NCBI RefSeq assembly: GCF_948472415.1
Contig: NZ_OX419519.1
Location: forward strand, 1 to 64,000
DNA from: Kitasatospora fiedleri
Lineage (GTDB): Bacteria; Actinomycetota; Actinomycetes; Streptomycetales; Streptomycetaceae
Length of the DNA stretch: 64,000 nucleotides
Direction of reading: 5' to 3'
Part shown: piece after piece, positions 1-64,000 of the stretch
How positions within the stretch are numbered: the first letter of the stretch is position 1
Layout: each line of letters starts with the position of its first letter
Notes under the pieces: model-generated
What the model saw: only the letters and a program-made list of their open reading frames with translations
What the model was told of the DNA's origin: nothing
The model's database searches: none
Program-made: the position numbers and the translations under genes

Positions 1-1040
1 GCGGCGCTGAGGCGGGCGGCGCGCAGGCCGTCCGCGAAGGTGGGCAGGTCGTCGGCGGGGCGGCCGTCGAGGGCGGCGCGCACGTCGGTGACGAAGTCCT
101 CGAAGCAGGTGCGGTAGCCCTGCGGGTGGCCGGCGGGCAGCGGGTCGAAGCGGTCGGCGCGCGCACCGGGCAGCGCGGGGTCGCGCCGCAGCACGGTGCT
201 GGCGTCGCGTCCGCCGATCCAGAGCCGTTCGGGGTCCTCCTGGTCGAAGGCGTAGGAGCGGTCGGGGCCGTCGAAGGAGAACCAGAGGCGGTTCTTGCGC
301 CCGGCGCTGGCCTGGCTGACGACGAGTGAGCCGATCGCGCCGCGGTCGGTCTCGAAGGCGACCACCGCGCCGTCCTCGGTGGCCACGGCGGTGCGGGCGC
401 CGGCCGGTCCGCGCTCGTCGAAGGCCCGGCCGAAGCGGGCCAGGACGCGGGTGATCCGATGGCCGGTGACGTGTTCCATCAGGTCGCACCAGTGGACGCC
501 GATGTCGCCGAACGCCCTGGTGCCGCCGCCGAGTCCGGGGTCGGTGCGCCAGTTGTCGGCGGCCCGGTCGCCGAGCCAGTCCTGGAGGTAGGAGCCGTGC
601 AGCAGCCACAGTCCGGCGTCGGGTCGGCGGCGATCCGGGCCCGGGCCTCGCGCACCAGCGGGTGTAGCGGTAGACGAAGGGCACGGCGGTGACCAGTCCG
701 GCGGCCTCGGCGGCGGCGGTCAGCCGCTCGGCGTCGGCGACGGTGGTGGCGAGCGGCTTCTCGCAGACCACGGGGACCCCGGCGGCGATGACCCGCTCGG
801 CGTCCCGGGCGTGCAGGTGGTTGGGGGTGCACAGGTGGACCGCGTCGAGGCCGGTGGCGAAGCAGGTCGTCGAGGTCGGCGGCGGGCCGGGCGCCGGCCA
901 GCGGGCCGCGGCGGCGGCCGTCCGCTCCGGGTCCGAGCCCAGGACGGCGGCGACCCGGCCGCCGACGGCGGTGACGGGCGCGGCGGGCACGCCGCCCATG
1001 AATCCGGTGCCGACGATTCCCACCCGGGGCGAGCGGACAT
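1..1040 (-). CDS. Gfo/Idh/MocA-family oxidoreductase (3' end outside window)
   Basis: NAD(P)-dependent sugar or inositol dehydrogenase-type protein. The N-terminal Rossmann motif GIVGTGF is followed by the family's HLCTPNHLH segment and the EKP motif (CEKPLATT) that carries the catalytic Lys. The C-terminal half has HGSYLQDWL and GDIGVHWCDL, usual for this family. The start at 1040 is chosen for GGAGG eight bases upstream. The reading frame still runs at base 1, so the C-terminus lies outside. The frame breaks near 1028 (one C lost after the start), 866, 670 and 618; each is repaired by one base, so I take these as sequence errors. It follows the alpha-galactosidase on the same strand with a 120-base gap and may oxidise a released sugar. 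Substrate unknown. Confidence 0.85.
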
Positions 1041-1160
1041 GCGGGGTCCTCCGTACTGCGTTCTCTTCGGGGTTCGGGCTCTTCGGGGTTCGGGGCGTGC
1101 GGGACCGCCGGGGCGCGGCGGTCGGGCCCGGTGCGCTCCGGTGGCGGTGGTGCGTCGGGG

Positions 1161-3228
1161 TCAGCCCTGGCGGCGCAGGTGCAGCAGGCGCTGTGTGATC
1201 GCGGGTGAGCCCGGTGGTGAGGCGCGGGCGGTCAGCACCGCGCCGTGGTGGACCTCGCCGGTGTCCTGGTCGGCGTAGCGGGCGTGCGGGTCGAGTCCGG
1301 CCAGCCGCAGCGGGACGACCGGGGCGCCGTGCGGTTCGGCGAGCCGCCAGGCCACCAGGACGACCTCGTCGCCGTGGACGTACTGGACGGCGTCGGGCAG
1401 CCGGTACAGGCGGCCGTGCTGGACCGCCGGGCGGACGCGCTTGTAGCGGGCGACCAGGTCGGCGGCCCGGGCGAGGTCGTCCGCGCTCCAGCGGGTGAGG
1501 TCGCCGCCGATGCGAGCGCGCCGGTCATCGCGAGGTGGAAGCGGAACTCCAGCGGCAGCCGGCGGCCGGTCAGCGGGTTGGGGCTGTCGGTGACCCAGGC
1601 GCCCATGGTGCCGGGCGGGTAGATCTGGCCGTAGCCGTGCTGGATGGCGATCCGGTCGAGGGCGTCGGTGTTGTCGGAGGTCCACACCTGGTCGGTGCGG
1701 GCCAGCATGCCGAGGTCGGTGCGGCCGCCGCCGCCCGAGCACGCCTCGATGCGCAGGGCCGGGGTGGTCGGCGCGGAGCCGGTCCATGAGCGCGTGGACG
1801 GCGTGGACGTGGCCGTGCCAGAGTCGGTCGGCGTCCGGGTCGCCGGGGCGGCCGGCCTCGGTGAACACCCGGTTCATGTCCACTTGAGGTGGTCGACGCC
1901 GTGCTCGCGGACCAGGCCGTCGAGCCGGGTATGGGCCCAGGCGGCGACCTCGGGGCGGCCGAAGTCGAGGACCAGTTGGTTGCGCAGTTCGGTGCGCGGG
2001 CGGCCGGTCTCGTGCAGCACCCAGTCGGGGTGGGCGCGGTACAGGTCGCTGTCGGGGTTGACCATCTCCGGTTCGACCAGAGGCCGAAGCGCATGCCGAG
2101 GCGGCGGACCTCGGCGGCGAGCGGGGCGAGGCCGTCGGGGAAGCGGTCGGGGGCGGGGGTCCAGTCGCCGAGTCCGGCGGTGTCGTCCTTGCGGGCGCCG
2201 AACCAGCCGTCGTCCATGACGAACAGTTCGACGCCGAGCGCGGCGGCCCGGCGGGCGAGGTCGAGCTGTCCGTCCAGGCCGACGTCGAAGCCGGTGGCCT
2301 CCCAGGAGTTGTACAGCAGCCGGCCGGAGCTCGTCCGGGCGCGGCAGCACGTGGGCGCGCACGTGGGCGTGCCAGGCGCGGCTGGCCCCGCCGAAGCCGT
2401 GCGCCGAGTACAGGCCGGTGGAGACCGGGGTCCGCCAGGTCTCGCCGGGCCGCAGGACGATCTCGGGGCCCTCGTGGCCGGCCGCGTGGGTGGCGGCCAC
2501 CAGGCCGTGCACGGTCCGTTCCACCGCGATCCGCCAACTGCCGCTCCAGGCCAGGGCGCTGGTCCACACCTCGCCGTGCTCTCGTCGGCGTCCCCGGCGT
2601 CGAGGGCCACCCACGGGTTGGCCTGGTGGCCGGTGATGCCGCGGCGGCTGGTCAGGACCGTCTCGGCGCGGGCCAGCGGGCCGCGGGTGAGCCGGTTCTC
2701 CGCGCTCCAGCCGCCGGTGACGTGGCCGAGCCGGTAGTCGGCGCGCAGCGGCACCGTCCAGCGGGCGGCGGCGAGCTGCCCGATCCGCACGGGCCGTCCG
2801 TCCGCGGCGGTGTGCCGCAGTTCGGCCCAGCGCTCGACGGCGTCGCCGTCCGGGTGGACGCGGTAGTGCAGGTCGAGTTCCAGCGGGCCGAGCCGCTCGC
2901 GGAAGGAGAGGACGAGCAGCCCGCCCTCGACGCGGTGTCCGGCGGGCTGCCACTCGGTGCTGCGGCTGCCGTCGGGGTGGGTGACGCGCAGGGCGGGGAC
3001 GCCGAAGCGGGCGCCGCCCTCGCCGGGGTACTCCTCGGCGAGTTCGCCGTCGAAGTTGGTCGCGACGTCGAGGACGTACGGCAGGGCGGCGGCCTGCTCG
3101 GGGGTGAGCGGCGCGCCCCAGTGCAGGTGCCGCAGCCGGTCGCGGTCGTCCAGCCGGACGACGTAGCTGCTGTTCGGGGTGGTGAGCATCCACAGGCGGG
3201 CGGCCGGGTCGTGGTGGACCGCGGTCAT
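1161..3228 (-). CDS. alpha-galactosidase, GH36
   Basis: Retaining alpha-galactosidase of about 690 residues, expected to remove alpha-1,6-galactose from galactomannan or raffinose-type sugars. No signal peptide is seen, so it is probably cytoplasmic. Family marks in order: an N-terminal beta-sandwich, LLYNSWEATGFDV, FVMDDGWFG, the nucleophile region DHLKW then DMNR, and the acid/base region SDNTDALDR. The start has AAGGAG nine bases upstream. The reading frame breaks near 2580, 2332, 2075, 1885, 1775 and 1512, yet all catalytic blocks are present in order, so I believe the gene is intact and the sequence faulty. Its promoter at 3257-3300 resembles those of the GH74 and ChbG-like genes, which suggests joint control. 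Confidence 0.9.
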
Positions 3229-3256
3229 GGGCGTCTCCTTGCTGATCGACGCCCCG

Positions 3257-3306
3257 AGCCTAGGCGCGCCGCTCGCCCGGGCAGCATGGCGGATCGTGAC
3301 CGATCG
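3257..3306 (-). promoter_or_regulatory. promoter of the alpha-galactosidase gene with CATG box
   Basis: On the minus strand a -10-like TAGGCT (3262-3257) lies 29 bases before the start codon. A GCCCGGGCG stretch and a CATG (3285-3288) stand upstream, with 22 bases between CATG and the -10. The GH74 and deacetylase genes show the same arrangement. The second, distal CATG seen at those two promoters is not conserved here. Confidence 0.55.
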
Positions 3307-3375
3307 GTCCGCGGGCCGCAGTCGTGACGGATCGCCCGGTCGGCGCGGTGGCGCCCGCGCCGACCGGGCGCCGGG

Positions 3376-4377
3376 TCACGCGGCCGGCGGGTCGGCGTGG
3401 GTGGCGATGACGGCGAGTTCCGCCTCGGTGAAGGCCGGGTTGCGGACCGCCGCGACGTTGTCCTCCAGCTGGGCGACGCTGCTCGCGCCGACCAGCGCGG
3501 AGGTGACGCGGGCGCCGCGCAGCACCCAGGCGATGGCCATCTGGGCGAGGCTCTGGCCCCGGGAGCGGGCGATCTCGTTCAGCGCGCCGATCCGGACCCG
3601 GGTCTCGTCCTTGATGGTCGACGCGGACAGGAACGGGCTGGGGCCCGCCGCCCTGGAGCCGGCCGGGACGTCCGTCAGGTAGCGGTCGGTCAGCAGGCCC
3701 TGGGCGAGCGGGGAGAACGCGACCGATCCGACGCCGAGTTCGTCGAGGGTGTCGAGCAGGCCGTCCTCGACCCACCGGTTGAAGATCGAGTACGAGGGCT
3801 GGTGGAGCAGCAGCGGCACGCCGAGGTCGGCGAGCGCCCGGGCGGCCCGGCGGGTCTGCTCGGGCGAGTAGTTGGAGACGCCGACGTACAGCGCCTTGCC
3901 CTGCCGGACGGCCGTGGCGAGGGCGCCCATGGTCTCCTCGATCGGGGTGTCCGGGTCGGGCCGGTGCGAGTAGAACACGTCGACCCGGTCGGTTCCCAGG
4001 CGGCGCAGGCTCTGGTCGAGGCCGGTGAGCAGGTGCTTGCGCGAGCCCCACTCGCCGTACGGGCCGGGCCACATGTGGTAGCCGGCCTTGGTGGAGACGA
4101 GGAGTTCGTCGCGGTGGTGGCGCAGGTCACCGGCCAGCATCCGGCCGAGGTTCTCCTCGGCGGCGCCGGGGGGCGGCCCGTAGTTGTCGGCCAGGTCGAA
4201 GTGCGTGATGCCGAGGTCGAAGGCGCGGCGGATCACGGCGCGCTGGGTCTCGAAGCGGGTCTGCGCGCCGAAGTTGTGCCACAGGCCGAGCGAGACGGCG
4301 GGCAGCAGCAGGCCGCTGCGACCGGCCCGGTGGTAGGGCATGGAGTCGTAGCGGGCGGGGTCAGGGGTGTGGGGCAC
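3376..4377 (-). CDS. aldo/keto reductase, YghZ/GAP-reductase type
   Basis: NADPH-dependent reductase of 333 residues with the full AKR tetrad: Asp and Tyr in HFDLADNYGPP, Lys in STKAGYH, His in FYSHRPD. The segment GPYGEWGSRKHL is typical of the YghZ (L-glyceraldehyde-3-phosphate reductase) branch. I choose GTG at 4377 because GAGGAAA lies seven bases upstream; the open frame continues to 4485 but the extra residues are low-complexity Pro/Arg. The frame is intact. It lies between the alpha-galactosidase and the ChbG-like deacetylase on the same strand, so a role in sugar or aldehyde metabolism of this locus is likely. The exact substrate cannot be told. Confidence 0.88.
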   Translation of the reverse strand: MPHTPDPARYDSMPYHRAGRSGLLLPAVSLGLWHNFGAQTRFETQRAVIRRAFDLGITHFDLADNYGPPPGAAEENLGRMLAGDLRHHRDELLVSTKAGYHMWPGPYGEWGSRKHLLTGLDQSLRRLGTDRVDVFYSHRPDPDTPIEETMGALATAVRQGKALYVGVSNYSPEQTRRAARALADLGVPLLLHQPSYSIFNRWVEDGLLDTLDELGVGSVAFSPLAQGLLTDRYLTDVPAGSRAAGPSPFLSASTIKDETRVRIGALNEIARSRGQSLAQMAIAWVLRGARVTSALVGASSVAQLEDNVAAVRNPAFTEAELAVIATHADPPAA

Positions 4378-4543
4378 GGGTTTCCTCGGTCGGGTACGGG
4401 TGGGGGGTGCGGGGAGACGGGGTGCGGCGGGTGCGGCGGGCGGGCCGTCGGCCGGGGATTTCCGGGCGCGCGGGTCCGGTGCCACGTCCTCGGGGTGCGT
4501 GGGTGCCGGGCCGGACGCGCCGGGTTCCCGTCCCGGTCCGGTC

Positions 4544-5305
4544 CTACGGCCGGAACAGGGCGGCGTAGTCGGTGGGTTCGGTGCCGTCCGCGCGCACGGC
4601 GGACCACAGCGCGCGGTCGGCGAGCAGGCGGCGGTCGGCGTCGCGGACGGTGCCGACGCCGCCGTCGGGGAAGCCGGTGCCGCGCAGGGCCCGCAGGGTG
4701 TCGTCGTCGGGGCCGGGGTGGGTGATCAGGACGTGCGGGCCGGGGCTGGCCCGCCGGAGCGCGGCGCGCAGGTCGCCGCCGGGCGGGACGGGGAGCGCGG
4801 GGACCAGCCGGTCGGCGTCGATCAGGCCCTGCGCGGCGGCGACCGCGCGGACGGCCTCGCCCGCGCCCGCCACCCAGCCGACCCCCATGTGCTCGTCCAG
4901 GTAGCGCACCGCCAGGCCCCACTCGCGGGCCCGGTCGAGCTGGGCGGTGATCTCGGCGGCGGCCTCGCGCGGGTCGACGCCGCCGCGCGCGTGCAACTCG
5001 TCCGCGGTGCGTGGCAGGAAGCCGTCGCGGTCCAGCAGCGAGGGGACGGCGCGCGCCGGGAGCACGGGCCGCCAGCGCGGCCGTTCCCACTCGCTGGTCA
5101 GGGTGACGTGCAGGCCGTGAACGACGCCGGGCAGCGGGGCGAGGAGCGCGGCGGCGTGCGCGGCGGCCGGGCCGGGGACCATCAGCGAGACGCTGCGGGC
5201 CGCCGGGCCGCGCAGCGCCTCGACGACGGCCCGGTTCACGCCCTCGCTCAGCCCGGCGTCGTCCACCCGCACCACCAGTCGGCTCCGCTGCCCGGTCCCG
5301 TCCAC
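4544..5305 (-). CDS. ChbG/YdjC-family carbohydrate deacetylase
   Basis: Metal-dependent deacetylase of the YdjC superfamily, about 253 residues. The paired acidic metal ligands are in RVDDAGLSEGVN, a metal His in HGLHVTLTSEW, and HVLITHPG closes the barrel. Family members remove acetyl groups from N-acetylated sugars such as chitobiose; here the target could equally be another acetylated sugar. The open frame reaches 5413, but bases 5349-5413 look like a promoter, so I prefer GTG at 5305, which has an AACGGAG site eight bases upstream. No frameshift. The next gene on the strand is the aldo/keto reductase after a 166-base gap. Confidence 0.8.
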   Translation of the reverse strand: MDGTGQRSRLVVRVDDAGLSEGVNRAVVEALRGPAARSVSLMVPGPAAAHAAALLAPLPGVVHGLHVTLTSEWERPRWRPVLPARAVPSLLDRDGFLPRTADELHARGGVDPREAAAEITAQLDRAREWGLAVRYLDEHMGVGWVAGAGEAVRAVAAAQGLIDADRLVPALPVPPGGDLRAALRRASPGPHVLITHPGPDDDTLRALRGTGFPDGGVGTVRDADRRLLADRALWSAVRADGTEPTDYAALFRP

Positions 5306-5348
5306 GCGCCACTCCGTTCCGCGGCCCGCCGGCGGGCCGTACTCCCCC

Positions 5349-5413
5349 AGCCTGAGCGCTCCGGCGGGCGGCCGTCCATGACGGATGGGCACCGGATCAT
5401 GGACGACCGTCAC
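5349..5413 (-). promoter_or_regulatory. promoter of the deacetylase gene with two CATG boxes
   Basis: Minus strand: CAGGCT (5354-5349) fits a -10. A CATG sits at 5377-5380 (22 bases away) and a second at 5398-5401, exactly 21 bases further, within CATGGACGACCGTCAC as read on the plus strand (5398-5413). The GH74 promoter has the same 21-base spacing, about two helical turns, as expected for an activator dimer or tandem site. Confidence 0.55.
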
Positions 5414-5424
5414 GGGTCAGCGGT

Positions 5425-7820
5425 TCAACGGCGCGGGCGGGCCGGGTCGCCCTGGACGAAGCCGTTGCCGGTGAAGCCGACGTAGACCCGTCCGGGGGCG
5501 TCCATGTCGCCCGTGACGACGTTCACGCCGGTGTAGTAGCAGGCCGGGTGACGGGCGGTCAGGGTCCAGGTCGCGCCGCGGTCGGTGGAGCTCCACACGC
5601 CCCACACGCCGTCGACGTCGACCTGGGCGTACGCGAAGACCGTCGGGTAGCCGCCGGGGGTGGCGGCCCGGCCGAAGCCGAACGCCCGGGCCTGCTGCAC
5701 GCGGGGGGCCTTCGTCCAGCTGCCGCCGCCGTCGAGGGTGTACCAGAGGCCGCCCTGGGCGGTGCTCTGCCAGACGTTCCCGGCACGGCCGGGGACCGCG
5801 TGGACCTGGCCGAAGACGTGCGCGTCGGTCCCGGCGGTGGGCGGGGGCGTACCGGTGGCGCGGGCCCAGGTCGCGCCGCCGTCGGTGGAGCGGAAGAACT
5901 CGCCGTCACCGCGGGTGGTGGCGAGGTAGAAGGTGCCGGGGGCGGCCAGGTCCGCGTCCAGCGCGCGCTTGGCGCCCCACCAGATCATGTCGTGGATGCC
6001 GGGGCCGGGGTCGACGCCGGTGGCGGCGGTCCAGGTCCGCCCGTCGTCGCGGCTGACGTAGGGGACGTTCAGCGGCCGGGCGTCGCCGGGCGCGCGTCCG
6101 GCGTTGGCCGGGTCGGCGGCGTAGTCGGCGGGGACGGTCGGCATCCAGACGATGGACGAGGCGTCGGCGGAGACCGCGATGTTGCCGCCGTAGCGGCGGG
6201 TGATGTCGGACTTCTGCCCGCCGAAGCGGGTCCAGGTGGCACCGCCGTCGGTGGAGTAGCCGGACGCCGGTCACTGGTCCAGCCCGCGTCCAGCGGCGCG
6301 TACTGGGCCCGGGTGTCGCTGGAGACGGCGACGACGTAGCGGGGGTTCAGGCCGGCGTAGGCGAGGCTGGTGCCCGCCGAGAACTGGTCGGTGAGGATCG
6401 GGGCGGCCGGGTACGCGCCGGGGTCGGTGTGCCGGAAGCCGTTGCGGTCGGCGACGGCGCTGATCGGGTCGCCGCCGGGGGGTGCGACCAGGTCGTAGGT
6501 GACCGTCTCCTCGATGCCGGCGGAGACGAACTGCCAGTGCAGGACGGGTTCGGCGGCGAAGGCGTCGTCGGCGCGCCACACCCCGATGCCCTGCGGGAAC
6601 CAGACTCGGCCGGGCGCGGTGGGGTCGAACACCAGGGTGCCGGTGGAGAGCCAGCCGCTCTCGGTGGTGTCCTTCGGCCAGGCGGCGTCCGGGTAGTCGA
6701 GGGTCAGGCCGAGCGGCTGCCAGCTCGCGCCGCCGTCGGCGGAGCGGAACAGGTGGCCCGCCCGGACGGCGTCGTCGGCGGCCAGCAGTCTGCGGGAGTC
6801 GCCGGGTTCGACGGCCACGAACCAGGAGCCGCCCTGCGCGAGCGGCGCGGTCAGGTCGTGCCCGGCCGGGTCGGCGGCCGTGAAACGGCGGATCGAGGAG
6901 GCCGCGCCGCCGCCGGGGGCGAACGCCACCAGCAGGGTGCCGTCGTCGGCGATCTTGGCGTCGGTGGGGGTCCGCAGGGGCTCGGGGTACGCCAGTTGCC
7001 AGCTGCGGCCGGCGTCGGTGGAGTGGTAGACGCCCGCACCGGCGACCGTCGCCCAGAGGCCGCGGGTGCGGCCGTGCAGCGTCCCGCCGGACGGGTCGAA
7101 GAGCACCGAGACGACGCCGGTGCCGCCGGTGCCGGCCGGGACCTGGGCGGGCGCCACCCGGGTCCAGTGCCTGGCGGCGTCGGTGGAGACGTACAGGCCC
7201 TGGGTGCGGGTGCCGAAGTACACCGTCCGCGCGTCGGCCGGGTCGACCGCGAGGCGTTCCGGGCCGGTGCGGTAGTCGTTGTTGCCCTCGACCGTCCAGC
7301 GCTGCCCGCCGTCGTTCCAGTGCGCGCCGCGGTCCCGGCTGGCCAGCACCCGGCCGTCCGGGCCGCCGTCGCCGACGGCCGCGTAGACCACCCGGTCGTC
7401 GCTCGCGGCCACCGCGACGCTCTCCACGCCGTAGTCGGCGGCCCGCGGGTCCGGCACCCGGTCGGCGCGCAGCAGTTGCGTCCAGCTGCGGGTCGCCTCG
7501 TCCCAGCGGACCAGCCCTCCGACGTCCTCCCGGCCGTAGACGACGCCGGGGGTGCGGGGGTGGACCACCAGGCCGGTGACGAAGCCGCCGCCGCCGATCC
7601 GCAGCGGCTGCCACCGGTAGTCGGCGGCCCCGGCGCCGGCGCAGCCCGCGCCCTCCTGACGGTGCGCCACCGCCGCGGCGGACTGCGCGGGGAGGGCCGG
7701 GACCCCGAGCGCGAGGAGCAGGCCGAATCCGGCGGCCGCCGAGGTCCGGGCCCGGAGGCGCCGGGGCGGGTCCGCGGCCCGGCGGTGCGGTGCGGGTCTC
7801 CTGAACGAGCGGGCGAACAT
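5425..7820 (-). CDS. secreted GH74 xyloglucanase
   Basis: About 798 residues. A signal peptide (Arg-rich start, hydrophobic FGLLLALGVPALPAQSAAA) is followed by two seven-bladed beta-propellers full of BNR/Asp-box turns (STDAGRSW, SADGGASW, STDGGATW, STDRGATW). The opening block RIGGGGFVTGLV and REDVGGLVRW matches the GH74 N-terminus, whose Asp in DVGG is the usual catalytic base. GH74 enzymes cut the glucan backbone of xyloglucan outside the cell. ATG at 7820 has GGAG about eight bases upstream. One break near 6275 (single base lost). It is divergent from the esterase gene and ends about 12 bases before the deacetylase promoter region. Confidence 0.88.
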
Positions 7821-7890
7821 GTGCGCCTCCGTGTCCCTGGTGCCGGCGGTCCGGCGGTGTGCCCCGGCCTCCCGGGCCGTCGTGACCCGC

Positions 7891-7954
7891 AGCGTAGGAA
7901 CCGGCCCGCCCGGGCGACATGGCCCGGGATGCCCGTCGCATGGACGGCCGTGAC
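7891..7954 (-). promoter_or_regulatory. promoter of the GH74 gene with two CATG boxes
   Basis: Minus strand: TACGCT (7896-7891) as -10, a GCCCGGGCG stretch, CATG at 7918-7921 (21 bases between) and CATG at 7939-7942 (21 bases further upstream) inside CATGGACGGCCGTGAC (plus strand 7939-7954). A third copy, CATGGACGACCGTG at 7990-8003, lies toward the divergent esterase gene and could serve it. Confidence 0.55.
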
Positions 7955-7989
7955 CGGCCCGTCCCGGGCGGCGCACCGCGGCCGCGGAA

Positions 7990-8051
7990 CATGGACGACC
8001 GTGCGCAGTCGGCCTCCGCGCCTCCTCCCGCGTCCCGTCCCCGACTACGGT
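7990..8051 (+). promoter_or_regulatory. possible esterase promoter with CATGGACGACCGTG copy
   Basis: Plus strand: the motif copy at 7990-8003 is followed by TACGGT at 8046-8051, a fair -10 sequence, about 100 bases before the esterase start. The spacing differs from the three minus-strand promoters, so the functional link is weaker. Confidence 0.3.
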
Positions 8052-8148
8052 GAGGCGCACGTCATCGCAGTCCCGCAACCGGGCCCCCGCCGACGCCGCG
8101 GGCGCCCGGCTCTCCCGCCTTCGCGGCCCGGCACCCCCCGAGGTCCCC

Positions 8149-9134
8149 GTGTTCACCGACCTTCCCCTGACAGACCTGCACGCCTACCGCTTCGACGGCG
8201 CCGAGCCGGAGGACTTCGACGCCTTCTGGGCGAAGACGCTGGCGGAGTCCCGCGCGGCGGCGGGCGCGCCCGTGCTGCGGCGCGTCGAGAACGGCCTGAT
8301 CCACGTCGACACCTACGACGTCACCTTCTCCGGCTTCGCCGGGCAGCCGGTGCGCGCCTGGCTGTGGCTGCCCCGCGGGGCGCGCGGTCCGCTGCCCGCC
8401 GTGGTCGAGTACCTCGGCTACGGCTGCGGCCGGGGCACGGCGCTCCGGGCGACCCTGTGGTCCTCGCTCGGGTACGCGCACCTGCTGATGGACAGCCGCG
8501 GCCAGTCCACCCCCTACGGCGCGGCGGACACCCCCGACGGGGACTTCGCCCCGCAGACCGGCGGGGTGCTGACCCGCGGCCTCGCCGGGCCCGAGTACCA
8601 CTACTACCGGCGGCTGTTCACCGACGCCGTCCGGGCGGTGGACACCGTCGCCGGGCTGGCGGAGGTCGACCCCGACCGGATCGCGGTGGTCGGCGGCAGC
8701 CAGGGCGGCGGCATCGCGACCGCCGTCGCCGGGCTGCGCCCGGCCTGGCCGGGGCCTGCGTCGACGTGCCGTTCCTGTGCCACTTCCGGCGCGCGACGCA
8801 GATCACCGACTCCCACCCGTACCGGGAGATCACCGACTACCTGCGGGGCCGGCCCGCCGACGTCGAGCGGGTCTTCGACACGCTGTCCTACCTGGACGGC
8901 GCCAACCACGCGGCCCGGGCGACGGCGCCGGTCCGCTTCTCGGTCGCGCTGATGGACCCGGTCTGCCCGCCGTCCACGGTGTTCGCCGCCTACCACCGGT
9001 GGGGCGAGCACGCGGGCGGCGCCGACAAGGACGTCCGGGTGTGGGAGTACGCGGCCCACGAGGGCGGCGGCGACCACCAGCTCGCCGAGCACGTCGCCTT
9101 CCTGTCGCGGGTCACCGGCCACCGCGCCCACTGA
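8149..9134 (+). CDS. acetylxylan esterase / cephalosporin-C deacetylase family
   Basis: Alpha/beta-hydrolase of about 328 residues in the AXE1 family, which removes acetyl groups from xylo-oligosaccharides and related compounds. Visible marks: WLPRGARGPLPAVVEYLGYG, the DSRGQST segment, the nucleophile Ser in VVGGSQGGG, the Asp region ALMDPVCPPST and the His region AAHEGGGDHQ. No signal peptide, so probably intracellular. GTG at 8149 is preceded by GAGG. The frame breaks near 8755 in a GGGG run. It forms an operon with the beta-mannosidase 23 bases downstream. Confidence 0.87.
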
Positions 9135-9157
9135 AGCCACTTCCCAGGAGCACCACC

Positions 9158-11649
9158 ATGATCACCAGGTCGACCATCGGCACCGGATGGCACCTCACCC
9201 TGACCGACCCGCACCCCGACGCCCCCGCCGACCTGCGCGGGCGCACCGTGCCGGCCGCCGTCCCCGGCTGCGTGCACACCGACCTGCTCGCCGCCGGCCT
9301 GCTCGCCGACCCCTACGTCGGCCTGAACGAGGCCGGGCAGCACTGGATCGGCCGCTCCGGCTGGACCTGGACCACCTCCTTCGACCTCCCGGCCGGGGAC
9401 GCCGCCACCCGGCGGGAGCTGGTCTTCCACGGCCTGGACACGGTCGCGGAGGTCAGCGTCAACGGACACGTCGTCGGCCGCACCGCGAACATGCACCGCA
9501 CCCACGCCTTCGACGTCACCGCGCTGGTCACCCCGACCGGCAACGAGCTGCGGGTGCACATCGGTTCGGTGTACGACTACACCGACGCCCGCCGGGCCGA
9601 GTCCGGCGAACTGCCCTCCACCTACGACGAGCCGTTCAACCACGTCCGCAAGATGGCGGCCAACTTCGGCTGGGACTGGGGGCCGACCCTGGTCACCGCC
9701 GGGATCTGGAAGCCGGTCGAGCTGCTCGGCTGGAGCGGCGCGCGGCTGGAGTCCGTCCGGCCCGCCGTCACCGTCGACCGGCCCGGCCAGGACGGGCCCG
9801 CGACGGTCACCGCGCACGTCGCGGTGCGCCGGGCCCCCGACGCCCCGGACGCCGAGCTGCTGCTCACCGCGACCGTCGCCGGGCAGCGCGCCACCGGCCG
9901 GGTCCCGGCCGGGTCGGACACCGCCGAACTGACCGTCGCGGTGCCCGACGCCCGCCTGTGGTGGCCGATCGGCCTGGGCGGACAGCCGCTCTACGACCTG
10001 GAGGTCGGCCTCTCGTCCGGCGCGGGGACCGCGGACCGCTGGTCGCGCCGGATCGGCTTCCGGACCGCCGAGCTGCACACCGCGCCGGACCGGGCGGGCA
10101 CCCCGTTCGAGATCCTGGTCAACGGCGTCCACGTGCCCGTCCGGGGCGTCAACTGGATCCCCGACGACTGCTTCGTCTCCCGGCTCGGCCGCGCGGACTA
10201 CGCCGCCGCCCTCGACCACGCGGTCGAGGCCAACGTCAACCTGATGCGGGTCTGGGGCGGGGGCATCTACGAGAAGGACGAGTTCTACGACCTGTGCGAC
10301 GAGCGCGGCCTGCTGGTCTGGCAGGACTTCCTGTTCGCCTGCGCCACCTACAGCGAGGAGGAGCCGATCCGCGGCGAGGTCCTCGCCGAGGCCCGCGACA
10401 ACGTCACCCGGCTCGCCCCGCACCCCAGCCTGGTGCTGTGGAACGGCAACAACGAGAACCTGTGGGGCCACCGCGACTGGGGCTGGCCCGAGGTCCTCGG
10501 CGACCGCGGCTGGGGCCTGGCCTACTACACCGAGCTGCTGCCCGCGGTCGTGGCCGAGCTCGACCCGGGCCGCCGTACTGGCCCGGCAGCCCCTGGTCGG
10601 GCTCCGCCGACCGGCACCCCAACGACCCGCTGCACGGGCCGATCCACATCTGGGACGTCTGGAACGAGCGCGACTGGACCGCGTACGCCGAGTACCAGCC
10701 GCGTTTCGTCGCCGAGTTCGGCTTCCAGGGCCCGGCCTGCCGGCCCACCGTCCGGCGCGCGATCGACGACGGCCCGCCGGCCCCGACCGGGCCGGTCGCC
10801 GACGCCCACCAGAAGGCCAAGGACGGCGTGGCCAAGCTGCAGCGCGGCGTCCTGCCGCACCTGCCGGACCGGCGTCGGGGGGACCCGGAGCAGGAGATGT
10901 CCGACTGGATCTACCTCGCCCAGCTCAACCAGGCCCGCGCCGTCCGGTTCGGCATCGACCACCTGCGCGGCCAGTGGCCGCGCTGCTCCGGCACGATCCT
11001 GTGGCAGCTCAACGACTGCTGGCCGGTGGCCTCCTGGGCGACCGTCGACGGCGACGGCCACCGCAAGCTCGCCTGGTACGCGCTGCGCGCCGCCTACCGG
11101 CCCCGGCACGCCGCCGTGTCGCAGGCCACCGGCCGCCGCCCCTTCGTCCGGCTCACCAACAACGGCGGCGACCCGTGGCGGACCGAACTCGCCGTCCAGG
11201 TCCACACGGTGGCGGGTGAGCTGCTCTCGGAGGCCGTGCACCCCGTGGCCCTCCCCGACGGGGCGACCGCCTCCCTGCCGGTCGAGCTGACGGACCGCCA
11301 CCCGGCGGGCACGCCGCTGGTGGTGACGGTCCGCGAGGCCGGCGCGGTCCTCGACCGGGTCCTCACCGCGGAGGACGTCGCCGCCGACCTGCCCGCCGCC
11401 CGCCTGACCGTGACCACCGAGGCGGCCGCGGACGGCGTCCGGGTGCGCGTCCTGGCCCACACCCTCCTGCGCGACGTGGTGCTGAACGCGGACCGGCTCG
11501 ACGACGGCGCGACCGTCGACGAGCAGCTGGTCACCCTGCTCCCCGGGGAGGCGCACGTCTTCCACGCCCGCACCGCGGCGGCGGCCGAGGACCCCCGCTG
11601 GCAGCACCCGCTGACCGTGCGCTGCGTCAACGACCTGATCGGCGGCTGA
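9158..11649 (+). CDS. beta-mannosidase, GH2
   Basis: About 830 residues with the GH2 layout: jelly-roll N-domain (WHLTLTDPHPD..., RSGWTWTTSF), immunoglobulin-like domain, then the TIM barrel. The acid/base Glu is in WNGNNENLWG and the nucleophile Glu in VAEFGFQGP, the beta-mannosidase versions of these motifs. It hydrolyses terminal beta-mannose from manno-oligosaccharides, probably in the cytoplasm (no signal peptide). ATG at 9158 follows CAGGAG. One break near 10575, where CCC reads as CC; the barrel continues in the next frame. With the alpha-galactosidase it would allow full breakdown of galactomannan fragments. Confidence 0.9.
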
Positions 11650-11753
11650 CCCGCGGCGGCCGTCCCCCACCGGGCGGCCGCCTCCTCCCGGACCGTCGCC
11701 GGACCGTCGCCGAACCGCACTGCGGACCGGCGGTGGGAGCGGCCCGGCCGGGG

Positions 11754-12634
11754 TCACCGCCCTCCGCCCCCGGGGTGCCGCGGCGGGCCCGGCGGGCGGA
11801 GGGCGGCCGCCGCGGTGGCGGCGTCGGTGGTGGGGAGGCGAGGGGCGAGGTCGGCGAGTAGGCGGCGCAGCCGGGTGCGGACGGGGCCCGGGGAGGTGGC
11901 GACCGAGCCGGTGAGCACCAGTGGTTCGCCGGGGCGGGCGGTGGCGCGGACCAGGGCGGCGAGGTGGTCCGCGGCCGTGTCGGTGAGGGCGCGGGCGTCG
12001 GGGTCGCCGGTGGCGGCCAGGCGGCAGACGGGGGCGGCGAGTTCGGCGAGGCGGCGGGGCGGCCCGTCGTAGGCCCAGCGGAGCGGGTCGTCGGCGCAGT
12101 GCGCGCGGACCAGGACGCCCAGGGCGCTGCGGGGTGCGCGTGGGCGTGCCGGAGGGCCTGGCGGCCGAGCCAGAAGCCGCCGCCCTCGTCGCCGAGCAGC
12201 CAGCCGAGTCCGCCGTGCTGTGCGACGGTGCGTCCGGCGTCGAGCCGGACGCAGATCGCGCCGGTACCGGCGATCAGGACGGTGCCGGTGCCGTCGGTGA
12301 CGCCGCCGGAGGCCAGCGCGGGCACGGTGTCGGGGACCAGCCGGACGGGCACGTCCAGGCGGAGGGCCGTGCGGCAGCGGGCGGCGAGGGCCGCGGGGTC
12401 GGGCAGGGCCCGGTAGCCGGCGAGTCCGATCGTGCAGTCGGTGATCCGGCCGGGTGCCCGGTCGCCGAGGGCGGCGGCGGTGGCGGCGGCCAGCCGGGCG
12501 GTGACGGTGGCGGGGTCGGTGCCGGCGGCGTTGGCGCCGGGTGCGGTGCCGCGGCCGAGGACGGTGCCGGTCCGGTCGGTGAGGACGGCGCGGGTGTGGC
12601 TGCCGCCCGCGTCGAGCCCGAGGCGGAGCGTCAT
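11754..12634 (-). CDS. N-acetylglucosamine-kinase-type protein (BadF/BcrA ATPase family)
   Basis: ASKHA-fold kinase of about 293 residues. The phosphate-1 loop GLDAGGSHTRAVL, the adenosine-side loop LIAGTGAICVRL and GWLLGDEGGGFWLG are all visible. It probably phosphorylates GlcNAc or a close amino sugar. Its ATG overlaps the stop of MurQ by four bases (ATGA), so the two are translationally coupled; together they would feed amino sugars from wall turnover into metabolism. One break near 12140. Confidence 0.82.
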
Positions 12635-13658
12635 CCGCCGGCCCCGGCCCGGGCGGCGACGGCAGCGGGGTCGCCCTCGTCGGGGCGCCGGTAGTGAGGG
12701 CGCGGACGGCGGCGAAGGGGCGGCCCCGGTGGGCGGCGAGGGCGGCGCGGGCCCGGGCGGGGGTGGCGCCGGTGGTGAGTGCGACCAGGGCGGTGGCGGT
12801 CTCCCCCGCGCAGGTGTCGAGGCAGGCGGCGGCCTCCTCGGCGGTGACCCGGCAGGAGGTGGTCAGGGTGCGGACGGCCCGTTCGCGGAGCTTCCCGTTA
12901 CGGGCGGAGGCGGCCACCATCAGGTTCGACCAGGTCCGTCCGGTGCGGACCATCAGCGCGGTGGAGAAGGCGTTGAGGGCGAGTTTCTGGGCGGTGCCCG
13001 CTTTCATCCGGGTGGAGCCGGTGACCACCTCGGGGCCGGTGGCCAGGACGACGAGCAGGTCGGCGTGGGCGGCGCCCGACGCGTCGGGGTCGGCGGTGAG
13101 CAGCGCGGTGGCGGCCCCGGTGGCGCGGGCGGTGGCGAGGGCGCGCAGGACGTACGGGGTGCGGCCGCTCGCGGTGACGCCGATGACCAGGTCGTCGGCC
13201 CGGGGGCGGTCGGGGTCGGCCGGGTCGGGGCCGGTGTCCTCGGCGGGTTCGGCAGCCCGGCCGGCGGCGATCGGCCCGCCGGCCAGGTGGGCGACCAGGG
13301 TCTCCGGGCCGACCCCGTAGGTGGGGCCGAGTTCCAGCGCGTCGCCGAGGGCGATCCGGCCGCCGGCGCCCGCCCCGTAGTAGTGCACCCGTCCGCCGCG
13401 GTCCAGGGCCCGGACGGCGGCGTCGACCAGGTCGGCGAGCCGGGGCAGGGCGGCGCGGACGGCGGCGGCGACGGTGGCGTCCTGGTCGTTGATCAGTTCC
13501 AGCAGGGCGGGGGTGTCCAGGGTGTCGAGCCCGGTGCTCAGCGGGTGCCGGTGTTCGGTCGGGGGGAGTGGACAGCGGGTGCCGGACGGCGCGGGCTCGG
13601 ACGACGCGGGCTCGAACGGCGCGGTCTCAGACGGCGCGGTCTCAGACGGCGTAGGCAT
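12631..13658 (-). CDS. murQ: N-acetylmuramic acid 6-phosphate etherase
   Basis: SIS-domain lyase of about 342 residues that cleaves the lactyl ether of MurNAc-6-phosphate to GlcNAc-6-phosphate. Family marks: PTEHRHPLSTGLD, LLELINDQDATV, the sugar-phosphate site YYGAGAGGRIALGDALE, GVTASGRTPYV, and the strongly conserved STRMKAGTAQKLALN and SARNGKLRERA. The start at 13658 (GGAG eight bases upstream) adds a low-complexity Ser/Glu/Pro leader of about 30 residues encoded by short direct repeats; the family core begins after it. The start overlaps the stop of the upstream gene by 17 bases. A break near 12690 moves the last 20 residues to the frame that ends in the ATGA overlap. Confidence 0.9.
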
Positions 13659-14916
13659 CGAGGCTCCACAGCGAGTAGGCGTAGGCGGTGCCCCGGGTGG
13701 TGAGGTCGAGCCGCAGGTAGCGGCCGGTGCCGTGCAGGCCGGTGAGGTACTCGACGCCGCCGGTGCCGCCGGTCACGGTGCGCACGGTCGTCCAGGCGCT
13801 GCCGTCGGTGGAGAGCTGGACGCGGTAGGCGCTGCCGTAGCCGGTGTTCCACACCAGCCGGACGCCCTCGACGGTGCGGACGGCGCCGAGGTCGACGGTG
13901 AGGCTCTGCGGGTCGGCGTAGGCGCTGGCCCAGCGGGTGTACGGGCTGCCGTCGACCGCGTTGGGGCCGGTCAGGGTGGAGCTGTAGCTGCTGGAGACGG
14001 TGACCGGGCGGCCGAGGGCGAGGTCGGCGGCCGTGGCCTCGGGCCCGGCGGACCAGTCGAGGAACGCCCGGGTGGCGGGCAGCCAGCCCTGGCTGCCGGC
14101 GCCGTTCTGGCAGGCGGTGTCGCAGACGGCGGGGTTGGAGCCGCCCCAGACCACCGCGCCGGGCAGGCCGAGGTCGTGCAGGGTGGCGAGCTGGAAGGCG
14201 AACTGGGCGGCGGGCACCCAGGTGAGCGAGAGCGCGCCGGTGCCGTCGTGGTACTGCGGCCAGACGTAGGGGAGCACCGGGACCGCCGGGTCGATCTGCG
14301 CGGCGGCGGCCAGGTTGCCCTTCAGGGTGGTCAGCCAGCTGTCGTAGCCGGTGGCGTAGGTGTACGCGGAGGGGAAGAAGGCGGTGTTGCGGTCCTGGGC
14401 GATCAGCTGCCGGTACAGGCCCTGGTGGGCGGTGGCGGTGTTGCCCAGCAGGCCGTACCAGCCGATGAGTTGGGTCGGCGCGACCTGGCGGGCCCAGCTC
14501 TGGAGGGTGGCCAGCCGGTTGAGGTGGTCGGCGGCGGTCGCGGCGTCCCCGGTGAGGTAGAGGCTCTCGCAGTCGAGCACCAGCGGCGCGTCGGGGTGGG
14601 TGTCGTACTGGGCGACCAGGGACTTCCAGGTCGTCTCGGCGGGCAGCGCGCCGCCGGCCACCAGCGGGGTGCAGACGGTTGGGCACCAGGTTGGCGGGGA
14701 CGGCGCCGTGGCCGATGTCGGCGCTGGCGTAGGCGGTGTCGTCGTACAGCGTGAAGGCGGCGGAGGTGGCGGGGGCGGGCGGGGGCGGCGGGCACGGCGT
14801 GGCGCCGGGTCCGGGGCGAGCGGCAGCAGGGCGGCGGCGACGGACAACAGCAGGGTCAGGACGCGGTGCGGCGCTCTGGTCGGACGGGGCGCGCTGGTCG
14901 GGCGGGGGGCGGTCAT
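13642..14916 (-). CDS. secreted hyaluronidase-like protein with C-terminal CBM32 (F5/8 C)
   Basis: About 424 residues: signal peptide (LTLLLSVAAALLPLA), a putative glycosidase domain, then a galactose-binding-like domain (NAVDGSPYTRWAS, LTVDLGAVRTVEGVRLVW, RYLRLDLTTRG). The middle domain has VLDCESLYL, LIGWYGLLGN, FPSAYTY, LPYVWPQYHDG and GAVVWGGSN. The D-x-E and the VVWGGS strand recall GH56 hyaluronidases, but similarity is weak and I infer this only from motif order. Frame breaks near 14800 and 14675 cancel out. It lies between murQ and the RpiR regulator on one strand, which points to amino-sugar polymers as substrate. Confidence 0.6.
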   Translation of the reverse strand: MTAPRPTSAPRPTRAPHRVLTLLLSVAAALLPLAPDPAPRRARRPRPPPPPPPPSRCTTTPPTPAPTSATAPSPPTWCPTVCTPLVAGGALPAETTWKSLVAQYDTHPDAPLVLDCESLYLTGDAATAADHLNRLATLQSWARQVAPTQLIGWYGLLGNTATAHQGLYRQLIAQDRNTAFFPSAYTYATGYDSWLTTLKGNLAAAAQIDPAVPVLPYVWPQYHDGTGALSLTWVPAAQFAFQLATLHDLGLPGAVVWGGSNPAVCDTACQNGAGSQGWLPATRAFLDWSAGPEATAADLALGRPVTVSSSYSSTLTGPNAVDGSPYTRWASAYADPQSLTVDLGAVRTVEGVRLVWNTGYGSAYRVQLSTDGSAWTTVRTVTGGTGGVEYLTGLHGTGRYLRLDLTTRGTAYAYSLWSLDAYAV

Positions 14917-14954
14917 CGGCGGTCTCCATACGTACGGGGGGAGGGGGGGCGGGG

Positions 14955-15786
14955 TCAGCGGGCGCGGCGCAGGCTGTGGCGGCGGACGGCGTCGTGGGCG
15001 CGTTCCAGGCCGTCCAGGATGCGGGCGTGGTCGTGCTGGGCGAGGGTGACGTAGAGGGCGTCCACGACGGTGAGTTGGGCGGTGCGGGAGGCGGTGCCGC
15101 CGCTGCGGAAGGCGGTCTCCGAGCGGCGGTGAGCAGCACCAGGTCGGCGGCCTGGGCGGCGGGCGAGCGCGGGTTGCTGGTGACGGCGGCGGTGGCGGCC
15201 CGGGCGAGGCGGGCCTCCTCCAGCACCTCGACCACCTCGCGGGCCCGGCCGGAGTGGCTGATGCCGAGGGCGAGGTCGCCGGGTTCCAGAGGCGGCGGTC
15301 ATCAGTGCGGCGTGCACGTCGCTGGCGAACACGGCGGCGTAGCCGAGGCGTTGGAGTTTCTGGGTGGCGTCGAGGGCGGCGAGTGCGCTGGAGCCGACGC
15401 CGACCACCAGGATGCGGCGGGCTCGAGGGCGGTGGCGGTCTCCTCGGCGGCCCGGGCGTTGGCCCAGCCGACCTTGCGGACCAGTTGCTCGGGGTGTCGT
15501 CGGGGCCGAGGTCGGTGCCGAGGCCGAGGTCGGGGCGGGTGTCGGCGCGCAGCCGTTCGGCTCGGCGGCCAGGCCGAGCCGCAGTTGGGCGTAGCCGCGC
15601 AGGTCGAGGCTGCGGCAGAAGCGGTGCACGGTGGTCTCGGAGGTGCCGGCGGCGCGGGCGAGTTCGGTGATGGTGCGGGTGGCGGCGGCGCCGGGGTCGG
15701 CGAGGACCAGGTCGGCGATGCCCCGTTCGGCCTTGGGGAGCAGGTCGCGGTGGTGGCGAATCCGGGCGAGCAGGTCATCGGGGCAC
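14955..15786 (-). CDS. RpiR/MurR-family transcriptional regulator
   Basis: N-terminal RpiR helix-turn-helix (LLPKAERGIADLVLADP, TSETTVHRFCRSLDL, GYAQLRLGLA) and C-terminal SIS sugar-phosphate domain (LVVGVGSSALAALDATQKL, DVHAALM, LTVVDALYVTLAQ). Such regulators next to murQ usually sense MurNAc-6P or GlcNAc-6P. No start codon is in frame with the HTH; GTG at 15786 with AGGAAGG upstream is the likely start if one base is missing just after it. Further breaks occur near 15520, 15430, 15290 and 15125. It overlaps the stop of the upstream gene, so it is co-transcribed. Confidence 0.78.
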
Positions 15787-16794
15787 GGGTCGGTCCTTCC
15801 TGGGGTGGTGCGGCGGGGCGGTGCGGGCCAGCCGGTCGGCGAGGACGTTCCAGCGGTCGGGGCCGAGGCCCTCGCCGGGGAACAGGCAGATGCTGCCCGA
15901 TCCGGCGGCCAGGGTGTGGTCGAGCAGGGCCGTGAAGTCGGCGGTGTCGATCGGCGGCCCCCAGTCGGCGGGGCGGCCGAGGACGGCGGCGGCGTCGGCG
16001 GTGGTCTGTACGACGGGCACCAGCGGGACGGGGAGGGCGCGGCCGCGCAGCAGCCGGGCGGGCCAGCGCGGGTCGCGGTGCAGGATGGCGTGGTAGGCCA
16101 TCGGGAGCAGCAGGTCGAGCACCCGGGCGAGTTCGCGGGCGTCCTGGCCGACCAGGGCGCGGCGTTCGGTCTCGTCGGCGGCGGGGACCAGGAAGGCGCC
16201 GACGGGCAGGCCGGGGCGGGTGGTGCGGGCCGCGGCGGCGAGCAGGCGGGCGGCGCCGGTGACGGCGGCGGTGCGGAACTCCGTCCAGGCGTCGGCGTGG
16301 TGCGCGGCGATCCAGCGGGCCGCGGCGGCGCCGGGGCCGGGCGGGCGCAGGCCGGTGCGCGCGGTGAACTGCCGCAGTGTGTCGGGGTCGTAGGAGGCGG
16401 AGCGGGGCCGGGCTCCGGGGCGCAGTTCGAGCTCCCAGTGCAGCGGCCAGCGCAGGAAGTCCAGCAGCAGGCCGTCGACGGGGGCGGTGCGCAGGGCGGT
16501 GGTGAGCCGTTCGGCCAGGCGGGCGGTTTCCAGTCGGGGTCGTTGGGGCGTACGCCGGTGTACCACTCCATCGGCTGCCAGGGGCCGCGTCCTGGTCGAC
16601 GCGGGGCCGTCGGGGCCGCGGAAGCAGGCGAAGCTGCCGTGCAGGCGCAGGCCGCGGCAGTGGGCCAGGTCGGGCCAGGCCGGGGGTGACCGCTTCGAGT
16701 TTGGTGACGACGGTGTCCAGTCCGGCCGCGGCGGCCCGGTCGAGCAGACGGGGCAGCCGCGGCGAGCCGGGGTCGAGGAGTAGCAGGAGCGCAC
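15775..16794 (-). CDS. glycoside-hydrolase-like protein of unknown specificity
   Basis: About 340 residues, soluble, no clear signal peptide. In order I can read LLLLDPGSPRLPRLLDRA, LDTVVTKLEAVTPG, GLRLHGSFACFRGPDG, EWYTGVRPNDPDW, VDGLLLDFLRWPLHWELE, LPVGAFLVPAADETERR and GSGSICLFPGEGLGPDRW. The DFLRWP strand followed by a late small-residue strand is what GH-like TIM barrels (DUF187/GHL type, IDYIRYP motif) show, but no family is certain. Breaks near 16690, 16610 and 16540 disturb the N-terminal third. It is first in the murQ operon and its promoter region holds the paired repeats described at 16821-16941. Start codon at 16794 is tentative. Confidence 0.55.
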   Translation of the reverse strand: MRSCYSSTPARRGCPVCSTGPPRPDWTPSSPNSKRSPPAWPDLAHCRGLRLHGSFACFRGPDGPASTRTRPLAADGVVHRRTPQRPRLETARLAERLTTALRTAPVDGLLLDFLRWPLHWELELRPGARPRSASYDPDTLRQFTARTGLRPPGPGAAAARWIAAHHADAWTEFRTAAVTGAARLLAAAARTTRPGLPVGAFLVPAADETERRALVGQDARELARVLDLLLPMAYHAILHRDPRWPARLLRGRALPVPLVPVVQTTADAAAVLGRPADWGPPIDTADFTALLDHTLAAGSGSICLFPGEGLGPDRWNVLADRLARTAPPHHPRKDRPVPR

Positions 16795-16820
16795 GGCGAC
16801 CGACTCTAGCCAGCTGCCGG

Positions 16821-16941
16821 GAAAGTCGTAAATAACTTTCGCACCGATCAGAGGTTCGCAGTTCATCACGTAGTGTGGCGCAACACAGTGAAACATTTCC
16901 GCAATTCCGGCGGTGAAATCGAAAGATATTTACGAGATTTC
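16821..16941. promoter_or_regulatory. divergent promoter region with paired inverted repeats
   Basis: This is the most AT-rich stretch of the window. TCGTAAATAACTTTCG (16826-16841) and CGAAAGATATTTACGA (16920-16935) are inverted copies matching at 15 of 16 positions. Each is itself framed by a smaller palindrome: GAAAGT/ACTTTC (16821-16826/16835-16840) and GAAATC/GATTTC (16915-16920/16936-16941). It lies between the murQ operon and the divergent ABC transporter; the RpiR protein of the cluster is the natural candidate to bind. Confidence 0.55.
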
Positions 16942-17016
16942 GTTGACACCGGCCGAGCGGCGCGGAGGCTGAGGCCACCTCACCCCCGCCCACACCGCCC
17001 GTTCGGGAGCTTCGCC

Positions 17017-18084
17017 ATGCCCACGCACCGGCCGCCCGTCCGTCTCGCCCGTCCGGCTCGTCCGGCTCGTCCGCCCTCGCCCTCGCGCCGCCCTGCTGGT
17101 CGCCGCCGCCTCTCACCGGCTGCGCCCCGACCGCGGGAAGGCCGCCCCGGCCGGGCCGTCACCGCGCCGCTGCCCACCGCCGTACCGGCCGGCGTCACGC
17201 TGCGGATCGCCGACCAGAACGACCTGCTGAAGACCACGCTGGCCGCCGCCGGACAGGACAAGGACCTTCCGTACCAGGTCAGTTGGTCCTCCTTCAGGGC
17301 GGCCCGGCGGTGCTGGAGGCGTTCCGGGCCGGGGCCGCGCGACGTCGGCTTCGTCTCCGACGCGCCGGTGTCTTCGCCCAGGCGCACGGCCAGGACGCCC
17401 GGGTGGTCGGCGTGGTGCAGAACAGCCCGGACGCCGTCCACCTGTGGACCTCGCCGGCAGCACGGCCGGGACGGTGGCCGACCTGAAGGGGAAGAAGATC
17501 GCCTACACCGAGGGCACCACCTTCCAGCCGCCGTCCTGACCGCGTTGAAGAACGCCGGGCTGAAGCCCTCCGACGTCACCCTGGTCAAGCTCAACCCGCC
17601 GGAGATCCCGGCCCGGCTGGCCGCCGGGCAGGTCGACGCGGGCACCCTGACCGAGCCGCTGGTCAGCAAGTACAGCACCGGCTACCAGGACAAGGGCGCC
17701 CACGAGCTCGCCGACGACAAGGCGCTCACCAGCGGCCTGCAACTGCTCATCGCCCCGGGCGCCGTCGTCGCGGACGACGCCCGCAGCGCCGCCCTGGCCG
17801 ACCTGGCGGCCCGGTTCACCCGCGCCGAGCTGTGGATCACCGCCCACAAGGACGCCTGGGTGCAGTCCTACTACGTGGACTCCCAGAAGCTGCCCGCCGA
17901 GGTCGGCCGGGCCGTGGTCGCCAACAACGGGACGGCCACCATCCCCGACTACACCACCGCCGCCGCCCGGCTGCAGCGGATCACCGACGTGCTGGCGGAG
18001 TCGGGTGCGATCGGGGCGCTCGACGTCTCCACCGCCTTCGACCGCCGCTTCGACGCCGTCCAGGCCGCCGCGGCCAAGGGCTGA
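17017..18084 (+). CDS. ABC transporter substrate-binding lipoprotein, SsuA/NMT1 type
   Basis: Periplasmic-binding-type lipoprotein of about 356 residues. A lipobox LTGC can be read near residue 30 after frame repair. Then TLRIADQNDLLKTTLAAAG, a QGGPAVLEAF segment, DVGFVSDAPV, DLKGKKIAYTEGTT and PPEIPARLAAGQVDAGTL, the usual aliphatic sulfonate/nitrate/taurine group pattern. ATG at 17017 has GGGAG upstream. Breaks near 17105, 17295, 17345, 17375, 17455 and 17535 are concentrated in the first half. It starts a three-gene transporter operon. The true ligand is unknown; the neighbouring amino-sugar genes would fit something else than a sulfonate. Confidence 0.8.
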   Translation: MPTHRPPVRLARPARPARPPSPSRRPAGRRRLSPAAPRPREGRPGRAVTAPLPTAVPAGVTLRIADQNDLLKTTLAAAGQDKDLPYQVSWSSFRAARRCWRRSGPGPRDVGFVSDAPVSSPRRTARTPGWSAWCRTARTPSTCGPRRQHGRDGGRPEGEEDRLHRGHHLPAAVLTALKNAGLKPSDVTLVKLNPPEIPARLAAGQVDAGTLTEPLVSKYSTGYQDKGAHELADDKALTSGLQLLIAPGAVVADDARSAALADLAARFTRAELWITAHKDAWVQSYYVDSQKLPAEVGRAVVANNGTATIPDYTTAAARLQRITDVLAESGAIGALDVSTAFDRRFDAVQAAAAKG

Positions 18085-18087
18085 GCG

Positions 18088-18911
18088 ATGACGACGCGCC
18101 ACCACCGGGGCGCCCGCCGCCGCCGGCGCCGCTCCGCCCGGCCACCCGGCCGGGCGGCCGCCGACGGGTCCGTTCTCCCGCGCGCTCGGCCCGCTGCTGC
18201 TGCTCGCCCCTGGCAGACCTGCTCCGCCACCGGCGTCCTGGACCCGCAGACCCTCGCCCCGCCGGGGCGGTCGCCCGGCAGGGCTGGGACCTGCTCGGCG
18301 ACGGGCAGCTCGGCCACCACCTGTGGGTGTCGCTCCAACGCGCCGCCCTCGGGCTGGCCTTCGGCGGTGCCGCGGCCGTGCTGCTGGCACTGCTGGCCGG
18401 GCTCTCCCGGCTCGGCGAGGCCCTGATCGACGGGACGGCGCAGCTGTTCGGGCGCTGCCGATCCTCGCCCTCGTCCCGCTGGCCATCCTGTGGTTCGGCA
18501 TCGGCGAGGAGGTGAAGATCATCCTGGTGGCGCTCGGCACCTTCTTCCCGATCTACGTCAACACCCACGCCGCCCTCACCGGCCTGGACCTGCGCTGGGC
18601 CGAACTCGCCCGCACCGTCGGCCTGAACCGCCGCCAGTTCCTGCGCCGGATCGCCCTGCCGGGTGCCGCGCCGGGCTTCTTCACCGGCCTGCGGCTGGCC
18701 GTCACCGTCTCCTGGCTGGTGCTGGTGGTCAGTGAGCAGATCAACGCCAACAGCGGCATCGGCTACCTGATGGAACAGGCCCGCACCTTCGGCCAGACCG
18801 ACGTCATCGTGGTCGGCCTGGTGGTCTACGGCCTGCTGGGCCTGGCCTCCCGACACCCTGGTACGACTCCTGGAGAGGCGGGCCCTGCGATGGCGCACGA
18901 CACTCGGCTGA
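18088..18911 (+). CDS. ABC transporter permease, SsuC type
   Basis: Integral membrane permease of about 274 residues. Hydrophobic segments are visible around [35 protein letters not shown] and [15 protein letters not shown]. The EAA-like loop [23 protein letters not shown] is typical of the nitrate/sulfonate permeases, followed by [17 protein letters not shown]. It starts three bases after the binding protein and overlaps the ATPase gene by 22 bases. Breaks near 18215, 18265, 18455 and 18855. Confidence 0.8.
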
Positions 18912-19732
18912 CCGACCCGGCCCCGGTTCCGGGCCCGGCCACGACTCCGGTCCGGCCACGACTCCGGCCGGTGGCGGGTGCGGCTGCGCGGCCTGCGCCG
19001 CGCCTTCGACGGCGCACCGTCCTGGACGGCGTCGACCTGGACGTCGCCAAGGGCGAGTTCACCGCGCCTGCTGGGCCACTCCGGCTCCGGCAAGTCCACC
19101 CTGCTGCGGGCCGCCGGCCGCCTCGACGGCGGGGGCGAGGGCCTGGTCGAGGTGCCCGAGCCCAGCGCGGTGGTCTTCCAGGACGCCCGGCTGCTGCCCT
19201 GGAGCCGGGTGCTGGAGAACGTGGTGCTCGGCCTGCCCGGGCCCCGCTCCGCCGCGCTCGCCCGCGGCCGGGCCGCGCTCGCCGAGGTCGGCCTGGCCGG
19301 CCGGGAGCGGGCCTGGCCCGGCACCTCTCCGGCGGCGAGGCACAGCGCGCGGCACTCGCCCGGGCCTTGGTGCGGGAACCGGAACTCCTGCTGCTGGACG
19401 AGCCGTTCGGCGCCCTGGACGCCCTCACCCGAATCCGGATGCACGCCCTGCTGCGCGACCTGTGCGCCCGGCACCGCCCCGCCGTCCTGCTGGTCACCCA
19501 CGACGTGGACGAGGCCCTGCTGCTCGCCGACCGGGTCCTGGTGCTCGCCGACGGCCGCTTCTGCCTCGACCTGCCCCTGCCCGGCCCGGCCGGACCGGAC
19601 CGCCGCCGGGACCCGGCCTTCCCCGCCCACCGGGAGCGCCTGCTGCGGGCCCTCGGCGTCCCGGAGTCGGACCCGGGGGCGGAACCGGGGACGGATGCCC
19701 CTGACCGGCGGCCTCGACCGTTCGGCAGGTGA
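18890..19732 (+). CDS. ABC transporter ATP-binding protein, SsuB type
   Basis: ATPase of about 280 residues energising the transporter. Walker [11 protein letters not shown]-loop [11 protein letters not shown] (characteristic of the NrtD/SsuB/TauB branch), signature [15 protein letters not shown], Walker [13 protein letters not shown] and switch [12 protein letters not shown] are all present. Breaks near 18975, 19010, 19068 and 19322. It closes the operon, ending convergent to a GNAT gene 71 bases away. Confidence 0.85.
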
Positions 19733-19803
19733 TCTTGCCGGGCGGGGGGGCCGGCGGAGGTCCGCGCGTCGGCGTGGCCGTGCGAGTCCGGCCACGTGGT
19801 CCG

Positions 19804-20404
19804 TCACGTGGCCGCGAGGGCGGGGGCGTCGAGGATGGCGAGTTCGGCGGGGGTGGCCTGGCGTTTCCAGTCGGGGGCGAGGGCGGCGTAGGTTGCCACG
19901 TCGTGCCAGCAGCCCTGGGTGCGGAAGAGTTGGCGCAGGGTGGCTTCGCGGGTCAGTCCGGCGGCGTGCATGACGGGGGCATGTGGTCGTGGTCGGTGCG
20001 GTGTCCGGCCCAGATGCGGTGCAGGCCCAGGGGGCCGAAGCCGTAGGCCGTGAGGAGCCGGCCGGTCTCGTGCGCGTGGCCGGTGACGGGTGATCCGGGA
20101 GCAGGACGACGGAGGTCAGCATGGCGTTGCTGCCGTAGTCCTCGACCAGGAGTCCGGCGGTGCCGAGCATGGTGTCGTCGTCGGGCGCGCAGACGGCCAG
20201 GGTGTACGTGCGGCGGGGGCGGGTGAGGGGCTGGGCGAGGGCGGCGGCGAAGGCGTCGTGGGCCCGGGCGACGTCCATCCGGTCGGTGCCGAGGTAGCGG
20301 GTGAGCACGCGGCTGGTCATGATCCGCTCGTAGAGCGGGTGGTCGCACGCCCGGAGTTCGCGCAGCCACAGGTGCTCGCCGTGCAGGTCGGGTACGCGGT
20401 TCAC
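19804..20404 (-). CDS. GNAT-family N-acetyltransferase
   Basis: About 200 residues. The RimJ/RimL-like arrangement is visible: HLWLRELRACDHPLYERIM at the start, then TLAVCAPDDDTMLGTAGLLV and, after repair of breaks near 20090 and 19978, AYGFGPLGLHRIWAGHR, which carries the acetyl-CoA region, ending in QLFRTQGCWHDVATYAAL. The GTG start overlaps the stop of the ThiF-like gene by four bases (GTGA), so the pair is translationally coupled. Acceptor unknown. Confidence 0.7.
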
Positions 20405-21552
20405 CGGGCGCCCACCCGGTCCGCGGGGATCAGCGCTTCGAGGTCGACGTAGGAGCGACCGGAGGGGACGGGGTGGCCGAGCAGGATGCGGCGGGCGGTG
20501 TCGGTGACGAGGGCGGCACGAGCATGACGCCGCTGGCCAGCTGGGGCCAGCTGGAGAGGTCGGTGCCGATGCGGGTCAGCGCGTCGGTCATCGCCGGGCT
20601 CAGCTGTTCCCGGTCGACGACCCGCAGCAGGAAGCGCATCTGCTCGCCCGGGTCCATCGCGCGGACGTCGTCGGCCGTCACGGCACCCGCGCGGCCGTGG
20701 AAGAGCGGGCGTTCCGGTTCCAGGTCGAAGCGCTCGACGTCCAGCAGGCCGCGGTCGTTGGCGTCCATGAGGACGGGCACCCGTCGTTTCCGGGCGTGTT
20801 CGCGGGCCGCCGTCTTGACCCAGGGGGTGTCGCACTCCTCGACGAGCAGGTCCACCCCGCCCCGTCCCGCCCCGGGGCGAAGAACTCCTCGATGCTCTCC
20901 TCGCTCACTCCGTGCCGGTGGACGGAGACGTCGAGGTAGGGGTCGAGCTCGTACAGGCGCCGCGCGCAGATGACGGTCTTCTCCAGGCCGATCTCGTGGA
21001 CGCCGGCGCGCAGCCGGTTGAGGTTCGACAGGCTCAGCCGGTCGAAGTCGGCCAGCCGGAACGAGCCCCCGACGCCCTCCATCGCACAGGTCAGTGCCGC
21101 GCTGGAGCCCACCGACAGGCCGATGACCCCGATGCGGCGGCCCAGCAGGTGCCTCTGCTCCTCGCGGGTGATCTTGTCGCGGTTGCGGTCGGTGCGCACC
21201 AGCCGGAACGCGGCCTCGGGCAGGACCCGGACCAGGCGGCCCGACCACGGGTACCAGACCCAGGTCCCGTACTCGTCCGGCAGGAGGCCGCCCCGGGCCT
21301 CGTCGACGGCGCGCTCCAGGGCTGCAGGGGGAAACGGTTCTCCGGGTTCAGGCAGCGCACGAGCTCGATCAGCTGCTCGTCGACGCGGTCATGGACCTCG
21401 CGCAGTGCGGGCGAGTCCAGCAGCTTCTTCAGTTCGGCGGTGTGGTCGGCCGAGGCCGGGTCGAGCAGGACGGGACGGAACGATTCGGCAGGCGAATCCG
21501 CCTGCCAGGGCCGGTCGCTCGGGGCATCGGCGAGAGAGGGGGTGCGGGTCAC
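20401..21552 (-). CDS. ThiF/E1-like adenylyltransferase (Rv1355c-like N-terminal part)
   Basis: About 384 residues containing one ThiF fold: nucleotide loop GVIGLSVGSSAALT, then the conserved LADFDRLSLSNLNR with the Asp and Arg that hold ATP, and RRLYELDPYL. The look is that of the mycobacterial Rv1355c family, in which this domain is followed by a nitroreductase domain; that second half is missing here. I see no catalytic CxxC zinc site. GTG at 21552 is chosen as start; the frame also extends to 21600. Breaks near 21325, 20882 and 20517. Coupled to the GNAT gene, which suggests a joint modification pathway, purely inferred. Confidence 0.7.
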
Positions 21553-21753
21553 GTCGTCCGACGCTAGCAACAACAAGATCGTCGGCCGCGGTGTCTTCAC
21601 CCGCCCGGCGGCACCCCAACCAGTCCGTGCACGGGGGACTTGTCCGATCGGGTGAAGCGGGTCGCACCTGCGCTCGAAGGACGGGCGCGTGCGTGAGGCG
21701 GCCGGTCGTCGCCGCCGGCCGCGGGCGTCCGGGACCGCCCGGGATCGGAGCGC

Positions 21754-22918
21754 TCAGAGCAGCGGGGTGTCCCAGTCGAGCAGGCGCAGCAGCGCCTCGT
21801 CGGGGCGGCCGTCCGTCGGGCGGCGGGTGTCGCCGGGCGGGCGGGTGTCCTCGGCTGGGCGGGCGGCGGTCAGGCGGGCGCTGGCCGCCGTGTTCCGTTC
21901 GGCCCGGGGCGGCGGTGGTGTTCGTAGCGGGCGAGCGCGGCCTCGGTGGTGGGGGCGTCCCGGAGGGCCTTGGCCAGGACGAGGGCGTCCTCCAGTGCCA
22001 TCGAGGCGCCCTGTCCGGTGGCCGGGGAGGCGGCGTGCGCGGCGTCGCCGATCAGCACCGCGCGGCGGCTGCGCCAGCGGCCTCCGGGCGGCAGGTGGAG
22101 GGCGTCGGTGACCATGAGGTCGTCGCCCGTGGCCGCCACGATGTCCGCGCAGGGGGTGCGGTCGGGGCGCAGCAGCTCCTCCAGCCGGGCGCGCCACTGG
22201 GCGGGTGTGGTGCGGTCGCGCTCCTGCGGGCCGAGCGGCGGTCCGGGGACGCGGGCGAACCAGTGGGTGCGGCCGGCGGCGGGACGAGGTGGCCGAAGGC
22301 GGCGGCGCTGCCGCGGACCATGGTGATCAGGCCGGGTGCGGCGGCGGGGCGCGGCACGGTGTCGCTGTAGCCGTAGAAGACGCGCTGTCCGGCGTACGCG
22401 GGGCCGGGGCCGTCCGGGTCGAGCCAGGCCCGCACCGTGGAGTGCAGGCCGTCGGCGCCGACCAGGAGGTCTCCGGTGGCCGTGCTGCCGTCGGCGAACC
22501 GGGCGGTGACGGCCCGGTCGGTCTCGGTGACGCCGGTGAGCCGGGCGGCGTGCCGCAGCACGATCCCGCGCCGGCGGGCCTCGGCCCGCAGGACGGCGGC
22601 GAGTTCGGCCCGGCGCAGGCAGCGGTAGCGGGTGAGCGGCCGGTCGTGCTCGCCGAGCGGTACGGACGCCAGTTCCGTTCCGGCCGCGTCCAGGACGCTC
22701 ATCCGGGTGACGTCGAACCCGGCGCCGGCCACCGCCCGGGCGGCGTCGAACCCGGCCAGGGCGCGCATGCCGTTGCTGGCCAGGGTCATGAACGCGCCGA
22801 TGTCCCCGTCGCTGTCGGGGTGCGCCTCGTGGACGACCGGCCGGTGACCGGCCTTGTGCAGGGCCAGTGCGGCCGCCGTTCCGGCGATCCCGCCCCCGAC
22901 CACCACGATCCGCGCCAT
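21754..22918 (-). CDS. FAD-dependent monooxygenase (aromatic hydroxylase type)
   Basis: About 388 residues of the PHBH/salicylate hydroxylase class. FAD motif GGGIAGTAAALALHKAGH with the acidic end HEA, the DG-like motif LLVGADGLHSTVR, and the GD motif GDAAHAASPATGQGASMALE. It would hydroxylate an aromatic or small cyclic substrate with NAD(P)H. No signal peptide. Breaks near 22285 and 21915. It is divergent from the gene at 23159, with 240 bases between that hold only promoter-like sequence. Confidence 0.85.
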
Positions 22919-23158
22919 GGGCCGCCCCCTCACCGTGTCCGTGCCGTCACCGACCGTCCCATCCTCGCAGAGCGGTCCGCGCGGACGGCGCCCCGGCGGG
23001 GACGGGAGGGCAGGACGGCCGAGAACCGGCCGCGCGCCGCACCCGCCCGCTCCCGTCCCTCGCGTCTCTCCTGTCCCGGCCGTCCCGGCCGGAGGGTTCC
23101 GCGCGGGTTCCCTGGGCAACCGCTCGGCACGACAGGACGCGAGAGACGGACAACGCCC

Positions 23159-23659
23159 ATGGCCGAGGTACCGAGCAGCCACCGCATGCTCACCATCTAC
23201 CTGAACAACCACCTGGCCGGCGCCGAGGCCGGCACCCGGCGGGCCCGCCGGATCGCCGACGCCCACCCCGGCCCGGACCGGGGGGACGCGCTGCGGCAGT
23301 TGGCCGCGGACATTGCCTGCGACACGGCGTCGCTGCGCCGGGTGATGCGGGAGCTCGGCGTCCGCGAACGCCGCCCGTACGCCTGGCTGGGACGCGCCGG
23401 CGAACTGGCGGGCCTGCTGAAACCGAACGGCGCCGTGCTGCGCCGCTCCCCGCTGACCGATCTGGTCGAGCTGGAGGCCCTGCGGCTCGGCGTCCTGGGC
23501 AAGCGCCAGCTCTGGGCCGTGCTGGCCGACCGCTTCGGCGCGGACTCCCGCGTCGACCGGTCCCGGCTCGACGAACTCGCCGAGCGGGCCGACCGGCAGG
23601 CCCACCTGCTGGAGGAGCTCCGGCTGCGCGCCGCCGGGGTGCTGACCACCCGGCCGTGA
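23159..23659 (+). CDS. conserved helical protein of unknown function
   Basis: 166 residues, no frameshift, predicted all-helical from its Leu/Ala/Glu/Arg periodicity: MLTIYLNNHLAGAEAGT, LRQLAADIACDTASLRRVM, WLGRAGELAGLLKPNG, LTDLVELEALRLGVLGK, LDELAERADRQAHLLEEL. I believe it belongs to a family common in actinomycetes without a known job; the helical layout resembles four-helix (ferritin- or DinB-like) proteins but no metal ligands stand out. It ends convergent to the GH16-like gene with a strong hairpin between. Confidence 0.6.
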   Translation: MAEVPSSHRMLTIYLNNHLAGAEAGTRRARRIADAHPGPDRGDALRQLAADIACDTASLRRVMRELGVRERRPYAWLGRAGELAGLLKPNGAVLRRSPLTDLVELEALRLGVLGKRQLWAVLADRFGADSRVDRSRLDELAERADRQAHLLEELRLRAAGVLTTRP

Positions 23660-23724
23660 CCGCGACGGCCCGGACGGCCCCGAAGGCCGCGAGGGCGGGC
23701 ACCCCGGGCGTTCCGGCGCGCGCG

Positions 23725-23768
23725 GGCGCCCCGCCCCCTGCCGAGCGGCAGGGCGGGGGCGGGGCGCC
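23725..23768. terminator. strong GC hairpin between convergent genes
   Basis: GGCGCCCCGCCCCC (23725-23738) pairs perfectly with GGGGGCGGGGCGCC (23755-23768); the loop can form an extra TGCC/GGCA stem. It lies between the convergent ends at 23659 and 23783, as a bidirectional intrinsic terminator would. Confidence 0.7.
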
Positions 23769-23782
23769 TGGTGCGGGCGGGG

Positions 23783-25241
23783 TCAGCTGCCGGGGACGGT
23801 GTCCTTGAACGCGGTGCCGGCCGTGCGCAGCGCGGCGACGTTCGTGGCGACCTGGGCCGGGCTGAGCACCTGGTCCTTGACGAAGTACACGTAGTCGACC
23901 TGCTGGTCGTACGAGCGCGGGGTGGTGGAGTACTGGCCCGCGAGGTCGATCAGCCAGTGGTTGAAGTCGATGAACTGCGGGGTCTCGGGCAGGTAGGGCT
24001 CGCCGTGGGTGGCGACGACCTGGCCGTCGATGTAGTAGGTGATGTTGCTGTTGTCGATGGTGAACTGCAGCAGGTGCCAGCCGTCGTAGGACTGCCGCTG
24101 CTCGCCGTGGGTGTTGACGGCGTTCCACGGGTCCGGGTTGTAGGTCTCCCAGCTGGTCTCGTACATGATGTTGCTCTGCTCGCCCAGCCGCCGTTGGGCA
24201 GGTACTCGAAGTCCTCCTCGCTGTAGTTCGGGTCCATCGGGGCGTTGAGCGGGGTGAAGGCGAAGAAGGTCTGGTTGATGTGGTCGCCGTCGGGGCCGCT
24301 GTTGGGGGCGTCGGCGAACTTGACCCGGGCCGCGTAGGTGCCGTTCTTGAACTTGCGCGCGGTGGTCTGGATCTCGGTCTCCTTGGTGCCGGAGGCCGTG
24401 CCGTCGGTGGTCAGGCGCAGGTTGAGCACCTTGCTGCCGCCGACGGTGGGGAAGGTGACGTCGGCCGGGGACCAGGTGGCGCCGGAGACGCCGGGGCCGC
24501 CCTGGCCGGACTTGACGGTCCAGCCGTGCTGCTGGACGGCCGCGTCGGCGCTGGTGTTGTAGGAGAAGTCGTCGAACAGGACGGGCGCGTTCGGGTCGAC
24601 CGGCGGGGTGGAGGTGGAGCCGGACGGGGACGGGGGGGGCTGCCCGAGGGGGACGGCGAGGGGTTGTTGCCGGCGGGGGCGGTGCCCCAGATGAGGGCGC
24701 CGTCCTCCTGGAGGGTGACCTTCTGCCAGTCGGCGTAGGAGGTCTGGGTGCCGCTGAAGGAGTAGTCGTCGGACTGGGTGAGGGTCTGCCAGTCGGAGCG
24801 GTAGAAGCGCAGCTGCATGTCGCCGGTGGACTGGCCGGGGGCGAGCGAGCCGGCGCCGGCGGTGAAGCCGATCTCCAGGTAGCGGTCGGCGGTGGCGGTG
24901 GGGTTGGCCAGGGTGCCGAAGGTGCCGGTGATGTTGCCGCAGCCCTTGACCGCCCAGGAGCAGGCGAAGCGGTAGGTGGTGGAGGGGCCGTCGGCCTTGA
25001 AGTAGTAGCGCAGGGTGACCCGGTTGAGCGCGACGGTGGTGGTGCCGGTGTTGGTGACCTGGAGCCAGGGCTCGGTCTGGTCGGCGGTCGCGCCGGAGGC
25101 GCTGGTGCGGTACTGGACGCTGAACTTGTCGGCGGCCGAGGCCGGGGCGACGGTCAGCGCGGTGGCGGCCAGGCCGGCCGCGGCGATCGCGGCGGCCGTG
25201 GCGAGCCGGGCGCGCCGGCTGGTCGTGCGGGACGTGCGGAC
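23783..25241 (-). CDS. secreted CBM3 - GH16-like glycan hydrolase
   Basis: About 486 residues. A signal peptide (LATAAAIAAAGLAATALTVAPASA) is followed by a cellulose-binding CBM3 domain (LQVTNTGTTTVALNRVTLRYYF, ACSWAVKGCGNITGTF, QLRFYRSDWQTL), a Pro/Ser linker and a concanavalin-fold domain (VLFDDFSYNT, NGTYAARVKF, EEDFEYLPNG, GWHLLQFTIDNSNITYYIDG). EEDFE fits the GH16 E-x-D-x-E catalytic pattern. It probably cuts a beta-glucan while bound to cellulose. GTG at 25241 has GGAAGGAA upstream but a base appears lost right after it; other breaks near 24640 (run of eight G) and 24195. Confidence 0.75.
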
Positions 25242-25387
25242 ACGGTGGTTCCTTCCGTGGGGGGAGGATGCCCCGCGGTGCGGCGGGGCGGTGGACGTTC
25301 CGGCGGTGCACGTGCGGGGTGCGGCCGCGGAGGTGGTCCGCGTGCTGCGGGCGGCTGCTGACGGTGGGTCGGCGGCCGGGTCTGTGG

Positions 25388-25413
25388 GGGCGCGCGCGAC
25401 GGGGCGCGCGCCC
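25388..25413 (-). terminator. hairpin downstream of the GH20 gene
   Basis: GGGCGCGCGC (25388-25397) and GCGCGCGCCC (25404-25413) form a perfect ten-base stem with a six-base loop, 22 bases after the GH20 stop codon on the minus strand. It separates the sugar-uptake operon from the CBM3-GH16 gene. Confidence 0.55.
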
Positions 25414-25435
25414 GGGTCACGCGTCCTGGGCGCGC

Positions 25436-26965
25436 TCAGGTGGCGAGCAGTTCGCGTTCGGCGTGGTGGATGCCGAGGGCGGCCAGGCGGGGGCGGTGCG
25501 CGGCGAGGGCGGGCAGGAAGTCCCGGACGTAGTCGCTGTCGGGGTTCCAGGCCCGGTCGGCGATGGCGCACAGCCGGGGGTAGGCGAGGTAGTCGAAGTG
25601 CTCGGCGGTGGTGACGAACTCGCTCCACAGCTGGGCCTGGGTGCCGAGCACCCGGGCCCGTTCGGCCTCGTCCCAGTGCGCGGGGCGGCCTGGTGGGCGT
25701 GCGCGGTGGGCAGGTCGACGACGTACTCGGCCTGGCCGAGCGGTTCGTCGGGGCGGTCGGACTGCGGGTAGTCGAGGTAGGTGGCGCGGTGCGGGGCCAT
25801 CACGATGTCGTGGCCGCGGCGGGCGGCGTCCCGGCCGTGCTCGGCGTCCCGCCAGGGCATCACGGTGAACTCGACCGGCAGGGTGGCGCCGTCCGTCTCG
25901 GCCCAGCAGATCGGGACGCGGCCGGCGGCCAGCAGGTGCCGGCCGACCTCGCCGAGGAACCAGCCGCGCAGGTGGGCGGGGGCGGCGAGGCCGAGTTCGG
26001 CGGCCCGGCGGCGGGCGGTGGGGCTGGTCTCCCACTCGACGGTGGGGCACTCGTCCCCGCCGAGGTGGACGTAGCGGGAGGGGAAGAGCTCCATCGTCTC
26101 GTCCAGCACGGCGCGGCAGAAGGCGAGCGCCTCGTCGTGCACGCCGAGCACGGTCTCGCACACGCCCCAGTCGGTCCACACGTCGAGCTGCCGCTCGGGT
26201 GGTTGCCCAGGTGCGGGTAGGCGGCGAGGGCGGCCCGGGTGTGGCCGGGCATGTCGATCTCGGGGACGACGGTGACGCCGCGTTCCGCGGCGTACGCCAC
26301 CAGGTGCCGCAGTTCGGCCTTGGTGTACGAGCCCTGGTGCGGGAGCGCGTCGTACCTGGTGGAGCCGGCGTGGCCGACCATGCTGCGCTCGCGGCGGGCG
26401 CCGACCTCGGTGAGCCGGGGGTAGGCGTCGACGGGCAGCCGCCAGCCCTGGTCGTCGGTCAGGTGCAGGTGCAGGACGTTGAGCTTGTGCAGGGCGATCC
26501 GGTCGACGGCGGTGAGCAGGCGGTCGAGGGGCTGGAAGTGCCGGGCGGTGTCGATCATGAACCCGCGCCAGGCGTGCCGGGGCCGGTCGGTGATCCGCAC
26601 GGCGGGCAGGCTCCACTCGACGCCGGCCACCGGCTGCGCCGAGAGCACCTCGGGCGGCAGCAGTTGGCGCAGCGTCTGCACGCGTGCCGCAGGCCGGCGG
26701 GCCGGGCCGCGTGCAGCGTCACCTGGAACGGGTCCACCGTCAGCCGGTAGCCCTCCTCCCCCAGCTCCCGGTCGTCGGGGGCGAGGACGAGCGCGACGGT
26801 GCCTTCCGCCCCGGGGGCCAGCGGCAGGCCGGTCGCGGGGCGCAGCAGGGTGCGCAGCAGGTCGGCGACGGCGGCGGCTTCGCCGTCGGCGCGCACGGTG
26901 GTCCGTTCGGTCAGGGTGAACCGTCCGGCAGCGGGAACGAGTTCGACCGGGGTCGGCAGGATCAC
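25436..26965 (-). CDS. beta-N-acetylhexosaminidase, GH20
   Basis: About 509 residues. N-terminal GH20b-type domain (LPTPVELVPAAGRFTL, DRELGEEGYRLTV), then the barrel: RGFMIDTARHFQP, LNVLHLHLTDDQGWR, VVPEIDMPGHTRAAL and the catalytic Asp-Glu pair in HLGGDECPTVEW, then ICWAETDG. It releases GlcNAc or GalNAc from the non-reducing end using substrate assistance. No signal peptide, so it should act on imported oligosaccharides. GTG start at 26965 is moderately certain. Breaks near 26685, 26200 and 25692. Last gene of the sugar ABC operon, which fits uptake followed by cytoplasmic cleavage of chitobiose-like sugars. Confidence 0.88.
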
Positions 26966-27056
26966 GGGGTGGTCTTCTTCCGGGGGTAGGGAGGCTGGCG
27001 GGCCCTGCGGGCGGTGCGGGCGGGGGCCGGAGCCCGGCGGGCGGTGGCGGTGGGGG

Positions 27057-27898
27057 TCAGCCCTTGACCGCGCCGGCGGTCATGCCGGTGGTGACCTTGT
27101 TCTGCAGGAACAGGAAGACGATCAGGACGGGGAGCATGAACAGGCTCGCGGCGGCCATGGTGGCGCCCCAGTCGGTGCCGAAGACGTTGGCGAAGGAGGA
27201 GAGCCAGACCGGGAGGGTGCGGGCGTCCTGGTTCTTGATGATCAGGGTGTTGGCGAAGGCGAACTCGTTCCAGGCGGTGATGAACCCGAACAGCGAGGTG
27301 GACAGGAGGCCGGGGGCGAGCAGCGGGAGGGTGATCCGCCGGAAGGCCTGCGGCCGGGTGCAGCCGTCGACCTGGGCGGCCTCCTCCAGTTCGGCGGGGA
27401 CGGCGGCGAGGAAGCCGCGCAGGGTGACGATGGTGAAGGGCAGGGTGGTCATGAAGTAGACCAGGGTGAGCATGCTGAGGCTGTCGAGCATGTCGGTGTC
27501 GCGGGCGATCACGTACATCGGGATCAGCAGCGCTTCCCAGGGCGCCATCTGCGCGGTGAACACCAGCAGCAGGAACGCCCGGCGGCCGCGCCAGCGCAGT
27601 CGGCCGACGGCGTACGCGGCCAGCAGGGCGACGACCAGGGAGAGCAGGACGGCGCCGAGGGTGACGTACAGGCTGTTGCGCCAGTAGCCGCCGAAGCCGG
27701 GAGCGTGGATCGCGGTGGAGAAGTGCTCGAGGGTGGGGTGCAGCGGGAGGAAGGCGGGGGTGGCGGCCTGGATCTCGGCGGTGGGCTTGAAGGCGGTGAC
27801 CACCATCCAGTAGACGGGAAGGCGGCGGTGGCGAGGACGGCGAGCGCGGCGAGGTTGAGCGGCAGCCGGCGCAGTCGGCGGGGGGCGAGGAGCTTCAC
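27057..27898 (-). CDS. carbohydrate ABC transporter permease, MalG type
   Basis: About 280 residues. Membrane segments include LYVTLGAVLLSLVVALLAAY, AFLLLVFTAQMAPWEALLIP and LFMLPVLIVFLFLQNKV. The EAA loop reads EAAQVDGCTRPQAFRRITLP. Its GTG start overlaps the stop of the partner permease by four bases (GTGA at 27895-27898). One break near 27820 lies within the first membrane helix. With the MalF-like protein and binding protein it forms a CUT1-type importer; no ATPase is encoded here, as usual in Streptomyces, where MsiK serves several importers. Confidence 0.87.
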
Positions 27899-28808
27899 GC
27901 CTCGGCTCCTTCCTGGCGGTGCATCCGCCGGAGGGTGGTGACGAGCGCGGCGAGCAGGATCAGCACGGTGAGCGTGGAGGCCGCGGAGCCGAGGTCGTAC
28001 TTGTGCAGGTTCTGGGCGATCTGGAAGGCGTAGACGGGCAGGGTGGTGGTGGCGCCGTTGGGGCCGCCCTGGCTGACCACCCAGATCTGGGCGAAGCACT
28101 TGAAGGTCCAGATCACCTCGAGCGAGGTGACCAGGGCGAACAGCGGTCGCAGCACGGGGACGGTGACCAGGCGGAAGGTCTGCCAGGCGCTCGCGCCGTC
28201 GATCCGGGCGGATTCGTAGAGCTCGGCGGGGATGGTGGTGAGTCCGCCGTACAGGGTGAGCGCGGCGAACGGGACGGACTGCCAGACCACCAGCAGCACC
28301 AGGACGGTGAAGGTGGCACCGGAGTGGGCGAACCAGGCGTAGTCGCGGTAGCCGTGCAGCCCCAACTGGTCAAGTGCCCAGTTGACCACTCCGAAACGGG
28401 ACTGGAAGAGCCACTGGAACACGGTGGTGGCGGCGATCACCGGGGTGGCCCAGACCAGCACCAGGGCGCTCATCACGGCCAGCCGCATCCGCCGGCCGAG
28501 CCGGACCAGCATCAGCGCGACGAGCGTGCCGAGGCCGGTGATCAGCACGGTGTTGAGCGCGGTCCAGCCGAGGGTGCGGAGGGTGACGGTCCAGAACTTG
28601 GAGTCGGAGAGCAGCTCGGTGTAGTTGTCGAACCCGACGAACGGGGCTCCGCCGCGGATCAGTTGGGCCAGCCGGAAGTGCTGGAAGGAGATCACCAGGT
28701 TCCGGGCGACGGGTAGAGCAGTAGGTACGCCGCGCCCACCAGGGTCGGGGCGATGAGCAGGTAGGGCCGGATCCTGGTGCGGAGCGGCGGTGACGCGTTG
28801 GTGGGCAC
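27895..28808 (-). CDS. carbohydrate ABC transporter permease, MalF type
   Basis: About 304 residues. First helix PYLLIAPTLVGAAYLLLYP, then VLITGLGTLVALMLV, VMSALVLVWATPVIAATTV, FTVLVLLVVWQSVPFAALTL. The EAA loop reads ESARIDGASAWQTFRLVTVP. GTG start at 28808 with AGGAG somewhat far upstream. One break near 28708 between the first helix and the periplasmic loop. It lies 71 bases after the binding protein gene. Confidence 0.86.
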
Positions 28809-28879
28809 GGCGGGGTGTACTCCTGTTCGACGGTGGTGCGGACCCGGGGGGCCGGCGGGGGCGTGGGGGCCCGGCCGGG

Positions 28880-30160
28880 TCACTTGCCGCTGAGCGCCTT
28901 GGTGATGGCCTCGCTGGCGGTCTTGCCCGCGGCGGCCGGGTCGGCGCCGGTGAGGACCTGGGTCATGTACTGCTTGATCGGGTTGTCGGCCTCGACGGCG
29001 GCCCACTCGGGCGAGTTGGGGGTGGCGTGGCCGCTGACCGCCCCGGCGGCCATCGCGGCGGCGCCCTCGTTCCCGCTGAGCACGGAGGCCAGGGTGGTCC
29101 GGTTGGGGACGTAGTTCATCTGCTTGGCGATCTCGGTCTGCCACTTGTCGCCGGCCAGCGCCTTGACCACCTCGTAGGCGGCCTGCTGGTGGTGGGAGGA
29201 TTCCGGGACGATCAGGTCGGAGCCGCCGGTGAACACCGCGCCGGGCTTGTCGGCGCTCTTGCCGGGGATCGGGAAGAAGCCGAGCTTGTCCTTGAGCGCG
29301 GGGTTGGCCTTGATGATCGCGTTGGCGCCACCGGGGTGGAGATCAACTGCGCGGTGTGGCCCTGGGCGAACACCTCGGCCTGCGGCGGCTTGGCCTCGTC
29401 GGCGTCCTTGGGACCCTTGCCGAGCGCCTGGAGCTGCTGGTAGAAGCCGATCGCGGCCTTGGCCTGCGGGGTGTCCAGGGCGCCCTTCCACGTGCCGTCG
29501 GAGCCCTTGGCGGCGAGGTCGCCGCCCTCGTCCCAGAGGAAGCCGGCCAGCACGTACCAGGTCTGGCCGGTCAGGTAGATGCCCTCGTTGCCGCCGGTGT
29601 TGAGCTTCTGGGTGTCGGCGATCCACTCCTCGCGGGTCTTGGGCGGGGTGGTGATGCCGGCCTGCTGGAACAGGTCCTTGTTGTAGATGACCACGCGGTT
29701 GGCGGCGTACCAGGGGATGCCGTACTGCTTGCCGTCGATCTTGCCCGGGTCGGCGAGGCCGGGGATCCAGTCGGAGCCGTTGAGCTCGGCGGCCTTGTCG
29801 CTGAGGTCGTGCACGCCGCCGCTGGCCGCGTACTGGGCGACCTGGGTGTTGCCGACCTCGATCACGTCCGGGGCGTCGTTGCTGGCCAGCGCACTGGTGA
29901 CCTTCTGGCCGATGCCGTCCCACTCCTGGATCTGCACCTTCAGGGTGGTGCCGGAGTGCGAGGACTCGAAGTCGCGCCTTGAAGTCCTTCAGGAAGGTGT
30001 CGGTGACGCTGTCCTTCATGATCCAGACCGTCAGCTCGGCCGGTCCGGCCGATTCCTGGGAGCCCGAACCGGAGCCGGAGGAACAGGCGGTCAGGGTGGC
30101 CGCACCGAGCAGCAGGGCGATCGCGGAGCGCAGGGTGGTCGGAAGTGCGGTGGATCTCAC
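28880..30160 (-). CDS. extracellular sugar-binding lipoprotein
   Basis: About 426 residues. Signal peptide with lipobox LTAC (LLGAATLTACSSGS), Ser/Gly linker, then a family 1 binding-protein body: LTVWIMKDS, VQIQEWDGIGQKVTSALAS, PDVIEVGNTQVAQYAASGG, PWYAANRVVIYNKDLFQQAG, LGFFPIPGKSADKPGAVF and GGSDLIVPESSHHQQAAYEVV. This is the pattern of DasA/NgcE-type chito-oligosaccharide and related binders. Breaks near 29975 and 29335. First gene of the operon, facing the GntR regulator gene across a 272-base control region. Confidence 0.85.
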   Translation of the reverse strand: MRSTALPTTLRSAIALLLGAATLTACSSGSGSGSQESAGPAELTVWIMKDSVTDTFLKDFKARLRVLALRHHPEGADPGVGRHRPEGHQCAGQQRRPGRDRGRQHPGRPVRGQRRRARPQRQGRRAQRLRLDPRPRRPGQDRRQAVRHPLVRRQPRGHLQQGPVPAGRHHHPAQDPRGVDRRHPEAQHRRQRGHLPDRPDLVRAGRLPLGRGRRPRRQGLRRHVEGRPGHPAGQGRDRLLPAAPGARQGSQGRRRGQAAAGRGVRPGPHRAVDLHPGGANAIIKANPALKDKLGFFPIPGKSADKPGAVFTGGSDLIVPESSHHQQAAYEVVKALAGDKWQTEIAKQMNYVPNRTTLASVLSGNEGAAAMAAGAVSGHATPNSPEWAAVEADNPIKQYMTQVLTGADPAAAGKTASEAITKALSGK

Positions 30161-30223
30161 GGTGGGTGCCGCCTCAAGGTGACTGGGGATGCGTGTGGGG
30201 GTTGTTCCAAGGAGACCGACTTT

Positions 30224-30258
30224 TTACCAGTAGAGTGAACTGGTCCGGTCGGTGGTAA
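30224..30258. promoter_or_regulatory. putative GntR operator upstream of the sugar operon
   Basis: TTACCAG (30224-30230) and TGGTAA (30253-30258) form an outer inverted repeat; a GAACTGGTC half-site (30237-30245) lies inside. The same half-site recurs in the regulator's own promoter. This position is about 65-100 bases before the binding-protein start on the minus strand. Confidence 0.5.
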
Positions 30259-30384
30259 GAGAAGGTGGCACAGCCGGTGCAGCCCGTCAAGGCCCCCCGC
30301 ATTCGCCCCGACCGGCCTTCCACCTGCAAAGGAACCTTCCAGTTCGGGGGTTCCGACGGCGGGGCGAGCACTGGTAAGGTCCGC

Positions 30385-30413
30385 GAACTGGTCTGGTATG
30401 GTCTGACCAGTTC
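30385..30413. promoter_or_regulatory. perfect 9-bp inverted repeat over the GntR gene promoter
   Basis: GAACTGGTC (30385-30393) and GACCAGTTC (30405-30413) are perfect inverted copies with an 11-base spacer. The spacer holds TATGGT (30397-30402), a plausible -10 for the regulator gene starting at 30433, so the operator would lie across its promoter. The core TGGTCTGACCA resembles the DasR-type consensus (TGGTCTAGACCA) shortened by one base. Confidence 0.65.
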
Positions 30414-30432
30414 GAAGCGAAGGGATGGCACG

Positions 30433-31281
30433 ATGGCGACGGATTCGTCCGGCGGGGCGGGATTGAAACGCGATCAGGTCCGGGAGTACCTGCGCGAACT
30501 GGTCGAGTCACTGACCCCGGGCGACCCGGTCCCCTCCGAGCGGGCGCTCTGCGCCCAGCTCGGCGTCTCCCGTCCGACGCTGCGCGCCGGGGTGGACGAA
30601 CTGGTGGCCGCGGGCCTGCTGGTGCGCGAGCACGGGCGCGGCACGTTCGTCGCCCCCGCCAAGATCGTCCAGGAGCTGACCCCGTCCGTCGGCGGCGACC
30701 CGTCCTTCAACGTGCCGAGGGCGTCCGGTAGTTGGACCAGTCAGGTGCTGGAGTTCACCCCGCTGCCGGCCGGTGCGGCGATCGGCCGCAAGCTGCGGCT
30801 GTCCCCCGCCGCGCCGATCCTGCACCTCGTGCTGCTCCGGCTGGTCGACGGCGAGCCGATGGCCATCGAGCACCTGCACATCCCGGCCGACCTGCTGCCC
30901 GACCTGGCCCCCGCCGAGCTGGAGCACGGCGACCTCTACCAGCTCCTGGCCGCCCGCGGCGCCCACGTCCACGAGGCCGTCCAGGCCATCGAGCCCACCG
31001 TGGTCAACGACCGCGAGGCCCGCCTGCTGACCATCCCCGCCCTCTCCCCCGCCCTGCGCTTCGAGCGGCTCACCAGCGACGCCACCGGCCGCCCCGTCGA
31101 GTACACCCACTCGCTCTACCGCGGCGACCGCTACCGCATCGTCTCCCGCATCTCGCTCGCCGACCCCACCCCCGCCACCCCCGGCGACTCACGCCACCAC
31201 CCGGGCATCCCGCCGAACGACCTGACCACCCGCGGTACCGGCCCCACCGTCACCACCGGGGACATCCAGCCGCTGCTCTGA
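30433..31281 (+). CDS. GntR/HutC-family transcriptional regulator, DasR-like
   Basis: 282 residues. N-terminal winged helix (PVPSERALCAQLGVSRPTLRAGVDELVAAGLLVREHGRGTF read across residues 33-73) and a C-terminal UTRA effector domain (LHLVLLRLVDGEPMAIEHLHI, VEYTHSLYRGDRYRIVSRI). The segments GEPMAIE and YRGDRY are typical of HutC-type sugar-phosphate sensors such as DasR. ATG at 30433 has GAAGGG upstream; frame intact. Being divergent from a Das-like importer with GH20, it probably represses that operon until an amino-sugar phosphate appears. About 30 extra residues at the C-terminus (PATPGDSRHHPG onward) are unusual. Confidence 0.87.
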   Translation: MATDSSGGAGLKRDQVREYLRELVESLTPGDPVPSERALCAQLGVSRPTLRAGVDELVAAGLLVREHGRGTFVAPAKIVQELTPSVGGDPSFNVPRASGSWTSQVLEFTPLPAGAAIGRKLRLSPAAPILHLVLLRLVDGEPMAIEHLHIPADLLPDLAPAELEHGDLYQLLAARGAHVHEAVQAIEPTVVNDREARLLTIPALSPALRFERLTSDATGRPVEYTHSLYRGDRYRIVSRISLADPTPATPGDSRHHPGIPPNDLTTRGTGPTVTTGDIQPLL

Positions 31282-31310
31282 CCCGGCCGGGGAGCGGCGG
31301 CGCGGGCCCA

Positions 31311-31366
31311 GCGGGGCGGGCTCAGCGGCGCGGACCGGGCACGGCGGGGCGGGCTCAGCGGCGCGG
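31311..31366. repeat. two direct copies of a 23-base GC repeat
   Basis: The same 23 bases, containing GGGGCGGGCTCAGCGGCG, occur at 31311-31333 and 31344-31366 (period 33) between two convergent genes. It may act in transcript ending; no clear stem is seen. Confidence 0.5.
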
Positions 31367-31418
31367 GCGTGACAGGCCGGGCGCGACAGGCGGGCGCGGG
31401 GCTCAGTCGTGCGGGCGG

Positions 31419-32087
31419 TCAGTCGCGCGGGGCGCTGTACCAGCGCCATCCGGTGGGCCGTTCGCGGCCCGGCAGGTCGCCCCGGCCGGTGGCCCACAGC
31501 AGGGTCGGCCAGGGGTCGGTGCCGGTCGGGGCCGCCGGGAAGAGCCGGGCCAGCACCCGGGCGCTGATCCCGGCGGGCGCCGTCCAGTCCAGGCCCAGTC
31601 CGAGCGCCAAGTCCTCGGCGTGGACGAAGAGTTCGACCAGCCCCATGGCGGCGCTGCCCTCGGCGTCCGCCGTCCCGAAGCCGTGGAAGGCGCGGTCCTG
31701 CGGGCGGGCCGTGCGGACCATCGCCACCAGCAGCGCCCCGCACGCCTCCAGCACCTGGACCAGGCCCCGCGGTCCGGCCGCCCGCTGGGCGAAGACCACG
31801 CTGGTGGGCTTGCCCGGCGCCTCCTGCCGGTAGGCGAACGGCACGAACCCGGCGGCGGGGGGCGACTGCGGCCCGAGCTGGGCGGCGTAGGCGAACAGGT
31901 CGTCCGCCAGGTGCTCCGCGGTCTCCCAGCAGCTCCACTCCAGCGTTCCGGCGGGCCGGTCCCAGTCGGCCGCCGCCGCGTCCGGCCCGCTCAGCAGGGA
32001 AACGACCAGCCGGACGCCCTCGGCGAGGTCCTCCGCCGTCACCGGGCCGACGTCGGCGGGGTGTTGCGCACGCGCGTGATCAACCAT
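31419..32087 (-). CDS. DinB/maleylpyruvate-isomerase-like protein
   Basis: 222 residues of the mycothiol-dependent maleylpyruvate isomerase-like superfamily. The DinB four-helix fold supplies metal ligands from ETAEHLADDLFAY and FVHAEDLALGLGL; LEWSCWETAEH is the usual N-terminal motif. Family members may use mycothiol or simply bind a metal. Frame intact. It is divergent from the MFS transporter, and a 14-base palindrome lies between them. Confidence 0.7.
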   Translation of the reverse strand: MVDHARAQHPADVGPVTAEDLAEGVRLVVSLLSGPDAAAADWDRPAGTLEWSCWETAEHLADDLFAYAAQLGPQSPPAAGFVPFAYRQEAPGKPTSVVFAQRAAGPRGLVQVLEACGALLVAMVRTARPQDRAFHGFGTADAEGSAAMGLVELFVHAEDLALGLGLDWTAPAGISARVLARLFPAAPTGTDPWPTLLWATGRGDLPGRERPTGWRWYSAPRD

Positions 32088-32139
32088 GGGCCGAGCGTAC
32101 CCGTCGACGGTGTCGGCTCCGCCCCCTCGTCGGCACTAC

Positions 32140-32170
32140 CTCTCGACATCAAGCATCTTGATGTCGAGAG
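32140..32170. promoter_or_regulatory. perfect 14-bp palindrome, operator candidate
   Basis: CTCTCGACATCAAG (32140-32153) and CTTGATGTCGAGAG (32157-32170) pair completely around CAT. It lies 62 bases before the MFS start and 53 before the divergent DinB-like gene. MarR-type regulators of efflux pumps often use TTGATGTC-like half-sites; no regulator gene adjoins it. Confidence 0.65.
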
Positions 32171-32231
32171 ACTTCTCGGGCAGAGTGCTCTCCGTACGGA
32201 CGGACCACCCTCACACCGGACGGGGAGCACC

Positions 32232-33524
32232 ATGGGCGAGCGGACGCGGGGCGACGGGCTGCTGGAGCAGTTGCGACGGCCACCGGGCGGACGGGACGGG
32301 CGGGCGATGCTGCTGACGCTGTTCGTCGACCGCACCGGCACCGGCGTCTGGGCGGCGGCCTGCGTGCTGTACTTCACCGAGGTCGGACGGCTGACGGCCG
32401 CGCAGGTCGGGCTGCTGCTGGGCGTCTCCTCGGTGGCGGGCATCGCGGGGACGCCGCTGGCCGGACGGCTGGCCGCCTCCTGGGGGGTGCGGAGGGTGCT
32501 GATCGGCTGCCACCTGCTGCGGGTGGCGGCGCTGACGGCGGTGCTGTTCTGCGCCGCGTTCACCCCGCTGCTGCTGGTGGTGGCGCTGGCCACGCTCGGC
32601 GACCGGGCGGCCCGCGCGATGGAGATGCTGTACGCCACCGAGGTCGCGGGCGAGCGCCGCTCGGCCTACCGGGCGCTGTCGCGCACCTCGATGAACGCCG
32701 GGTACGCGGCGGGCGCCGGCCTGGCCGCGCTCGGCCTGGCGGTGGGCACCCCGGCCGCGTACCGGGCGCTGGTGATCGCCGACGTGGCCTCCTTCCTGGT
32801 CGCCGCCGTCCTGGTGGCCACCCTCCGGGAGCCGGGCCGGGCCGCCGCGACCGCCGCGACCGCCATCGCCACGGACGGTCCGGCGACGGCGGCGGCGACG
32901 GCGGGCGGGGCCGCCGCCCCAGCTCCCCGGCCCAACCCCTGGCGAGACGCCGGCTACCTGCGCTTCGTCGCCCTGGACGCGATGCTCACCATCGACGACG
33001 CGATCCTCAACGTGGGTCTGCCGCTCTGGCTGATCCACTCCACCCGGGCCCCGCACGCGCTGGTCCCGGCCTTCCTGGCGATCAACACCGTGGTCGTGGT
33101 GCTGGCCCAACTCCGGGTCTCCGCCCTGGTCAGCACGGCCCGCCAGGCGGTCCGGGTGGTCCCGCTGTACGGGTTCGCCGTCCTGGGCTGCTGCGCCGCC
33201 GCCGCCCTGGCCCACCGGACCGGGCCGCTGCCCGCCTCGGTGCTGCTACTGCTCGCGGCGGTGCTGGTGACGCTGGCCGAACTGATCCGCTCGGTGGTCT
33301 CCTGGGAGCTGTCGGTGGCCCTGGCCCCGGAACGGGCCCGCCCCGAGTACCTGGGGGTGGCGGGCATGGCCCACTCCACCGAGAAGGCCGCGGGCCCGCT
33401 CCTGCTCACCGGCGCGGTCCTGGCCACCGGCCCCCTGGGCTGGCTGACCCTGGGCGCGGCGACCACCGCGGCGGCCTACGCCCAACGCCGCTACGGCGCG
33501 ATCCGGTTGGCCCTCACGACGTGA
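32232..33524 (+). CDS. MFS transporter
   Basis: 430 residues with about 12 hydrophobic segments, e.g. AAQVGLLLGVSSVAGIAGTP, FTPLLLVVALATLGD, LVIADVASFLVAAVLVATL, LVPAFLAINTVVVVLAQL and ASVLLLLAAVLVTLAELI. The loop after helix 2, GRLAASWGVRRVLIG, is the standard MFS motif A region. A central Ala/Thr-rich loop separates the two halves. Probably a drug or metabolite efflux pump. ATG at 32232 follows GGGGAG; frame intact. Confidence 0.85.
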   Translation: MGERTRGDGLLEQLRRPPGGRDGRAMLLTLFVDRTGTGVWAAACVLYFTEVGRLTAAQVGLLLGVSSVAGIAGTPLAGRLAASWGVRRVLIGCHLLRVAALTAVLFCAAFTPLLLVVALATLGDRAARAMEMLYATEVAGERRSAYRALSRTSMNAGYAAGAGLAALGLAVGTPAAYRALVIADVASFLVAAVLVATLREPGRAAATAATAIATDGPATAAATAGGAAAPAPRPNPWRDAGYLRFVALDAMLTIDDAILNVGLPLWLIHSTRAPHALVPAFLAINTVVVVLAQLRVSALVSTARQAVRVVPLYGFAVLGCCAAAALAHRTGPLPASVLLLLAAVLVTLAELIRSVVSWELSVALAPERARPEYLGVAGMAHSTEKAAGPLLLTGAVLATGPLGWLTLGAATTAAAYAQRRYGAIRLALTT

Positions 33525-33662
33525 GACCGGCGACCGCCCCGGGCCTCACCTCGTGAGACCGGCGACTGTCGTGGGCCTCATCGCGCGAAGCCGGCGACTG
33601 CCGTGGGCCCGCCCCCGCGAGGCCCACGACCGTCCCGGACCTCACCCCACGAGCTCGGCGAC
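33521..33662. repeat. five degenerate copies of a 32-bp tandem repeat
   Basis: The conserved part reads GTGAGACCGGCGAC at 33521 and 33553, GCGAAGCCGGCGAC at 33585, GCGAGGCCCACGAC at 33617 and ACGAGCTCGGCGAC at 33649, each exactly 32 bases apart. The array begins on the MFS stop codon and runs into the 3' coding end of the isochorismatase gene. Confidence 0.75.
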
Positions 33663-34262
33663 CGTCGCGGCCACCGTCCCGTACAGGTCCCCGACGGTGG
33701 CCAGCGCGGCGGCGTGCAGTTGGGCCGCCGGTACCACCCGCCCGTCCGGCCCCGGCAGGGACCGGGTCGCGCACGCCTCGGCGACCACCGTCGGCCGCCA
33801 GCCCCCGCGGAAGGCGCCCTGTGCGGTGAAGGCCACGCACATGTGCGTCATGAAGCCGGCCAGCACCAGGTCGCGGCGCGGCCCATCCCCGTCCAACTCC
33901 TGGAGCACCTGGGCCAGTTCGGTCTCGTAGAAGGAGTCCGGGAAGGTCTTGACCACCACCCGCTCGCCCTCCGCCGGGGCGACCGGCGCGCTGATCGCCC
34001 CGATCTCGGCCCGGATGTCGTACGGCGTGCCCGGCCCGCCGTCGTTGACCACGTGCACCACCGGCGCGCCGGCCTCCCGGGCCGCCGCCAACAGTCGCGC
34101 CCCGGCGGCGAGGGCGGGTTCGGCGCCCTCCAGCGCCATCACGCCCTCCCGGTAGGTGTTCTGGTAGTCGATCAGCACCAGTACCGAATCGGCGAGGCGC
34201 GGCAGCGCGTCGTCCAGTCCGATCACCGTGCGCAGCGTCGCGGACGCATTTTTCATGCTCAT
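33642..34262 (-). CDS. isochorismatase-family cysteine hydrolase
   Basis: 206 residues. Catalytic triad of the family: Asp in LVLIDYQNTY, Lys in VVVKTFPDSFY, Cys in FMTHMCVAFTAQGAF; the cis-peptide region is in the latter. ATG at 34262 is preferred over 34271 because AGGATGAG lies seven bases before it. It hydrolyses an amide or vinyl ether; substrate unknown. Frame intact. It lies about 95 bases after the GlxA-like regulator gene on the same strand, a pairing often seen. Confidence 0.84.
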   Translation of the reverse strand: MSMKNASATLRTVIGLDDALPRLADSVLVLIDYQNTYREGVMALEGAEPALAAGARLLAAAREAGAPVVHVVNDGGPGTPYDIRAEIGAISAPVAPAEGERVVVKTFPDSFYETELAQVLQELDGDGPRRDLVLAGFMTHMCVAFTAQGAFRGGWRPTVVAEACATRSLPGPDGRVVPAAQLHAAALATVGDLYGTVAATVAELVG

Positions 34263-34357
34263 GTCACTCATCCTGTTCTGTCGGTCCGAGGTCGGTCCCG
34301 AGGTCGGGCCCGTGATCGGACCCGTGGTCGGATTCTTCGGTCGGAGAAAGCGGGGGC

Positions 34358-35368
34358 TCAGGCCCCGTCCGCGCCCCGGGTCGCGCCGGGTTCCACCCGG
34401 AAGCGCCTGCGGTAGGCGGCCGGCGTGGTGCCCAGGCGGCGGCGGACCGTGCGGTGCAGGGTCTCGACGGAGCCGAGGCCGCTCGCGGCGGCGACCTGTT
34501 CGAGCGGCTGGTCGGTGCTCTCCAGCAGTCGCCGGGCGGCCTCCAGTCGCGCGGCCTCGACGTACGCCGCCGGTGTCGTCCCGGTCTCCTGCCGGAAGAC
34601 CCGGGCGAAGTGGCGCTCGCTCAGGCACATCCGGGCGGCCAGCGCCCGGGCGGAGAGGTCGCCGTCCGGGTGGTCGGCGATGTGCAGGCGCAGTTCGTCG
34701 ATGTCCCGGCGGGAGGTGGGCGGGCTGCTGAGCGGGACGGAGAACTGGCTCTGTCCGCCCTGCCGCTTGAGGTACATCACCAGCTGTCGGGCGACGGCCA
34801 TGGCGATTTCCTCGCCGTGGTCCTCGGCGACGAGGGCCAGCGCGAGGTCCATGCAGGCGCTGATCCCGGCGCCGGTCCAGATCGCTCCGGAGCGGACGAA
34901 GATCGGGTCGGGGTCGACCGTCACCTCCGGGTGGTCGGCGGCGAGTTGGGCCGCCGTCGACCAGTGCGTGGTGGCGCGCCGCCCGTCCAGCAGCCCGGCG
35001 GCGGCGAGCAGGTGCGCGCCGACGCAGACCGAGGCGACCCGCCGGGCGGACGGGGCGGTCCGGCGCACCCAGGCGACTACCTCGGGGTCGATCCGGGCCC
35101 GGGGCCCGTCGGGTCCGGGCCGGACCGCGCCGGGCACCAGCAGGGTGTCCAGCCGGCCGTCGACCTGGTCGAACGTCAGGTCGACGGCGAGCCGGACGCC
35201 GGCCGAGGTGCGCACCAACCCCTGCTCCGGGCCGGCCAGTTCCACCCGGTAGCCGGCCCGGCCGCCGCTCTCCCGCTCGGCCAGCGCGAACACCTCGGCC
35301 GGGCCGGTGACGTCGAGCAGGTCGACGTCGGGGAAGACCGCGATCACGACGCGGCGGTTGCTGGGCAT
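34358..35368 (-). CDS. GlxA-type AraC regulator (DJ-1/PfpI + HTH)
   Basis: 336 residues. N-terminal DJ-1/PfpI domain (VVIAVFPDVDLLDVTGPAEVF, LLVPGAVRPG, VASVCVGAHLLAAAGLLDGR, TTHWSTAAQLA) and two AraC helix-turn-helix motifs (ARALAARMCLSERHFARVF, EQVAAASGLGSVETLHRTV). ATG at 35368 (MPSNRRVV) begins the domain; the frame is open to 35431 but those residues are unlikely. It may activate the isochorismatase gene next to it. Frame intact. Confidence 0.86.
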   Translation of the reverse strand: MPSNRRVVIAVFPDVDLLDVTGPAEVFALAERESGGRAGYRVELAGPEQGLVRTSAGVRLAVDLTFDQVDGRLDTLLVPGAVRPGPDGPRARIDPEVVAWVRRTAPSARRVASVCVGAHLLAAAGLLDGRRATTHWSTAAQLAADHPEVTVDPDPIFVRSGAIWTGAGISACMDLALALVAEDHGEEIAMAVARQLVMYLKRQGGQSQFSVPLSSPPTSRRDIDELRLHIADHPDGDLSARALAARMCLSERHFARVFRQETGTTPAAYVEAARLEAARRLLESTDQPLEQVAAASGLGSVETLHRTVRRRLGTTPAAYRRRFRVEPGATRGADGA

Positions 35369-35449
35369 GCCCCCATCCTCGACCGCCCGGCCCGGTGTCC
35401 GCAATGACACCGTTCTGTCGGATTCGGCCATCCCCCGGTACCGGCCGCC

Positions 35450-35869
35450 TCAGCGGATGTCGTGGTCCGGGTGGGCCAGGTCGTACGCGTGGCGGGCCTC
35501 GGCGATGGCGGCGCGGTGGTCGAGCGACCAGTCGGCGAGCGCCTTGACCAGGTGGGTCAGCCCGGCCCCGGTGTCGGTCAGGCGGTAGTCGACCTGGGCC
35601 GGGACGGTCGGGTAGACGGTGCGCCGCACGAGGCCGTCGCGTTCGAGCCGGCGCACGGTGAGGGTGAGCATGCGCTGGGAGATGCCCTCGACGGCGCGCT
35701 GCAGTTCGCGGAACCGCCGCGGCCCGCCCGCCAGTTCGACGACCACCAGCACCGACCACTTGTCGCCGATCCGGTCCAGCACGTCGCGGATGCCGCAGTC
35801 GGGGTGGTCGTGGCGTCCGCAGGGGTCGAGGTCGGCGGGGGTGGTTACCCCGGTGTGCGTGAGTGACAC
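35450..35869 (-). CDS. HxlR-family transcriptional regulator
   Basis: 139 residues with the HxlR signature: Cys in [19 protein letters not shown], then [38 protein letters not shown] and VDYRLTDTG. The Cys near the N-terminus may sense oxidants or electrophiles. GTG at 35869 follows GGAGG by seven bases. It is divergent from the NAD(P)-binding protein gene, the usual arrangement for this regulator and its target. Confidence 0.88.
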
Positions 35870-35957
35870 GGAACTGCCTCCTTGTGACGGGTCGGCGGTG
35901 CGGCCGAGGATCAAGCGTAGTTACCGAAGAGAACCACGACGGAAGGCTGGGACGGAC

Positions 35958-36782
35958 ATGATCCTGGTGACGGGAGCGAACGGGAACCTCGGCGCGGCCA
36001 CCCTGGCGGCGCTGCGCGCCCGCGGCGTCGCCGCGACGGGCGGCAGCCGCTCGCCGGGCCCGGGGGCGCGGCGGCTCGACTTCGACGACCCCGCGGGCCT
36101 GGACCTCACCGGGGTGTCGACCCTGGTGCTGGTCTCGGCGGGCTACGCCGAGGACGACCGGGTGGTCGCCCGGCACGCGGCGGCCCTGGGCGCGGCCGTC
36201 CGCGACGGCGTCCGCCACGTCGTCTACACCAGCCTGACCACGGCCGGCGACCACCTCGGCTTCGCGCTCGCGCACCGCGCCACCGAACGCCTCGTCCGGG
36301 AGAGCGGGCTGGGGTGGACGATCCTGCGCAACGGCCTGTACGCCGAACTCTTCGGCGGCCTGCTGCGCTGGTCCGGGGACGGCGTGGAGTCCGCGTTCGG
36401 GGACGGCGCACTGGCCGCGGTCGCACGGGCGGACCTCGCCGAGGTCGCGGCACTGGTCGCGGCGGACCCGGCGGCGCACCGCGGGCGCGTCCACGACCTG
36501 GTCGGCACGCCGGTCACGGCGGGGCAGGTCGCCGACCGGCTCGGGGTGCCGCACCGCACCATCGGCCTGGGCGAGTACCGGCGCAGGCTGCTGGAGGAGA
36601 CGCCGGGGCTGCTGCCCTTCCAGCCCCCCATGCTCGCCTCGATCGCCACCGGCGTCCGGCACGGCTTCCTGGACGGCACCGACCCCGCCCTGACCGACCT
36701 CCTCGGCCGCCCGGCCCTCGACCCCCTGACCGTGGCCGCGACCGCCGCCTCCGCCACCCGCCCGGTGACGGGCGTCCGGTAG
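35958..36782 (+). CDS. NmrA/SDR-type NAD(P)-binding oxidoreductase
   Basis: 274 residues of the atypical SDR group close to QOR2. Nucleotide loop LVTGANGNLGAATLAALRARG, then SRSPGP, TLVLVSAGY, HVVYTSLTTAG and the WTILRNGLYAE segment. It probably reduces quinones or acts as redox sensor. ATG at 35958; frame intact. The divergent HxlR gene very likely controls it. Confidence 0.85.
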   Translation: MILVTGANGNLGAATLAALRARGVAATGGSRSPGPGARRLDFDDPAGLDLTGVSTLVLVSAGYAEDDRVVARHAAALGAAVRDGVRHVVYTSLTTAGDHLGFALAHRATERLVRESGLGWTILRNGLYAELFGGLLRWSGDGVESAFGDGALAAVARADLAEVAALVAADPAAHRGRVHDLVGTPVTAGQVADRLGVPHRTIGLGEYRRRLLEETPGLLPFQPPMLASIATGVRHGFLDGTDPALTDLLGRPALDPLTVAATAASATRPVTGVR

Positions 36783-36794
36783 CGGCGCCGAGCG

Positions 36795-36859
36795 GTCAGG
36801 GCCGTCAGGTCCGTCAGGTCTGTCAGGGGGCTGTCAGGGCCGTCAGGTCCGTCAGGTCC
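36795..36859. repeat. GTCAGG tandem repeat
   Basis: Seven copies of GTCAGG, mostly spaced nine bases (GTCAGGTCC type units, one 11-base step), lie just after the NmrA-like gene. The rest of 36783-37012 holds no gene that I can support. Confidence 0.7.
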
Positions 36860-37012
36860 TCGAAGGCCGCGTCACCGCCCGCTGCACCTCGGTCGCCACC
36901 GTGAACCCCTCGCGGCGGCAGGCGTCCGGGATCGTCTCCGCGGCCCTGGCCCGGCACGCCCGGCACGGCGACACGCCCGCACCGGGGCCCCGCGCCGTGC
37001 CGGGTGCGGCTG

Positions 37013-37810
37013 TCAGTGGCGTTCCTGTCCGAACAGGTCGACCCGGATCGGTTCGGCGGCCGGGGTCCGGCCGTCCTCCGGGTCCTGCGGGGAGAGCGCG
37101 ATCGCGATGCCCGCGACGGCGAGGACGACCATGATGCCGACGGCCAGCGGGAGGACGAACTGCGAGGCGGGCGTGCCGTCGCCGATCGGGCGGCCGTCGA
37201 GGGTGACGGTGACGGCGGCCATCGCGGTGTAGTGCATGGCGACCACCGCGACGCCGGCGATCAGGGCGGCGCCGAGCGCCGAGGGCAGGCCCTTGACGTT
37301 CAGTGTCATCCACAGCGCCGCGGTGGCCGCGGCGACGGCGATGGCCACCGAGGCGGCCACCAGCGGGGTGGCGTAGGAGACCTCGCCCTCGACCTGCATC
37401 GCGGCCATGCCGAGGTAGTGCATGCCGGCGACGCCGCCGCCGGTCAGGACGCCGCCGGCCAGCAGAGTGCCGGTGCCCTTGCCGCGGTAGCCGACGAAGC
37501 CGATGCCCAGGCCGACCACGACGACCGCCACCAGCAGGCTGAGCACGGTGAGCGGGATGTCGTAGACCAGGGTGGAGGAGTCGACCATGAAGCCGAGCAT
37601 CGCGATGAAGTGCATGGACCAGATGCCGCACCCGAACGCCCCGGCCGCCAGCGCCAGCCAGCCGAAGCGCCGGTTCGGCCGCAGCGTCATGGCCCGTGCG
37701 GTGCAGCGCAGTCCGATCGCGGCTCCGACGCAGGCGATCAGGTAGGCCACGACCGGGTTCACCCACCCGTACTGGAAACCGTCGAGGTGGGCCGTGGTGC
37801 CGTGGTGCAT
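37013..37810 (-). CDS. MHYT-domain integral membrane protein
   Basis: 265 residues with seven predicted membrane helices. The three repeats of the motif appear as SMHFIAM, GMHYLGM and AMHYTAM at the expected two-helix spacing. MHYT domains are thought to bind copper and sense O2, CO or NO; here no GGDEF/EAL output domain follows, so it is a stand-alone sensor or metal protein. ATG at 37810 lacks a strong ribosome site. Frame intact. Confidence 0.85.
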   Translation of the reverse strand: MHHGTTAHLDGFQYGWVNPVVAYLIACVGAAIGLRCTARAMTLRPNRRFGWLALAAGAFGCGIWSMHFIAMLGFMVDSSTLVYDIPLTVLSLLVAVVVVGLGIGFVGYRGKGTGTLLAGGVLTGGGVAGMHYLGMAAMQVEGEVSYATPLVAASVAIAVAAATAALWMTLNVKGLPSALGAALIAGVAVVAMHYTAMAAVTVTLDGRPIGDGTPASQFVLPLAVGIMVVLAVAGIAIALSPQDPEDGRTPAAEPIRVDLFGQERH

Positions 37811-37958
37811 GAAGGGTCCGATCGGGAACGACTGCGGGTGCGGGTTTTGCCTCCGAGACAATACCGTCCGGTAGGGATTGGTCCGTACCAATGCCCCGCC
37901 ACCTGCTCCGCCACCTGCCCCGCCCCCGGCCTGTCCGGACGTGGCAGGCTTGGTGTCC

Positions 37959-38426
37959 ATGGAGCAGCCCGCCGGAACACCCCGCGTCCCGCACCCGCCC
38001 GTGCCGCCGCCGCTGCTGGTGGTGGACGGCGCGAACGTCGTCGGCTCCGTACCGGACGGGTGGTGGCGGGACCGGCGGGGTGCGGCCGAGCGGCTGCGCG
38101 ACGCGCTGGTGCCGGTGGCGGCGGCCGGGGTGCCGGGCGTACCGGGCCCGCTGGCGGTGGTCCTGGTGGTGGAGGGTGCGGCGCGCGGCGTCGACGGGGT
38201 GCCGGAGGTGCGGGTGGTGTCGGCCCCGGGCAGCGGGGACGACCGGATCGTGGAGCTGGTCGCCGCCGAGTCCGCCGCCGCGCCGGGCCGCCGCCTGCTG
38301 GTGGTGACGGCCGACCGCGAGCTGCGCGGGCGGGTCGCCGCCCTGGGCGCGGAGCCGCTGGGCCCGCGCACGGTGCGCGGCAGCCGCAGCAGTGGCAGTG
38401 GTGGTGGCAGCAGGAACGGCGGCTAG
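37959..38426 (+). CDS. NYN/PIN-like nuclease-fold protein
   Basis: 155 residues. LLVVDGANVVGSVPDGWW supplies the first acidic residue of the NYN (YacP-like) ribonuclease fold, and LLVVTADRELRGRVAALG the second, with GSGDDRIVELV between. It ends in a Ser/Gly tail. A role in RNA processing is likely but unproven. ATG at 37959; the upstream 148 bases to the divergent MHYT gene hold the promoters. Confidence 0.72.
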   Translation: MEQPAGTPRVPHPPVPPPLLVVDGANVVGSVPDGWWRDRRGAAERLRDALVPVAAAGVPGVPGPLAVVLVVEGAARGVDGVPEVRVVSAPGSGDDRIVELVAAESAAAPGRRLLVVTADRELRGRVAALGAEPLGPRTVRGSRSSGSGGGSRNGG

Positions 38427-38518
38427 GGCCGGACGGGCGGTGCGCGCGACGACTGACACCGCACCAGAAACTTTGCCTCAAAGGCAGAATGAGGAGCTGT
38501 CGAGGAGGTGACGAGACC

Positions 38519-38842
38519 TCAGGCCAGCCTGGTCCGGGTGGCGGCCGGGCGGGTGCGGCCGCGGGAGCTGACGGCGGGTCGGGTGGGGCGGCGGTCCGGC
38601 TTGGCGGGCCGTCCGTCGGCGGTCGGGGCGGGGCGGGCGGCGAGCGCGGCCTTGAGCGCGCGGACGGCCAACAGGACGGCGACGGCGGCGAGTTCGGCGG
38701 GTTCGACGGCGCCGCGGGCGGCGGCGGCGCGCTGGCAGGCCGAGCACCAGACGGAGCTGGCCCGGCCGCCGTCGGGGTAGTCCAGGCCGAGCGGCACCAG
38801 GTAGTGGCAGCCGCAGTCCTGGCAGACGAAGAGCAGCCTCAT
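38519..38842 (-). CDS. small zinc-ribbon protein
   Basis: 107 residues. The N-terminus RLLFVCQDCGCHYLVPLG and WCSACQRAAA give a CxxC...CxxC zinc ribbon, followed by an Ala-rich helix and a basic Arg/Pro tail that may bind nucleic acid. ATG at 38842 overlaps by four bases (ATGA) the stop of the CxxCxG protein upstream, so they are coupled. Confidence 0.6.
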   Translation of the reverse strand: MRLLFVCQDCGCHYLVPLGLDYPDGGRASSVWCSACQRAAAARGAVEPAELAAVAVLLAVRALKAALAARPAPTADGRPAKPDRRPTRPAVSSRGRTRPAATRTRLA

Positions 38843-39000
38843 CGCTGCACCACCCCCGAGCCGCCGCACACCGAGCACGGTGACCAGTACCTGCGCTGCA
38901 CCGGTCGCTGTCCCCCGCGCGGGTCGGTCTCCACCGAGTGCTCCGTCTTCTCCGTTCCGCGCGCCCCGCCGCAGCCGGGGCAGGTCTGCTGCTCAGCCAT
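38839..39000 (-). CDS. 53-residue CxxCxG zinc-finger protein
   Basis: A very short gene: MAEQQTCPGCGGARGTEKTE, then a middle part, ending SPCSVCGGSGVVQR. The two CxxCxGG motifs match half of a DnaJ zinc centre. It has an excellent ribosome site GGAGGTGA seven bases before ATG at 39000, a -10-like TACGGT on the minus strand (39026-39021), and a stop that overlaps the next start (ATGA). These facts together make it a real gene. Function unknown; DnaJ-like or nucleic-acid-binding by analogy. Confidence 0.8.
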   Translation of the reverse strand: MAEQQTCPGCGGARGTEKTEHSVETDPRGGQRPVQRRYWSPCSVCGGSGVVQR

Positions 39001-39266
39001 CGGTCACCTCCAGACCACAGACCGTAGCGCGCCGATCCCGTCCGCGACAGCGGTTCGCCACCGGACCACCCCCAGCTTTGCCCGTACACCTGAACGCCGC
39101 CCGGCACCTGCGTCCGCCTCCGGCCCGGGGGGCGCGGGTCGCCGCCAGGGGCGCGGGCAGTGGGAACGCGCGCCGGGCGGGTGTCGGGGCGCGCCGCGGG
39201 CGGCGGCACACGCCGGGCCCGGTCCCCGTCGGCAGGGCGGACCCGCGGTGCGCGATGATCACGGCC

Positions 39267-39905
39267 ATGACCACGAACCCACCGGGCATCCGGATCGAGC
39301 ACCGCGGCGCCGTCCCGCAGGTCCACCCCACCGCCTACGTCGCGCCGACGGCCACCCTGGTCGGCGACGTCCGGATCGGCCCGCGCGCCCGGGTGATGTA
39401 CGGGGCGGTGCTGGACGCGGAGGGTTCTCGGATCGAGGTCGGCGAGGCGACGGTGGTGTGCGAGAACGCGGTGCTGCGCGCCTCCGCCGTCGCCGCCGAC
39501 CAGCCGGTCCTGCTCGGCGATCACGTCTTCGTCGGCCCGCACGCCACCCTGCTGGGCTGCACCGTGCGGCGGGCCTGCTACCTGGCGAGCTCGGTGCACG
39601 TGCTCCAGGAGGCCGTGGTGGGCACCGGCTCGGTGGTCGCGGTCGCGGCCCTGGTGCACGCCCGCACGGTGCTGCCCGAGGAGTACTTCGTCCCGCCGTA
39701 CACGATGGCCGTCGGCGACCCGGTGCGGCTGCTGGCCCCGGGCGACCCCGAGGTGCCGCAGGTGCTCGGACGGCTCGGCTTCGCGGCCACGGCCTTCGGG
39801 GTCGACGCCTCCTGGACCGACCGCGTCGCCCGGCACGAGCGGATGGCCGAGGTCCGCGCGGCGGAGTTCGCGGCGCACCTGGACGACCGCCCCGCGACCG
39901 GCTGA
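39267..39905 (+). CDS. gamma-carbonic-anhydrase-like hexapeptide protein
   Basis: 212 residues with a left-handed beta-helix: AYVAPTATLVGDVRIGPRAR, VLLGDHVFVGPHATLLGCTV, ACYLASSVHVLQEAVVGTGS. The layout is that of the PaaY/CaiE/YrdA group; the three zinc histidines of true carbonic anhydrases are not all evident, so activity is uncertain. A C-terminal helix (WTDRVARHERMAEVRAAEF) follows. ATG at 39267; frame intact. Confidence 0.75.
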   Translation: MTTNPPGIRIEHRGAVPQVHPTAYVAPTATLVGDVRIGPRARVMYGAVLDAEGSRIEVGEATVVCENAVLRASAVAADQPVLLGDHVFVGPHATLLGCTVRRACYLASSVHVLQEAVVGTGSVVAVAALVHARTVLPEEYFVPPYTMAVGDPVRLLAPGDPEVPQVLGRLGFAATAFGVDASWTDRVARHERMAEVRAAEFAAHLDDRPATG

Positions 39906-39974
39906 CCGGCCGCCCCGCCGACCCTGCGCCCCGGCCGTCCCACCGCCCCGCCCGCCCCACCCGGGCCGGGCGGG

Positions 39975-40289
39975 TCAGGACGCCGGACGGCCGCGCGCCG
40001 GACGCGGCCAGTCCGCGGGGGACGCCTCGACGTCGTTGCCGCGCACCCAGACCGTGGAGACCCCGAGCAGCCGGCGCATCACCGCGAAGCCGCCCTCCCA
40101 GCCGCCGGGCAGCCGCAGCCGGCCGGAGCGGATGGTCCCGGCGCTGAACCGGGTGTCCCCGCTCTCCAGCATGCCGGTCCAGCCGGGCAGGCCCACGTCC
40201 GGGACGTTGCCGGTCAGTTCGGCCTGGACCGGGATCTCCAGTCCGTCGGCCAGCAGCAGGGCGGGGCCCCGGTACACGGGTGAGGTCAT
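39975..40289 (-). CDS. small beta-rich protein, possibly DUF4873-like
   Basis: 104 residues: YRGPALLLADGLEIPVQAEL, a Trp-Gly turn GWTGMLESGD, then RLRLPGGWEGGFAVMRRLLG. The start resembles DUF4873 proteins, which are short C-terminal domains of flavoproteins. I am not sure of this. ATG at 40289; frame intact. Confidence 0.45.
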   Translation of the reverse strand: MTSPVYRGPALLLADGLEIPVQAELTGNVPDVGLPGWTGMLESGDTRFSAGTIRSGRLRLPGGWEGGFAVMRRLLGVSTVWVRGNDVEASPADWPRPARGRPAS

Positions 40290-40410
40290 GCCTAGAGCGT
40301 GCGGGAGGCCCCCGGAACCGCGCAAATCCCGCAATCCGGACGGAGCGGTCCCGGCGGAGCCTCGCGGCGGACGGAACACCCCCGCCGCCCGACCCAGCCG
40401 GCACGACGGC

Positions 40411-40896
40411 TCATCCGCCGCCCCCGTCGTCGTCCTCCTCCCCCAGCAGCCGCTCGACCAGCCCGTCGAGGTCGACGTGCTCCTGTTCGCAGCCGACCGG
40501 GACGACGCACTCGGTGCGCCGCAGGAAGTCGCGCAGGGCCCGGACGGGCAGGCGGAGCAGGGCGTCGGCCTCCTCGCCGTGCAGGGTGAGCAGGAGGTGT
40601 CCGCGGTCGGGGCCGTGGCCGGGCGCGACGGACATGTCGCCGAGGCCGGCGGGGCGGGTCAGGCCGGCCAGCAGGACGTCGCGGGAGAGCGACCAGGTGA
40701 CGGGGTCGGGCAGGTCGACGTGGCTGTCCAGGTGGACGGCGTAGGGCTCGTCGGCGCCGTAGCGCAGCCGGGCGACGACCGGGACGCGCAGTTCGGGCGC
40801 GACGACCACCTCCAGGACGAGGTGCCGGACGACCCGGACGGCGCTGTCGCGCTGCGGCGGGACCTGCGCGTCCCCGTGCGCCTCCTCGGAGTTCAC
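40411..40896 (-). CDS. SsgA-family sporulation/cell-division regulator
   Basis: 161 residues. The family core is clear: VPVVARLRYGADEPYAVHLD, VTWSLSRDVLLAGLTRP, GLGDMSVAP, LLLTLHGEEADALLRLPVRA, LRDFLRRTECVVPVGCEQE. SsgA-like proteins steer septum placement and spore-wall formation in streptomycetes and kin, so this gene supports the taxonomic reading. A Glu/Asp/Gly tail (EEDDDGGGG) extends the usual length. GTG at 40896 with GGAG close upstream. The 207 bases before it hold only an AT-richer promoter stretch. Confidence 0.9.
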   Translation of the reverse strand: MNSEEAHGDAQVPPQRDSAVRVVRHLVLEVVVAPELRVPVVARLRYGADEPYAVHLDSHVDLPDPVTWSLSRDVLLAGLTRPAGLGDMSVAPGHGPDRGHLLLTLHGEEADALLRLPVRALRDFLRRTECVVPVGCEQEHVDLDGLVERLLGEEDDDGGGG

Positions 40897-41103
40897 CGGG
40901 CTCCACCGCCCCGGGTCCGGAACCTCCGAGAACCGCAGGGTCGCCGAGAAGCACGGAGCCGCCGGGGACTGCGGAGAAACGATTCTTCACTTGCTGAGCA
41001 GCGACCCGCTGCGCGCCGCAGCGCCTCTCGAACGTGCACGCCAGGACAACGACGCCGGGCGCGTTCGGTGACACCCCGGCCGTTCCGCCCCCGAACGGGC
41101 CCG

Positions 41104-41391
41104 CTACGCCCGGGCGAGCCGGCGGGCCAGCTCCTCCAGGTAGGCGTCCCCGTACGCGTCGGCCAGGTCGTCCAGGTCGATCATCGGGGGGATGTCGATG
41201 ACGGGCTGGCGCTCGATCAGGAACGCCACCGTCTCGTGCACGATCCGCCGTTCGTCGCCGTCGGCGAGGCCCGGCCGCTCCAGCACCGCGTCGGTGACCC
41301 GGACCCGCGTGGCGGCCCCGACCGGGCCGTCCTCGACCCGGACCAGGTACTCGCGGTCACCCAGGGGTTCCACCCGGATGTCAACTGCCAT
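41104..41391 (-). CDS. conserved small actinobacterial protein
   Basis: 95 residues: DIRVEPLGDREYLVRVEDG, RIVHETVAFLIERQPVIDIP, MIDLDDLADAYGDAYLEELA. An acidic, compact protein with an N-terminal beta part and C-terminal helices. I do not recognise a function. ATG at 41391. The next 304 bases to 41695 hold two divergent promoters; TAGGAT at 41634-41639 is a good -10 for the BlaI gene. A GTGCTCAGCCG direct repeat occurs near 41420. Confidence 0.6.
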   Translation of the reverse strand: MAVDIRVEPLGDREYLVRVEDGPVGAATRVRVTDAVLERPGLADGDERRIVHETVAFLIERQPVIDIPPMIDLDDLADAYGDAYLEELARRLARA

Positions 41392-41695
41392 GGCGCGGGC
41401 CGTCCTTCCGTCAGTGCTCAGCCGGTGCTCAGCCGTGCGGCGGTGCCGACGCCGCGTCACCTGCCGGTTCTGCCGACGGGGCACCAACCGTTCCCCACCT
41501 TACGGCCTGCCCGCCGACGGCCCGCGCATGCCCGCACCCCGGTGGCGCCCGGTATCGCCGGACGTCCGCCGGACGCCCCGCCGGGCGTTTGACGAAGTCT
41601 TTACCCGACGCCCGGCGCGGCCGGGCCCGCCCCTAGGATGGGGGGACGAACTGTCCGAGTCGGGCGCGGGCGGCCGTGCCGGAGGGAGTCTCCCC

Positions 41696-42139
41696 ATGGA
41701 GTTGGCGGGCGTCGACCCGGAACACGGCGGGGGCGACGAGAGCGGGCGTCCGCGCCGTCGCGGGAAGGGCGAGCTGGCGACCGAGGTGCTGTCGGTGCTG
41801 CACCGGGCGCCGGGGCCGGTGACGGCGTCCTGGGTGCAGGAGCAGCTGGGCGGCGAGCTGGCGTACACCACGGTGATGACCATCCTGTCGCGGCTGCTGG
41901 CCAAGCAGGCGGTGGTGCGCAGCCGGGCGGGCCGGGCGTACGTGTGGTCGGCGGTGGCGGACGCGGCGGGGCTGACGGCCCGCCGGATGCGCCGGCTGCT
42001 GGACACCGAGCCGGACCGGGACGCGGTGCTGGCCTCGTTCGTGACGGCGCTGACGCCCGAGGACGAGCAGCTGCTGCGGTCGCTGCTGAACGCGGCGGAG
42101 CCCTCCCCGGGTGCCGGGGGCCGGGACGACGGGCGCTGA
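41696..42139 (+). CDS. BlaI/MecI-family repressor
   Basis: 147 residues. Winged helix: ATEVLSVLHRAPGPVTASWV, LAYTTVMTILSRLLAKQAVV, RAGRAYVWSAV, then C-terminal dimer helices VLASFVTALTPEDEQLLRSL. Such repressors are inactivated by cleavage or metal. ATG at 41696 behind GGAGGGAG. Three bases separate it from the M56 peptidase gene, the classical BlaI-BlaR1-like pair. Confidence 0.9.
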   Translation: MELAGVDPEHGGGDESGRPRRRGKGELATEVLSVLHRAPGPVTASWVQEQLGGELAYTTVMTILSRLLAKQAVVRSRAGRAYVWSAVADAAGLTARRMRRLLDTEPDRDAVLASFVTALTPEDEQLLRSLLNAAEPSPGAGGRDDGR

Positions 42140-42142
42140 GCG

Positions 42143-43075
42143 ATGGGCTCCTTCGTCTTCCTCCCGCTGGTGCTGCCGCTGACCTCGCTGCCGATCGCCC
42201 GGCTGGCCGAGCACCACCTGCACCCGCGCCACGCGGTGCGGCTGCTGTCCTGGATCGGCGTGACGATGGCGGTGTGCAGCACCCTGGCGCTGGGCCTGCT
42301 GTTCGTGGTGGGCACCGCGCAGATCCCGGGCAACCCGCTGCCGGACAGCTGGTCGGACCCGGAGATCCGCACGGCGGTGCCGTTCCACGAGGCGGTGGGC
42401 ACGGCGGCGGTGGCGGGCCTGGTGACGGTGCTGACGGCGTGCTCCCGCTCGCTCCGCCGCCACCTGCGCATCCGGGCCCGGGCGCAGCGGGTGCTGGCCC
42501 CGATGCCGCCGGACTCCGACCTGGTGGTGCTGCCGGACGACGAGCCGTACGCGTACGCGGTGCCGGGCGGGCCGGGCCGGGTGGTGGTGTCGACGGCGAT
42601 GATGGACAGCCTGGACGCGGACGAGCAGCGGGCGCTGCTGGCGCACGAGCGCTCGCACCTGGCGAACCGGCACCACCACTACCTGCTGGCGGCGCAGTTG
42701 GCGAGCTGCGTGAACCCGTTCCTGCGCCCGTTGCAGAAGGCGGTCGGGTACGCGACGGAGCGCTGGGCGGACGAGGAGGCCGCGGGTTCGGTGGGCGACC
42801 GGCGGCTGACCGCCCGGGCGGTGGCCCGGGCCGCCCTGGTCACCCGGGGCGCGGGGCTGGCCCCGTCCTTCGCGGCCTTCGCGGCACCGGGTCCCGTGCC
42901 GCGCCGGGTCACCGCGCTGCTGAGCCCCGCGCTGGGCGAGTCCTGGCCGGCGCCGGCCTCCCCGGCGGGTCTGGCCGCGATGGTGGCCGCCGCGGGCACC
43001 GCGGTCTCGGCGGTCTCGGCCCTGAACGCGGCCGTGGCGCTGGTCCTGCTGGTCAAGGCCGCCACCCCCTGGTGA
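42143..43075 (+). CDS. M56/M48-type membrane metallopeptidase
   Basis: 310 residues. Helices VLPLTSLPIARLAEHHL, WIGVTMAVCSTLALGLLFVV, and AVGTAAVAGLVTVLTA precede the zinc site LLAHERSHLANRHH (HExxH) with the third ligand in YATERWADEEA; a final helix closes the protein. BlaR1-like proteases cut their BlaI partner, but here no penicillin-binding sensor domain follows, as in the shorter actinobacterial versions. Frame intact. Confidence 0.88.
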   Translation: MGSFVFLPLVLPLTSLPIARLAEHHLHPRHAVRLLSWIGVTMAVCSTLALGLLFVVGTAQIPGNPLPDSWSDPEIRTAVPFHEAVGTAAVAGLVTVLTACSRSLRRHLRIRARAQRVLAPMPPDSDLVVLPDDEPYAYAVPGGPGRVVVSTAMMDSLDADEQRALLAHERSHLANRHHHYLLAAQLASCVNPFLRPLQKAVGYATERWADEEAAGSVGDRRLTARAVARAALVTRGAGLAPSFAAFAAPGPVPRRVTALLSPALGESWPAPASPAGLAAMVAAAGTAVSAVSALNAAVALVLLVKAATPW

Positions 43076-43099
43076 CGACGCGTCCCTGACGCACCGCCG

Positions 43100-43131
43100 A
43101 CGCCCCTCGGACCTGCCGGTCCGGGGGGCGT
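43100..43131. terminator. hairpin between convergent genes
   Basis: ACGCCCCTCGGACC (43100-43113) and GGTCCGGGGGGCGT (43118-43131) pair at 13 of 14 positions with a TGCC loop, between the M56 gene and the convergent LCP gene. Confidence 0.65.
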
Positions 43132-43154
43132 TCCCGTCGTGCTCCGCGGCGGGT

Positions 43155-44821
43155 TCAGTCGACGCAGGGGACGCCGCCGGCCTTCACCGGCGGGCCCTGC
43201 ATCTGGAGGGCGGGGGCGGCGGCGGGGTCGGTGCTGTCGCCGGTCGCACCGGTTCCGGCTGTTCCGGCTGTTCCGGCGGGGTCGGCGGGGTCGGGGGCGG
43301 TGCGGTCGGCGTGGTCGGCGCCGAGGACGACCTGGACCCGGCCGGGGGCGAGGGCGGTGGAGGCGGTGGCGGTGGTGCCGTAGCGGGCGGCGATCCGCTG
43401 CCCGGCGTCCTGCGCGCCGGTGCCGTACCTGACGGTGGTGGTGCGCGGGTGGCTGTCGGCGGTGCCGACCTTCCCCGCCCGGTAGCCGAGGGCGGCGAGC
43501 GCCTTGGACTCGTTGGCCGCGGCCCGGGCCACCGAGGACCCGTTGAGCACGTCGACGGTGGTCCCGGCGGCGGACGCCCCGGTCCGCGCCAGACTCGGGC
43601 TCGGGCTCGGGCTCGGACTCGGGCCCGGGCTCGGCGCGGTGGCGGCGCCGGTGGCCGGGGTGAGCGCCGGGTCGGCGTCGAGCGGCTGTCCGAACAGCTG
43701 CTTGACGATCCGCCGGAGCTTCACCGGGTCGACCTGGTTGACCTCCTGGCCGCCGACGGTGGCGAACTTGTCGATCGGCAGGGTGTTGAACTCGACGTTG
43801 CCGCCGGTCAGGTTGGGCGCCTGCTGGACGAAGTCGAGCAGCTGCCACTGGTCGTCGATCACCACGTCCTTCTTGACCACGTTCAGCAGGTCCTGCATCT
43901 TGCCGAGGTCGCCGATCACGCCCTGCTGCTTGAGCTTGTACTCGACGGAGGCGATGAACGCCTGCTGCCGGTGGGTGCGGTCGAGGTCGCCGTTGGTGAG
44001 GTTGTGCCGCTGCCGGACGAAGGACAGCGCGTCGGCGGCGTTCACCTGGCTGACCCCGGCCGGGAGTTTCAGCCCGGTGCCGCCGCCGGGCTTGACCACG
44101 TTGCCCTTGCTGTCGGTGACCCGGGAGACGATCGGGTCGTCGACGGCCTTGTTCAGGCAGACCGGGATCGGTTCGAGCGCCTTGGCGATGTCGTAGAAGC
44201 CGATCAGGTTGACCTCGGCGAAGTGGTCGATCGGGATGTCGAGCAGCTTCTGCACGGTCTGGATGGTGGCGGAGCGCCCGGCCTCCCGGCTCTGCTGCTC
44301 CAGGTCGGCGCCCTTGAGGCCCTTGGCGCGCAGCTTCTGCTCGGCGGCGTCCTTGGCGTAGCCGTAGGCCTCCTTGACCTTGTGCATCCTGCCCTCGGTC
44401 CCGTCGGCGTTGTACGTCTGCACCCAGTCGTCGCGCGGGACGGACACCGCCTGGGCCTTCCCGCTGGGCGGGATGTGCAGCACGATCAGCGAGTTGGTGT
44501 TGTAGCCGCCGATCTCGCTGGAGCCGGCGTGCAGTTCGTCCTGGACGAACTCCTTGGGCAGGTCGGTGCCGTCCATGTTCTTCCGGCTGTCGAGGCCGAT
44601 CAGCAGGATGTTGACGGAGGCGTCGAGGTGCTGGGGGCGTTCTTCCTGGCCTGGTCGAGGGCGTGCGAGCGGCTGACGCCGTTGAGCTGGTCGGTGGTGT
44701 ACCAGGCGAAGCCGCTGACGCCCAGGACGGCCAGCGAGAGGGCGCAGGCGGCGGTCCGGCCGGCGATCAGCCCGGGGGCGGGGCGGCGGCCGAGCCGGCG
44801 GGGGCCGCGTCGTTCAGCCAC
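43155..44821 (-). CDS. LytR-CpsA-Psr (LCP) family cell-wall ligase with LytR_C domain
   Basis: About 555 residues. One membrane helix (TAACALSLAVLGVSGFAWY), then the LCP domain: NILLIGLDSR, the Asp/Arg site in SVPRDDWV, HFAEVNLIGFYDIAKAL, ALSFVRQRHNLTNGDLDR. After a Pro/Ser linker comes the LytR_C domain (TTVDVLNGSSVARAA, LAALGYRAGKVGTAD). LCP enzymes move teichoic acid or arabinogalactan-type polymers from lipid carriers to peptidoglycan. One break near 44632, where five C should be six. GTG at 44821 overlaps the upstream membrane gene by eight bases. Confidence 0.9.
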
Positions 44822-45512
44822 GGCGGGGCCTCCGGGCGCGGAGCGTGCGCACGCCGACGGCCAGCAGGGCGGCGGCGAGCGCGGCCAGCATCCACGGGAA
44901 CTGGCCGCTGACCAGTTTCAGGCTCTCGGTGCCCAGCCCGGCGCCCCGGTACCTGTCGCCGCGCGCCAGGTAGTCGACCCCGCCGGCGACGGCCAGCGTC
45001 ACCACGGGGGCGCCGCTGACCACCCACCACCAGCCGGCCCGGCTGCTGACCAGCGCGGCCAGGGCGGCGCCCAGGACGGCGCAGGCCGCGTACGCCGGGC
45101 CCAGGCCGGGGGCGAGCAGTTCGTCGGCGAGCGCGCCGAGCACCGGCAGGCCGAGGGCGGGCAGGACGGCGGGCATCCGGTTCGCCCCGGGGGCGGCGGC
45201 GGCCCCGGTGCGGGCGCCCTCCCGGCGGGCCTGGCGGCGCGGGGCGCTCCCGTCCGGCGCGGGCGCGGGTGCGGGTGCGCCGGTTGCCGGACCGCCGCGC
45301 TCCGGGCCGCCGCGCTCCGGGCCGGCCGGTCCGGGGGTGCGCCGCCGCTCCCGGTGCGGGGTGCGCTGGGGCGGGACGGGGTGGTCGGCCGTCTCCCGCC
45401 GGCCGGTCCGTCCGCGCGGCCCGCCCGGTTCGCCCGGCTGGCCCTGTGCGCCCGGCTCGTCCCGCCACAGCGGTGCGTCTCCGCGCGTGCCCGTCGGCCT
45501 TCGCCCCGTCAT
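44814..45512 (-). CDS. DUF6542-type membrane protein
   Basis: 232 residues: a long Pro/Gly/Arg cytoplasmic leader (residues 1-110) then four hydrophobic segments (VLPALGLPVLGALADELLA, YAACAVLGAALAALVSS, WWWVVSGAPVVTLAVAGGV, MLAALAAALLAVGV). This arrangement upstream of an LCP gene is known to me from other streptomycetes. ATG at 45512 follows AGAGG. Function unknown; probably part of wall assembly. Confidence 0.65.
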   Translation of the reverse strand: MTGRRPTGTRGDAPLWRDEPGAQGQPGEPGGPRGRTGRRETADHPVPPQRTPHRERRRTPGPAGPERGGPERGGPATGAPAPAPAPDGSAPRRQARREGARTGAAAAPGANRMPAVLPALGLPVLGALADELLAPGLGPAYAACAVLGAALAALVSSRAGWWWVVSGAPVVTLAVAGGVDYLARGDRYRGAGLGTESLKLVSGQFPWMLAALAAALLAVGVRTLRARRPRRG

Positions 45513-45595
45513 CGACACCTCTCGTCCTCCGCCGCGCCGCGCCTGCGGCGTCCGACCGTTCCGGGCTGACAGACGCGTGGCGCGGCCCCCCGGTT

Positions 45596-45615
45596 CCTCT
45601 ACACGGCTGTAGAGG
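45596..45615. promoter_or_regulatory. 8-bp inverted repeat in the divergent promoter region
   Basis: CCTCTACA (45596-45603) and TGTAGAGG (45608-45615) around CGGC. It lies in the 300-base gap (45513-45812) between the DUF6542 gene and the lytic transglycosylase; the rest of the gap shows no gene and no riboswitch that I can recognise. Confidence 0.45.
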
Positions 45616-45812
45616 TTCGAGCGAAGCATACAAATCCGCTCCGGGTACGTAAGCTCGCCACAGGTCGCCACCCGGCACCGGGCGACATCCGACAGAACGC
45701 GACAACCCGGCGACAGGACACGGCCACCGGGCGTCCTCGGTCCCGGCGGCCGGGTCCGCGGGGGCGACAGCGGCGGCGGAGAGCGGCGGAAAACGACAGA
45801 AGGAGTCCTCCG

Positions 45813-46514
45813 GTGGCGGAACGCGGCGCGAAGTGGCCGTGGGTGGCGGTGGCCCTGGCCGTGCTGGGGATCTGGCTGTACGAGCGCGGCGGCGACCACA
45901 CCCCGCCGCCCGACGCCGCCGCGTCCGCCCGCGCCACCGCCCCGGCCTCCTCCGGCGCCCCGCCCGCCCCGTCCGGGTCGCCCGCGCCGTCCGGGTCCGC
46001 CTCCCCCACCGCGCGGGGCCCGGAGGACTACGCGCCGCCGCGGTTCGCGCCCGAGGTCGCGAAGTACGCGGCCGAGGCCGGGGTGAACCCGCAGCTGGTG
46101 ATGGCGGTCCTGTTCAACGAGGCGTACAAGCCGCACGGGCCGGAGGTCGAGCGGGCCTGGCAGAAGATGAAGCCGGACGCCTCCTTCGGGATCGCCAACA
46201 TGCACCGGGCGGCCTACGACGAGACCCGCCGCAACCGCCCGTTCGCCGACCGCCCGTGGGAGGACCTGCCGGACGACCCGGCGCTGGCCGTCCGCGCCGC
46301 CGCCTGGCACCTGCACGACCTGGGCGCCCAGCTGCCCGCCCACTGGTCCGGCTCCTACACCCGCGACGAGCTGATGGCCCTCGGCTACAACACCGGCGCC
46401 GGGAACATGCTCGCCTTCGCCCGCGGCGTCAACCCGGGCGCCGAGGCCCGCTCCTACCTGGACCGCCTGCACGACAACTGGTCCAAGTCCGCCGACGCCC
46501 TCGCCGCGCACTGA
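45813..46514 (+). CDS. membrane-anchored lytic-transglycosylase-like protein
   Basis: 233 residues. An N-terminal helix (WPWVAVALAVLGIWLY), a Ser/Pro/Ala spacer, then an SLT-like domain: EVAKYAAEAGVNPQLVMAVL, the presumed catalytic Glu in FNEAYKPHGPE, SFGIANMHRAAYDETR, and GYNTGAGNMLAFARG. It should cut the glycan strand of peptidoglycan outside the membrane. GTG at 45813 follows AGAAGGAG. Frame intact. Close to LCP and BlaI/M56 genes, giving a wall-maintenance neighbourhood. Confidence 0.8.
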   Translation: MAERGAKWPWVAVALAVLGIWLYERGGDHTPPPDAAASARATAPASSGAPPAPSGSPAPSGSASPTARGPEDYAPPRFAPEVAKYAAEAGVNPQLVMAVLFNEAYKPHGPEVERAWQKMKPDASFGIANMHRAAYDETRRNRPFADRPWEDLPDDPALAVRAAAWHLHDLGAQLPAHWSGSYTRDELMALGYNTGAGNMLAFARGVNPGAEARSYLDRLHDNWSKSADALAAH

Positions 46515-46587
46515 CGGCCGGTCGGAACCGGGCGGCGACACCCGGTAGTCTGACGCTCCGTCAACCACCGCTCACCGGAGGGTCACT

Positions 46588-47166
46588 GTGTCAGAGGACC
46601 TGCTCATCGCCAAGATCAGCCACGGGTTCGACCACCTCGACGCCGACGGGGACGGGCGACTCACCGAGCGCGACCACGTCCTGATGGGCCAGTCGGTGGC
46701 CCGGTCGCTGGGGCACCCGGCCGGGTCGCCCGAGGAGCAGCGGATCGTCGGGGCGTACGTGGCGATCTGGCGGGAGCTGCACCTGCCGCACCTGCCGGCG
46801 GGCGCGGTGGCGATGGGGCGGGCCGACTTCCTGGCCTCCACCGCCTCGCTGGCCGACGACCCGGAGGCCGCCGAGGCCGTCCTCGGGGCGCTCGGCCGGG
46901 CCTTCCTCGCGGTGGCGGACGCGGACGGCAACGGCGTGGTCGACGCGGACGAGTTCTTCGCCTTCCAGCACGGCCACTTCCCGCAGCTGCGGCGCAGCGA
47001 CGCCGACACCGCCTTCGCGCACCTGGACCGCGACGGCGACGGCGCGCTGTCCGCCGAGGAGTTCGTGACCGCGATCATCGAGTACTGGACCAGCCGCGAC
47101 CCGGACGCCCCGGGCAACTGGTGGACCGGCAGCCCGCAGGGCGACCCGGATCTCACCACGCTCTGA
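46588..47166 (+). CDS. EF-hand calcium-binding protein (calerythrin-like)
   Basis: 192 residues with three canonical loops, DADGDGRLTERD, DADGNGVVDADE and DRDGDGALSAEE, and a degenerate fourth site between the first two, as in calerythrin and CabC-type proteins of actinomycetes. Probably a cytosolic calcium buffer or sensor for aerial growth. GTG at 46588 behind GGAGGGTC. Frame intact. Confidence 0.9.
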   Translation: MSEDLLIAKISHGFDHLDADGDGRLTERDHVLMGQSVARSLGHPAGSPEEQRIVGAYVAIWRELHLPHLPAGAVAMGRADFLASTASLADDPEAAEAVLGALGRAFLAVADADGNGVVDADEFFAFQHGHFPQLRRSDADTAFAHLDRDGDGALSAEEFVTAIIEYWTSRDPDAPGNWWTGSPQGDPDLTTL

Positions 47167-47279
47167 CACCCGCTGCGCGGAGCCACCCGCCCGCGGTCCC
47201 GCCTGCGGCGACGCGCTTCCCGGCGCCCCGCCGGACGGGGCTGCGGGGCGCGGCGGCGTCCGGCGGGCACACTGGCGGC

Positions 47280-48023
47280 ATGACCGCTTCCCGCGCCCAG
47301 GGCACGCCGCCCGGCCCGCCACCGGACCACGACGAGCCGCACCACGGCGCGCTGGGCGGGCGGTTGAACTGGCTGCGCGCCGCGGTGCTCGGCGCCAACG
47401 ACGGCGTGGTGTCGACGGCGGGCCTGGTGGTGGGCGTCGCGGGGGCGAACTCCTCGTCCCACCAGCTGCTGACGGCCGGTCTGGCCGGGTTGCTGGCGGG
47501 CTCGTTGTCGATGGCGGCGGGCGAGTACGTGTCGGTGAGCACCCAGCGGGACGCCGAGCAGGCGGCCCTGGCGATGGAGCGCCGGGAGCTGCGCCTGACC
47601 CCGGAGGCGGAGCTGGCCGAGCTGGCGGGCCTGTACGAGGCGAAGGGCCTCGATCCGGAGCTGGCCCGGCAGGTGGCCGCGCAGCTGACCGCGCGCGACG
47701 CGCTGGCCGCCCACGCGGAGACCGAACTGGGCATCGATCCGGACGAGTTGACCAACCCGTGGCACGCCGCGTGGGCGTCCTTCGCGGCGTTCACGGTGGG
47801 GGCGCTGCTGCCGCTGCTGGCGATCGTGCTGCCGCCGCAGTCCGTCCGGGTGTGGGTCACGGTGGTGGCGGTGCTGGCGGCGCTGGTGGTGACGGGCTGG
47901 TCGAGCGCCCGGCTCGGCGGGGCGGACCCGCGCCGGGCGGTGCTGCGCAACGTGCTGGGCGGCGGCCTCGCGATGGGCGTGACGTACGTGGTGGGGGTGC
48001 TGATGGGCGCGGCGGGGGACTGA
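47280..48023 (+). CDS. VIT/CCC1-family metal transporter
   Basis: 247 residues. WLRAAVLGANDGVVSTAGLVVGV is the family's first helix with the conserved GANDG; then LAGLLAGSLSMAAGEYVSVS, a charged cytoplasmic part (residues 90-150) and three more helices. Relatives move Fe2+ or Mn2+ out of the cytosol. ATG at 47280; frame intact. Confidence 0.88.
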   Translation: MTASRAQGTPPGPPPDHDEPHHGALGGRLNWLRAAVLGANDGVVSTAGLVVGVAGANSSSHQLLTAGLAGLLAGSLSMAAGEYVSVSTQRDAEQAALAMERRELRLTPEAELAELAGLYEAKGLDPELARQVAAQLTARDALAAHAETELGIDPDELTNPWHAAWASFAAFTVGALLPLLAIVLPPQSVRVWVTVVAVLAALVVTGWSSARLGGADPRRAVLRNVLGGGLAMGVTYVVGVLMGAAGD

Positions 48024-48051
48024 GTCGGGGGCACGGGCCTGCGCACGCGCG

Positions 48052-48088
48052 GGGGCCCGCGCCGGGGAGTTCTCCCGGCGCGGGCCCC
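48052..48088. terminator. perfect 15-bp terminator hairpin
   Basis: GGGGCCCGCGCCGGG (48052-48066) and CCCGGCGCGGGCCCC (48074-48088) with a seven-base loop, between the convergent VIT and baeRF genes. The following 48095-48160 contains short GGTGGCGTCCG/GGCGGTGTCCG repeats. Confidence 0.8.
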
Positions 48089-48165
48089 GGTGGCGTCCGC
48101 CAGTGGTGGCGTCCGCCGGTGGCGGTGTCCGTCGGCGGTGTCCGCCGGTGGCGGTGTCCGTCAGC

Positions 48166-49263
48166 TCAGTAGCGCAGGTCGGCGGCGATCCGTCCGGCGT
48201 CGGAGAGGGTGCCGTCGGGGACGAAGCTGACGGTGGCGCCGGTGTCGAGGACGCGTTCGATGACCTCGTCGACGATGTCCTCGCGGGAGCCGGGCTCGCC
48301 GTCCTCGGCCGGGACCAGGTGGTCGCCGTCGTCGCGGGCGGTGGTGCGGAAGTTCTCCTCGACCACCAGCAGGGCGATCCGGCCCTCGGCGGCGGTCTGC
48401 CAGACCTCGTCGAGCCCGGCGGCGAACGCCTGCCGGCCGCGGGCCTTGTCGAGGCGGGCCAGGGCCTCGGTGATCTCCTGGTCGGCGTGCGCGCGCAGGG
48501 CGGGCTCGACCACCTGGCGGACGGTCTCGGCGTTGCCCTGGGCGAGGCCGCCGTGCGGGATCTGCGAGGTGGTGGCCTTGGCGATCGGGCCGACGGCGTC
48601 CAGCAGGGCGAGCGCGGGGGCGTCGCCGACCACGTACAGCGGGCGGGGGTCGGCGGCGAGCACCTTGCCGATCGCGGTGTCGGCCTGGCGGAGGAAGGTC
48701 TTGGTCTCCTCGTCCTGGAAGGTGCTGGGGGTGTCGCCGATCCGCTCCTGGCGCTCGGGGTCGGGGTTGTCGTAGACCCGGACCAGCGGGAAGCCGTGGG
48801 AGGTCTCCTCGGTGACGCGCTCCTTGTCGCCGCCCCACAGGACCACCCGGTCGGCGGCGACCGCGAGCACCCAGTAGGGGCGTTCGGCGATCTGCGAGGC
48901 GACCAGGTTCCGGGTGAGGAAGGTGTCGGAGAGGACCACCCGGGCGGGGGCGGTACGGCCGAGTGACCAGACCTGGTGCTCGCCGGGCGCGACGAGGATC
49001 GCCAGGCCGTCCTCGGCGTGCACCAGGTCGACCTCGGCGAGCGCCTTGTCGAGCTGCTCCAGGACGTCGATCCGGTCGGCGCGCGAGACGTCGGGGTCGG
49101 CCTGGACCTTCTCCTTGGCCTCGGCCAGCAGGTTGCGCAGCCGGACCGGGTCCTGCCCGTTGTCCGGCTCGCGGCGGTGCGTGGGCATCAGGATGGACAC
49201 CGCCGGATAGGAGCGGGGCCGGCGCAGCTCGGCGAGGACGGCGGGGCTGAGGGCGGGGTGCAT
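48166..49263 (-). CDS. baeRF-family (release-factor-eRF1-like) protein
   Basis: 365 residues. ILMPTHRREPDNGQDPVRL near the start, then GLAILVAPGEHQVWSL, RNLVASQIAERPYWVLAVAA and a long C-terminal part ending ALLVVEENFRT, VDEVIERVLDTGATVSFVP, matching the bacterial eRF1-like proteins often mislabelled chemotaxis proteins in streptomycetes. They are thought to act on stalled ribosomes or in stress. ATG at 49263 has GGAAAGGG upstream; AT-richer DNA at 49300-49360 is a likely promoter. The same frame stays open upstream into the DUF2809 gene, which I consider accidental. Confidence 0.78.
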   Translation of the reverse strand: MHPALSPAVLAELRRPRSYPAVSILMPTHRREPDNGQDPVRLRNLLAEAKEKVQADPDVSRADRIDVLEQLDKALAEVDLVHAEDGLAILVAPGEHQVWSLGRTAPARVVLSDTFLTRNLVASQIAERPYWVLAVAADRVVLWGGDKERVTEETSHGFPLVRVYDNPDPERQERIGDTPSTFQDEETKTFLRQADTAIGKVLAADPRPLYVVGDAPALALLDAVGPIAKATTSQIPHGGLAQGNAETVRQVVEPALRAHADQEITEALARLDKARGRQAFAAGLDEVWQTAAEGRIALLVVEENFRTTARDDGDHLVPAEDGEPGSREDIVDEVIERVLDTGATVSFVPDGTLSDAGRIAADLRY

Positions 49264-49393
49264 GGAGACCCTTTCCGAAGGCGGCTCGGCCTTCTGTGCG
49301 TGGACGCGCGAAGCCTGATTCTGCTCCCGAATGTCCCAAATGTACTCATTTGCCCACGCAAGCGGCGACCCGCCGGACCGCCCGCCGCCCCGT

Positions 49394-49773
49394 TCAGCCC
49401 CTGCCCCGCGCCGGCGGGATCGGTGGACGGCTCGGCGTACGGCCAGGTGGGCGGCGAGCGCGACGGCCGCGCCGAGGGCGTAGCCGAGCAGGTCGGAGGC
49501 GTCGAAGGTGGTGCCGAGGACGAGCCGGGCGAGGCGGCTGCGGCGTCCGAGGTCGGCGGGCAGGCCGGTGAGCTGGAAGAGTTCCACCGCCCAGCTCGCG
49601 GCGAGCGCGGCGGCACCGGCGCTCCACGGGCCGAGGCGGGGCGCGGCGGCCATCAGCAGGGTGTACAGCAGCACGGTGTACAGCGCCCCGCCGAGCAGCG
49701 CGGCAGCCCGGGCCGGTGCCAGGCCGGGCGCGACCAGGCCGGACGCCAGCACCGCGACCGCCCCGCCGACCAC
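49394..49773 (-). CDS. DUF2809-type small membrane protein
   Basis: About 125 residues with four helices: VVGGAVAVLASGLVAPGLA, AALLGGALYTVLLYTLLMA, WSAGAAALAASWAVELFQLT, ASDLLGYALGAAVALAAHLA. WAVELFQLTG and LLGYALGA are the DUF2809 marks. No stop occurs in this frame before baeRF; a stop at 49394 appears if one G is missing from a GGGG run just before it. Start at GTG 49773 is a guess. Function unknown. Confidence 0.6.
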
Positions 49774-49944
49774 CCGGCCCGGGCCCGCCACTCCCCCGGT
49801 TCCCCGGTCCCCACTCCCACTGCCCCTCCCGGCCCTGTTCCCGTCCCGGCCCGGCCCTCTCGTGCGGGTCGGCGGCGCGGGTCCGCCCAGCCCATCACAC
49901 GGGGCGGGTGCGGGCGGCGGCGGGGCCGGTCCTACGGTGGGGGC

Positions 49945-50469
49945 ATGCGGACCATCGAGTTGACCTGCGATCCGGCGTTCGACCGGGCGGTGCGGACGGT
50001 GTGGCGGCAGTTGGCCGACGGCGGGGTGGACTCGCTCGCGGACAACCCGCACCCGACGCACCGCCCGCACCTGACCCTGGCGGCGTGCGGCGCGATCGCG
50101 CCGGATCGGCTCGTGGAGATCGGTGAACTCCTGGACGGCGCGCTGCCGCTGGAGGTGCGCCTGTCGGGCCTGCTGTCGTTCAGCGCGCGCAGCCGCCGCC
50201 GGGTACTGGCCTGGGGCGTGGTCCCGGGCCCGGCGCTGATCGACCTGCACCGCGAGGTGTGGCGACTGCTGGCGGACGCCCCCGACCCCAACCCGCTCTA
50301 CCTGCCCGGCCGTTGGATGCCGCACCTGGGCCTGACCCGCCGGGTGGAGCCGGACGGCCTGGCGCTGGCGCACCGCCTGCTGGGCCGCCACCCGGACCTG
50401 ACCGGGGTCTTCGACGCGGCCCGCACCTTCGACGCCGAGAGCCAGCTGACCGCCCCGCTGCCCGACTGA
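49945..50469 (+). CDS. 2'-5' RNA ligase / 2H phosphoesterase family protein
   Basis: 174 residues. First 2H motif HRPHLTLAAC (HxT); second site WMPHLGLTRR, where the usual Thr is Gly, so activity may be reduced or changed. Between them LVEIGELLDGALPLEVRL and RVLAWGVVPGPALIDLHREV fit the fold. ATG at 49945. Frame intact. It ends 44 bases before the convergent epoxide hydrolase stop. Confidence 0.75.
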   Translation: MRTIELTCDPAFDRAVRTVWRQLADGGVDSLADNPHPTHRPHLTLAACGAIAPDRLVEIGELLDGALPLEVRLSGLLSFSARSRRRVLAWGVVPGPALIDLHREVWRLLADAPDPNPLYLPGRWMPHLGLTRRVEPDGLALAHRLLGRHPDLTGVFDAARTFDAESQLTAPLPD

Positions 50470-50513
50470 GCTGACGATCCGTCAACTACCTTTTCAAGTA
50501 CACCTGTTCTTGT

Positions 50514-51604
50514 CTAGCGCGCCGGGGCCGCCGTCAGCGAGGTGAAGAACTCCCGGACATCGCGGGCGAACAGCTCGGGCACCTCCATCGCCGCGAAGTG
50601 GCCGCCGCGGTCGAACTCCGACCAGTGCCGGACGTCGTAGCGCCGTTCGACCAGCGGGCGCACGGCCAGGGTGATGTCGTGCGCGAAGACCGCGACGCCG
50701 AGCGGCACCGGGCAGGGCGTACCGCCGCGCGGGGTCTCCCGGGTGAGGCGGGCGGAGGAGGCGGCGGTGGCGGTCAGCCAGTAGAGCGAGACGCCGGTGA
50801 GCAGGCGTTCGTCGTCCACCGGGGTGGCCGGGTCGGTCCACTGGGCGAACCGTTCGGCGATCCAGGCGAGTTGGCCGACCGGGGAGTCGGTGAGCGCGTA
50901 GCCGAGGGTCTGCGGGGTGGTGGCCTGGAGGGCCTGGTACGGGGGCCGGTTGGCCTGGAGGTGGCGGACCCGGTCGAGCCGGGCCTCGTCGGTGGCGGAC
51001 AGCGGGCCGGCCTCGGGGTCGGGCGGCAGCGGTTGGTAGGTGACGTGCACGCCGACCACCCGGTCGGGGCGTGCGCGCCGAGGGCGGTGGAGATGCCCGC
51101 GCCGAAGTCGCCGCCCTGGGCGCCGTAGCGCCGGTAGCCGAGGCGCTCCATGAGGGTGGCCCAGGCGCGGGCGACCCGGGGGACGTCCCAGCCGCGTTCG
51201 GTGGTGGGCCCGGAGAAGCCGAAGCCGGGGATGGACGGGACCACCAGGTGGAAGTCGCGGCGCAGCGGTTCGAGGACGTCCAGGAACTCCAGGAAGGAGC
51301 CGGGCCAGCCGTGGGTGAGGATCAGCGGGAGGGCGTCCGGGCGGTCGGCGCGCAGGTGCAGGAAGTGGATCCGCTGGCCGTCGATCTCGGTGGTGTACTG
51401 CGGCAGTTCGTTGATCCGGGCCTCGTGGGCGCGCCAGTCGTAGCGGGTGCGCCAGTGTTCGGCGAGCTGCTGGAGGCGGGCCAGCGGGAAGCCGTAGTCC
51501 CAGCCCGCGCCGTCGATCTCGTTGGGCCAGCGGGTGCGGGCGAGGCGGTCGGCGAGGTCGTCGAGGTCGGCCTGCGGGACGTGGATGCGGAAGGGTTCGA
51601 TCAC
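50514..51604 (-). CDS. epoxide hydrolase (alpha/beta-hydrolase with EHN domain)
   Basis: About 363 residues. EHN domain at the N-terminus (FRIHVPQADLDDLADRLARTRWP), oxyanion motif THGWPGSF, nucleophile Asp in AQGGDFGAGIS, and the C-terminal His in DRGGHFAAMEVPEL. It opens epoxides to diols, perhaps for detoxification. GTG at 51604. One break near 51070. It is divergent from a MarR gene, with two palindromes between, so MarR control is likely. Confidence 0.88.
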
Positions 51605-51651
51605 CGGGTTCCCCCTGGGGTGCGGCGGGTCGGGGTGCGGCGGGCGGCGCA

Positions 51652-51710
51652 TTCGTTAGCGCAATAAACGTTCGTCGCACTAACGAAGGTAGACTGTTAG
51701 TGGCACTAAC
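51652..51710. promoter_or_regulatory. two palindromic MarR operator candidates
   Basis: TTCGTTAG (51652-51659) pairs with CTAACGAA (51680-51687); a second site is GTTAGTG-G-CACTAAC (51696-51710). Both contain GTTAG/CTAAC half-sites and fill the 127-base gap between the epoxide hydrolase and MarR genes, so MarR can repress both. Confidence 0.65.
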
Positions 51711-51731
51711 GCAACAGTGGAGGACCCGCCC

Positions 51732-52205
51732 ATGAGCCCCGCCCCCGAGGAAGCCACCCCCGAACGGCTGCGCGCCATCCCCAGCCGTCTGCTGGCCGGG
51801 GCCGCCGCGGCCGCCGACCGACTGGTGGCCGAGCGGCTGGCCGCCGAGGGCGCCCGCAAGTGGCACTTCGCGGCCCTGGTCGCGCTCGCCGAGACCGGCC
51901 CCGTCAGCCAGGCCGAGCTCAGCCGCCGCACCGGCATCTACCGCAGCGACCTGGTCGCCGTGCTGAACGAACTCGCCGACGCCGGCTTCCTGGTCCGCGA
52001 CCCCGACCCGGTCGACCGCCGCCGCAACGTCATCACGCTCACCCCCGCCGGCCGGGCCCGGCTGCACCGGCTGGACGCCCTGGTCGAGGCCGCCCAGCAG
52101 GACCTGCTCGCCCCGCTCACCCCCGCCAGCGCGCGGAACTCACCGCCCTGCTGGCCCGGTTGACCGCCTACCACCGCCGCCGCGCACGAGGCCGACCACG
52201 GCTGA
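51732..52205 (+). CDS. MarR-family regulator
   Basis: About 158 residues. WHFAALVALAETGPVSQAEL, SRRTGIYRSDLVAVLNELAD and the wing RDPDPVDRRRNVITLTPAG are typical. After breaks near 52135 and 52180 the end reads ELTALLARLTAYHRR and HEADHG. ATG at 51732 behind GGAGG. Probably autoregulated through the palindromes just upstream. Confidence 0.87.
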
Positions 52206-52286
52206 GCCGCCGACCCTGGGCCGAGGGTCGGGGCCGCCGGAGGCGCGGGAAGCACGGGGAGCACCGGAGCGCGCCGGGGGCGTGCG

Positions 52287-52963
52287 TCAGCTCCGGCGCG
52301 CGCTTCGGGCCGGGACGGCGAGGCGGACCGGCCGTTCGACGGGGGCGGCGAGCAGGTCGTCCAGCTGGCCGGTGACGGTGGCGCGCAGTTCGTCGTCGTC
52401 GGTGAACTCGTGGTCCTGGAAGAGCGAGTGGCCGGTCCACATCAGGTTGGCGCAGATCCGGGCCGGGACCTGGCCGGTCTGTGCGCCGAGGCCGACCAGG
52501 GCGACCGAGGCGATGCTGCCGGGGTGGCGGCGTTCTGCCGGTGGACGGCCTGGAAGGCGGCGGCGCAGGCCAGCGCGACGTTCAAGGTCCGGCTGACGTC
52601 CTGGCCGGAGGTGCGCATGGTGGGGGTGGAGATCAGGAAGCGGGGCACGGCCGCGCCGGAGGGCACGCACACCGCGCTGCCGACCCTCAGCTCACCTCCG
52701 TGGCCGTCCCGGACGGCGCGCTGGACGCGCAGCTGGATGCCCGCGCCGAGGTGCCGCTTGATCACGGCATCCAGCCCGCCGTCCATCCGGCCGCGGGAGT
52801 TGGTGGGGGTCACCCAGGCGTCGACGTCCACGTCCAGGATCGAGCCGGTGCGGACCTCGACGCCGGGGGTGTCGGCGAACGCGGCGCGCCAGGCGGCCAC
52901 CACGTCGGGGTTGAGGTCGGTCAGCACCACGCGCAGCGGCTCGGGGGCGTGCTTGACGGTCAT
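52287..52963 (-). CDS. macro-domain protein (ADP-ribose binding or hydrolysing)
   Basis: About 225 residues. The fold is recognised by VEVRTGSILDVDVDAWVTPT, NSRGRMDGGLDAVIKRHLG (the conserved Asn and Gly-rich loop that hold ADP-ribose), GELRVGSAVCVPSG, RFLISTPTMR and, after a break near 52528, GSIASVALVGLGAQTG. This variant resembles macro domains found in phage tail genes. Macro proteins bind ADP-ribose or remove it from proteins or DNA (as DarG does). ATG at 52963. It is divergent from the UDG-ART gene, 164 bases away, so the two can share control and probably function. Confidence 0.82.
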
Positions 52964-53127
52964 GCGGGCGAACTCCGTTCGGCCGGGGTCTCGTTGTCGG
53001 TTCCGACGCTAGCGGCGGGCACCGACAGCCCCGGGCTGACGGTCTGTCGGCGGCCCGGTCTAACGTGATCTTCCGTTCGCGTCCCCCGCGTCCCCGTCGC
53101 CCCCCTCGCCTCCGTTGGAGCACCGTC

Positions 53128-54777
53128 ATGGCCGAGTCCACCCCGCCCCCCGCCACCCCGGACGACCCGCTGGCGCTCGCCGAGCTGTTCGCGGGCGGCG
53201 GCGAGGACTGGCTGCCGGTGCTGGGGCCGGTGATCGCGCGGCACCCGGACGCGGCCTCGTTCATCGGGCCGGGCCGACCGCAGGACGTGGTGCCGGTGCG
53301 GGAGTTGACGTTCCAGGCGCTGAAGCCGAACCCGCCGGGGAAGTGGAAGGTCGTGGTGTTCGGGCAGAACCCGTACCCGCGGTCGGAGAGCGCGACCGGC
53401 ATCGCGATGTTCGACAACACCTTCCACGACTGGAAGGACAGCCAGTTCGGCCGGGTGGTGAGCATCCGCTGCATCATCAAGGCCGCGGCGATGTGGAAGT
53501 ACGGCATCCCGAAGAAGACCCCGATCGCCGACCTGCGGGCGCTGCTGGCCCAGCACGGCACCGTGCAGCCGCCGGAGTGGTTCCAGGCGATGCTGACCCA
53601 GGGCGTGCTGCTGCTGAACGCGGCGCTGACGGCGAGCAGTGACGGTTCGACCGGCCCGGCGGCGCACACCGGGTTCTGGAAGCCGGTGGTGGAGAAGGTC
53701 GTGGAGGAGGTGCTGCGGGCCAAGCAGGAGGGCCCGGAGGAGGACCGCGGCGTGGTGTTCGCCTGGTGGGGGGCGCACGCGCGGGCGCTGAAGTCGGTGG
53801 TGCGGCGGCTGGAGGGGAAGTACCCGGACGTGCGGGTGGAGCACATCGACCACCCGAACCCGGCCGCGCAGGGCGACGTCTTCTGCGACGGCGCGCACTT
53901 CGCGGCGGTGAACGCGGCCCTGGAGGGTCTGGGCGCGGACCCGGTGGACTGGCTGCCGAGCGCCGGCTGGCAGGCCGCGGCGGCGGCCGAGGGCCGCACC
54001 GACGCGGGCACCGCCTCCCGGATGGGCGCGTTCATCGCCTCCACCATGGAGCTGCACCAGCTGTACCTGGAGCGGCTCGCCTCGGTGAAGGACGAGGGCC
54101 TCGAACTCCCGGCCGTCACCGGGGTGTTCGACCTGGAGCGGACGGGGTTCCGGGAGGCGGTGGAGCCGGTGGCGGCGCTGCTGCGCGGGCTGGAGCGGTA
54201 CGTCGGGACGGCGCACGAGTTCGGCAAGCGGTACGCGGACGCGAGGGCCGGGGCGGGCACGGGCGCGGGCACGGGCGCGAGCACGGGTGCGCTGGACGCG
54301 GAGGCGGTCGCGGCGCTGCACCTCTACACCTGCGAGTCGGCGTTCTACCGGGAGCTGAACGCGGCGCTGCGGCACCCGGACCGGGCCAGGCTGACCCCGT
54401 ACCTGCCGTACCTGCGGCTGCTGTTCGACGCGGTGGACCGGCTGCCGGCCCGCCCGGAGCCGCTGTGGCGCGGCGTGGCGCTGGACCTGCGGGCGCAGTA
54501 CCCGCTGGGGCGGACGATCACCTGGTGGGGCGTGTCCTCGTGCACCTCGCGTCCGGCGGTGGCCCGTTCGTTCCTGGGCGGCCGGGGCAGGCGCACGCTG
54601 TTCGAGGTGCGTCCGGCCCGGGCGGTGGGCATCCGGGAGTTCTCGGCGTTCACCGAGGAGGAGGAGTTCATCCTGCTGCCCGGCACCCGGCTGACCGTCA
54701 CGGACGTGGTCGCGGAGCGCGGCGGGCTGTGCACGGTGACGCTCACCGAGTCGGCGGAGCGGCCGCTGGTGTCCTGA
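53128..54777 (+). CDS. uracil-DNA-glycosylase-like / ADP-ribosyltransferase fusion
   Basis: 549 residues, one intact frame. Residues about 25-265 look like a uracil-DNA glycosylase: VVVFGQNPYPRSESATGIAM (motif A, here with Asn in place of Asp), GVLLLNAALTAS, VFAWWGAHARALKSVV, and HIDHPNPAAQGD (motif B, usually HPSP). Residues about 290-395 form a helical linker with a Gly/Ala/Thr stretch. Residues about 415-545 look like an R-S-E ADP-ribosyltransferase: LWRGVALDL (Arg), ITWWGVSSCTSRPAVARSFL (S-T-S motif), FSAFTEEEEFILLPG (ExE motif). No signal peptide, so it acts inside the cell. ATG at 53128 after TTGGAG. The divergent macro-domain gene is the natural eraser. Substrate unknown; nucleic acid is suggested by the N-terminal domain. 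Confidence 0.85.
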   Translation: MAESTPPPATPDDPLALAELFAGGGEDWLPVLGPVIARHPDAASFIGPGRPQDVVPVRELTFQALKPNPPGKWKVVVFGQNPYPRSESATGIAMFDNTFHDWKDSQFGRVVSIRCIIKAAAMWKYGIPKKTPIADLRALLAQHGTVQPPEWFQAMLTQGVLLLNAALTASSDGSTGPAAHTGFWKPVVEKVVEEVLRAKQEGPEEDRGVVFAWWGAHARALKSVVRRLEGKYPDVRVEHIDHPNPAAQGDVFCDGAHFAAVNAALEGLGADPVDWLPSAGWQAAAAAEGRTDAGTASRMGAFIASTMELHQLYLERLASVKDEGLELPAVTGVFDLERTGFREAVEPVAALLRGLERYVGTAHEFGKRYADARAGAGTGAGTGASTGALDAEAVAALHLYTCESAFYRELNAALRHPDRARLTPYLPYLRLLFDAVDRLPARPEPLWRGVALDLRAQYPLGRTITWWGVSSCTSRPAVARSFLGGRGRRTLFEVRPARAVGIREFSAFTEEEEFILLPGTRLTVTDVVAERGGLCTVTLTESAERPLVS

Positions 54778-54787
54778 CCGGGCGGCT

Positions 54788-54859
54788 CGCGGCGTGCGCC
54801 GGGCCGGGACTTGCCGCGGCGTGCGCCGGGCCGGAACTTGCCGCGGCGTCGCGGGCCGG
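54788..54859. repeat. 27-bp tandem repeat
   Basis: Two near-identical 27-base units (54788-54814 and 54815-54841, differing at one base) and a partial third follow the UDG-ART gene. The units contain CGTGCGCCGGGCCGG. The 205 bases up to the methyltransferase hold no gene that I can see. Confidence 0.6.
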
Positions 54860-54982
54860 TGCTCCCGGCGTCGCGGCCGGGGCGGCGTGGTGCGCCCCCC
54901 GGCCCGGCGTACGCCCCTTGTCCTGCCCCGTGCCGTCCCCGGGATCTTCCCTGAGGGGAGCAGGTTTGATTGACTGCGTGTC

Positions 54983-55758
54983 ATGACCTCCCGTGTGTTC
55001 GAGTCCGTGCCGCCCGATCCGATCGCCTACCTGGACCGGCTGGCCGTCTCCGAACTCGGCCGGGATTACAAATCGGTGATGCTGGCGGCGCTGGCGGTGG
55101 AGCGCGGGCAGACGGTGGTCGACCTCGGGTGCGGCCCGGGCACCGACCTGTCCGCGCTGGCCGAGGCCGCCGGGCCGGAGGGCACCGTCCTGGGCGTGGA
55201 CCACGACCTGGCGGCCGTGGACACCGCCGCCGAGCGGACCGCCCACCTGCTCCAGGTCGGCGTCCGGCTCGGCGACCTGCACGAACTCCCGCTGGCGGAC
55301 GCGAGCTGCGACCGGGCCCGGACCGACCGGGTGCTCCAGCACGTCGCCGACCCGGGCCTGGCCCTGCGCGAGGCCCGCCGGGTGCTGCGGCCGGGCGGCC
55401 TGCTGGTGCTGGGCGAGCCGGACTGGGGCACCCTGACCGTCGACCACCCGGACCCCGCGCTGACCGCCGCCTACACCCGGTACGTCACCGACCAGCGGTG
55501 CGCAACGCCCGGATCGGCAGCCAACTCCCGCGCCTGGCCGCCGACTCCGGCCTCGACGTGGTGGACGTCCGCCCGCTCACCCCGGTCTTCCGCGAGGTCT
55601 CCACCGCCGACCGCGTCCTGGGCCTGCAACGCGTCACCCGCCGCGCCGTGGCCGCCGGCTACTTCTCCCCCGACGACGCCGACCGCTGGCTCACCCACCT
55701 CGCCACCGGCACCTTCCTGGCCGCCGTCACCTTCCACGTGGTCACCGCCCGGGCCTGA
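54983..55758 (+). CDS. class I SAM-dependent methyltransferase
   Basis: About 258 residues. Motif I VVDLGCGPGTDLSAL, acidic end of strand 2 in VLGVDHD, RLGDLHELPLADASCDRART and the post-motif ARRVLRPGGLLVLGEPDW are those of UbiE-type small-molecule methyltransferases. One break near 55500. ATG at 54983. Acceptor unknown. Confidence 0.85.
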
Positions 55759-55842
55759 GGCCGAGGGCCCACCCGGGCCCGGGCCACGGCCGCGAAGAGC
55801 CGCTCCGGCGGGGGGGCTCCGGCGGGCCGCTCCGGCGGGGGC

Positions 55843-56235
55843 TCAGCTCCCGCCCGCGGCCTCGATCTCCCGGATCAGGCGCTTGAGTTGGGCGACCTCC
55901 TCGCGCAGGGCCCGTTCGCCCTCGGGGGTGAGGGTGACCCAGGTCCGGGGGCGGCGGCCCTCGTAGCCCTTCTCGATGGCCACCAGCCCGGCCTTCTCCG
56001 GCACGGTGAGGTGCTGGCCGAGGTTTCCGGCCGTCAGGTCGAGGGTGGTGCGCAGGAAGCCGAACTCGGCGCGCCGGGCCTGGTGGGCGACGGTGAGGAT
56101 GCCGAGGCGAATCCGCTGGTGGACGGTGTCGTCGAGGGCCTTGGCGGGATGCTGGTCGGCGGCCTCCCCCGATCCCGCGTCGGCCCCGGCACCGGCTCCG
56201 GCACCGGCTCCGGGACGGGTTCCGGCCGGGCTCAC
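55843..56235 (-). CDS. winged-helix regulator (MarR-like, HTH_34 type)
   Basis: 130 residues. After a Gly/Ala repeat leader (AGAGAGAGADAGSG) come VHQRIRLGILTVAHQARRAE, LRTTLDLTAGNLGQHLTVPE, and the wing EGRRPRTWVTLTPEGERAL. Its GTG overlaps the stop of the membrane protein gene by four bases (GTGA). Such pairs usually regulate themselves. Confidence 0.82.
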   Translation of the reverse strand: MSPAGTRPGAGAGAGAGADAGSGEAADQHPAKALDDTVHQRIRLGILTVAHQARRAEFGFLRTTLDLTAGNLGQHLTVPEKAGLVAIEKGYEGRRPRTWVTLTPEGERALREEVAQLKRLIREIEAAGGS

Positions 56236-56970
56236 GCGTCGGCCTGCGGGCGGGCGCGGCGGGTGGCGAGGCCGAACAGGAGCGCCCCGGCGAGCAGGTA
56301 GAGCGCGGGGAGCGCCAGCCGGGACGCGCCGGACCAGGGCCGGCGGCCAGGCCCCACCAGCCGGAGGTGACGGGGGCGAGTTCGAGCAGCAGGTAGCCGA
56401 GGGCGAACAGCAGCAGGGCGCGGCTGCGTTCGATCCGGGCCGGCACCAGCAGCGGCACGCGATCGCGGCGGCCCCACCGAGGAACTGCTGGAGCAGCAGG
56501 GTGCCGCGCGCGTTCGCGGCCAGGTGCCGGCCCCAGAGCTCCAGGTCGGCGCCCGGCCCGGGCTGGGAGGCGCCCCACCAGGTGGTGGCGGTCGGCGCGA
56601 CGACGGCGACCAGCCCGGCCGGCACGTACGGGCGGACGGGGGTGCCGACGCCGCGGCGGCGGGAGCGGTGCAGGTGCCACCAGGCGGTGGCGGCGTAGGC
56701 GGCCAGCAGGCCGACCGTCCAGTAGAGGGGCGAGCCCTGTCGCATCGCGGCGCAGAGCTCGCCGGGGGCGGCCGGGCCGCCGGGGCAGGGGGCGGTCCCG
56801 CGCCGGAAGGTGAGCCGGTCGACCAGGATTCCACCCGTGGTGAGCAGGCCGAACAGCAGCAGCGGAATCCACGCGTCGCGCTGGACCGCCCGCACCCGGC
56901 GGGTCAACTCACCGAGGCCGGACAGGACTTCACGAGGGGTGCCGGGCAGCGGCACCGAGGCGTCTGTCAT
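56232..56970 (-). CDS. hypothetical multi-helix membrane protein
   Basis: About 246 residues with five or six helices: AWIPLLLFGLLTTGGILV, LYWTVGLLAAYAATAWWHL, VPAGLVAVVAPTATTWWG, and after breaks near 56468 and 56345 ALLLFALGYLLLELAP and LPALYLLAGALLFGLA. No known domain. Co-transcribed with the winged-helix gene that follows, whose product may sense or control it. Confidence 0.65.
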
Positions 56971-57115
56971 GCCGCAAGCTGTGCATCACGGACCTGTTGC
57001 CGCAAGAGAGTCAGCGCGACCGGCCGCCTCTCGCCCCCGGCAATCCGGCGGCCCCGCGACCCGGCGGCCCCTCAAGCCCGCCAGGACTACCAGGACCGCC
57101 AGGCCCCGCGACCCG

Positions 57116-57516
57116 TCAGGCCCGGCCCAGGGCGCGGTCGACGGCGATCTCGATCACCACCCGCTCGGGTTCTCCCGGGGCTGGCGGTAGCGCTCGGTGT
57201 AGCGGCGTTCGGCGTCGGCGACGGAAGCGGCGTCCTGCCGGATCACGGCCCGGCCTTCCAGGGTGGCCCAGCGGGCCCGGTCGACCTGGCAGAGCGCGAC
57301 CCGCTGCCCGGCCTCGCCGGCGGCGAGCACGTTGCGGACCTTGCGGCTGTCCCCGCTGCTGATCACCCGGGCGGTGCCGGTCTCCGGGTCGAAGGTCGCG
57401 CCGACCGGGACGACGTGCGGGGTGCCGTCGGGGCGCAGCGTGGTGAGGGTGCACAGGTGGCGTTCGCGCCAGAAGTCGAGGTAGGCCGGGTCGAGGTGGT
57501 GGATGTCGTGTGCCAT
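57116..57516 (-). CDS. PPOX-class F420/FMN-dependent oxidoreductase
   Basis: About 133 residues with the split-barrel flavin fold: FWRERHLCTLTTLRPDGTPH, VVPVGATFDPETGTARVISS, KVRNVLAAGEAGQRVALCQV, WATLEGRAVIRQD. The pattern is that of actinobacterial F420-dependent PPOX enzymes. One break near 57175 moves the last 16 residues. ATG at 57516. Confidence 0.84.
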
Positions 57517-57640
57517 GTCGGCATGCTACGGGCGGCCCCGCCGGGCCGGGCGGACGGACCCGCCCGCGTCCGGACCGGCCGGGCCGGGTAGCGTCACCGC
57601 TGGTGGGGGCGGTCCCCGCCGCGGTCGGAGGGGAGTGCGG

Positions 57641-59221
57641 GTGTCGGCGGTGGAGGCGTGGGCGGAGGAACCGGCGGTTTCGGAGGCTCCGGGGGTCCCG
57701 GGGGTGGCGGACCGGTTCGGGGGCCCGGCGGGTGCGGGGGCCGTCGCGGTGGTGGAACTGCCGTCGCGCTCGCGGGAGTTCGCGGTGGAGGGCTTCGCGG
57801 GGGACGCCTCAGCGGTGCCGGCCCGCCCGTCGGCGGTGCTGCTGGAGCCGGACGCGGTCGCACGCGGGGAGGGTCCGAAGCGGCGCGGCAAGCTGCTGCG
57901 CGAGCGGGTGCCGCTGGAGTCGCACGCGCGGCTGGTGCTGTCGGCGTCCCGGCCGGAGGTGGTCGCGGCGTGGAGTCGGCGAACGCGGGACGGCTGGCGC
58001 ACCTGGTACCGCTGCGGGTGGGCCGGATGGCGGCGTCGCCGTTCGCGTTCCTGCGCGGTTCGGCGGGCCTGATGGCGCACGACCTGGCGACCACGCCGGT
58101 CAGCGGTGTGGCCGCGCAGCTGTGCGGGGACGCGCACGCCGCCAACTTCGGCCTGTACGGGGACGCCCGGGGCCGGCTGGCGCTGGACCTGAACGACTTC
58201 GACGAGACGGTCTCCGGCCCGTGGGAGTGGGACCTCAAGCGGCTGGCGGCCAGCCTGGTGCTGGCGGGCCGGCAGGCCGGGGCGGACGAGTCCGCCTGCC
58301 GGCAGGCGGCGTTCGACGCGGCGGCGACCTACCGGCGGACGGTGCGTCGGTTGGCGAAGCTCCCGGCGCTGGACGCCTGGAACGCCTGGGACGCCATCGC
58401 GGACCACCAGTTGGTGGAGTTCGCGGGTGCGCACGAGTTGAGCGAGCTGCTGGCGGCGGTCTCGGCGAAGGCGCTGCGCAACACCGGGGCGAAGTTCGCG
58501 GCGCGCTCCACCGTCCGTACCGGGGAGGAGGGTTGGCGGTTCGTCGCGGCGCCGCCGATCCTCAGCGAGGTGACGGATCGTCAGGCCGAGCTGGTGGCGG
58601 AGTCGTTGGCGTCCTACCGGCACACCGTTCCGGCGGAGCTGCACCCGCTGCTGGCCCGGTTCCGGGTGCAGGACGTGGCGTTCCGGGTGGTGGGCACCGG
58701 CAGTGTCGGCACCCGCTCGTACGTGGTGCTGCTCACCGACCGCCGGGCGGGCCGCTGGTGCTGCAGGTGAAGGAGGCCCGGGCGTCGGTGCTGCTGCCGC
58801 ACCTGGTGCGGGCCGGGTTCCCGGTGCCGCCGGAGGGCGGGCACGAGGGGCGGCGGGTGGTGCTCGGGCAGAAGCGGATGCAGGTGGTGTCCGATCCGCT
58901 GATGGGCTGGACCAGTGTCGCCGGACTCCCCTACCAGGTACGGCAGTTCCGCAACCGCAAGGGCAGTGTCGACCCGGCCGCGCTGTCGCCCGCCCAGCTC
59001 GACGACTACGGCCGCCTCACCGGCGCCCTGCTGGCCGCGCCCACGCCCACACCGCGGACGCCGCGCTGATCGCCGGTTACTGCGGCAAGGACGACCGCCT
59101 GGACGACGCCGTCGCCCGGTTCGCGGTCGCCTACGCCGACCGGTCGGAGGCCGACCACGCGGCCCTGCTCGCCGCGATCCGCTCCGGCCGCCTCGCCGCG
59201 GAGCCCGCGCCGGGCGCGTGA
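57641..59221 (+). CDS. DUF2252-family protein (kinase-like fold)
   Basis: About 527 residues. Family marks: VPLRVGRMAASPFAFLRGSA, LCGDAHAANFGLYGDARGRL, LDLNDFDETVSGPWEWDLKR, LVLQVKEARASVL, VVLGQKRMQVVSDPLMGW and HTADAALIAGYCGKDDRLDD. GDAHxxNF and NDFDE look like the catalytic loop and DFG-like site of aminoglycoside-kinase-type folds, so a phosphotransferase role is possible but undemonstrated. GTG at 57641 has GGAGGGGA upstream; 57635 is an alternative. Breaks near 57972, 58750 and 59035. Confidence 0.82.
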
Positions 59222-59277
59222 ACCGGCCGCCGGGGTGGCGGCGATCACGGCGGTCCCACGTGTGCGCACAATGGGGC

Positions 59278-59783
59278 ATGCGCATACGTGAGGCCCGGGC
59301 CGAGGAACTGCCGCTGCTCCAGGAGATCGAGCGGGCGGCCGGACGCTGCTTCCGCGAGGTCGGCATGGACGTGATCGCGGACGACGAGCCGCTCTCGGTC
59401 GAAGAGTTGACGGCGTTCCTGGACGCGGGCCCGGCCCTGGTCGCGGTGGACGGCGCCGACCGCCCGGTCGGCTACCTGATCGCCGAGCGGATCGACGGCG
59501 CGCTGCACGTCGAGCAGGTCTCGGTGCACCCGCGCACGCCCGCCGCGGCATCGGGCGCGACCTGCTGGAGCACCTGGCCGCGCTGGCCGCCGCCGAGGGG
59601 CTCCCGGCGCTGACCCTCACCACCTTCGCCGAGGTGCCGTGGAACGCCCCGTACTACGCCCGCTGCGGTTTCCACCCGGTGCCGCCGGACGCGCTCGGGC
59701 CGGGCCTGCGCGAGGTCCGGGCCCGCGAGGCGGCCCACGGCCTGGACCGGTGGCCGCGCCTGGTGATGCGCCGCGACCTCTGA
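59278..59783 (+). CDS. GNAT-family N-acetyltransferase
   Basis: About 168 residues. [60 protein letters not shown] (acetyl-CoA loop, read across a break near 59550) and [18 protein letters not shown] at 59278. Acceptor unknown. It directly abuts the ATP-grasp remnant. Confidence 0.83.
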
Positions 59784-59820
59784 CGCCCCCGCCCGGCCGC
59801 TCCCGGCCCGCCGGATTCCC

Positions 59821-60261
59821 GGGCCCGAACTGCTGGACGGCGGCCCGCCGGTGCCGGTCGGCGAAGTGCTGCGGTTCGAGGACGAGTTCCGCCTGTCCGT
59901 GCTGGACGGCGCGGTGCGCGCCGCGTCCCGCTACGCCCTGGGCGGTGAACTCTCGTTCGCCGCAGCGGAGTCGGACGCCCCGGAGCTGCCGGCCTTCGCC
60001 GCCGGCGTGCCGGCCGCGGCCACCGGCCCCGCCGCGCTGCCGAACGCCGCCGTGGTCGACCTCGGCCGCACCGAACGCGGCTGGGCCGTGGCCGAGGCCA
60101 ACGCCGCCTGGGCGAGCGGCGGTTACGCCTGCGACCCGGACGCCGTGCTGAACGTGGTGCTGCGCGCCGCCGGTCCGCTCGCCGGACTCCCGGCCGCCGA
60201 CCGCCCGTTCCTGCGCCCGCTGCCCGAGGTGGTCGGCCGACACTTCCCCGCCCTGAACCGG
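59821..60261 (+). pseudogene. C-terminal fragment of an ATP-grasp (DUF4343-like) protein
   Basis: GEVLRFEDEFRLSVLDGAVR, AAVVDLGRTERGWAVAEANA and AWASGGYACDPDAVLNVVLR match the end of ATP-grasp proteins of the DUF4343 kind, where the Asn and Glu bind metal-ATP. The N-terminal half (about 150 residues) is absent, its place taken by the GNAT gene, so this looks like a deletion remnant. The frame runs open into the RidA gene, without evidence that they form one protein. Confidence 0.55.
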
Positions 60262-60366
60262 ACTCCCCCACCCGGTGGGCCACTTGGCCGTCCGATCGGG
60301 CGCGCGGCGGCCGTGGGCGGGGAAACTGCGGTGCGCCCGGGGCGGGGGTGGGTGAGGATGACCGCC

Positions 60367-60786
60367 ATGAGCACTTCTCACCTCACCCACATCACCGAGC
60401 CGCCGGGCGTCGCCCCCGGCACGGGCTACACCCAGGTGGTCACCGGGACGGGCCGGCTGGTCCAGGTCTCCGGGCAGGTCGCGTTCGACGAGCGGGGCGA
60501 CCTGGTCGGCCCAGGCGATCCGGCGGCGCAGGCCCGGCAGGTGTTCGAGAACCTGCGGCGCTGCCTGGCGGCGGCCGGGGCGGGCTTCCCGGACGTCGTG
60601 AAGTTCACCGTGTTCGTCACCGACGTGGCGTACCTGCCCGCGATCCGCGAGGTCCGGGACGAGTACGTCGACACCGCGCGGCCCCCGGCGAGTTCGGCCG
60701 TCCAGGTCGCGGCGCTGTTCCGGCCGGAGGTGCTGATCGAGATCGAGGCCCTGGCCGTCGTCGCCGACCGAGCCGCCGCCGACTGA
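60367..60786 (+). CDS. RidA/YjgF-family enamine/imine deaminase
   Basis: 139 residues: TQVVTGTGRLVQVSGQVAFD, ARQVFENLRRCLAAAGAGFP, VVKFTVFVTDVAYLPAIREV and AVQVAALFRPEVLIEIEALA. The Arg that holds substrate carboxylates is replaced in this branch (ALFRPEVLIEIE retains an Arg nearby). It would hydrolyse reactive enamines or act in a secondary pathway. ATG at 60367 with GAGG upstream; 60358 is an alternative. Confidence 0.83.
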   Translation: MSTSHLTHITEPPGVAPGTGYTQVVTGTGRLVQVSGQVAFDERGDLVGPGDPAAQARQVFENLRRCLAAAGAGFPDVVKFTVFVTDVAYLPAIREVRDEYVDTARPPASSAVQVAALFRPEVLIEIEALAVVADRAAAD

Positions 60787-60967
60787 GCGACCGGCTCCCG
60801 ACTCGCACCAACATCCGCCGATCGAACGCCAGTTGGCAGAGCCACGGGTCCGGCGGTGGCTGATTTGCGTTCTACTCGCGGGCGGGGTCGGCCGCATACG
60901 GTCGGGGGACGAGGGGCCGCCGCCCGGCGGCGTCCTCGGCCCGTGCAGGTGCCTTGCAGGAGGACGG

Positions 60968-62217
60968 ATGACCACCGACGCGACCACCGACGCGACCGCC
61001 GCCACCACCGGAGCCCCCGGCACGCCGCCGCTGGTGCCGCTGCACTGCCTGCTGCGGGCCGAGGCCGGCCCGCCCCGGCTGGCCGCGCTGCCGACCGGGA
61101 CGCCGGTGTGGGTGCTGACCCGGCACGCGGACGTCCGGCAGGCCCTCGCCCACCCGGACCTGGGCCGGGCCACGCTGTACGCGCCGGACGCGCCGCCGAC
61201 CACCCTGACGCCGAACATCCTGGACGACCCGTCCTCGATCCTGAACAGCGACGGGCCCGATCACCAGGCGATCCGCCGCACCGTGCAGCGCGCGTTCACG
61301 CCGCGGGCGATCGAGCGCTGGCGGCCCTGGGTGGACGGGGTGGTGCGGGAGCTGGTGGACGGCCTGGTCGCCTCGGGTCGCCGGTCGAGGTGATCGGGGC
61401 GCTCACCAAACCGCTGCCGGTGCGGGTGATCAGCCGGCTGATGGAGCTGGAGGGGCTGGACACCGAGCGGCTCGGCTACTGGAGCGACCACGCGCTGTCC
61501 ACCACGGCGTACAGCGCCGAGGAGATCCGGGCCGCGATCGAGGAGTTCGGCGCGTTCGGGCAGCAACTGGTGCAGGAGCGGCGCGCGAACCCGGGCGAGG
61601 ACCTGGTCAGCTCGCTGGTGCTGGCCGCCGACCGGACCGGCGGCATGACCGAGCGGCAGATCACCTCGCTCACCATCGGGCTGGTGATCGCCGGGCACGA
61701 GACCACCATGACCAGTTTCGGCAACGCCCTGGTCTACCTGCTCGACCCCGAGCGGGCCGAGCAGCCGGAGCACGCCGGGGCCTGGCGGCGGATCGGCACC
61801 GACCCGGCGGCGGCGGTCGCCGCGACCGAGCAGATCCTGCGCACCGTCCCGCTCGGCGACCGCACCAACGCGCCGGGCGCGCTCCGCCGGGCGACGGCCG
61901 ACCTGGAGATCGGCGGCGTGACCATCCCGGCGGGCGCGATCATCGCCGCCGACACCACGGCCGCCAACGCCGACCCGGAGGTCTACCCGTCGGGCCCGCT
62001 CGACCTGTTCGCCCCGCTCGGCACCCCGTCGCTGACCTTCGGCGCCGGCCCGCACCACTGCCTGGGCGCCTGGCTGGCCCGGATGGAGCTCGAACTGGGC
62101 CTGCACCACCTCGCCCGCGCCCTGCCCGAGCTGCGCCTGGCCACCCCGGTCGACCGGATCGAGTGGCGCACCGGCCTGCTCACCCGCAGCCCGCTGCGCC
62201 TGGAGGTGGCCTGGTGA
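60968..62217 (+). CDS. cytochrome P450
   Basis: About 416 residues. I-helix AGHETTMTS (acid-alcohol pair ET), an EQILRTVPLGDRTNAPGAL stretch in place of the usual ExxR...R, and the heme loop FGAGPHHCLGAWLARMELEL with the Cys ligand. GPDHQAIRRTVQRAFTPRAI is the C-helix region. The ExxR is read as EQIL-R. ATG at 60968 behind GGAGGACGG. One break near 61380. It overlaps the ferredoxin gene by four bases, giving its electron donor. Confidence 0.9.
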
Positions 62218-62449
62218 GCGACGCCCCGCAGCTGGTCGTGACGGTCGACCGGTCCGCTGCATCGGCAGCGGCCTGTGCGCCCGCACCGCCCCCGACGAAC
62301 TCGCCCTGGCCCCCGACGGCCGGGCCACCCCGGTCCGGCCGTCCACCGCGGGCTCCGAGCAGCTCACCGAGGCCGCCGAGATGTGCCCGGTCGAGGCCAT
62401 CACCGTCCGCGACGCCACCACCGGAGACCTGGTCGCCCCCGCCTGGTGA
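62214..62449 (+). CDS. [3Fe-4S]-type ferredoxin partner of the P450
   Basis: About 78 residues. After a single-base break near 62253 the cluster ligands read RCIGSGLCARTAPDEL and AEMCPVEAITV, the usual streptomycete P450 ferredoxin pattern. The GTG start lies in the P450 stop (GTGA), so the two are translated together. No ferredoxin reductase is encoded nearby. Confidence 0.85.
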
Positions 62450-62527
62450 CCCGCCGCCGGCCCCTGCGCACCGCCGGTCGGCGCGGCGCGCGGGGCCGAC
62501 GCGATGCCCGGGGCCGGACGGCGGCCC

Positions 62528-62870
62528 TCAGCGTCCTTTCCGGGCGCGGTCCGAGTGCCAGTTCGCCGACCCGCTGGTCTCCCCGGTGGGGCGGAAGCCC
62601 AGCCTCAGGGAGAAGCGCTCGGGGCCGTCCTCGCCGACGTGCCAGGTGGTGGTGAGCCGGGTGCCGCCGCGTTCGCGGATCTCGGCGGCCACCGCCTCGA
62701 CCGCGAAGCGCCCGCAGCCGCGGCCAGGCCACCCCGGGGTGGACGTACGCCTCGGCCGGCGACGCCACCACCGGCGCCACCGGGTGCTCCTGCTCCGGCC
62801 GGACCTTGAGGGCGAGCGCGGTGTCGAGGTTGGCGGCGGTGACCGCTTCCAGCCGGAGTGTGCTTGTCAT
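62528..62870 (-). CDS. GNAT-like N-acetyltransferase
   Basis: About 114 to 115 residues. TLRLEAVTAANLDTALALKV is the typical beta1-alpha1 start; SPAEAYVHPGVAWPR, the CoA-loop part GCGRFAVEAV, and after a break near 62722 TTWHVGEDGPERFSLRLGFR then PTGETSGSANWHSD follow. The short length suggests that a few bases are missing near the CoA loop. ATG at 62870. Confidence 0.65.
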
Positions 62871-62997
62871 ACGGAAACCGTCATCAGCCGATCAACCGAT
62901 TTCCCGCCCGGGCCCGGAGCGGCCCGACCCGGAACGGCCCGGCCCGGAACCGCCCGGCCGCCCGGGCAAAACCTTGGTCAAACCCCCTGGACGGCAG

Positions 62998-63294
62998 GTG
63001 TCCCCCGCTGCCATCCTCACCGCCGTGCTGATCTTCGTCATCCTGGCCCTGTTCCCGCTCGGGTTCTTCCTCTTCGGCCTCGCCCTGTTCACGGACTTCC
63101 GCGGCGTCGCCACCTACTACACCGCCCGCAACCGCGCTGTCGTCGAGGAGATGGCCCGCAACGGCCAGGACGCGCGCGCGTTCCTGGTGCTCGGCAACAA
63201 CCGCCGGATGGGCCCGCTGCTGATGGTGCTGAGTGCCGGGGCGGTCGCCTTCATCGTCTTCCAGATGATCAGGATCGCGCAGGACGGCGGCTGA
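62998..63294 (+). CDS. small two-helix membrane protein
   Basis: 98 residues. Helix 1 AAILTAVLIFVILALFPLGF FLFGLALF, a polar loop (TYYTARNRAVVEEMARNGQD), helix 2 MGPLLMVLSAGAVAFIVFQM. No known family. GTG at 62998 preceded by TGGACGG. Upstream 62871-62997 holds GCCCGGAxCGG repeats but no clear promoter. Confidence 0.6.
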   Translation: MSPAAILTAVLIFVILALFPLGFFLFGLALFTDFRGVATYYTARNRAVVEEMARNGQDARAFLVLGNNRRMGPLLMVLSAGAVAFIVFQMIRIAQDGG

Positions 63295-63313
63295 CCGCGC
63301 GCCGGTCCCCCGT

Positions 63314-64000
63314 TCAGGCGGACTGGCGCTCGATCAGGGTCGGTTCGAACAGGACGGTGGTGGCGGCGCGGCCGGGTCGGGCCAGGTGGTCGAGCAGGAC
63401 GCGGGTCATCTCGGCGGCCATCTCCTCGACCGGCTGGCGCACGGTGGTCAGGTGGGGGCGGCCGGCCGTCGCGGCGGAGGAGTCGTCGAAGCCGATCACC
63501 GCGATGTCCTCGGGGACGCGGCGGCGCTGCTCGGCCAGGACGGCCAGCGCGCCCTGGGCCATCAGGTCGTTGGCGGCGAAGACGCCGTCCAGGTCGGGGT
63601 AGCGGCGCAGCAGCGAGGTCATCGCGCGCTCGCCGTCCTCGCGGGTGAAGTCGCCTTCGACGTGCGGGAGTTGGTGGATGCCGTGGTCGGCCATCGCCTC
63701 CCGGAAGCCGGACAGCCGGTCGCGGGCGGCGCGGACGCCGAGCGGGCCGGAGATGGCGGCGACCCGGCGGCGGCCGCGGGCGGTGAGGTGGTCGGCGGCG
63801 ATCCGGCCGCCCTCGCGGTTGTCGAGGTCGACGCAGGAGAGCGAGAGCGGCGTCGGGGGGCGGCCGAACAGGACGGTGGGGATGCCGGCGGCGAGCAGTT
63901 GGGCGGGCAGCGGGTCGCGGCTGTGGGTGGAGACCACCATCGCGCCGTCGGCGTTGCCCTGCCGGAGGTAGGTGAGCGCCTTGTCGCGGGCCTCGCCGCT
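63314..64000 (-). CDS. LacI-family regulator (5' end outside window)
   Basis: C-terminal 228 residues. The periplasmic-binding-like domain is clear: GIPTVLFGRPPTPLSLSCVD, DNREGGRIAADHLTARGRRR, FAANDLMAQGALAVLAEQRR, VAVIGFDDSS-type segment and LTTVRQPVEEMAAEM, ending in TVLFEPTLIERQSA. The helix-turn-helix lies beyond base 64000. Its sugar operon is probably also outside the window. Confidence 0.88.
   Translation of the reverse strand, partial: SGEARDKALTYLRQGNADGAMVVSTHSRDPLPAQLLAAGIPTVLFGRPPTPLSLSCVDLDNREGGRIAADHLTARGRRRVAAISGPLGVRAARDRLSGFREAMADHGIHQLPHVEGDFTREDGERAMTSLLRRYPDLDGVFAANDLMAQGALAVLAEQRRRVPEDIAVIGFDDSSAATAGRPHLTTVRQPVEEMAAEMTRVLLDHLARPGRAATTVLFEPTLIERQSA

Follow-up and report, generated by a model that had tools for sequence, protein, structure and literature searches.

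A GH56-like secreted enzyme in a MurQ-type operon of Kitasatospora: a candidate MurNAc-scavenging module

INTRODUCTION

In Staphylococcus aureus, according to PMC6262408, a secreted glucosaminidase acts first and is followed by MurP, MupG and MurQ. In Streptomyces coelicolor, MurQ (SCO4307) serves the cell's own wall (PMC5061867). Streptomycetaceae also have NagS, a MurQ-related GlcNAc-6P dehydratase whose orthologues are described in PMC12680351 as sharing at least 58.7% identity and adjoining dmdR1.

Here we describe a locus of Kitasatospora fiedleri in which a MurQ-like gene lies beside a gene for a secreted barrel resembling the GH56 hyaluronidases of animals. It lies in a stretch of 64,000 nucleotides (the window), the first of contig NZ_OX419519.1. 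In the open-licence literature, searched by titles and abstract openings, no paper among the matches listed linked GH56 with MurQ, with peptidoglycan scavenging or with Kitasatospora.

RESULTS

Gene order and frame state

The minus strand of the window carries, in order, genes for a GH-like protein, an RpiR regulator, the GH56-like barrel with its CBM32 domain, a MurQ-like protein and a kinase, most of them with frame changes:

15775..16783, minus strand: GH-like protein ('DFLRWP'); frame broken; probable GTG start near 16783
14955..15785, minus strand: RpiR/MurR-type regulator (HTH_6 + SIS); frame broken; from Pfam, span by tblastn
13642..14901, minus strand: secreted GH56-like barrel with D-x-E and a C-terminal CBM32-type domain; frame change near 14675
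12690..13658, minus strand: MurQ-like etherase; from NCBIfam PRK05441, TIGR00274 and the tree
11780..12634, minus strand: BadF/BadG-type sugar kinase (NagK/MurK superfamily); frame broken near 12122-12149; from Pfam and tblastn pieces

All five genes of the initial annotation were recovered at its coordinates, on the minus strand. It had proposed looking for the same order in other genomes, and intact homologues in identical order were found in two other Kitasatospora (L006 in genome G022; L007/L012 in G036, K. phosalacinea NBRC 14627). In L006 adjacent genes overlap at three of the four junctions, by 11, 17 and 4 bases, and are separated by about 44 bases at the remaining one. The five-gene operon is real, being conserved, and mostly overlapping, in three Kitasatospora. 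The GH-like gene illustrates the frame state: the intact G022 protein matches 16780-16673 and 16683-15820 by tblastn, in different frames. Because the window proteins are frame-broken, the intact G022 and G036 copies were used as classification queries.

Divergent transporter and operator pair

The conserved block also includes an SsuABC-like transporter (about 17017-19702, plus strand) and an operator-like pair, both overlooked by the initial annotation:

16826..16840, minus strand: operator-like site GAAAGTTATTTACGA; conserved in G022 and G036
16921..16935, plus strand: second operator-like site, inverted, GAAAGATATTTACGA; conserved in G022 and G036
17017..18084, plus strand: SsuA/NMT1-like lipoprotein, substrate-binding protein of an ABC transporter; frame broken
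18088..18911, plus strand: SsuC-like permease; frame broken; from tblastn with the intact G022 copy
18978..19702, plus strand: SsuB-like ATPase in two frames; from tblastn with the intact G022 copy, 75 and 83% identity

A scan of the whole 8.07 Mb genome that tolerated up to 2 mismatches found these two sites and no others, and the control gave 0. Since the intergenic region holds this genome-unique inverted pair, we take the divergent transporter to belong with the operon. The frame-broken window SsuA-like protein scores 52.9 bits with TIGR01728, under the cut-off of 163.5; the intact G022 copy reaches 46.7 bits with NMT1 (cut-off 20.5), and the intact permease copy 99.3 bits with BPD_transp_1. 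Of 70 genus genomes, four encode the SsuA-like lipoprotein, and each of these holds the GH56-MurQ module or its variant. SsuABC-like transporters are not known to carry sugars.

The secreted barrel

The secreted protein had been described as a hyaluronidase-like barrel, and its modelled fold is that of GH56, the animal hyaluronidase family. A model of the K. phosalacinea homologue (pLDDT 75.3, pTM 0.77) gave bee and wasp GH56 hyaluronidases as all of its top four Foldseek matches (E 5.6e-7 to 8.4e-6); in VIA it aligned with 1fcq at Z 16.6 (rmsd 3.2, 225 residues aligned), the next family being GH164 at 14.2. A profile search also reaches 1fcq, at E 6e-6. Pfam Glyco_hydro_56 (PF01630, cut-off 23.2) is not reached by the window (14.2 bits), G022 (14.6) or G036 (15.3) copies, and is passed by relatives from Burkholderia arboris (31.0) and a planctomycete (26.5). 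Because the Kitasatospora copies fall below this cut-off, we call them GH56-like and do not assign them to GH56.

The other features read from the sequence, 'DFLRWP' in the GH-like protein and the D-x-E, 'VVWGGS' and CBM32-type domain of the barrel, are as described, the last scoring 75 bits with F5_F8_type_C (cut-off 28.2). The D-x-E ('LDCE' in the window) is invariant in 16/16 aligned rows of the bacterial family to which the barrel belongs and is also kept in the B. arboris row; it may correspond to the catalytic D-x-E that ends a barrel strand in GH56. A solved-structure search with a Chitinophaga member, aimed at the D-x-E of the bee enzyme, gave no useful match.

Distribution and the Burkholderia locus

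In the tree the GH56-like proteins of Kitasatospora group with that of B. arboris in a clade with 100/100 support, the position of B. arboris being less sure because of its long branch. A MurQ gene adjoins the GH56-like gene in 4/4 loci of this clade and in 0/16 distinct other family loci, so that the linkage is clade-specific and spans two phyla. For these counts L013 and L065 are one locus, counted once; L019/L027 (G023), a contig-end fragment, is left out of the tree and kept among the 16; L069 and L076 are counted and are absent from the GH56 alignment and tree; and weak matches of the phylum scan (G132, G246, G351) are not counted in either family.

At the B. arboris locus (pla_2, NZ_CP101526.1) the closest clade-mate of the Kitasatospora barrel adjoins MurQ, a MurP-like PTS and a porin. 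This MurQ passes the MurQ equivalog (340.4 bits, cut-off 302); the PTS has the MurNAc PTS IIBC model as its best match, at 295 bits and under the cut-off of 516.

The full GH56-like gene is present in 3 of 70 genus genomes, and the MurQ clade of the window matched in none of 333 Streptomyces. A plasmid scan found a GH56-like relative in one record only, and a phage scan found none. A fourth Kitasatospora (G498) keeps the transporter, RpiR, MurQ and kinase; its secreted enzymes are instead GH84 and GH43-like and carry the same kind of CBM32 as the GH56-like barrel.

Sister GH56-like subfamilies in Streptomyces adjoin a PL8 lyase (L073), GH29 and GH16. The surroundings of one Sphingobacteriia member, read by eye, are a SusC/D-type region that also has a sulfatase-like ORF.

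MurQ-like protein, kinase and regulator

The window MurQ-like protein has 38% identity to a canonical MurQ. It passes NCBIfam PRK05441 (307.3 bits, cut-off 168) and fails the TIGR00274 equivalog (242 bits, cut-off 302), and because of this failure we name it MurQ-like and do not assert the equivalog function. In the alignment, neither the GTSGR Ser nor the NLMVD Asp is present in any of the 4/4 Kitasatospora copies; of nine other rows, seven keep the Ser and eight the Asp, and none lacks both. Two Glu columns, which we take to be catalytic, are kept in the Kitasatospora copies, which sit on a long stem in the tree. The Kitasatospora MurQ is divergent and its substrate may differ, given the missed TIGR00274 cut-off and the absence of both Ser and Asp; as each residue is singly lost in other MurQs, neither loss is proof of a changed substrate.

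The window genome has two further MurQ genes, one of which was seen by eye near a GH3 (NagZ-like) ORF and peptide-type ABC genes.

With BcrAD_BadFG (cut-off 31.5) the kinase scores 50.8 bits in the window and 61.6 in the intact G022 copy; PDB relatives of an intact copy include the MurNAc/GlcNAc kinase 8zo3 (E 1.8e-11). The regulator scores 59.8 bits with HTH_6 in the window, and its intact G022 copy 60.7 with HTH_6 (cut-off 28.3) and 86.2 with SIS (cut-off 25). Against the MurR equivalog PRK15482 the window regulator, entered as a frame-broken and fused ORF, gave 40.9 bits, under 408.

GH-like protein

Intact copies of the GH-like protein gave no relevant Pfam or PDB match and no match to DUF871 (GH170, MupG) at E up to 5. 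As no signal peptide was seen, the protein is taken to be cytoplasmic. A mixed profile of three distant sequences reaches PgaB at E 1.3e-4, and distant relatives match DUF4015. A structure predicted from a two-sequence alignment was too poor for a fold search (pLDDT 42.3).

DISCUSSION

A proposed MurNAc-scavenging module

We propose, with a probability of about one half, that the locus is a locally regulated MurNAc-scavenging module with a secreted endo-N-acetylglucosaminidase. The GH56-like enzyme, secreted and held on its substrate by CBM32, would cut peptidoglycan, from the cell's own turnover products or from the walls of other bacteria, at GlcNAc-beta-1,4-MurNAc by the acetamido-assisted chemistry of GH56. 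This bond resembles the GlcNAc-beta-1,4-GlcA of hyaluronan, the leaving-side sugar carrying a carboxylate in both. MurNAc-GlcNAc or MurNAc would be taken up; the MurP-like PTS would do this in Burkholderia, and in Kitasatospora the importer is perhaps the divergent transporter of SsuABC type. The BadF-type kinase would make the 6-phosphate, the GH-like protein would split the disaccharide in the cytoplasm in a MupG-like role, and the MurQ-like enzyme would take off the lactyl ether. The RpiR regulator, on binding a phosphosugar, would let go of the operator pair. Several findings speak against this reading: the Pfam GH56 score of the window barrel is under the cut-off, the MurQ is divergent, the transporter is of a type not known for sugars, B. 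arboris has no match to the GH-like protein, sister GH56-like genes lie in other polysaccharide clusters, and the B. arboris branch is long.

MurNAc is favoured over hyaluronan because the GH56-like clade-mate in Burkholderia adjoins a canonical MurQ and a MurP-like PTS; hyaluronan as sole substrate is made less likely by the same locus. The earlier view, in which unusual enzymes around a MurQ core salvage a GlcNAc- or MurNAc-containing polymer, gains genomic support from the conserved order, the locus's own operator pair and the GH56-like barrel. Of the substrates then suggested, foreign cell wall is strengthened by the Burkholderia MurQ and PTS and a hyaluronan-like glycan is weakened, the PL8, GH29 and GH16 neighbours of sister subfamilies still speaking for it. 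Families with a known unrelated substrate were not what the two enzymes led to: the barrel is akin to GH56, but its subclade and the GH-like protein had no assigned substrate in our searches.

Other readings

The secreted enzyme could be a true hyaluronidase- or chondroitinase-type hydrolase that degrades a polymer resembling a glycosaminoglycan; the released GlcNAc, or a non-MurNAc 3-O-substituted amino sugar, would then be handled by the kinase, the MurQ-like protein and the regulator. Fold and sequence are indeed closest to GH56 hyaluronidases, relatives lie by the PL8 lyase, GH29 and GH16 or in the SusC/D-type region with the sulfatase-like ORF, and the active-site motifs of MurQ are divergent. 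We nevertheless consider this unlikely: in B. arboris a canonical MurQ and a PTS of MurNAc type accompany the clade-mate, the linkage to MurQ is limited to this clade, and no uronate-handling gene was seen in the operon. That the MurQ-like protein has become a GlcNAc-6-phosphate-processing SIS enzyme like Streptomyces NagS, a GlcNAc polymer being catabolised without MurNAc, is decidedly improbable in our view, although NagS itself is MurQ-related and from Streptomycetaceae (PMC12680351), the Kitasatospora copies lack two motif residues and branch from a long stem, and G498 has GH84 (beta-N-acetylglucosaminidase) in place of GH56. The window copy scores 307 bits with the MurQ subfamily model at 38% identity to canonical MurQ and keeps both Glu residues, either motif residue is singly lost elsewhere, and identity and dmdR1 adjacency define the NagS orthologues in that account; identity with NagS was judged less likely.

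Very improbable, finally, is a cluster that recycles only its own wall fragments, the secreted enzyme being an accessory autolysin that takes no part in scavenging or in the breakdown of polymers. S. coelicolor MurQ offers the precedent (PMC5061867), and actinobacterial MurQ adjoins RpiR in 6/7 fetched relatives; against this, the genome holds two further MurQ genes and the module is sporadic in the genus and its MurQ clade missing from the Streptomyces searched.

Significance

Returning to the scavenging module, a GH56-like gene in a cell-wall-sugar operon suggests a cell-wall-cutting enzyme of a previously undescribed kind. More tentatively, and less probably than not, the clade shared by Kitasatospora and Burkholderia is a family of peptidoglycan hydrolases new to science, endo-N-acetylglucosaminidases of GH56 fold dedicated to MurNAc scavenging. 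They would share with the animal hyaluronidases an ancestor whose candidate original activity is cell-wall cutting; another new family, MupG-like in its task, would be represented by the GH-like protein, and the MurQ would be a subfamily with a remodelled active site. If the scavenging model is right, a fold hitherto associated with hyaluronidases of animals and venoms would join the enzymes that bacteria use on their own walls or on those of other bacteria, with a concrete starting point for the origin of GH56. The module would be self-contained and separately regulated, each protein activity being assayable, and Kitasatospora and Burkholderia would be two test systems sharing only the GH56-like enzyme and MurQ.

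Comparison with known systems

GH56 hyaluronidases (bee venom 1fcq, wasp 2atm, human Hyal1/PH20) share the fold with high scores, and strand motifs can be aligned (GWYG with GYY, FFPSAYTY with LLPSVYL, VLPYVWPQYHD with VLPYYWYKYQD, VVWGGS with IIWGSS), at only 11-19% identity to GH56 chains in structure alignments. Unlike them, the Kitasatospora enzyme is bacterial, linked to CBM32 and encoded in a MurQ operon, its window member lying under the Pfam cut-off. For the GH-like protein, the C-terminal domain of PgaB (GH153) and the DUF4015/GHL10 barrels are reached by way of distant relatives and not from the Kitasatospora proteins alone.

As in actinobacterial murR-murQ clusters (S. coelicolor SCO4308-SCO4307; L039, L041-L045), RpiR adjoins MurQ; those clusters, their ORFs read by eye, differ in having CUT1- or peptide-type solute-binding proteins and an AnmK-like or NamZ-like ORF nearby, and no GH56-like gene was seen in them. 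The B. arboris locus resembles that of Kitasatospora in its same-clade GH56-like gene beside MurQ and differs in its PTS, porin, GntR regulator and M24 peptidase, with no match there to the GH-like protein, RpiR or kinase. The Atl/MurP/MupG/MurQ route of S. aureus, as given in PMC6262408, is paralleled by a secreted glycosidase, an importer, a candidate cytoplasmic glycosidase, MurQ and an RpiR-type regulator; in Kitasatospora, however, the hydrolases come from other families, and an ABC transporter and a kinase replace the PTS.

Gene order, conservation and regulation

The window is the beginning of a contig 7.9 Mb long (genome size 8.07 Mb) and holds these features:

about 11780-16783, minus strand: operon transcribed in the order GH-like protein ('DFLRWP'), RpiR regulator, secreted GH56-like barrel with CBM32, MurQ-like protein, BadF-type kinase
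16826-16840, minus strand: operator-like site
16921-16935, plus strand: operator-like site
about 17017-19702, plus strand: divergent SsuABC-like transporter

When intact homologues are used as tblastn queries, the GH-like, barrel, kinase, SsuA-, SsuC- and SsuB-like genes are each recovered as pieces in different frames, breaks that look like assembly indels. The adjoining GH2 beta-mannosidase-like gene (9187-11649) is also frame-broken, with an Ig_mannosidase score of 18 bits, below the cut-off; by eye, a beta-mannosidase-like ORF likewise lies close to the planctomycete GH56-like gene (locus L014).

The five-gene order, which the initial annotation had read as a non-standard MurQ operon, recurs identically in two other Kitasatospora genomes, G022 and K. 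phosalacinea NBRC 14627 (G036), both of which also carry the divergent SsuA, SsuC and SsuB genes; genes overlap at three of the four operon junctions in G022. The GH-like protein was found in three of 100 genomes searched (the window's own and these two), the barrel profile matches 4 of 70 genomes of the genus (one match being a fragment at a contig end), and SsuA is present in 4 of the 70, the fourth being G498. Neither the barrel (by profile) nor the SsuA gene (in the search of the 70 genomes) was found in G493, which is listed under the window's species. The block is therefore sporadic, as an accessory island would be.

The intergenic DNA contains an inverted site pair, GAAAGTTATTTACGA, kept in all three genomes. 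Allowing up to two mismatches, the site has two matches genome-wide, both of them this pair, while the reversed pattern has none in the whole genome and shuffled window sequences gave none to the site. Since the pair lies between operon and transporter, a single regulator can be proposed for both units, and we infer that this is most simply the operon's own RpiR protein.

The secreted GH56-like enzyme

Alone, the Kitasatospora barrel scores 14-15 bits against Pfam GH56, short of the 23.2 cut-off. Its relatives occur in K. phosalacinea, Streptomyces albospinus, a planctomycete, Chitinophaga niastensis, a Sphingobacteriia MAG and Burkholderia arboris, and in 10 of 323 genomes of another genus of the family, taken as Streptomyces because one of the ten, G683, contains the S. 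albospinus locus; the members from the planctomycete and Burkholderia score above the GH56 cut-off, and nine members from the 323-genome search have no Pfam match at E 0.01. A six-sequence barrel profile matches bee hyaluronidase (E 6e-6). With a six-sequence model of the K. phosalacinea barrel domain (pLDDT 75.3, pTM 0.77), the top four Foldseek matches are all GH56 hyaluronidases, as are the top five in VIA (Z 16.6 to 14.4), GH164 coming directly next at 14.2. The D-x-E motif is invariant in all 16 aligned barrel rows. For the CBM32, the closest solved structures are the CBM32s of a glucanase/chitosanase (E 1.4e-22).

Two GH56-like proteins, of S. albospinus (L013:9485-10951) and genome G802 (L066:5682-6989), end in an LAxTG-like motif, a hydrophobic stretch and a basic tail, and may be sortase-anchored to the cell wall. 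The Sphingobacteriia domain is N-terminal in a 1432-aa protein; the surrounding region (L016:15-20471) contains, by eye, SusC/SusD-like, sulfatase-like and GH35-like ORFs.

Linkage to MurQ

In a tree of 17 barrels, the Kitasatospora trio and B. arboris form one clade (100/100), separate from the S. albospinus-type, Bacteroidota/planctomycete and other Streptomyces clades; the tree carries a long-branch warning that includes B. arboris. By tblastn, all four loci of this clade contain MurQ. The 17 stretches fetched from elsewhere in the family contain none; with L013 and L065 being one locus, they amount to 16 distinct loci. They span 9-21 kb, so a more distant MurQ would escape the count. The B. 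arboris locus has an M24 peptidase, GntR and MurQ on one strand and a PTS IIBC, porin and GH56-like gene on the other. Its MurQ passes TIGR00274 (340.4 versus 302), and its PTS best matches the MurNAc PTS model, scoring below that model's cut-off. Transporter and regulator differ in kind from those of Kitasatospora, so what the loci have in common is the linkage of a GH56-like enzyme with MurQ.

Sister GH56-like subfamilies lie elsewhere by a PL8 lyase (L073), GH29 and GH16 (L070), or GH16 (L072). In two Streptomyces, secreted proteins of 955 aa (L071:2750-5617) and 940 aa (L075:2623-5445) with similar starts are encoded near GH56-like genes; neither has a Pfam match.

A related block surrounds one of two SsuA copies in G498, a fourth Kitasatospora: SsuA-C-B is followed by GH84 with CBM32 (PF07555, 251.8 bits) and a GH43-like protein with CBM32 (29.4 bits, below the cut-off of 32.2), with RpiR, MurQ and kinase divergent from these. 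The CBM32 domains share 52-54% identity with the G022 one, two operator-like sites occur with 3 and 4 mismatches, and this stretch gave no match to either the GH56-like barrel or the GH-like protein. The module core thus consists of transporter, regulator, MurQ and kinase, the secreted enzymes being exchangeable; GH84 is of the GlcNAc-releasing type, which is compatible with the same diet. The second SsuA-RpiR copy (G498:C1:6868232 against L052, G498:C1:926000-942000), of which about 4 kb was read, is near-identical and oppositely oriented; the chromosome may be linear, with the duplicated parts as its terminal repeats.

Likely substrate of the cytoplasmic enzymes

For the MurQ-like protein the main alternative is a NagS-type enzyme; NagS is related to MurQ and acts as a GlcNAc-6P dehydratase (PMC12680351). 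The window's protein scores above the PRK05441 cut-off and below that of TIGR00274. In a 13-row MurQ tree the four copies from Kitasatospora group together with 100/100 support, the stem of their clade measuring 0.97. Neither the Ser of GTSGR nor the Asp of NLMVD is kept in any of the four; of the nine remaining rows, two have lost the Ser and one the Asp, and no row has lost both. A search for this clade in 333 Streptomyces-genus genomes at E 1e-85, run without a positive control and hence indicative of nothing, returned none. The kinase's nearest solved relatives include hexokinase, a MurNAc/GlcNAc kinase (8zo3) and human NAGK, and MurNAc acceptance has been tied to the presence of small residues close to the lactyl group (PMC10465942). 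MurQ with an RpiR-type gene is described as a MurNAc recycling cluster in S. coelicolor (PMC5061867), and an RpiR gene is adjacent in six of seven loci of the closest actinobacterial MurQs outside the genus.

Two more MurQ genes lie in the window's genome, at 5.94 and 6.82 Mb. The former (L034, G000:C1:5941188-5942087) adjoins an RpiR relative (47% to that of G022) and, by eye, peptide-type ABC genes and a GH3-like ORF, and is likely a general recycling cluster. In another actinobacterium an ORF start resembling NamZ (exo-muramidase) was seen by eye beside an RpiR-MurQ-ABC cluster (L045:3616-3858).

For the GH-like protein no signal peptide was seen, and neither a relevant Pfam match nor a PDB match was found; its structure model is poor. 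A profile mixing it with two distant sequences reaches the PgaB GH153 domain (E 1.3e-4), and those sequences by themselves match DUF4015/GHL10. We take the protein for a putative, unclassified TIM-barrel glycosidase.

Comparison with known routes

We rate the Kitasatospora block as a putative MurNAc-salvage module whose hydrolases come from an unexpected superfamily. Searched by title and abstract start, the open-licence literature gave no GH56-type enzyme linked to MurQ or peptidoglycan scavenging. Excerpts of two hyaluronidase reviews tie GH56 to animals and venoms (PMC11669647, PMC12254123), and a passage of PMC5352709 names it only among genes missing from the organism discussed there. Actinobacterial muramic acid routes are still being discovered (PMC13041923).

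GH56 hyaluronidases cut so that GlcNAc becomes the reducing end of the product (PMC11669647), and their mechanism is retaining and substrate-assisted (PMC12254123); applied to peptidoglycan, such a cut would yield MurNAc-GlcNAc. The steps would fall to the GH56-like enzyme, the ABC transporter, the kinase, the cytoplasmic GH-like protein and MurQ, with RpiR as the regulator. The nearest worked-out parallel is in S. aureus, where MurNAc-GlcNAc set free by the autolysin Atl is imported and phosphorylated by MurP, after which MupG cuts MurNAc-6P-GlcNAc and MurQ acts last (PMC6262408); the Kitasatospora block, all substrates being inferred, is consistent with a MurNAc route of this kind.
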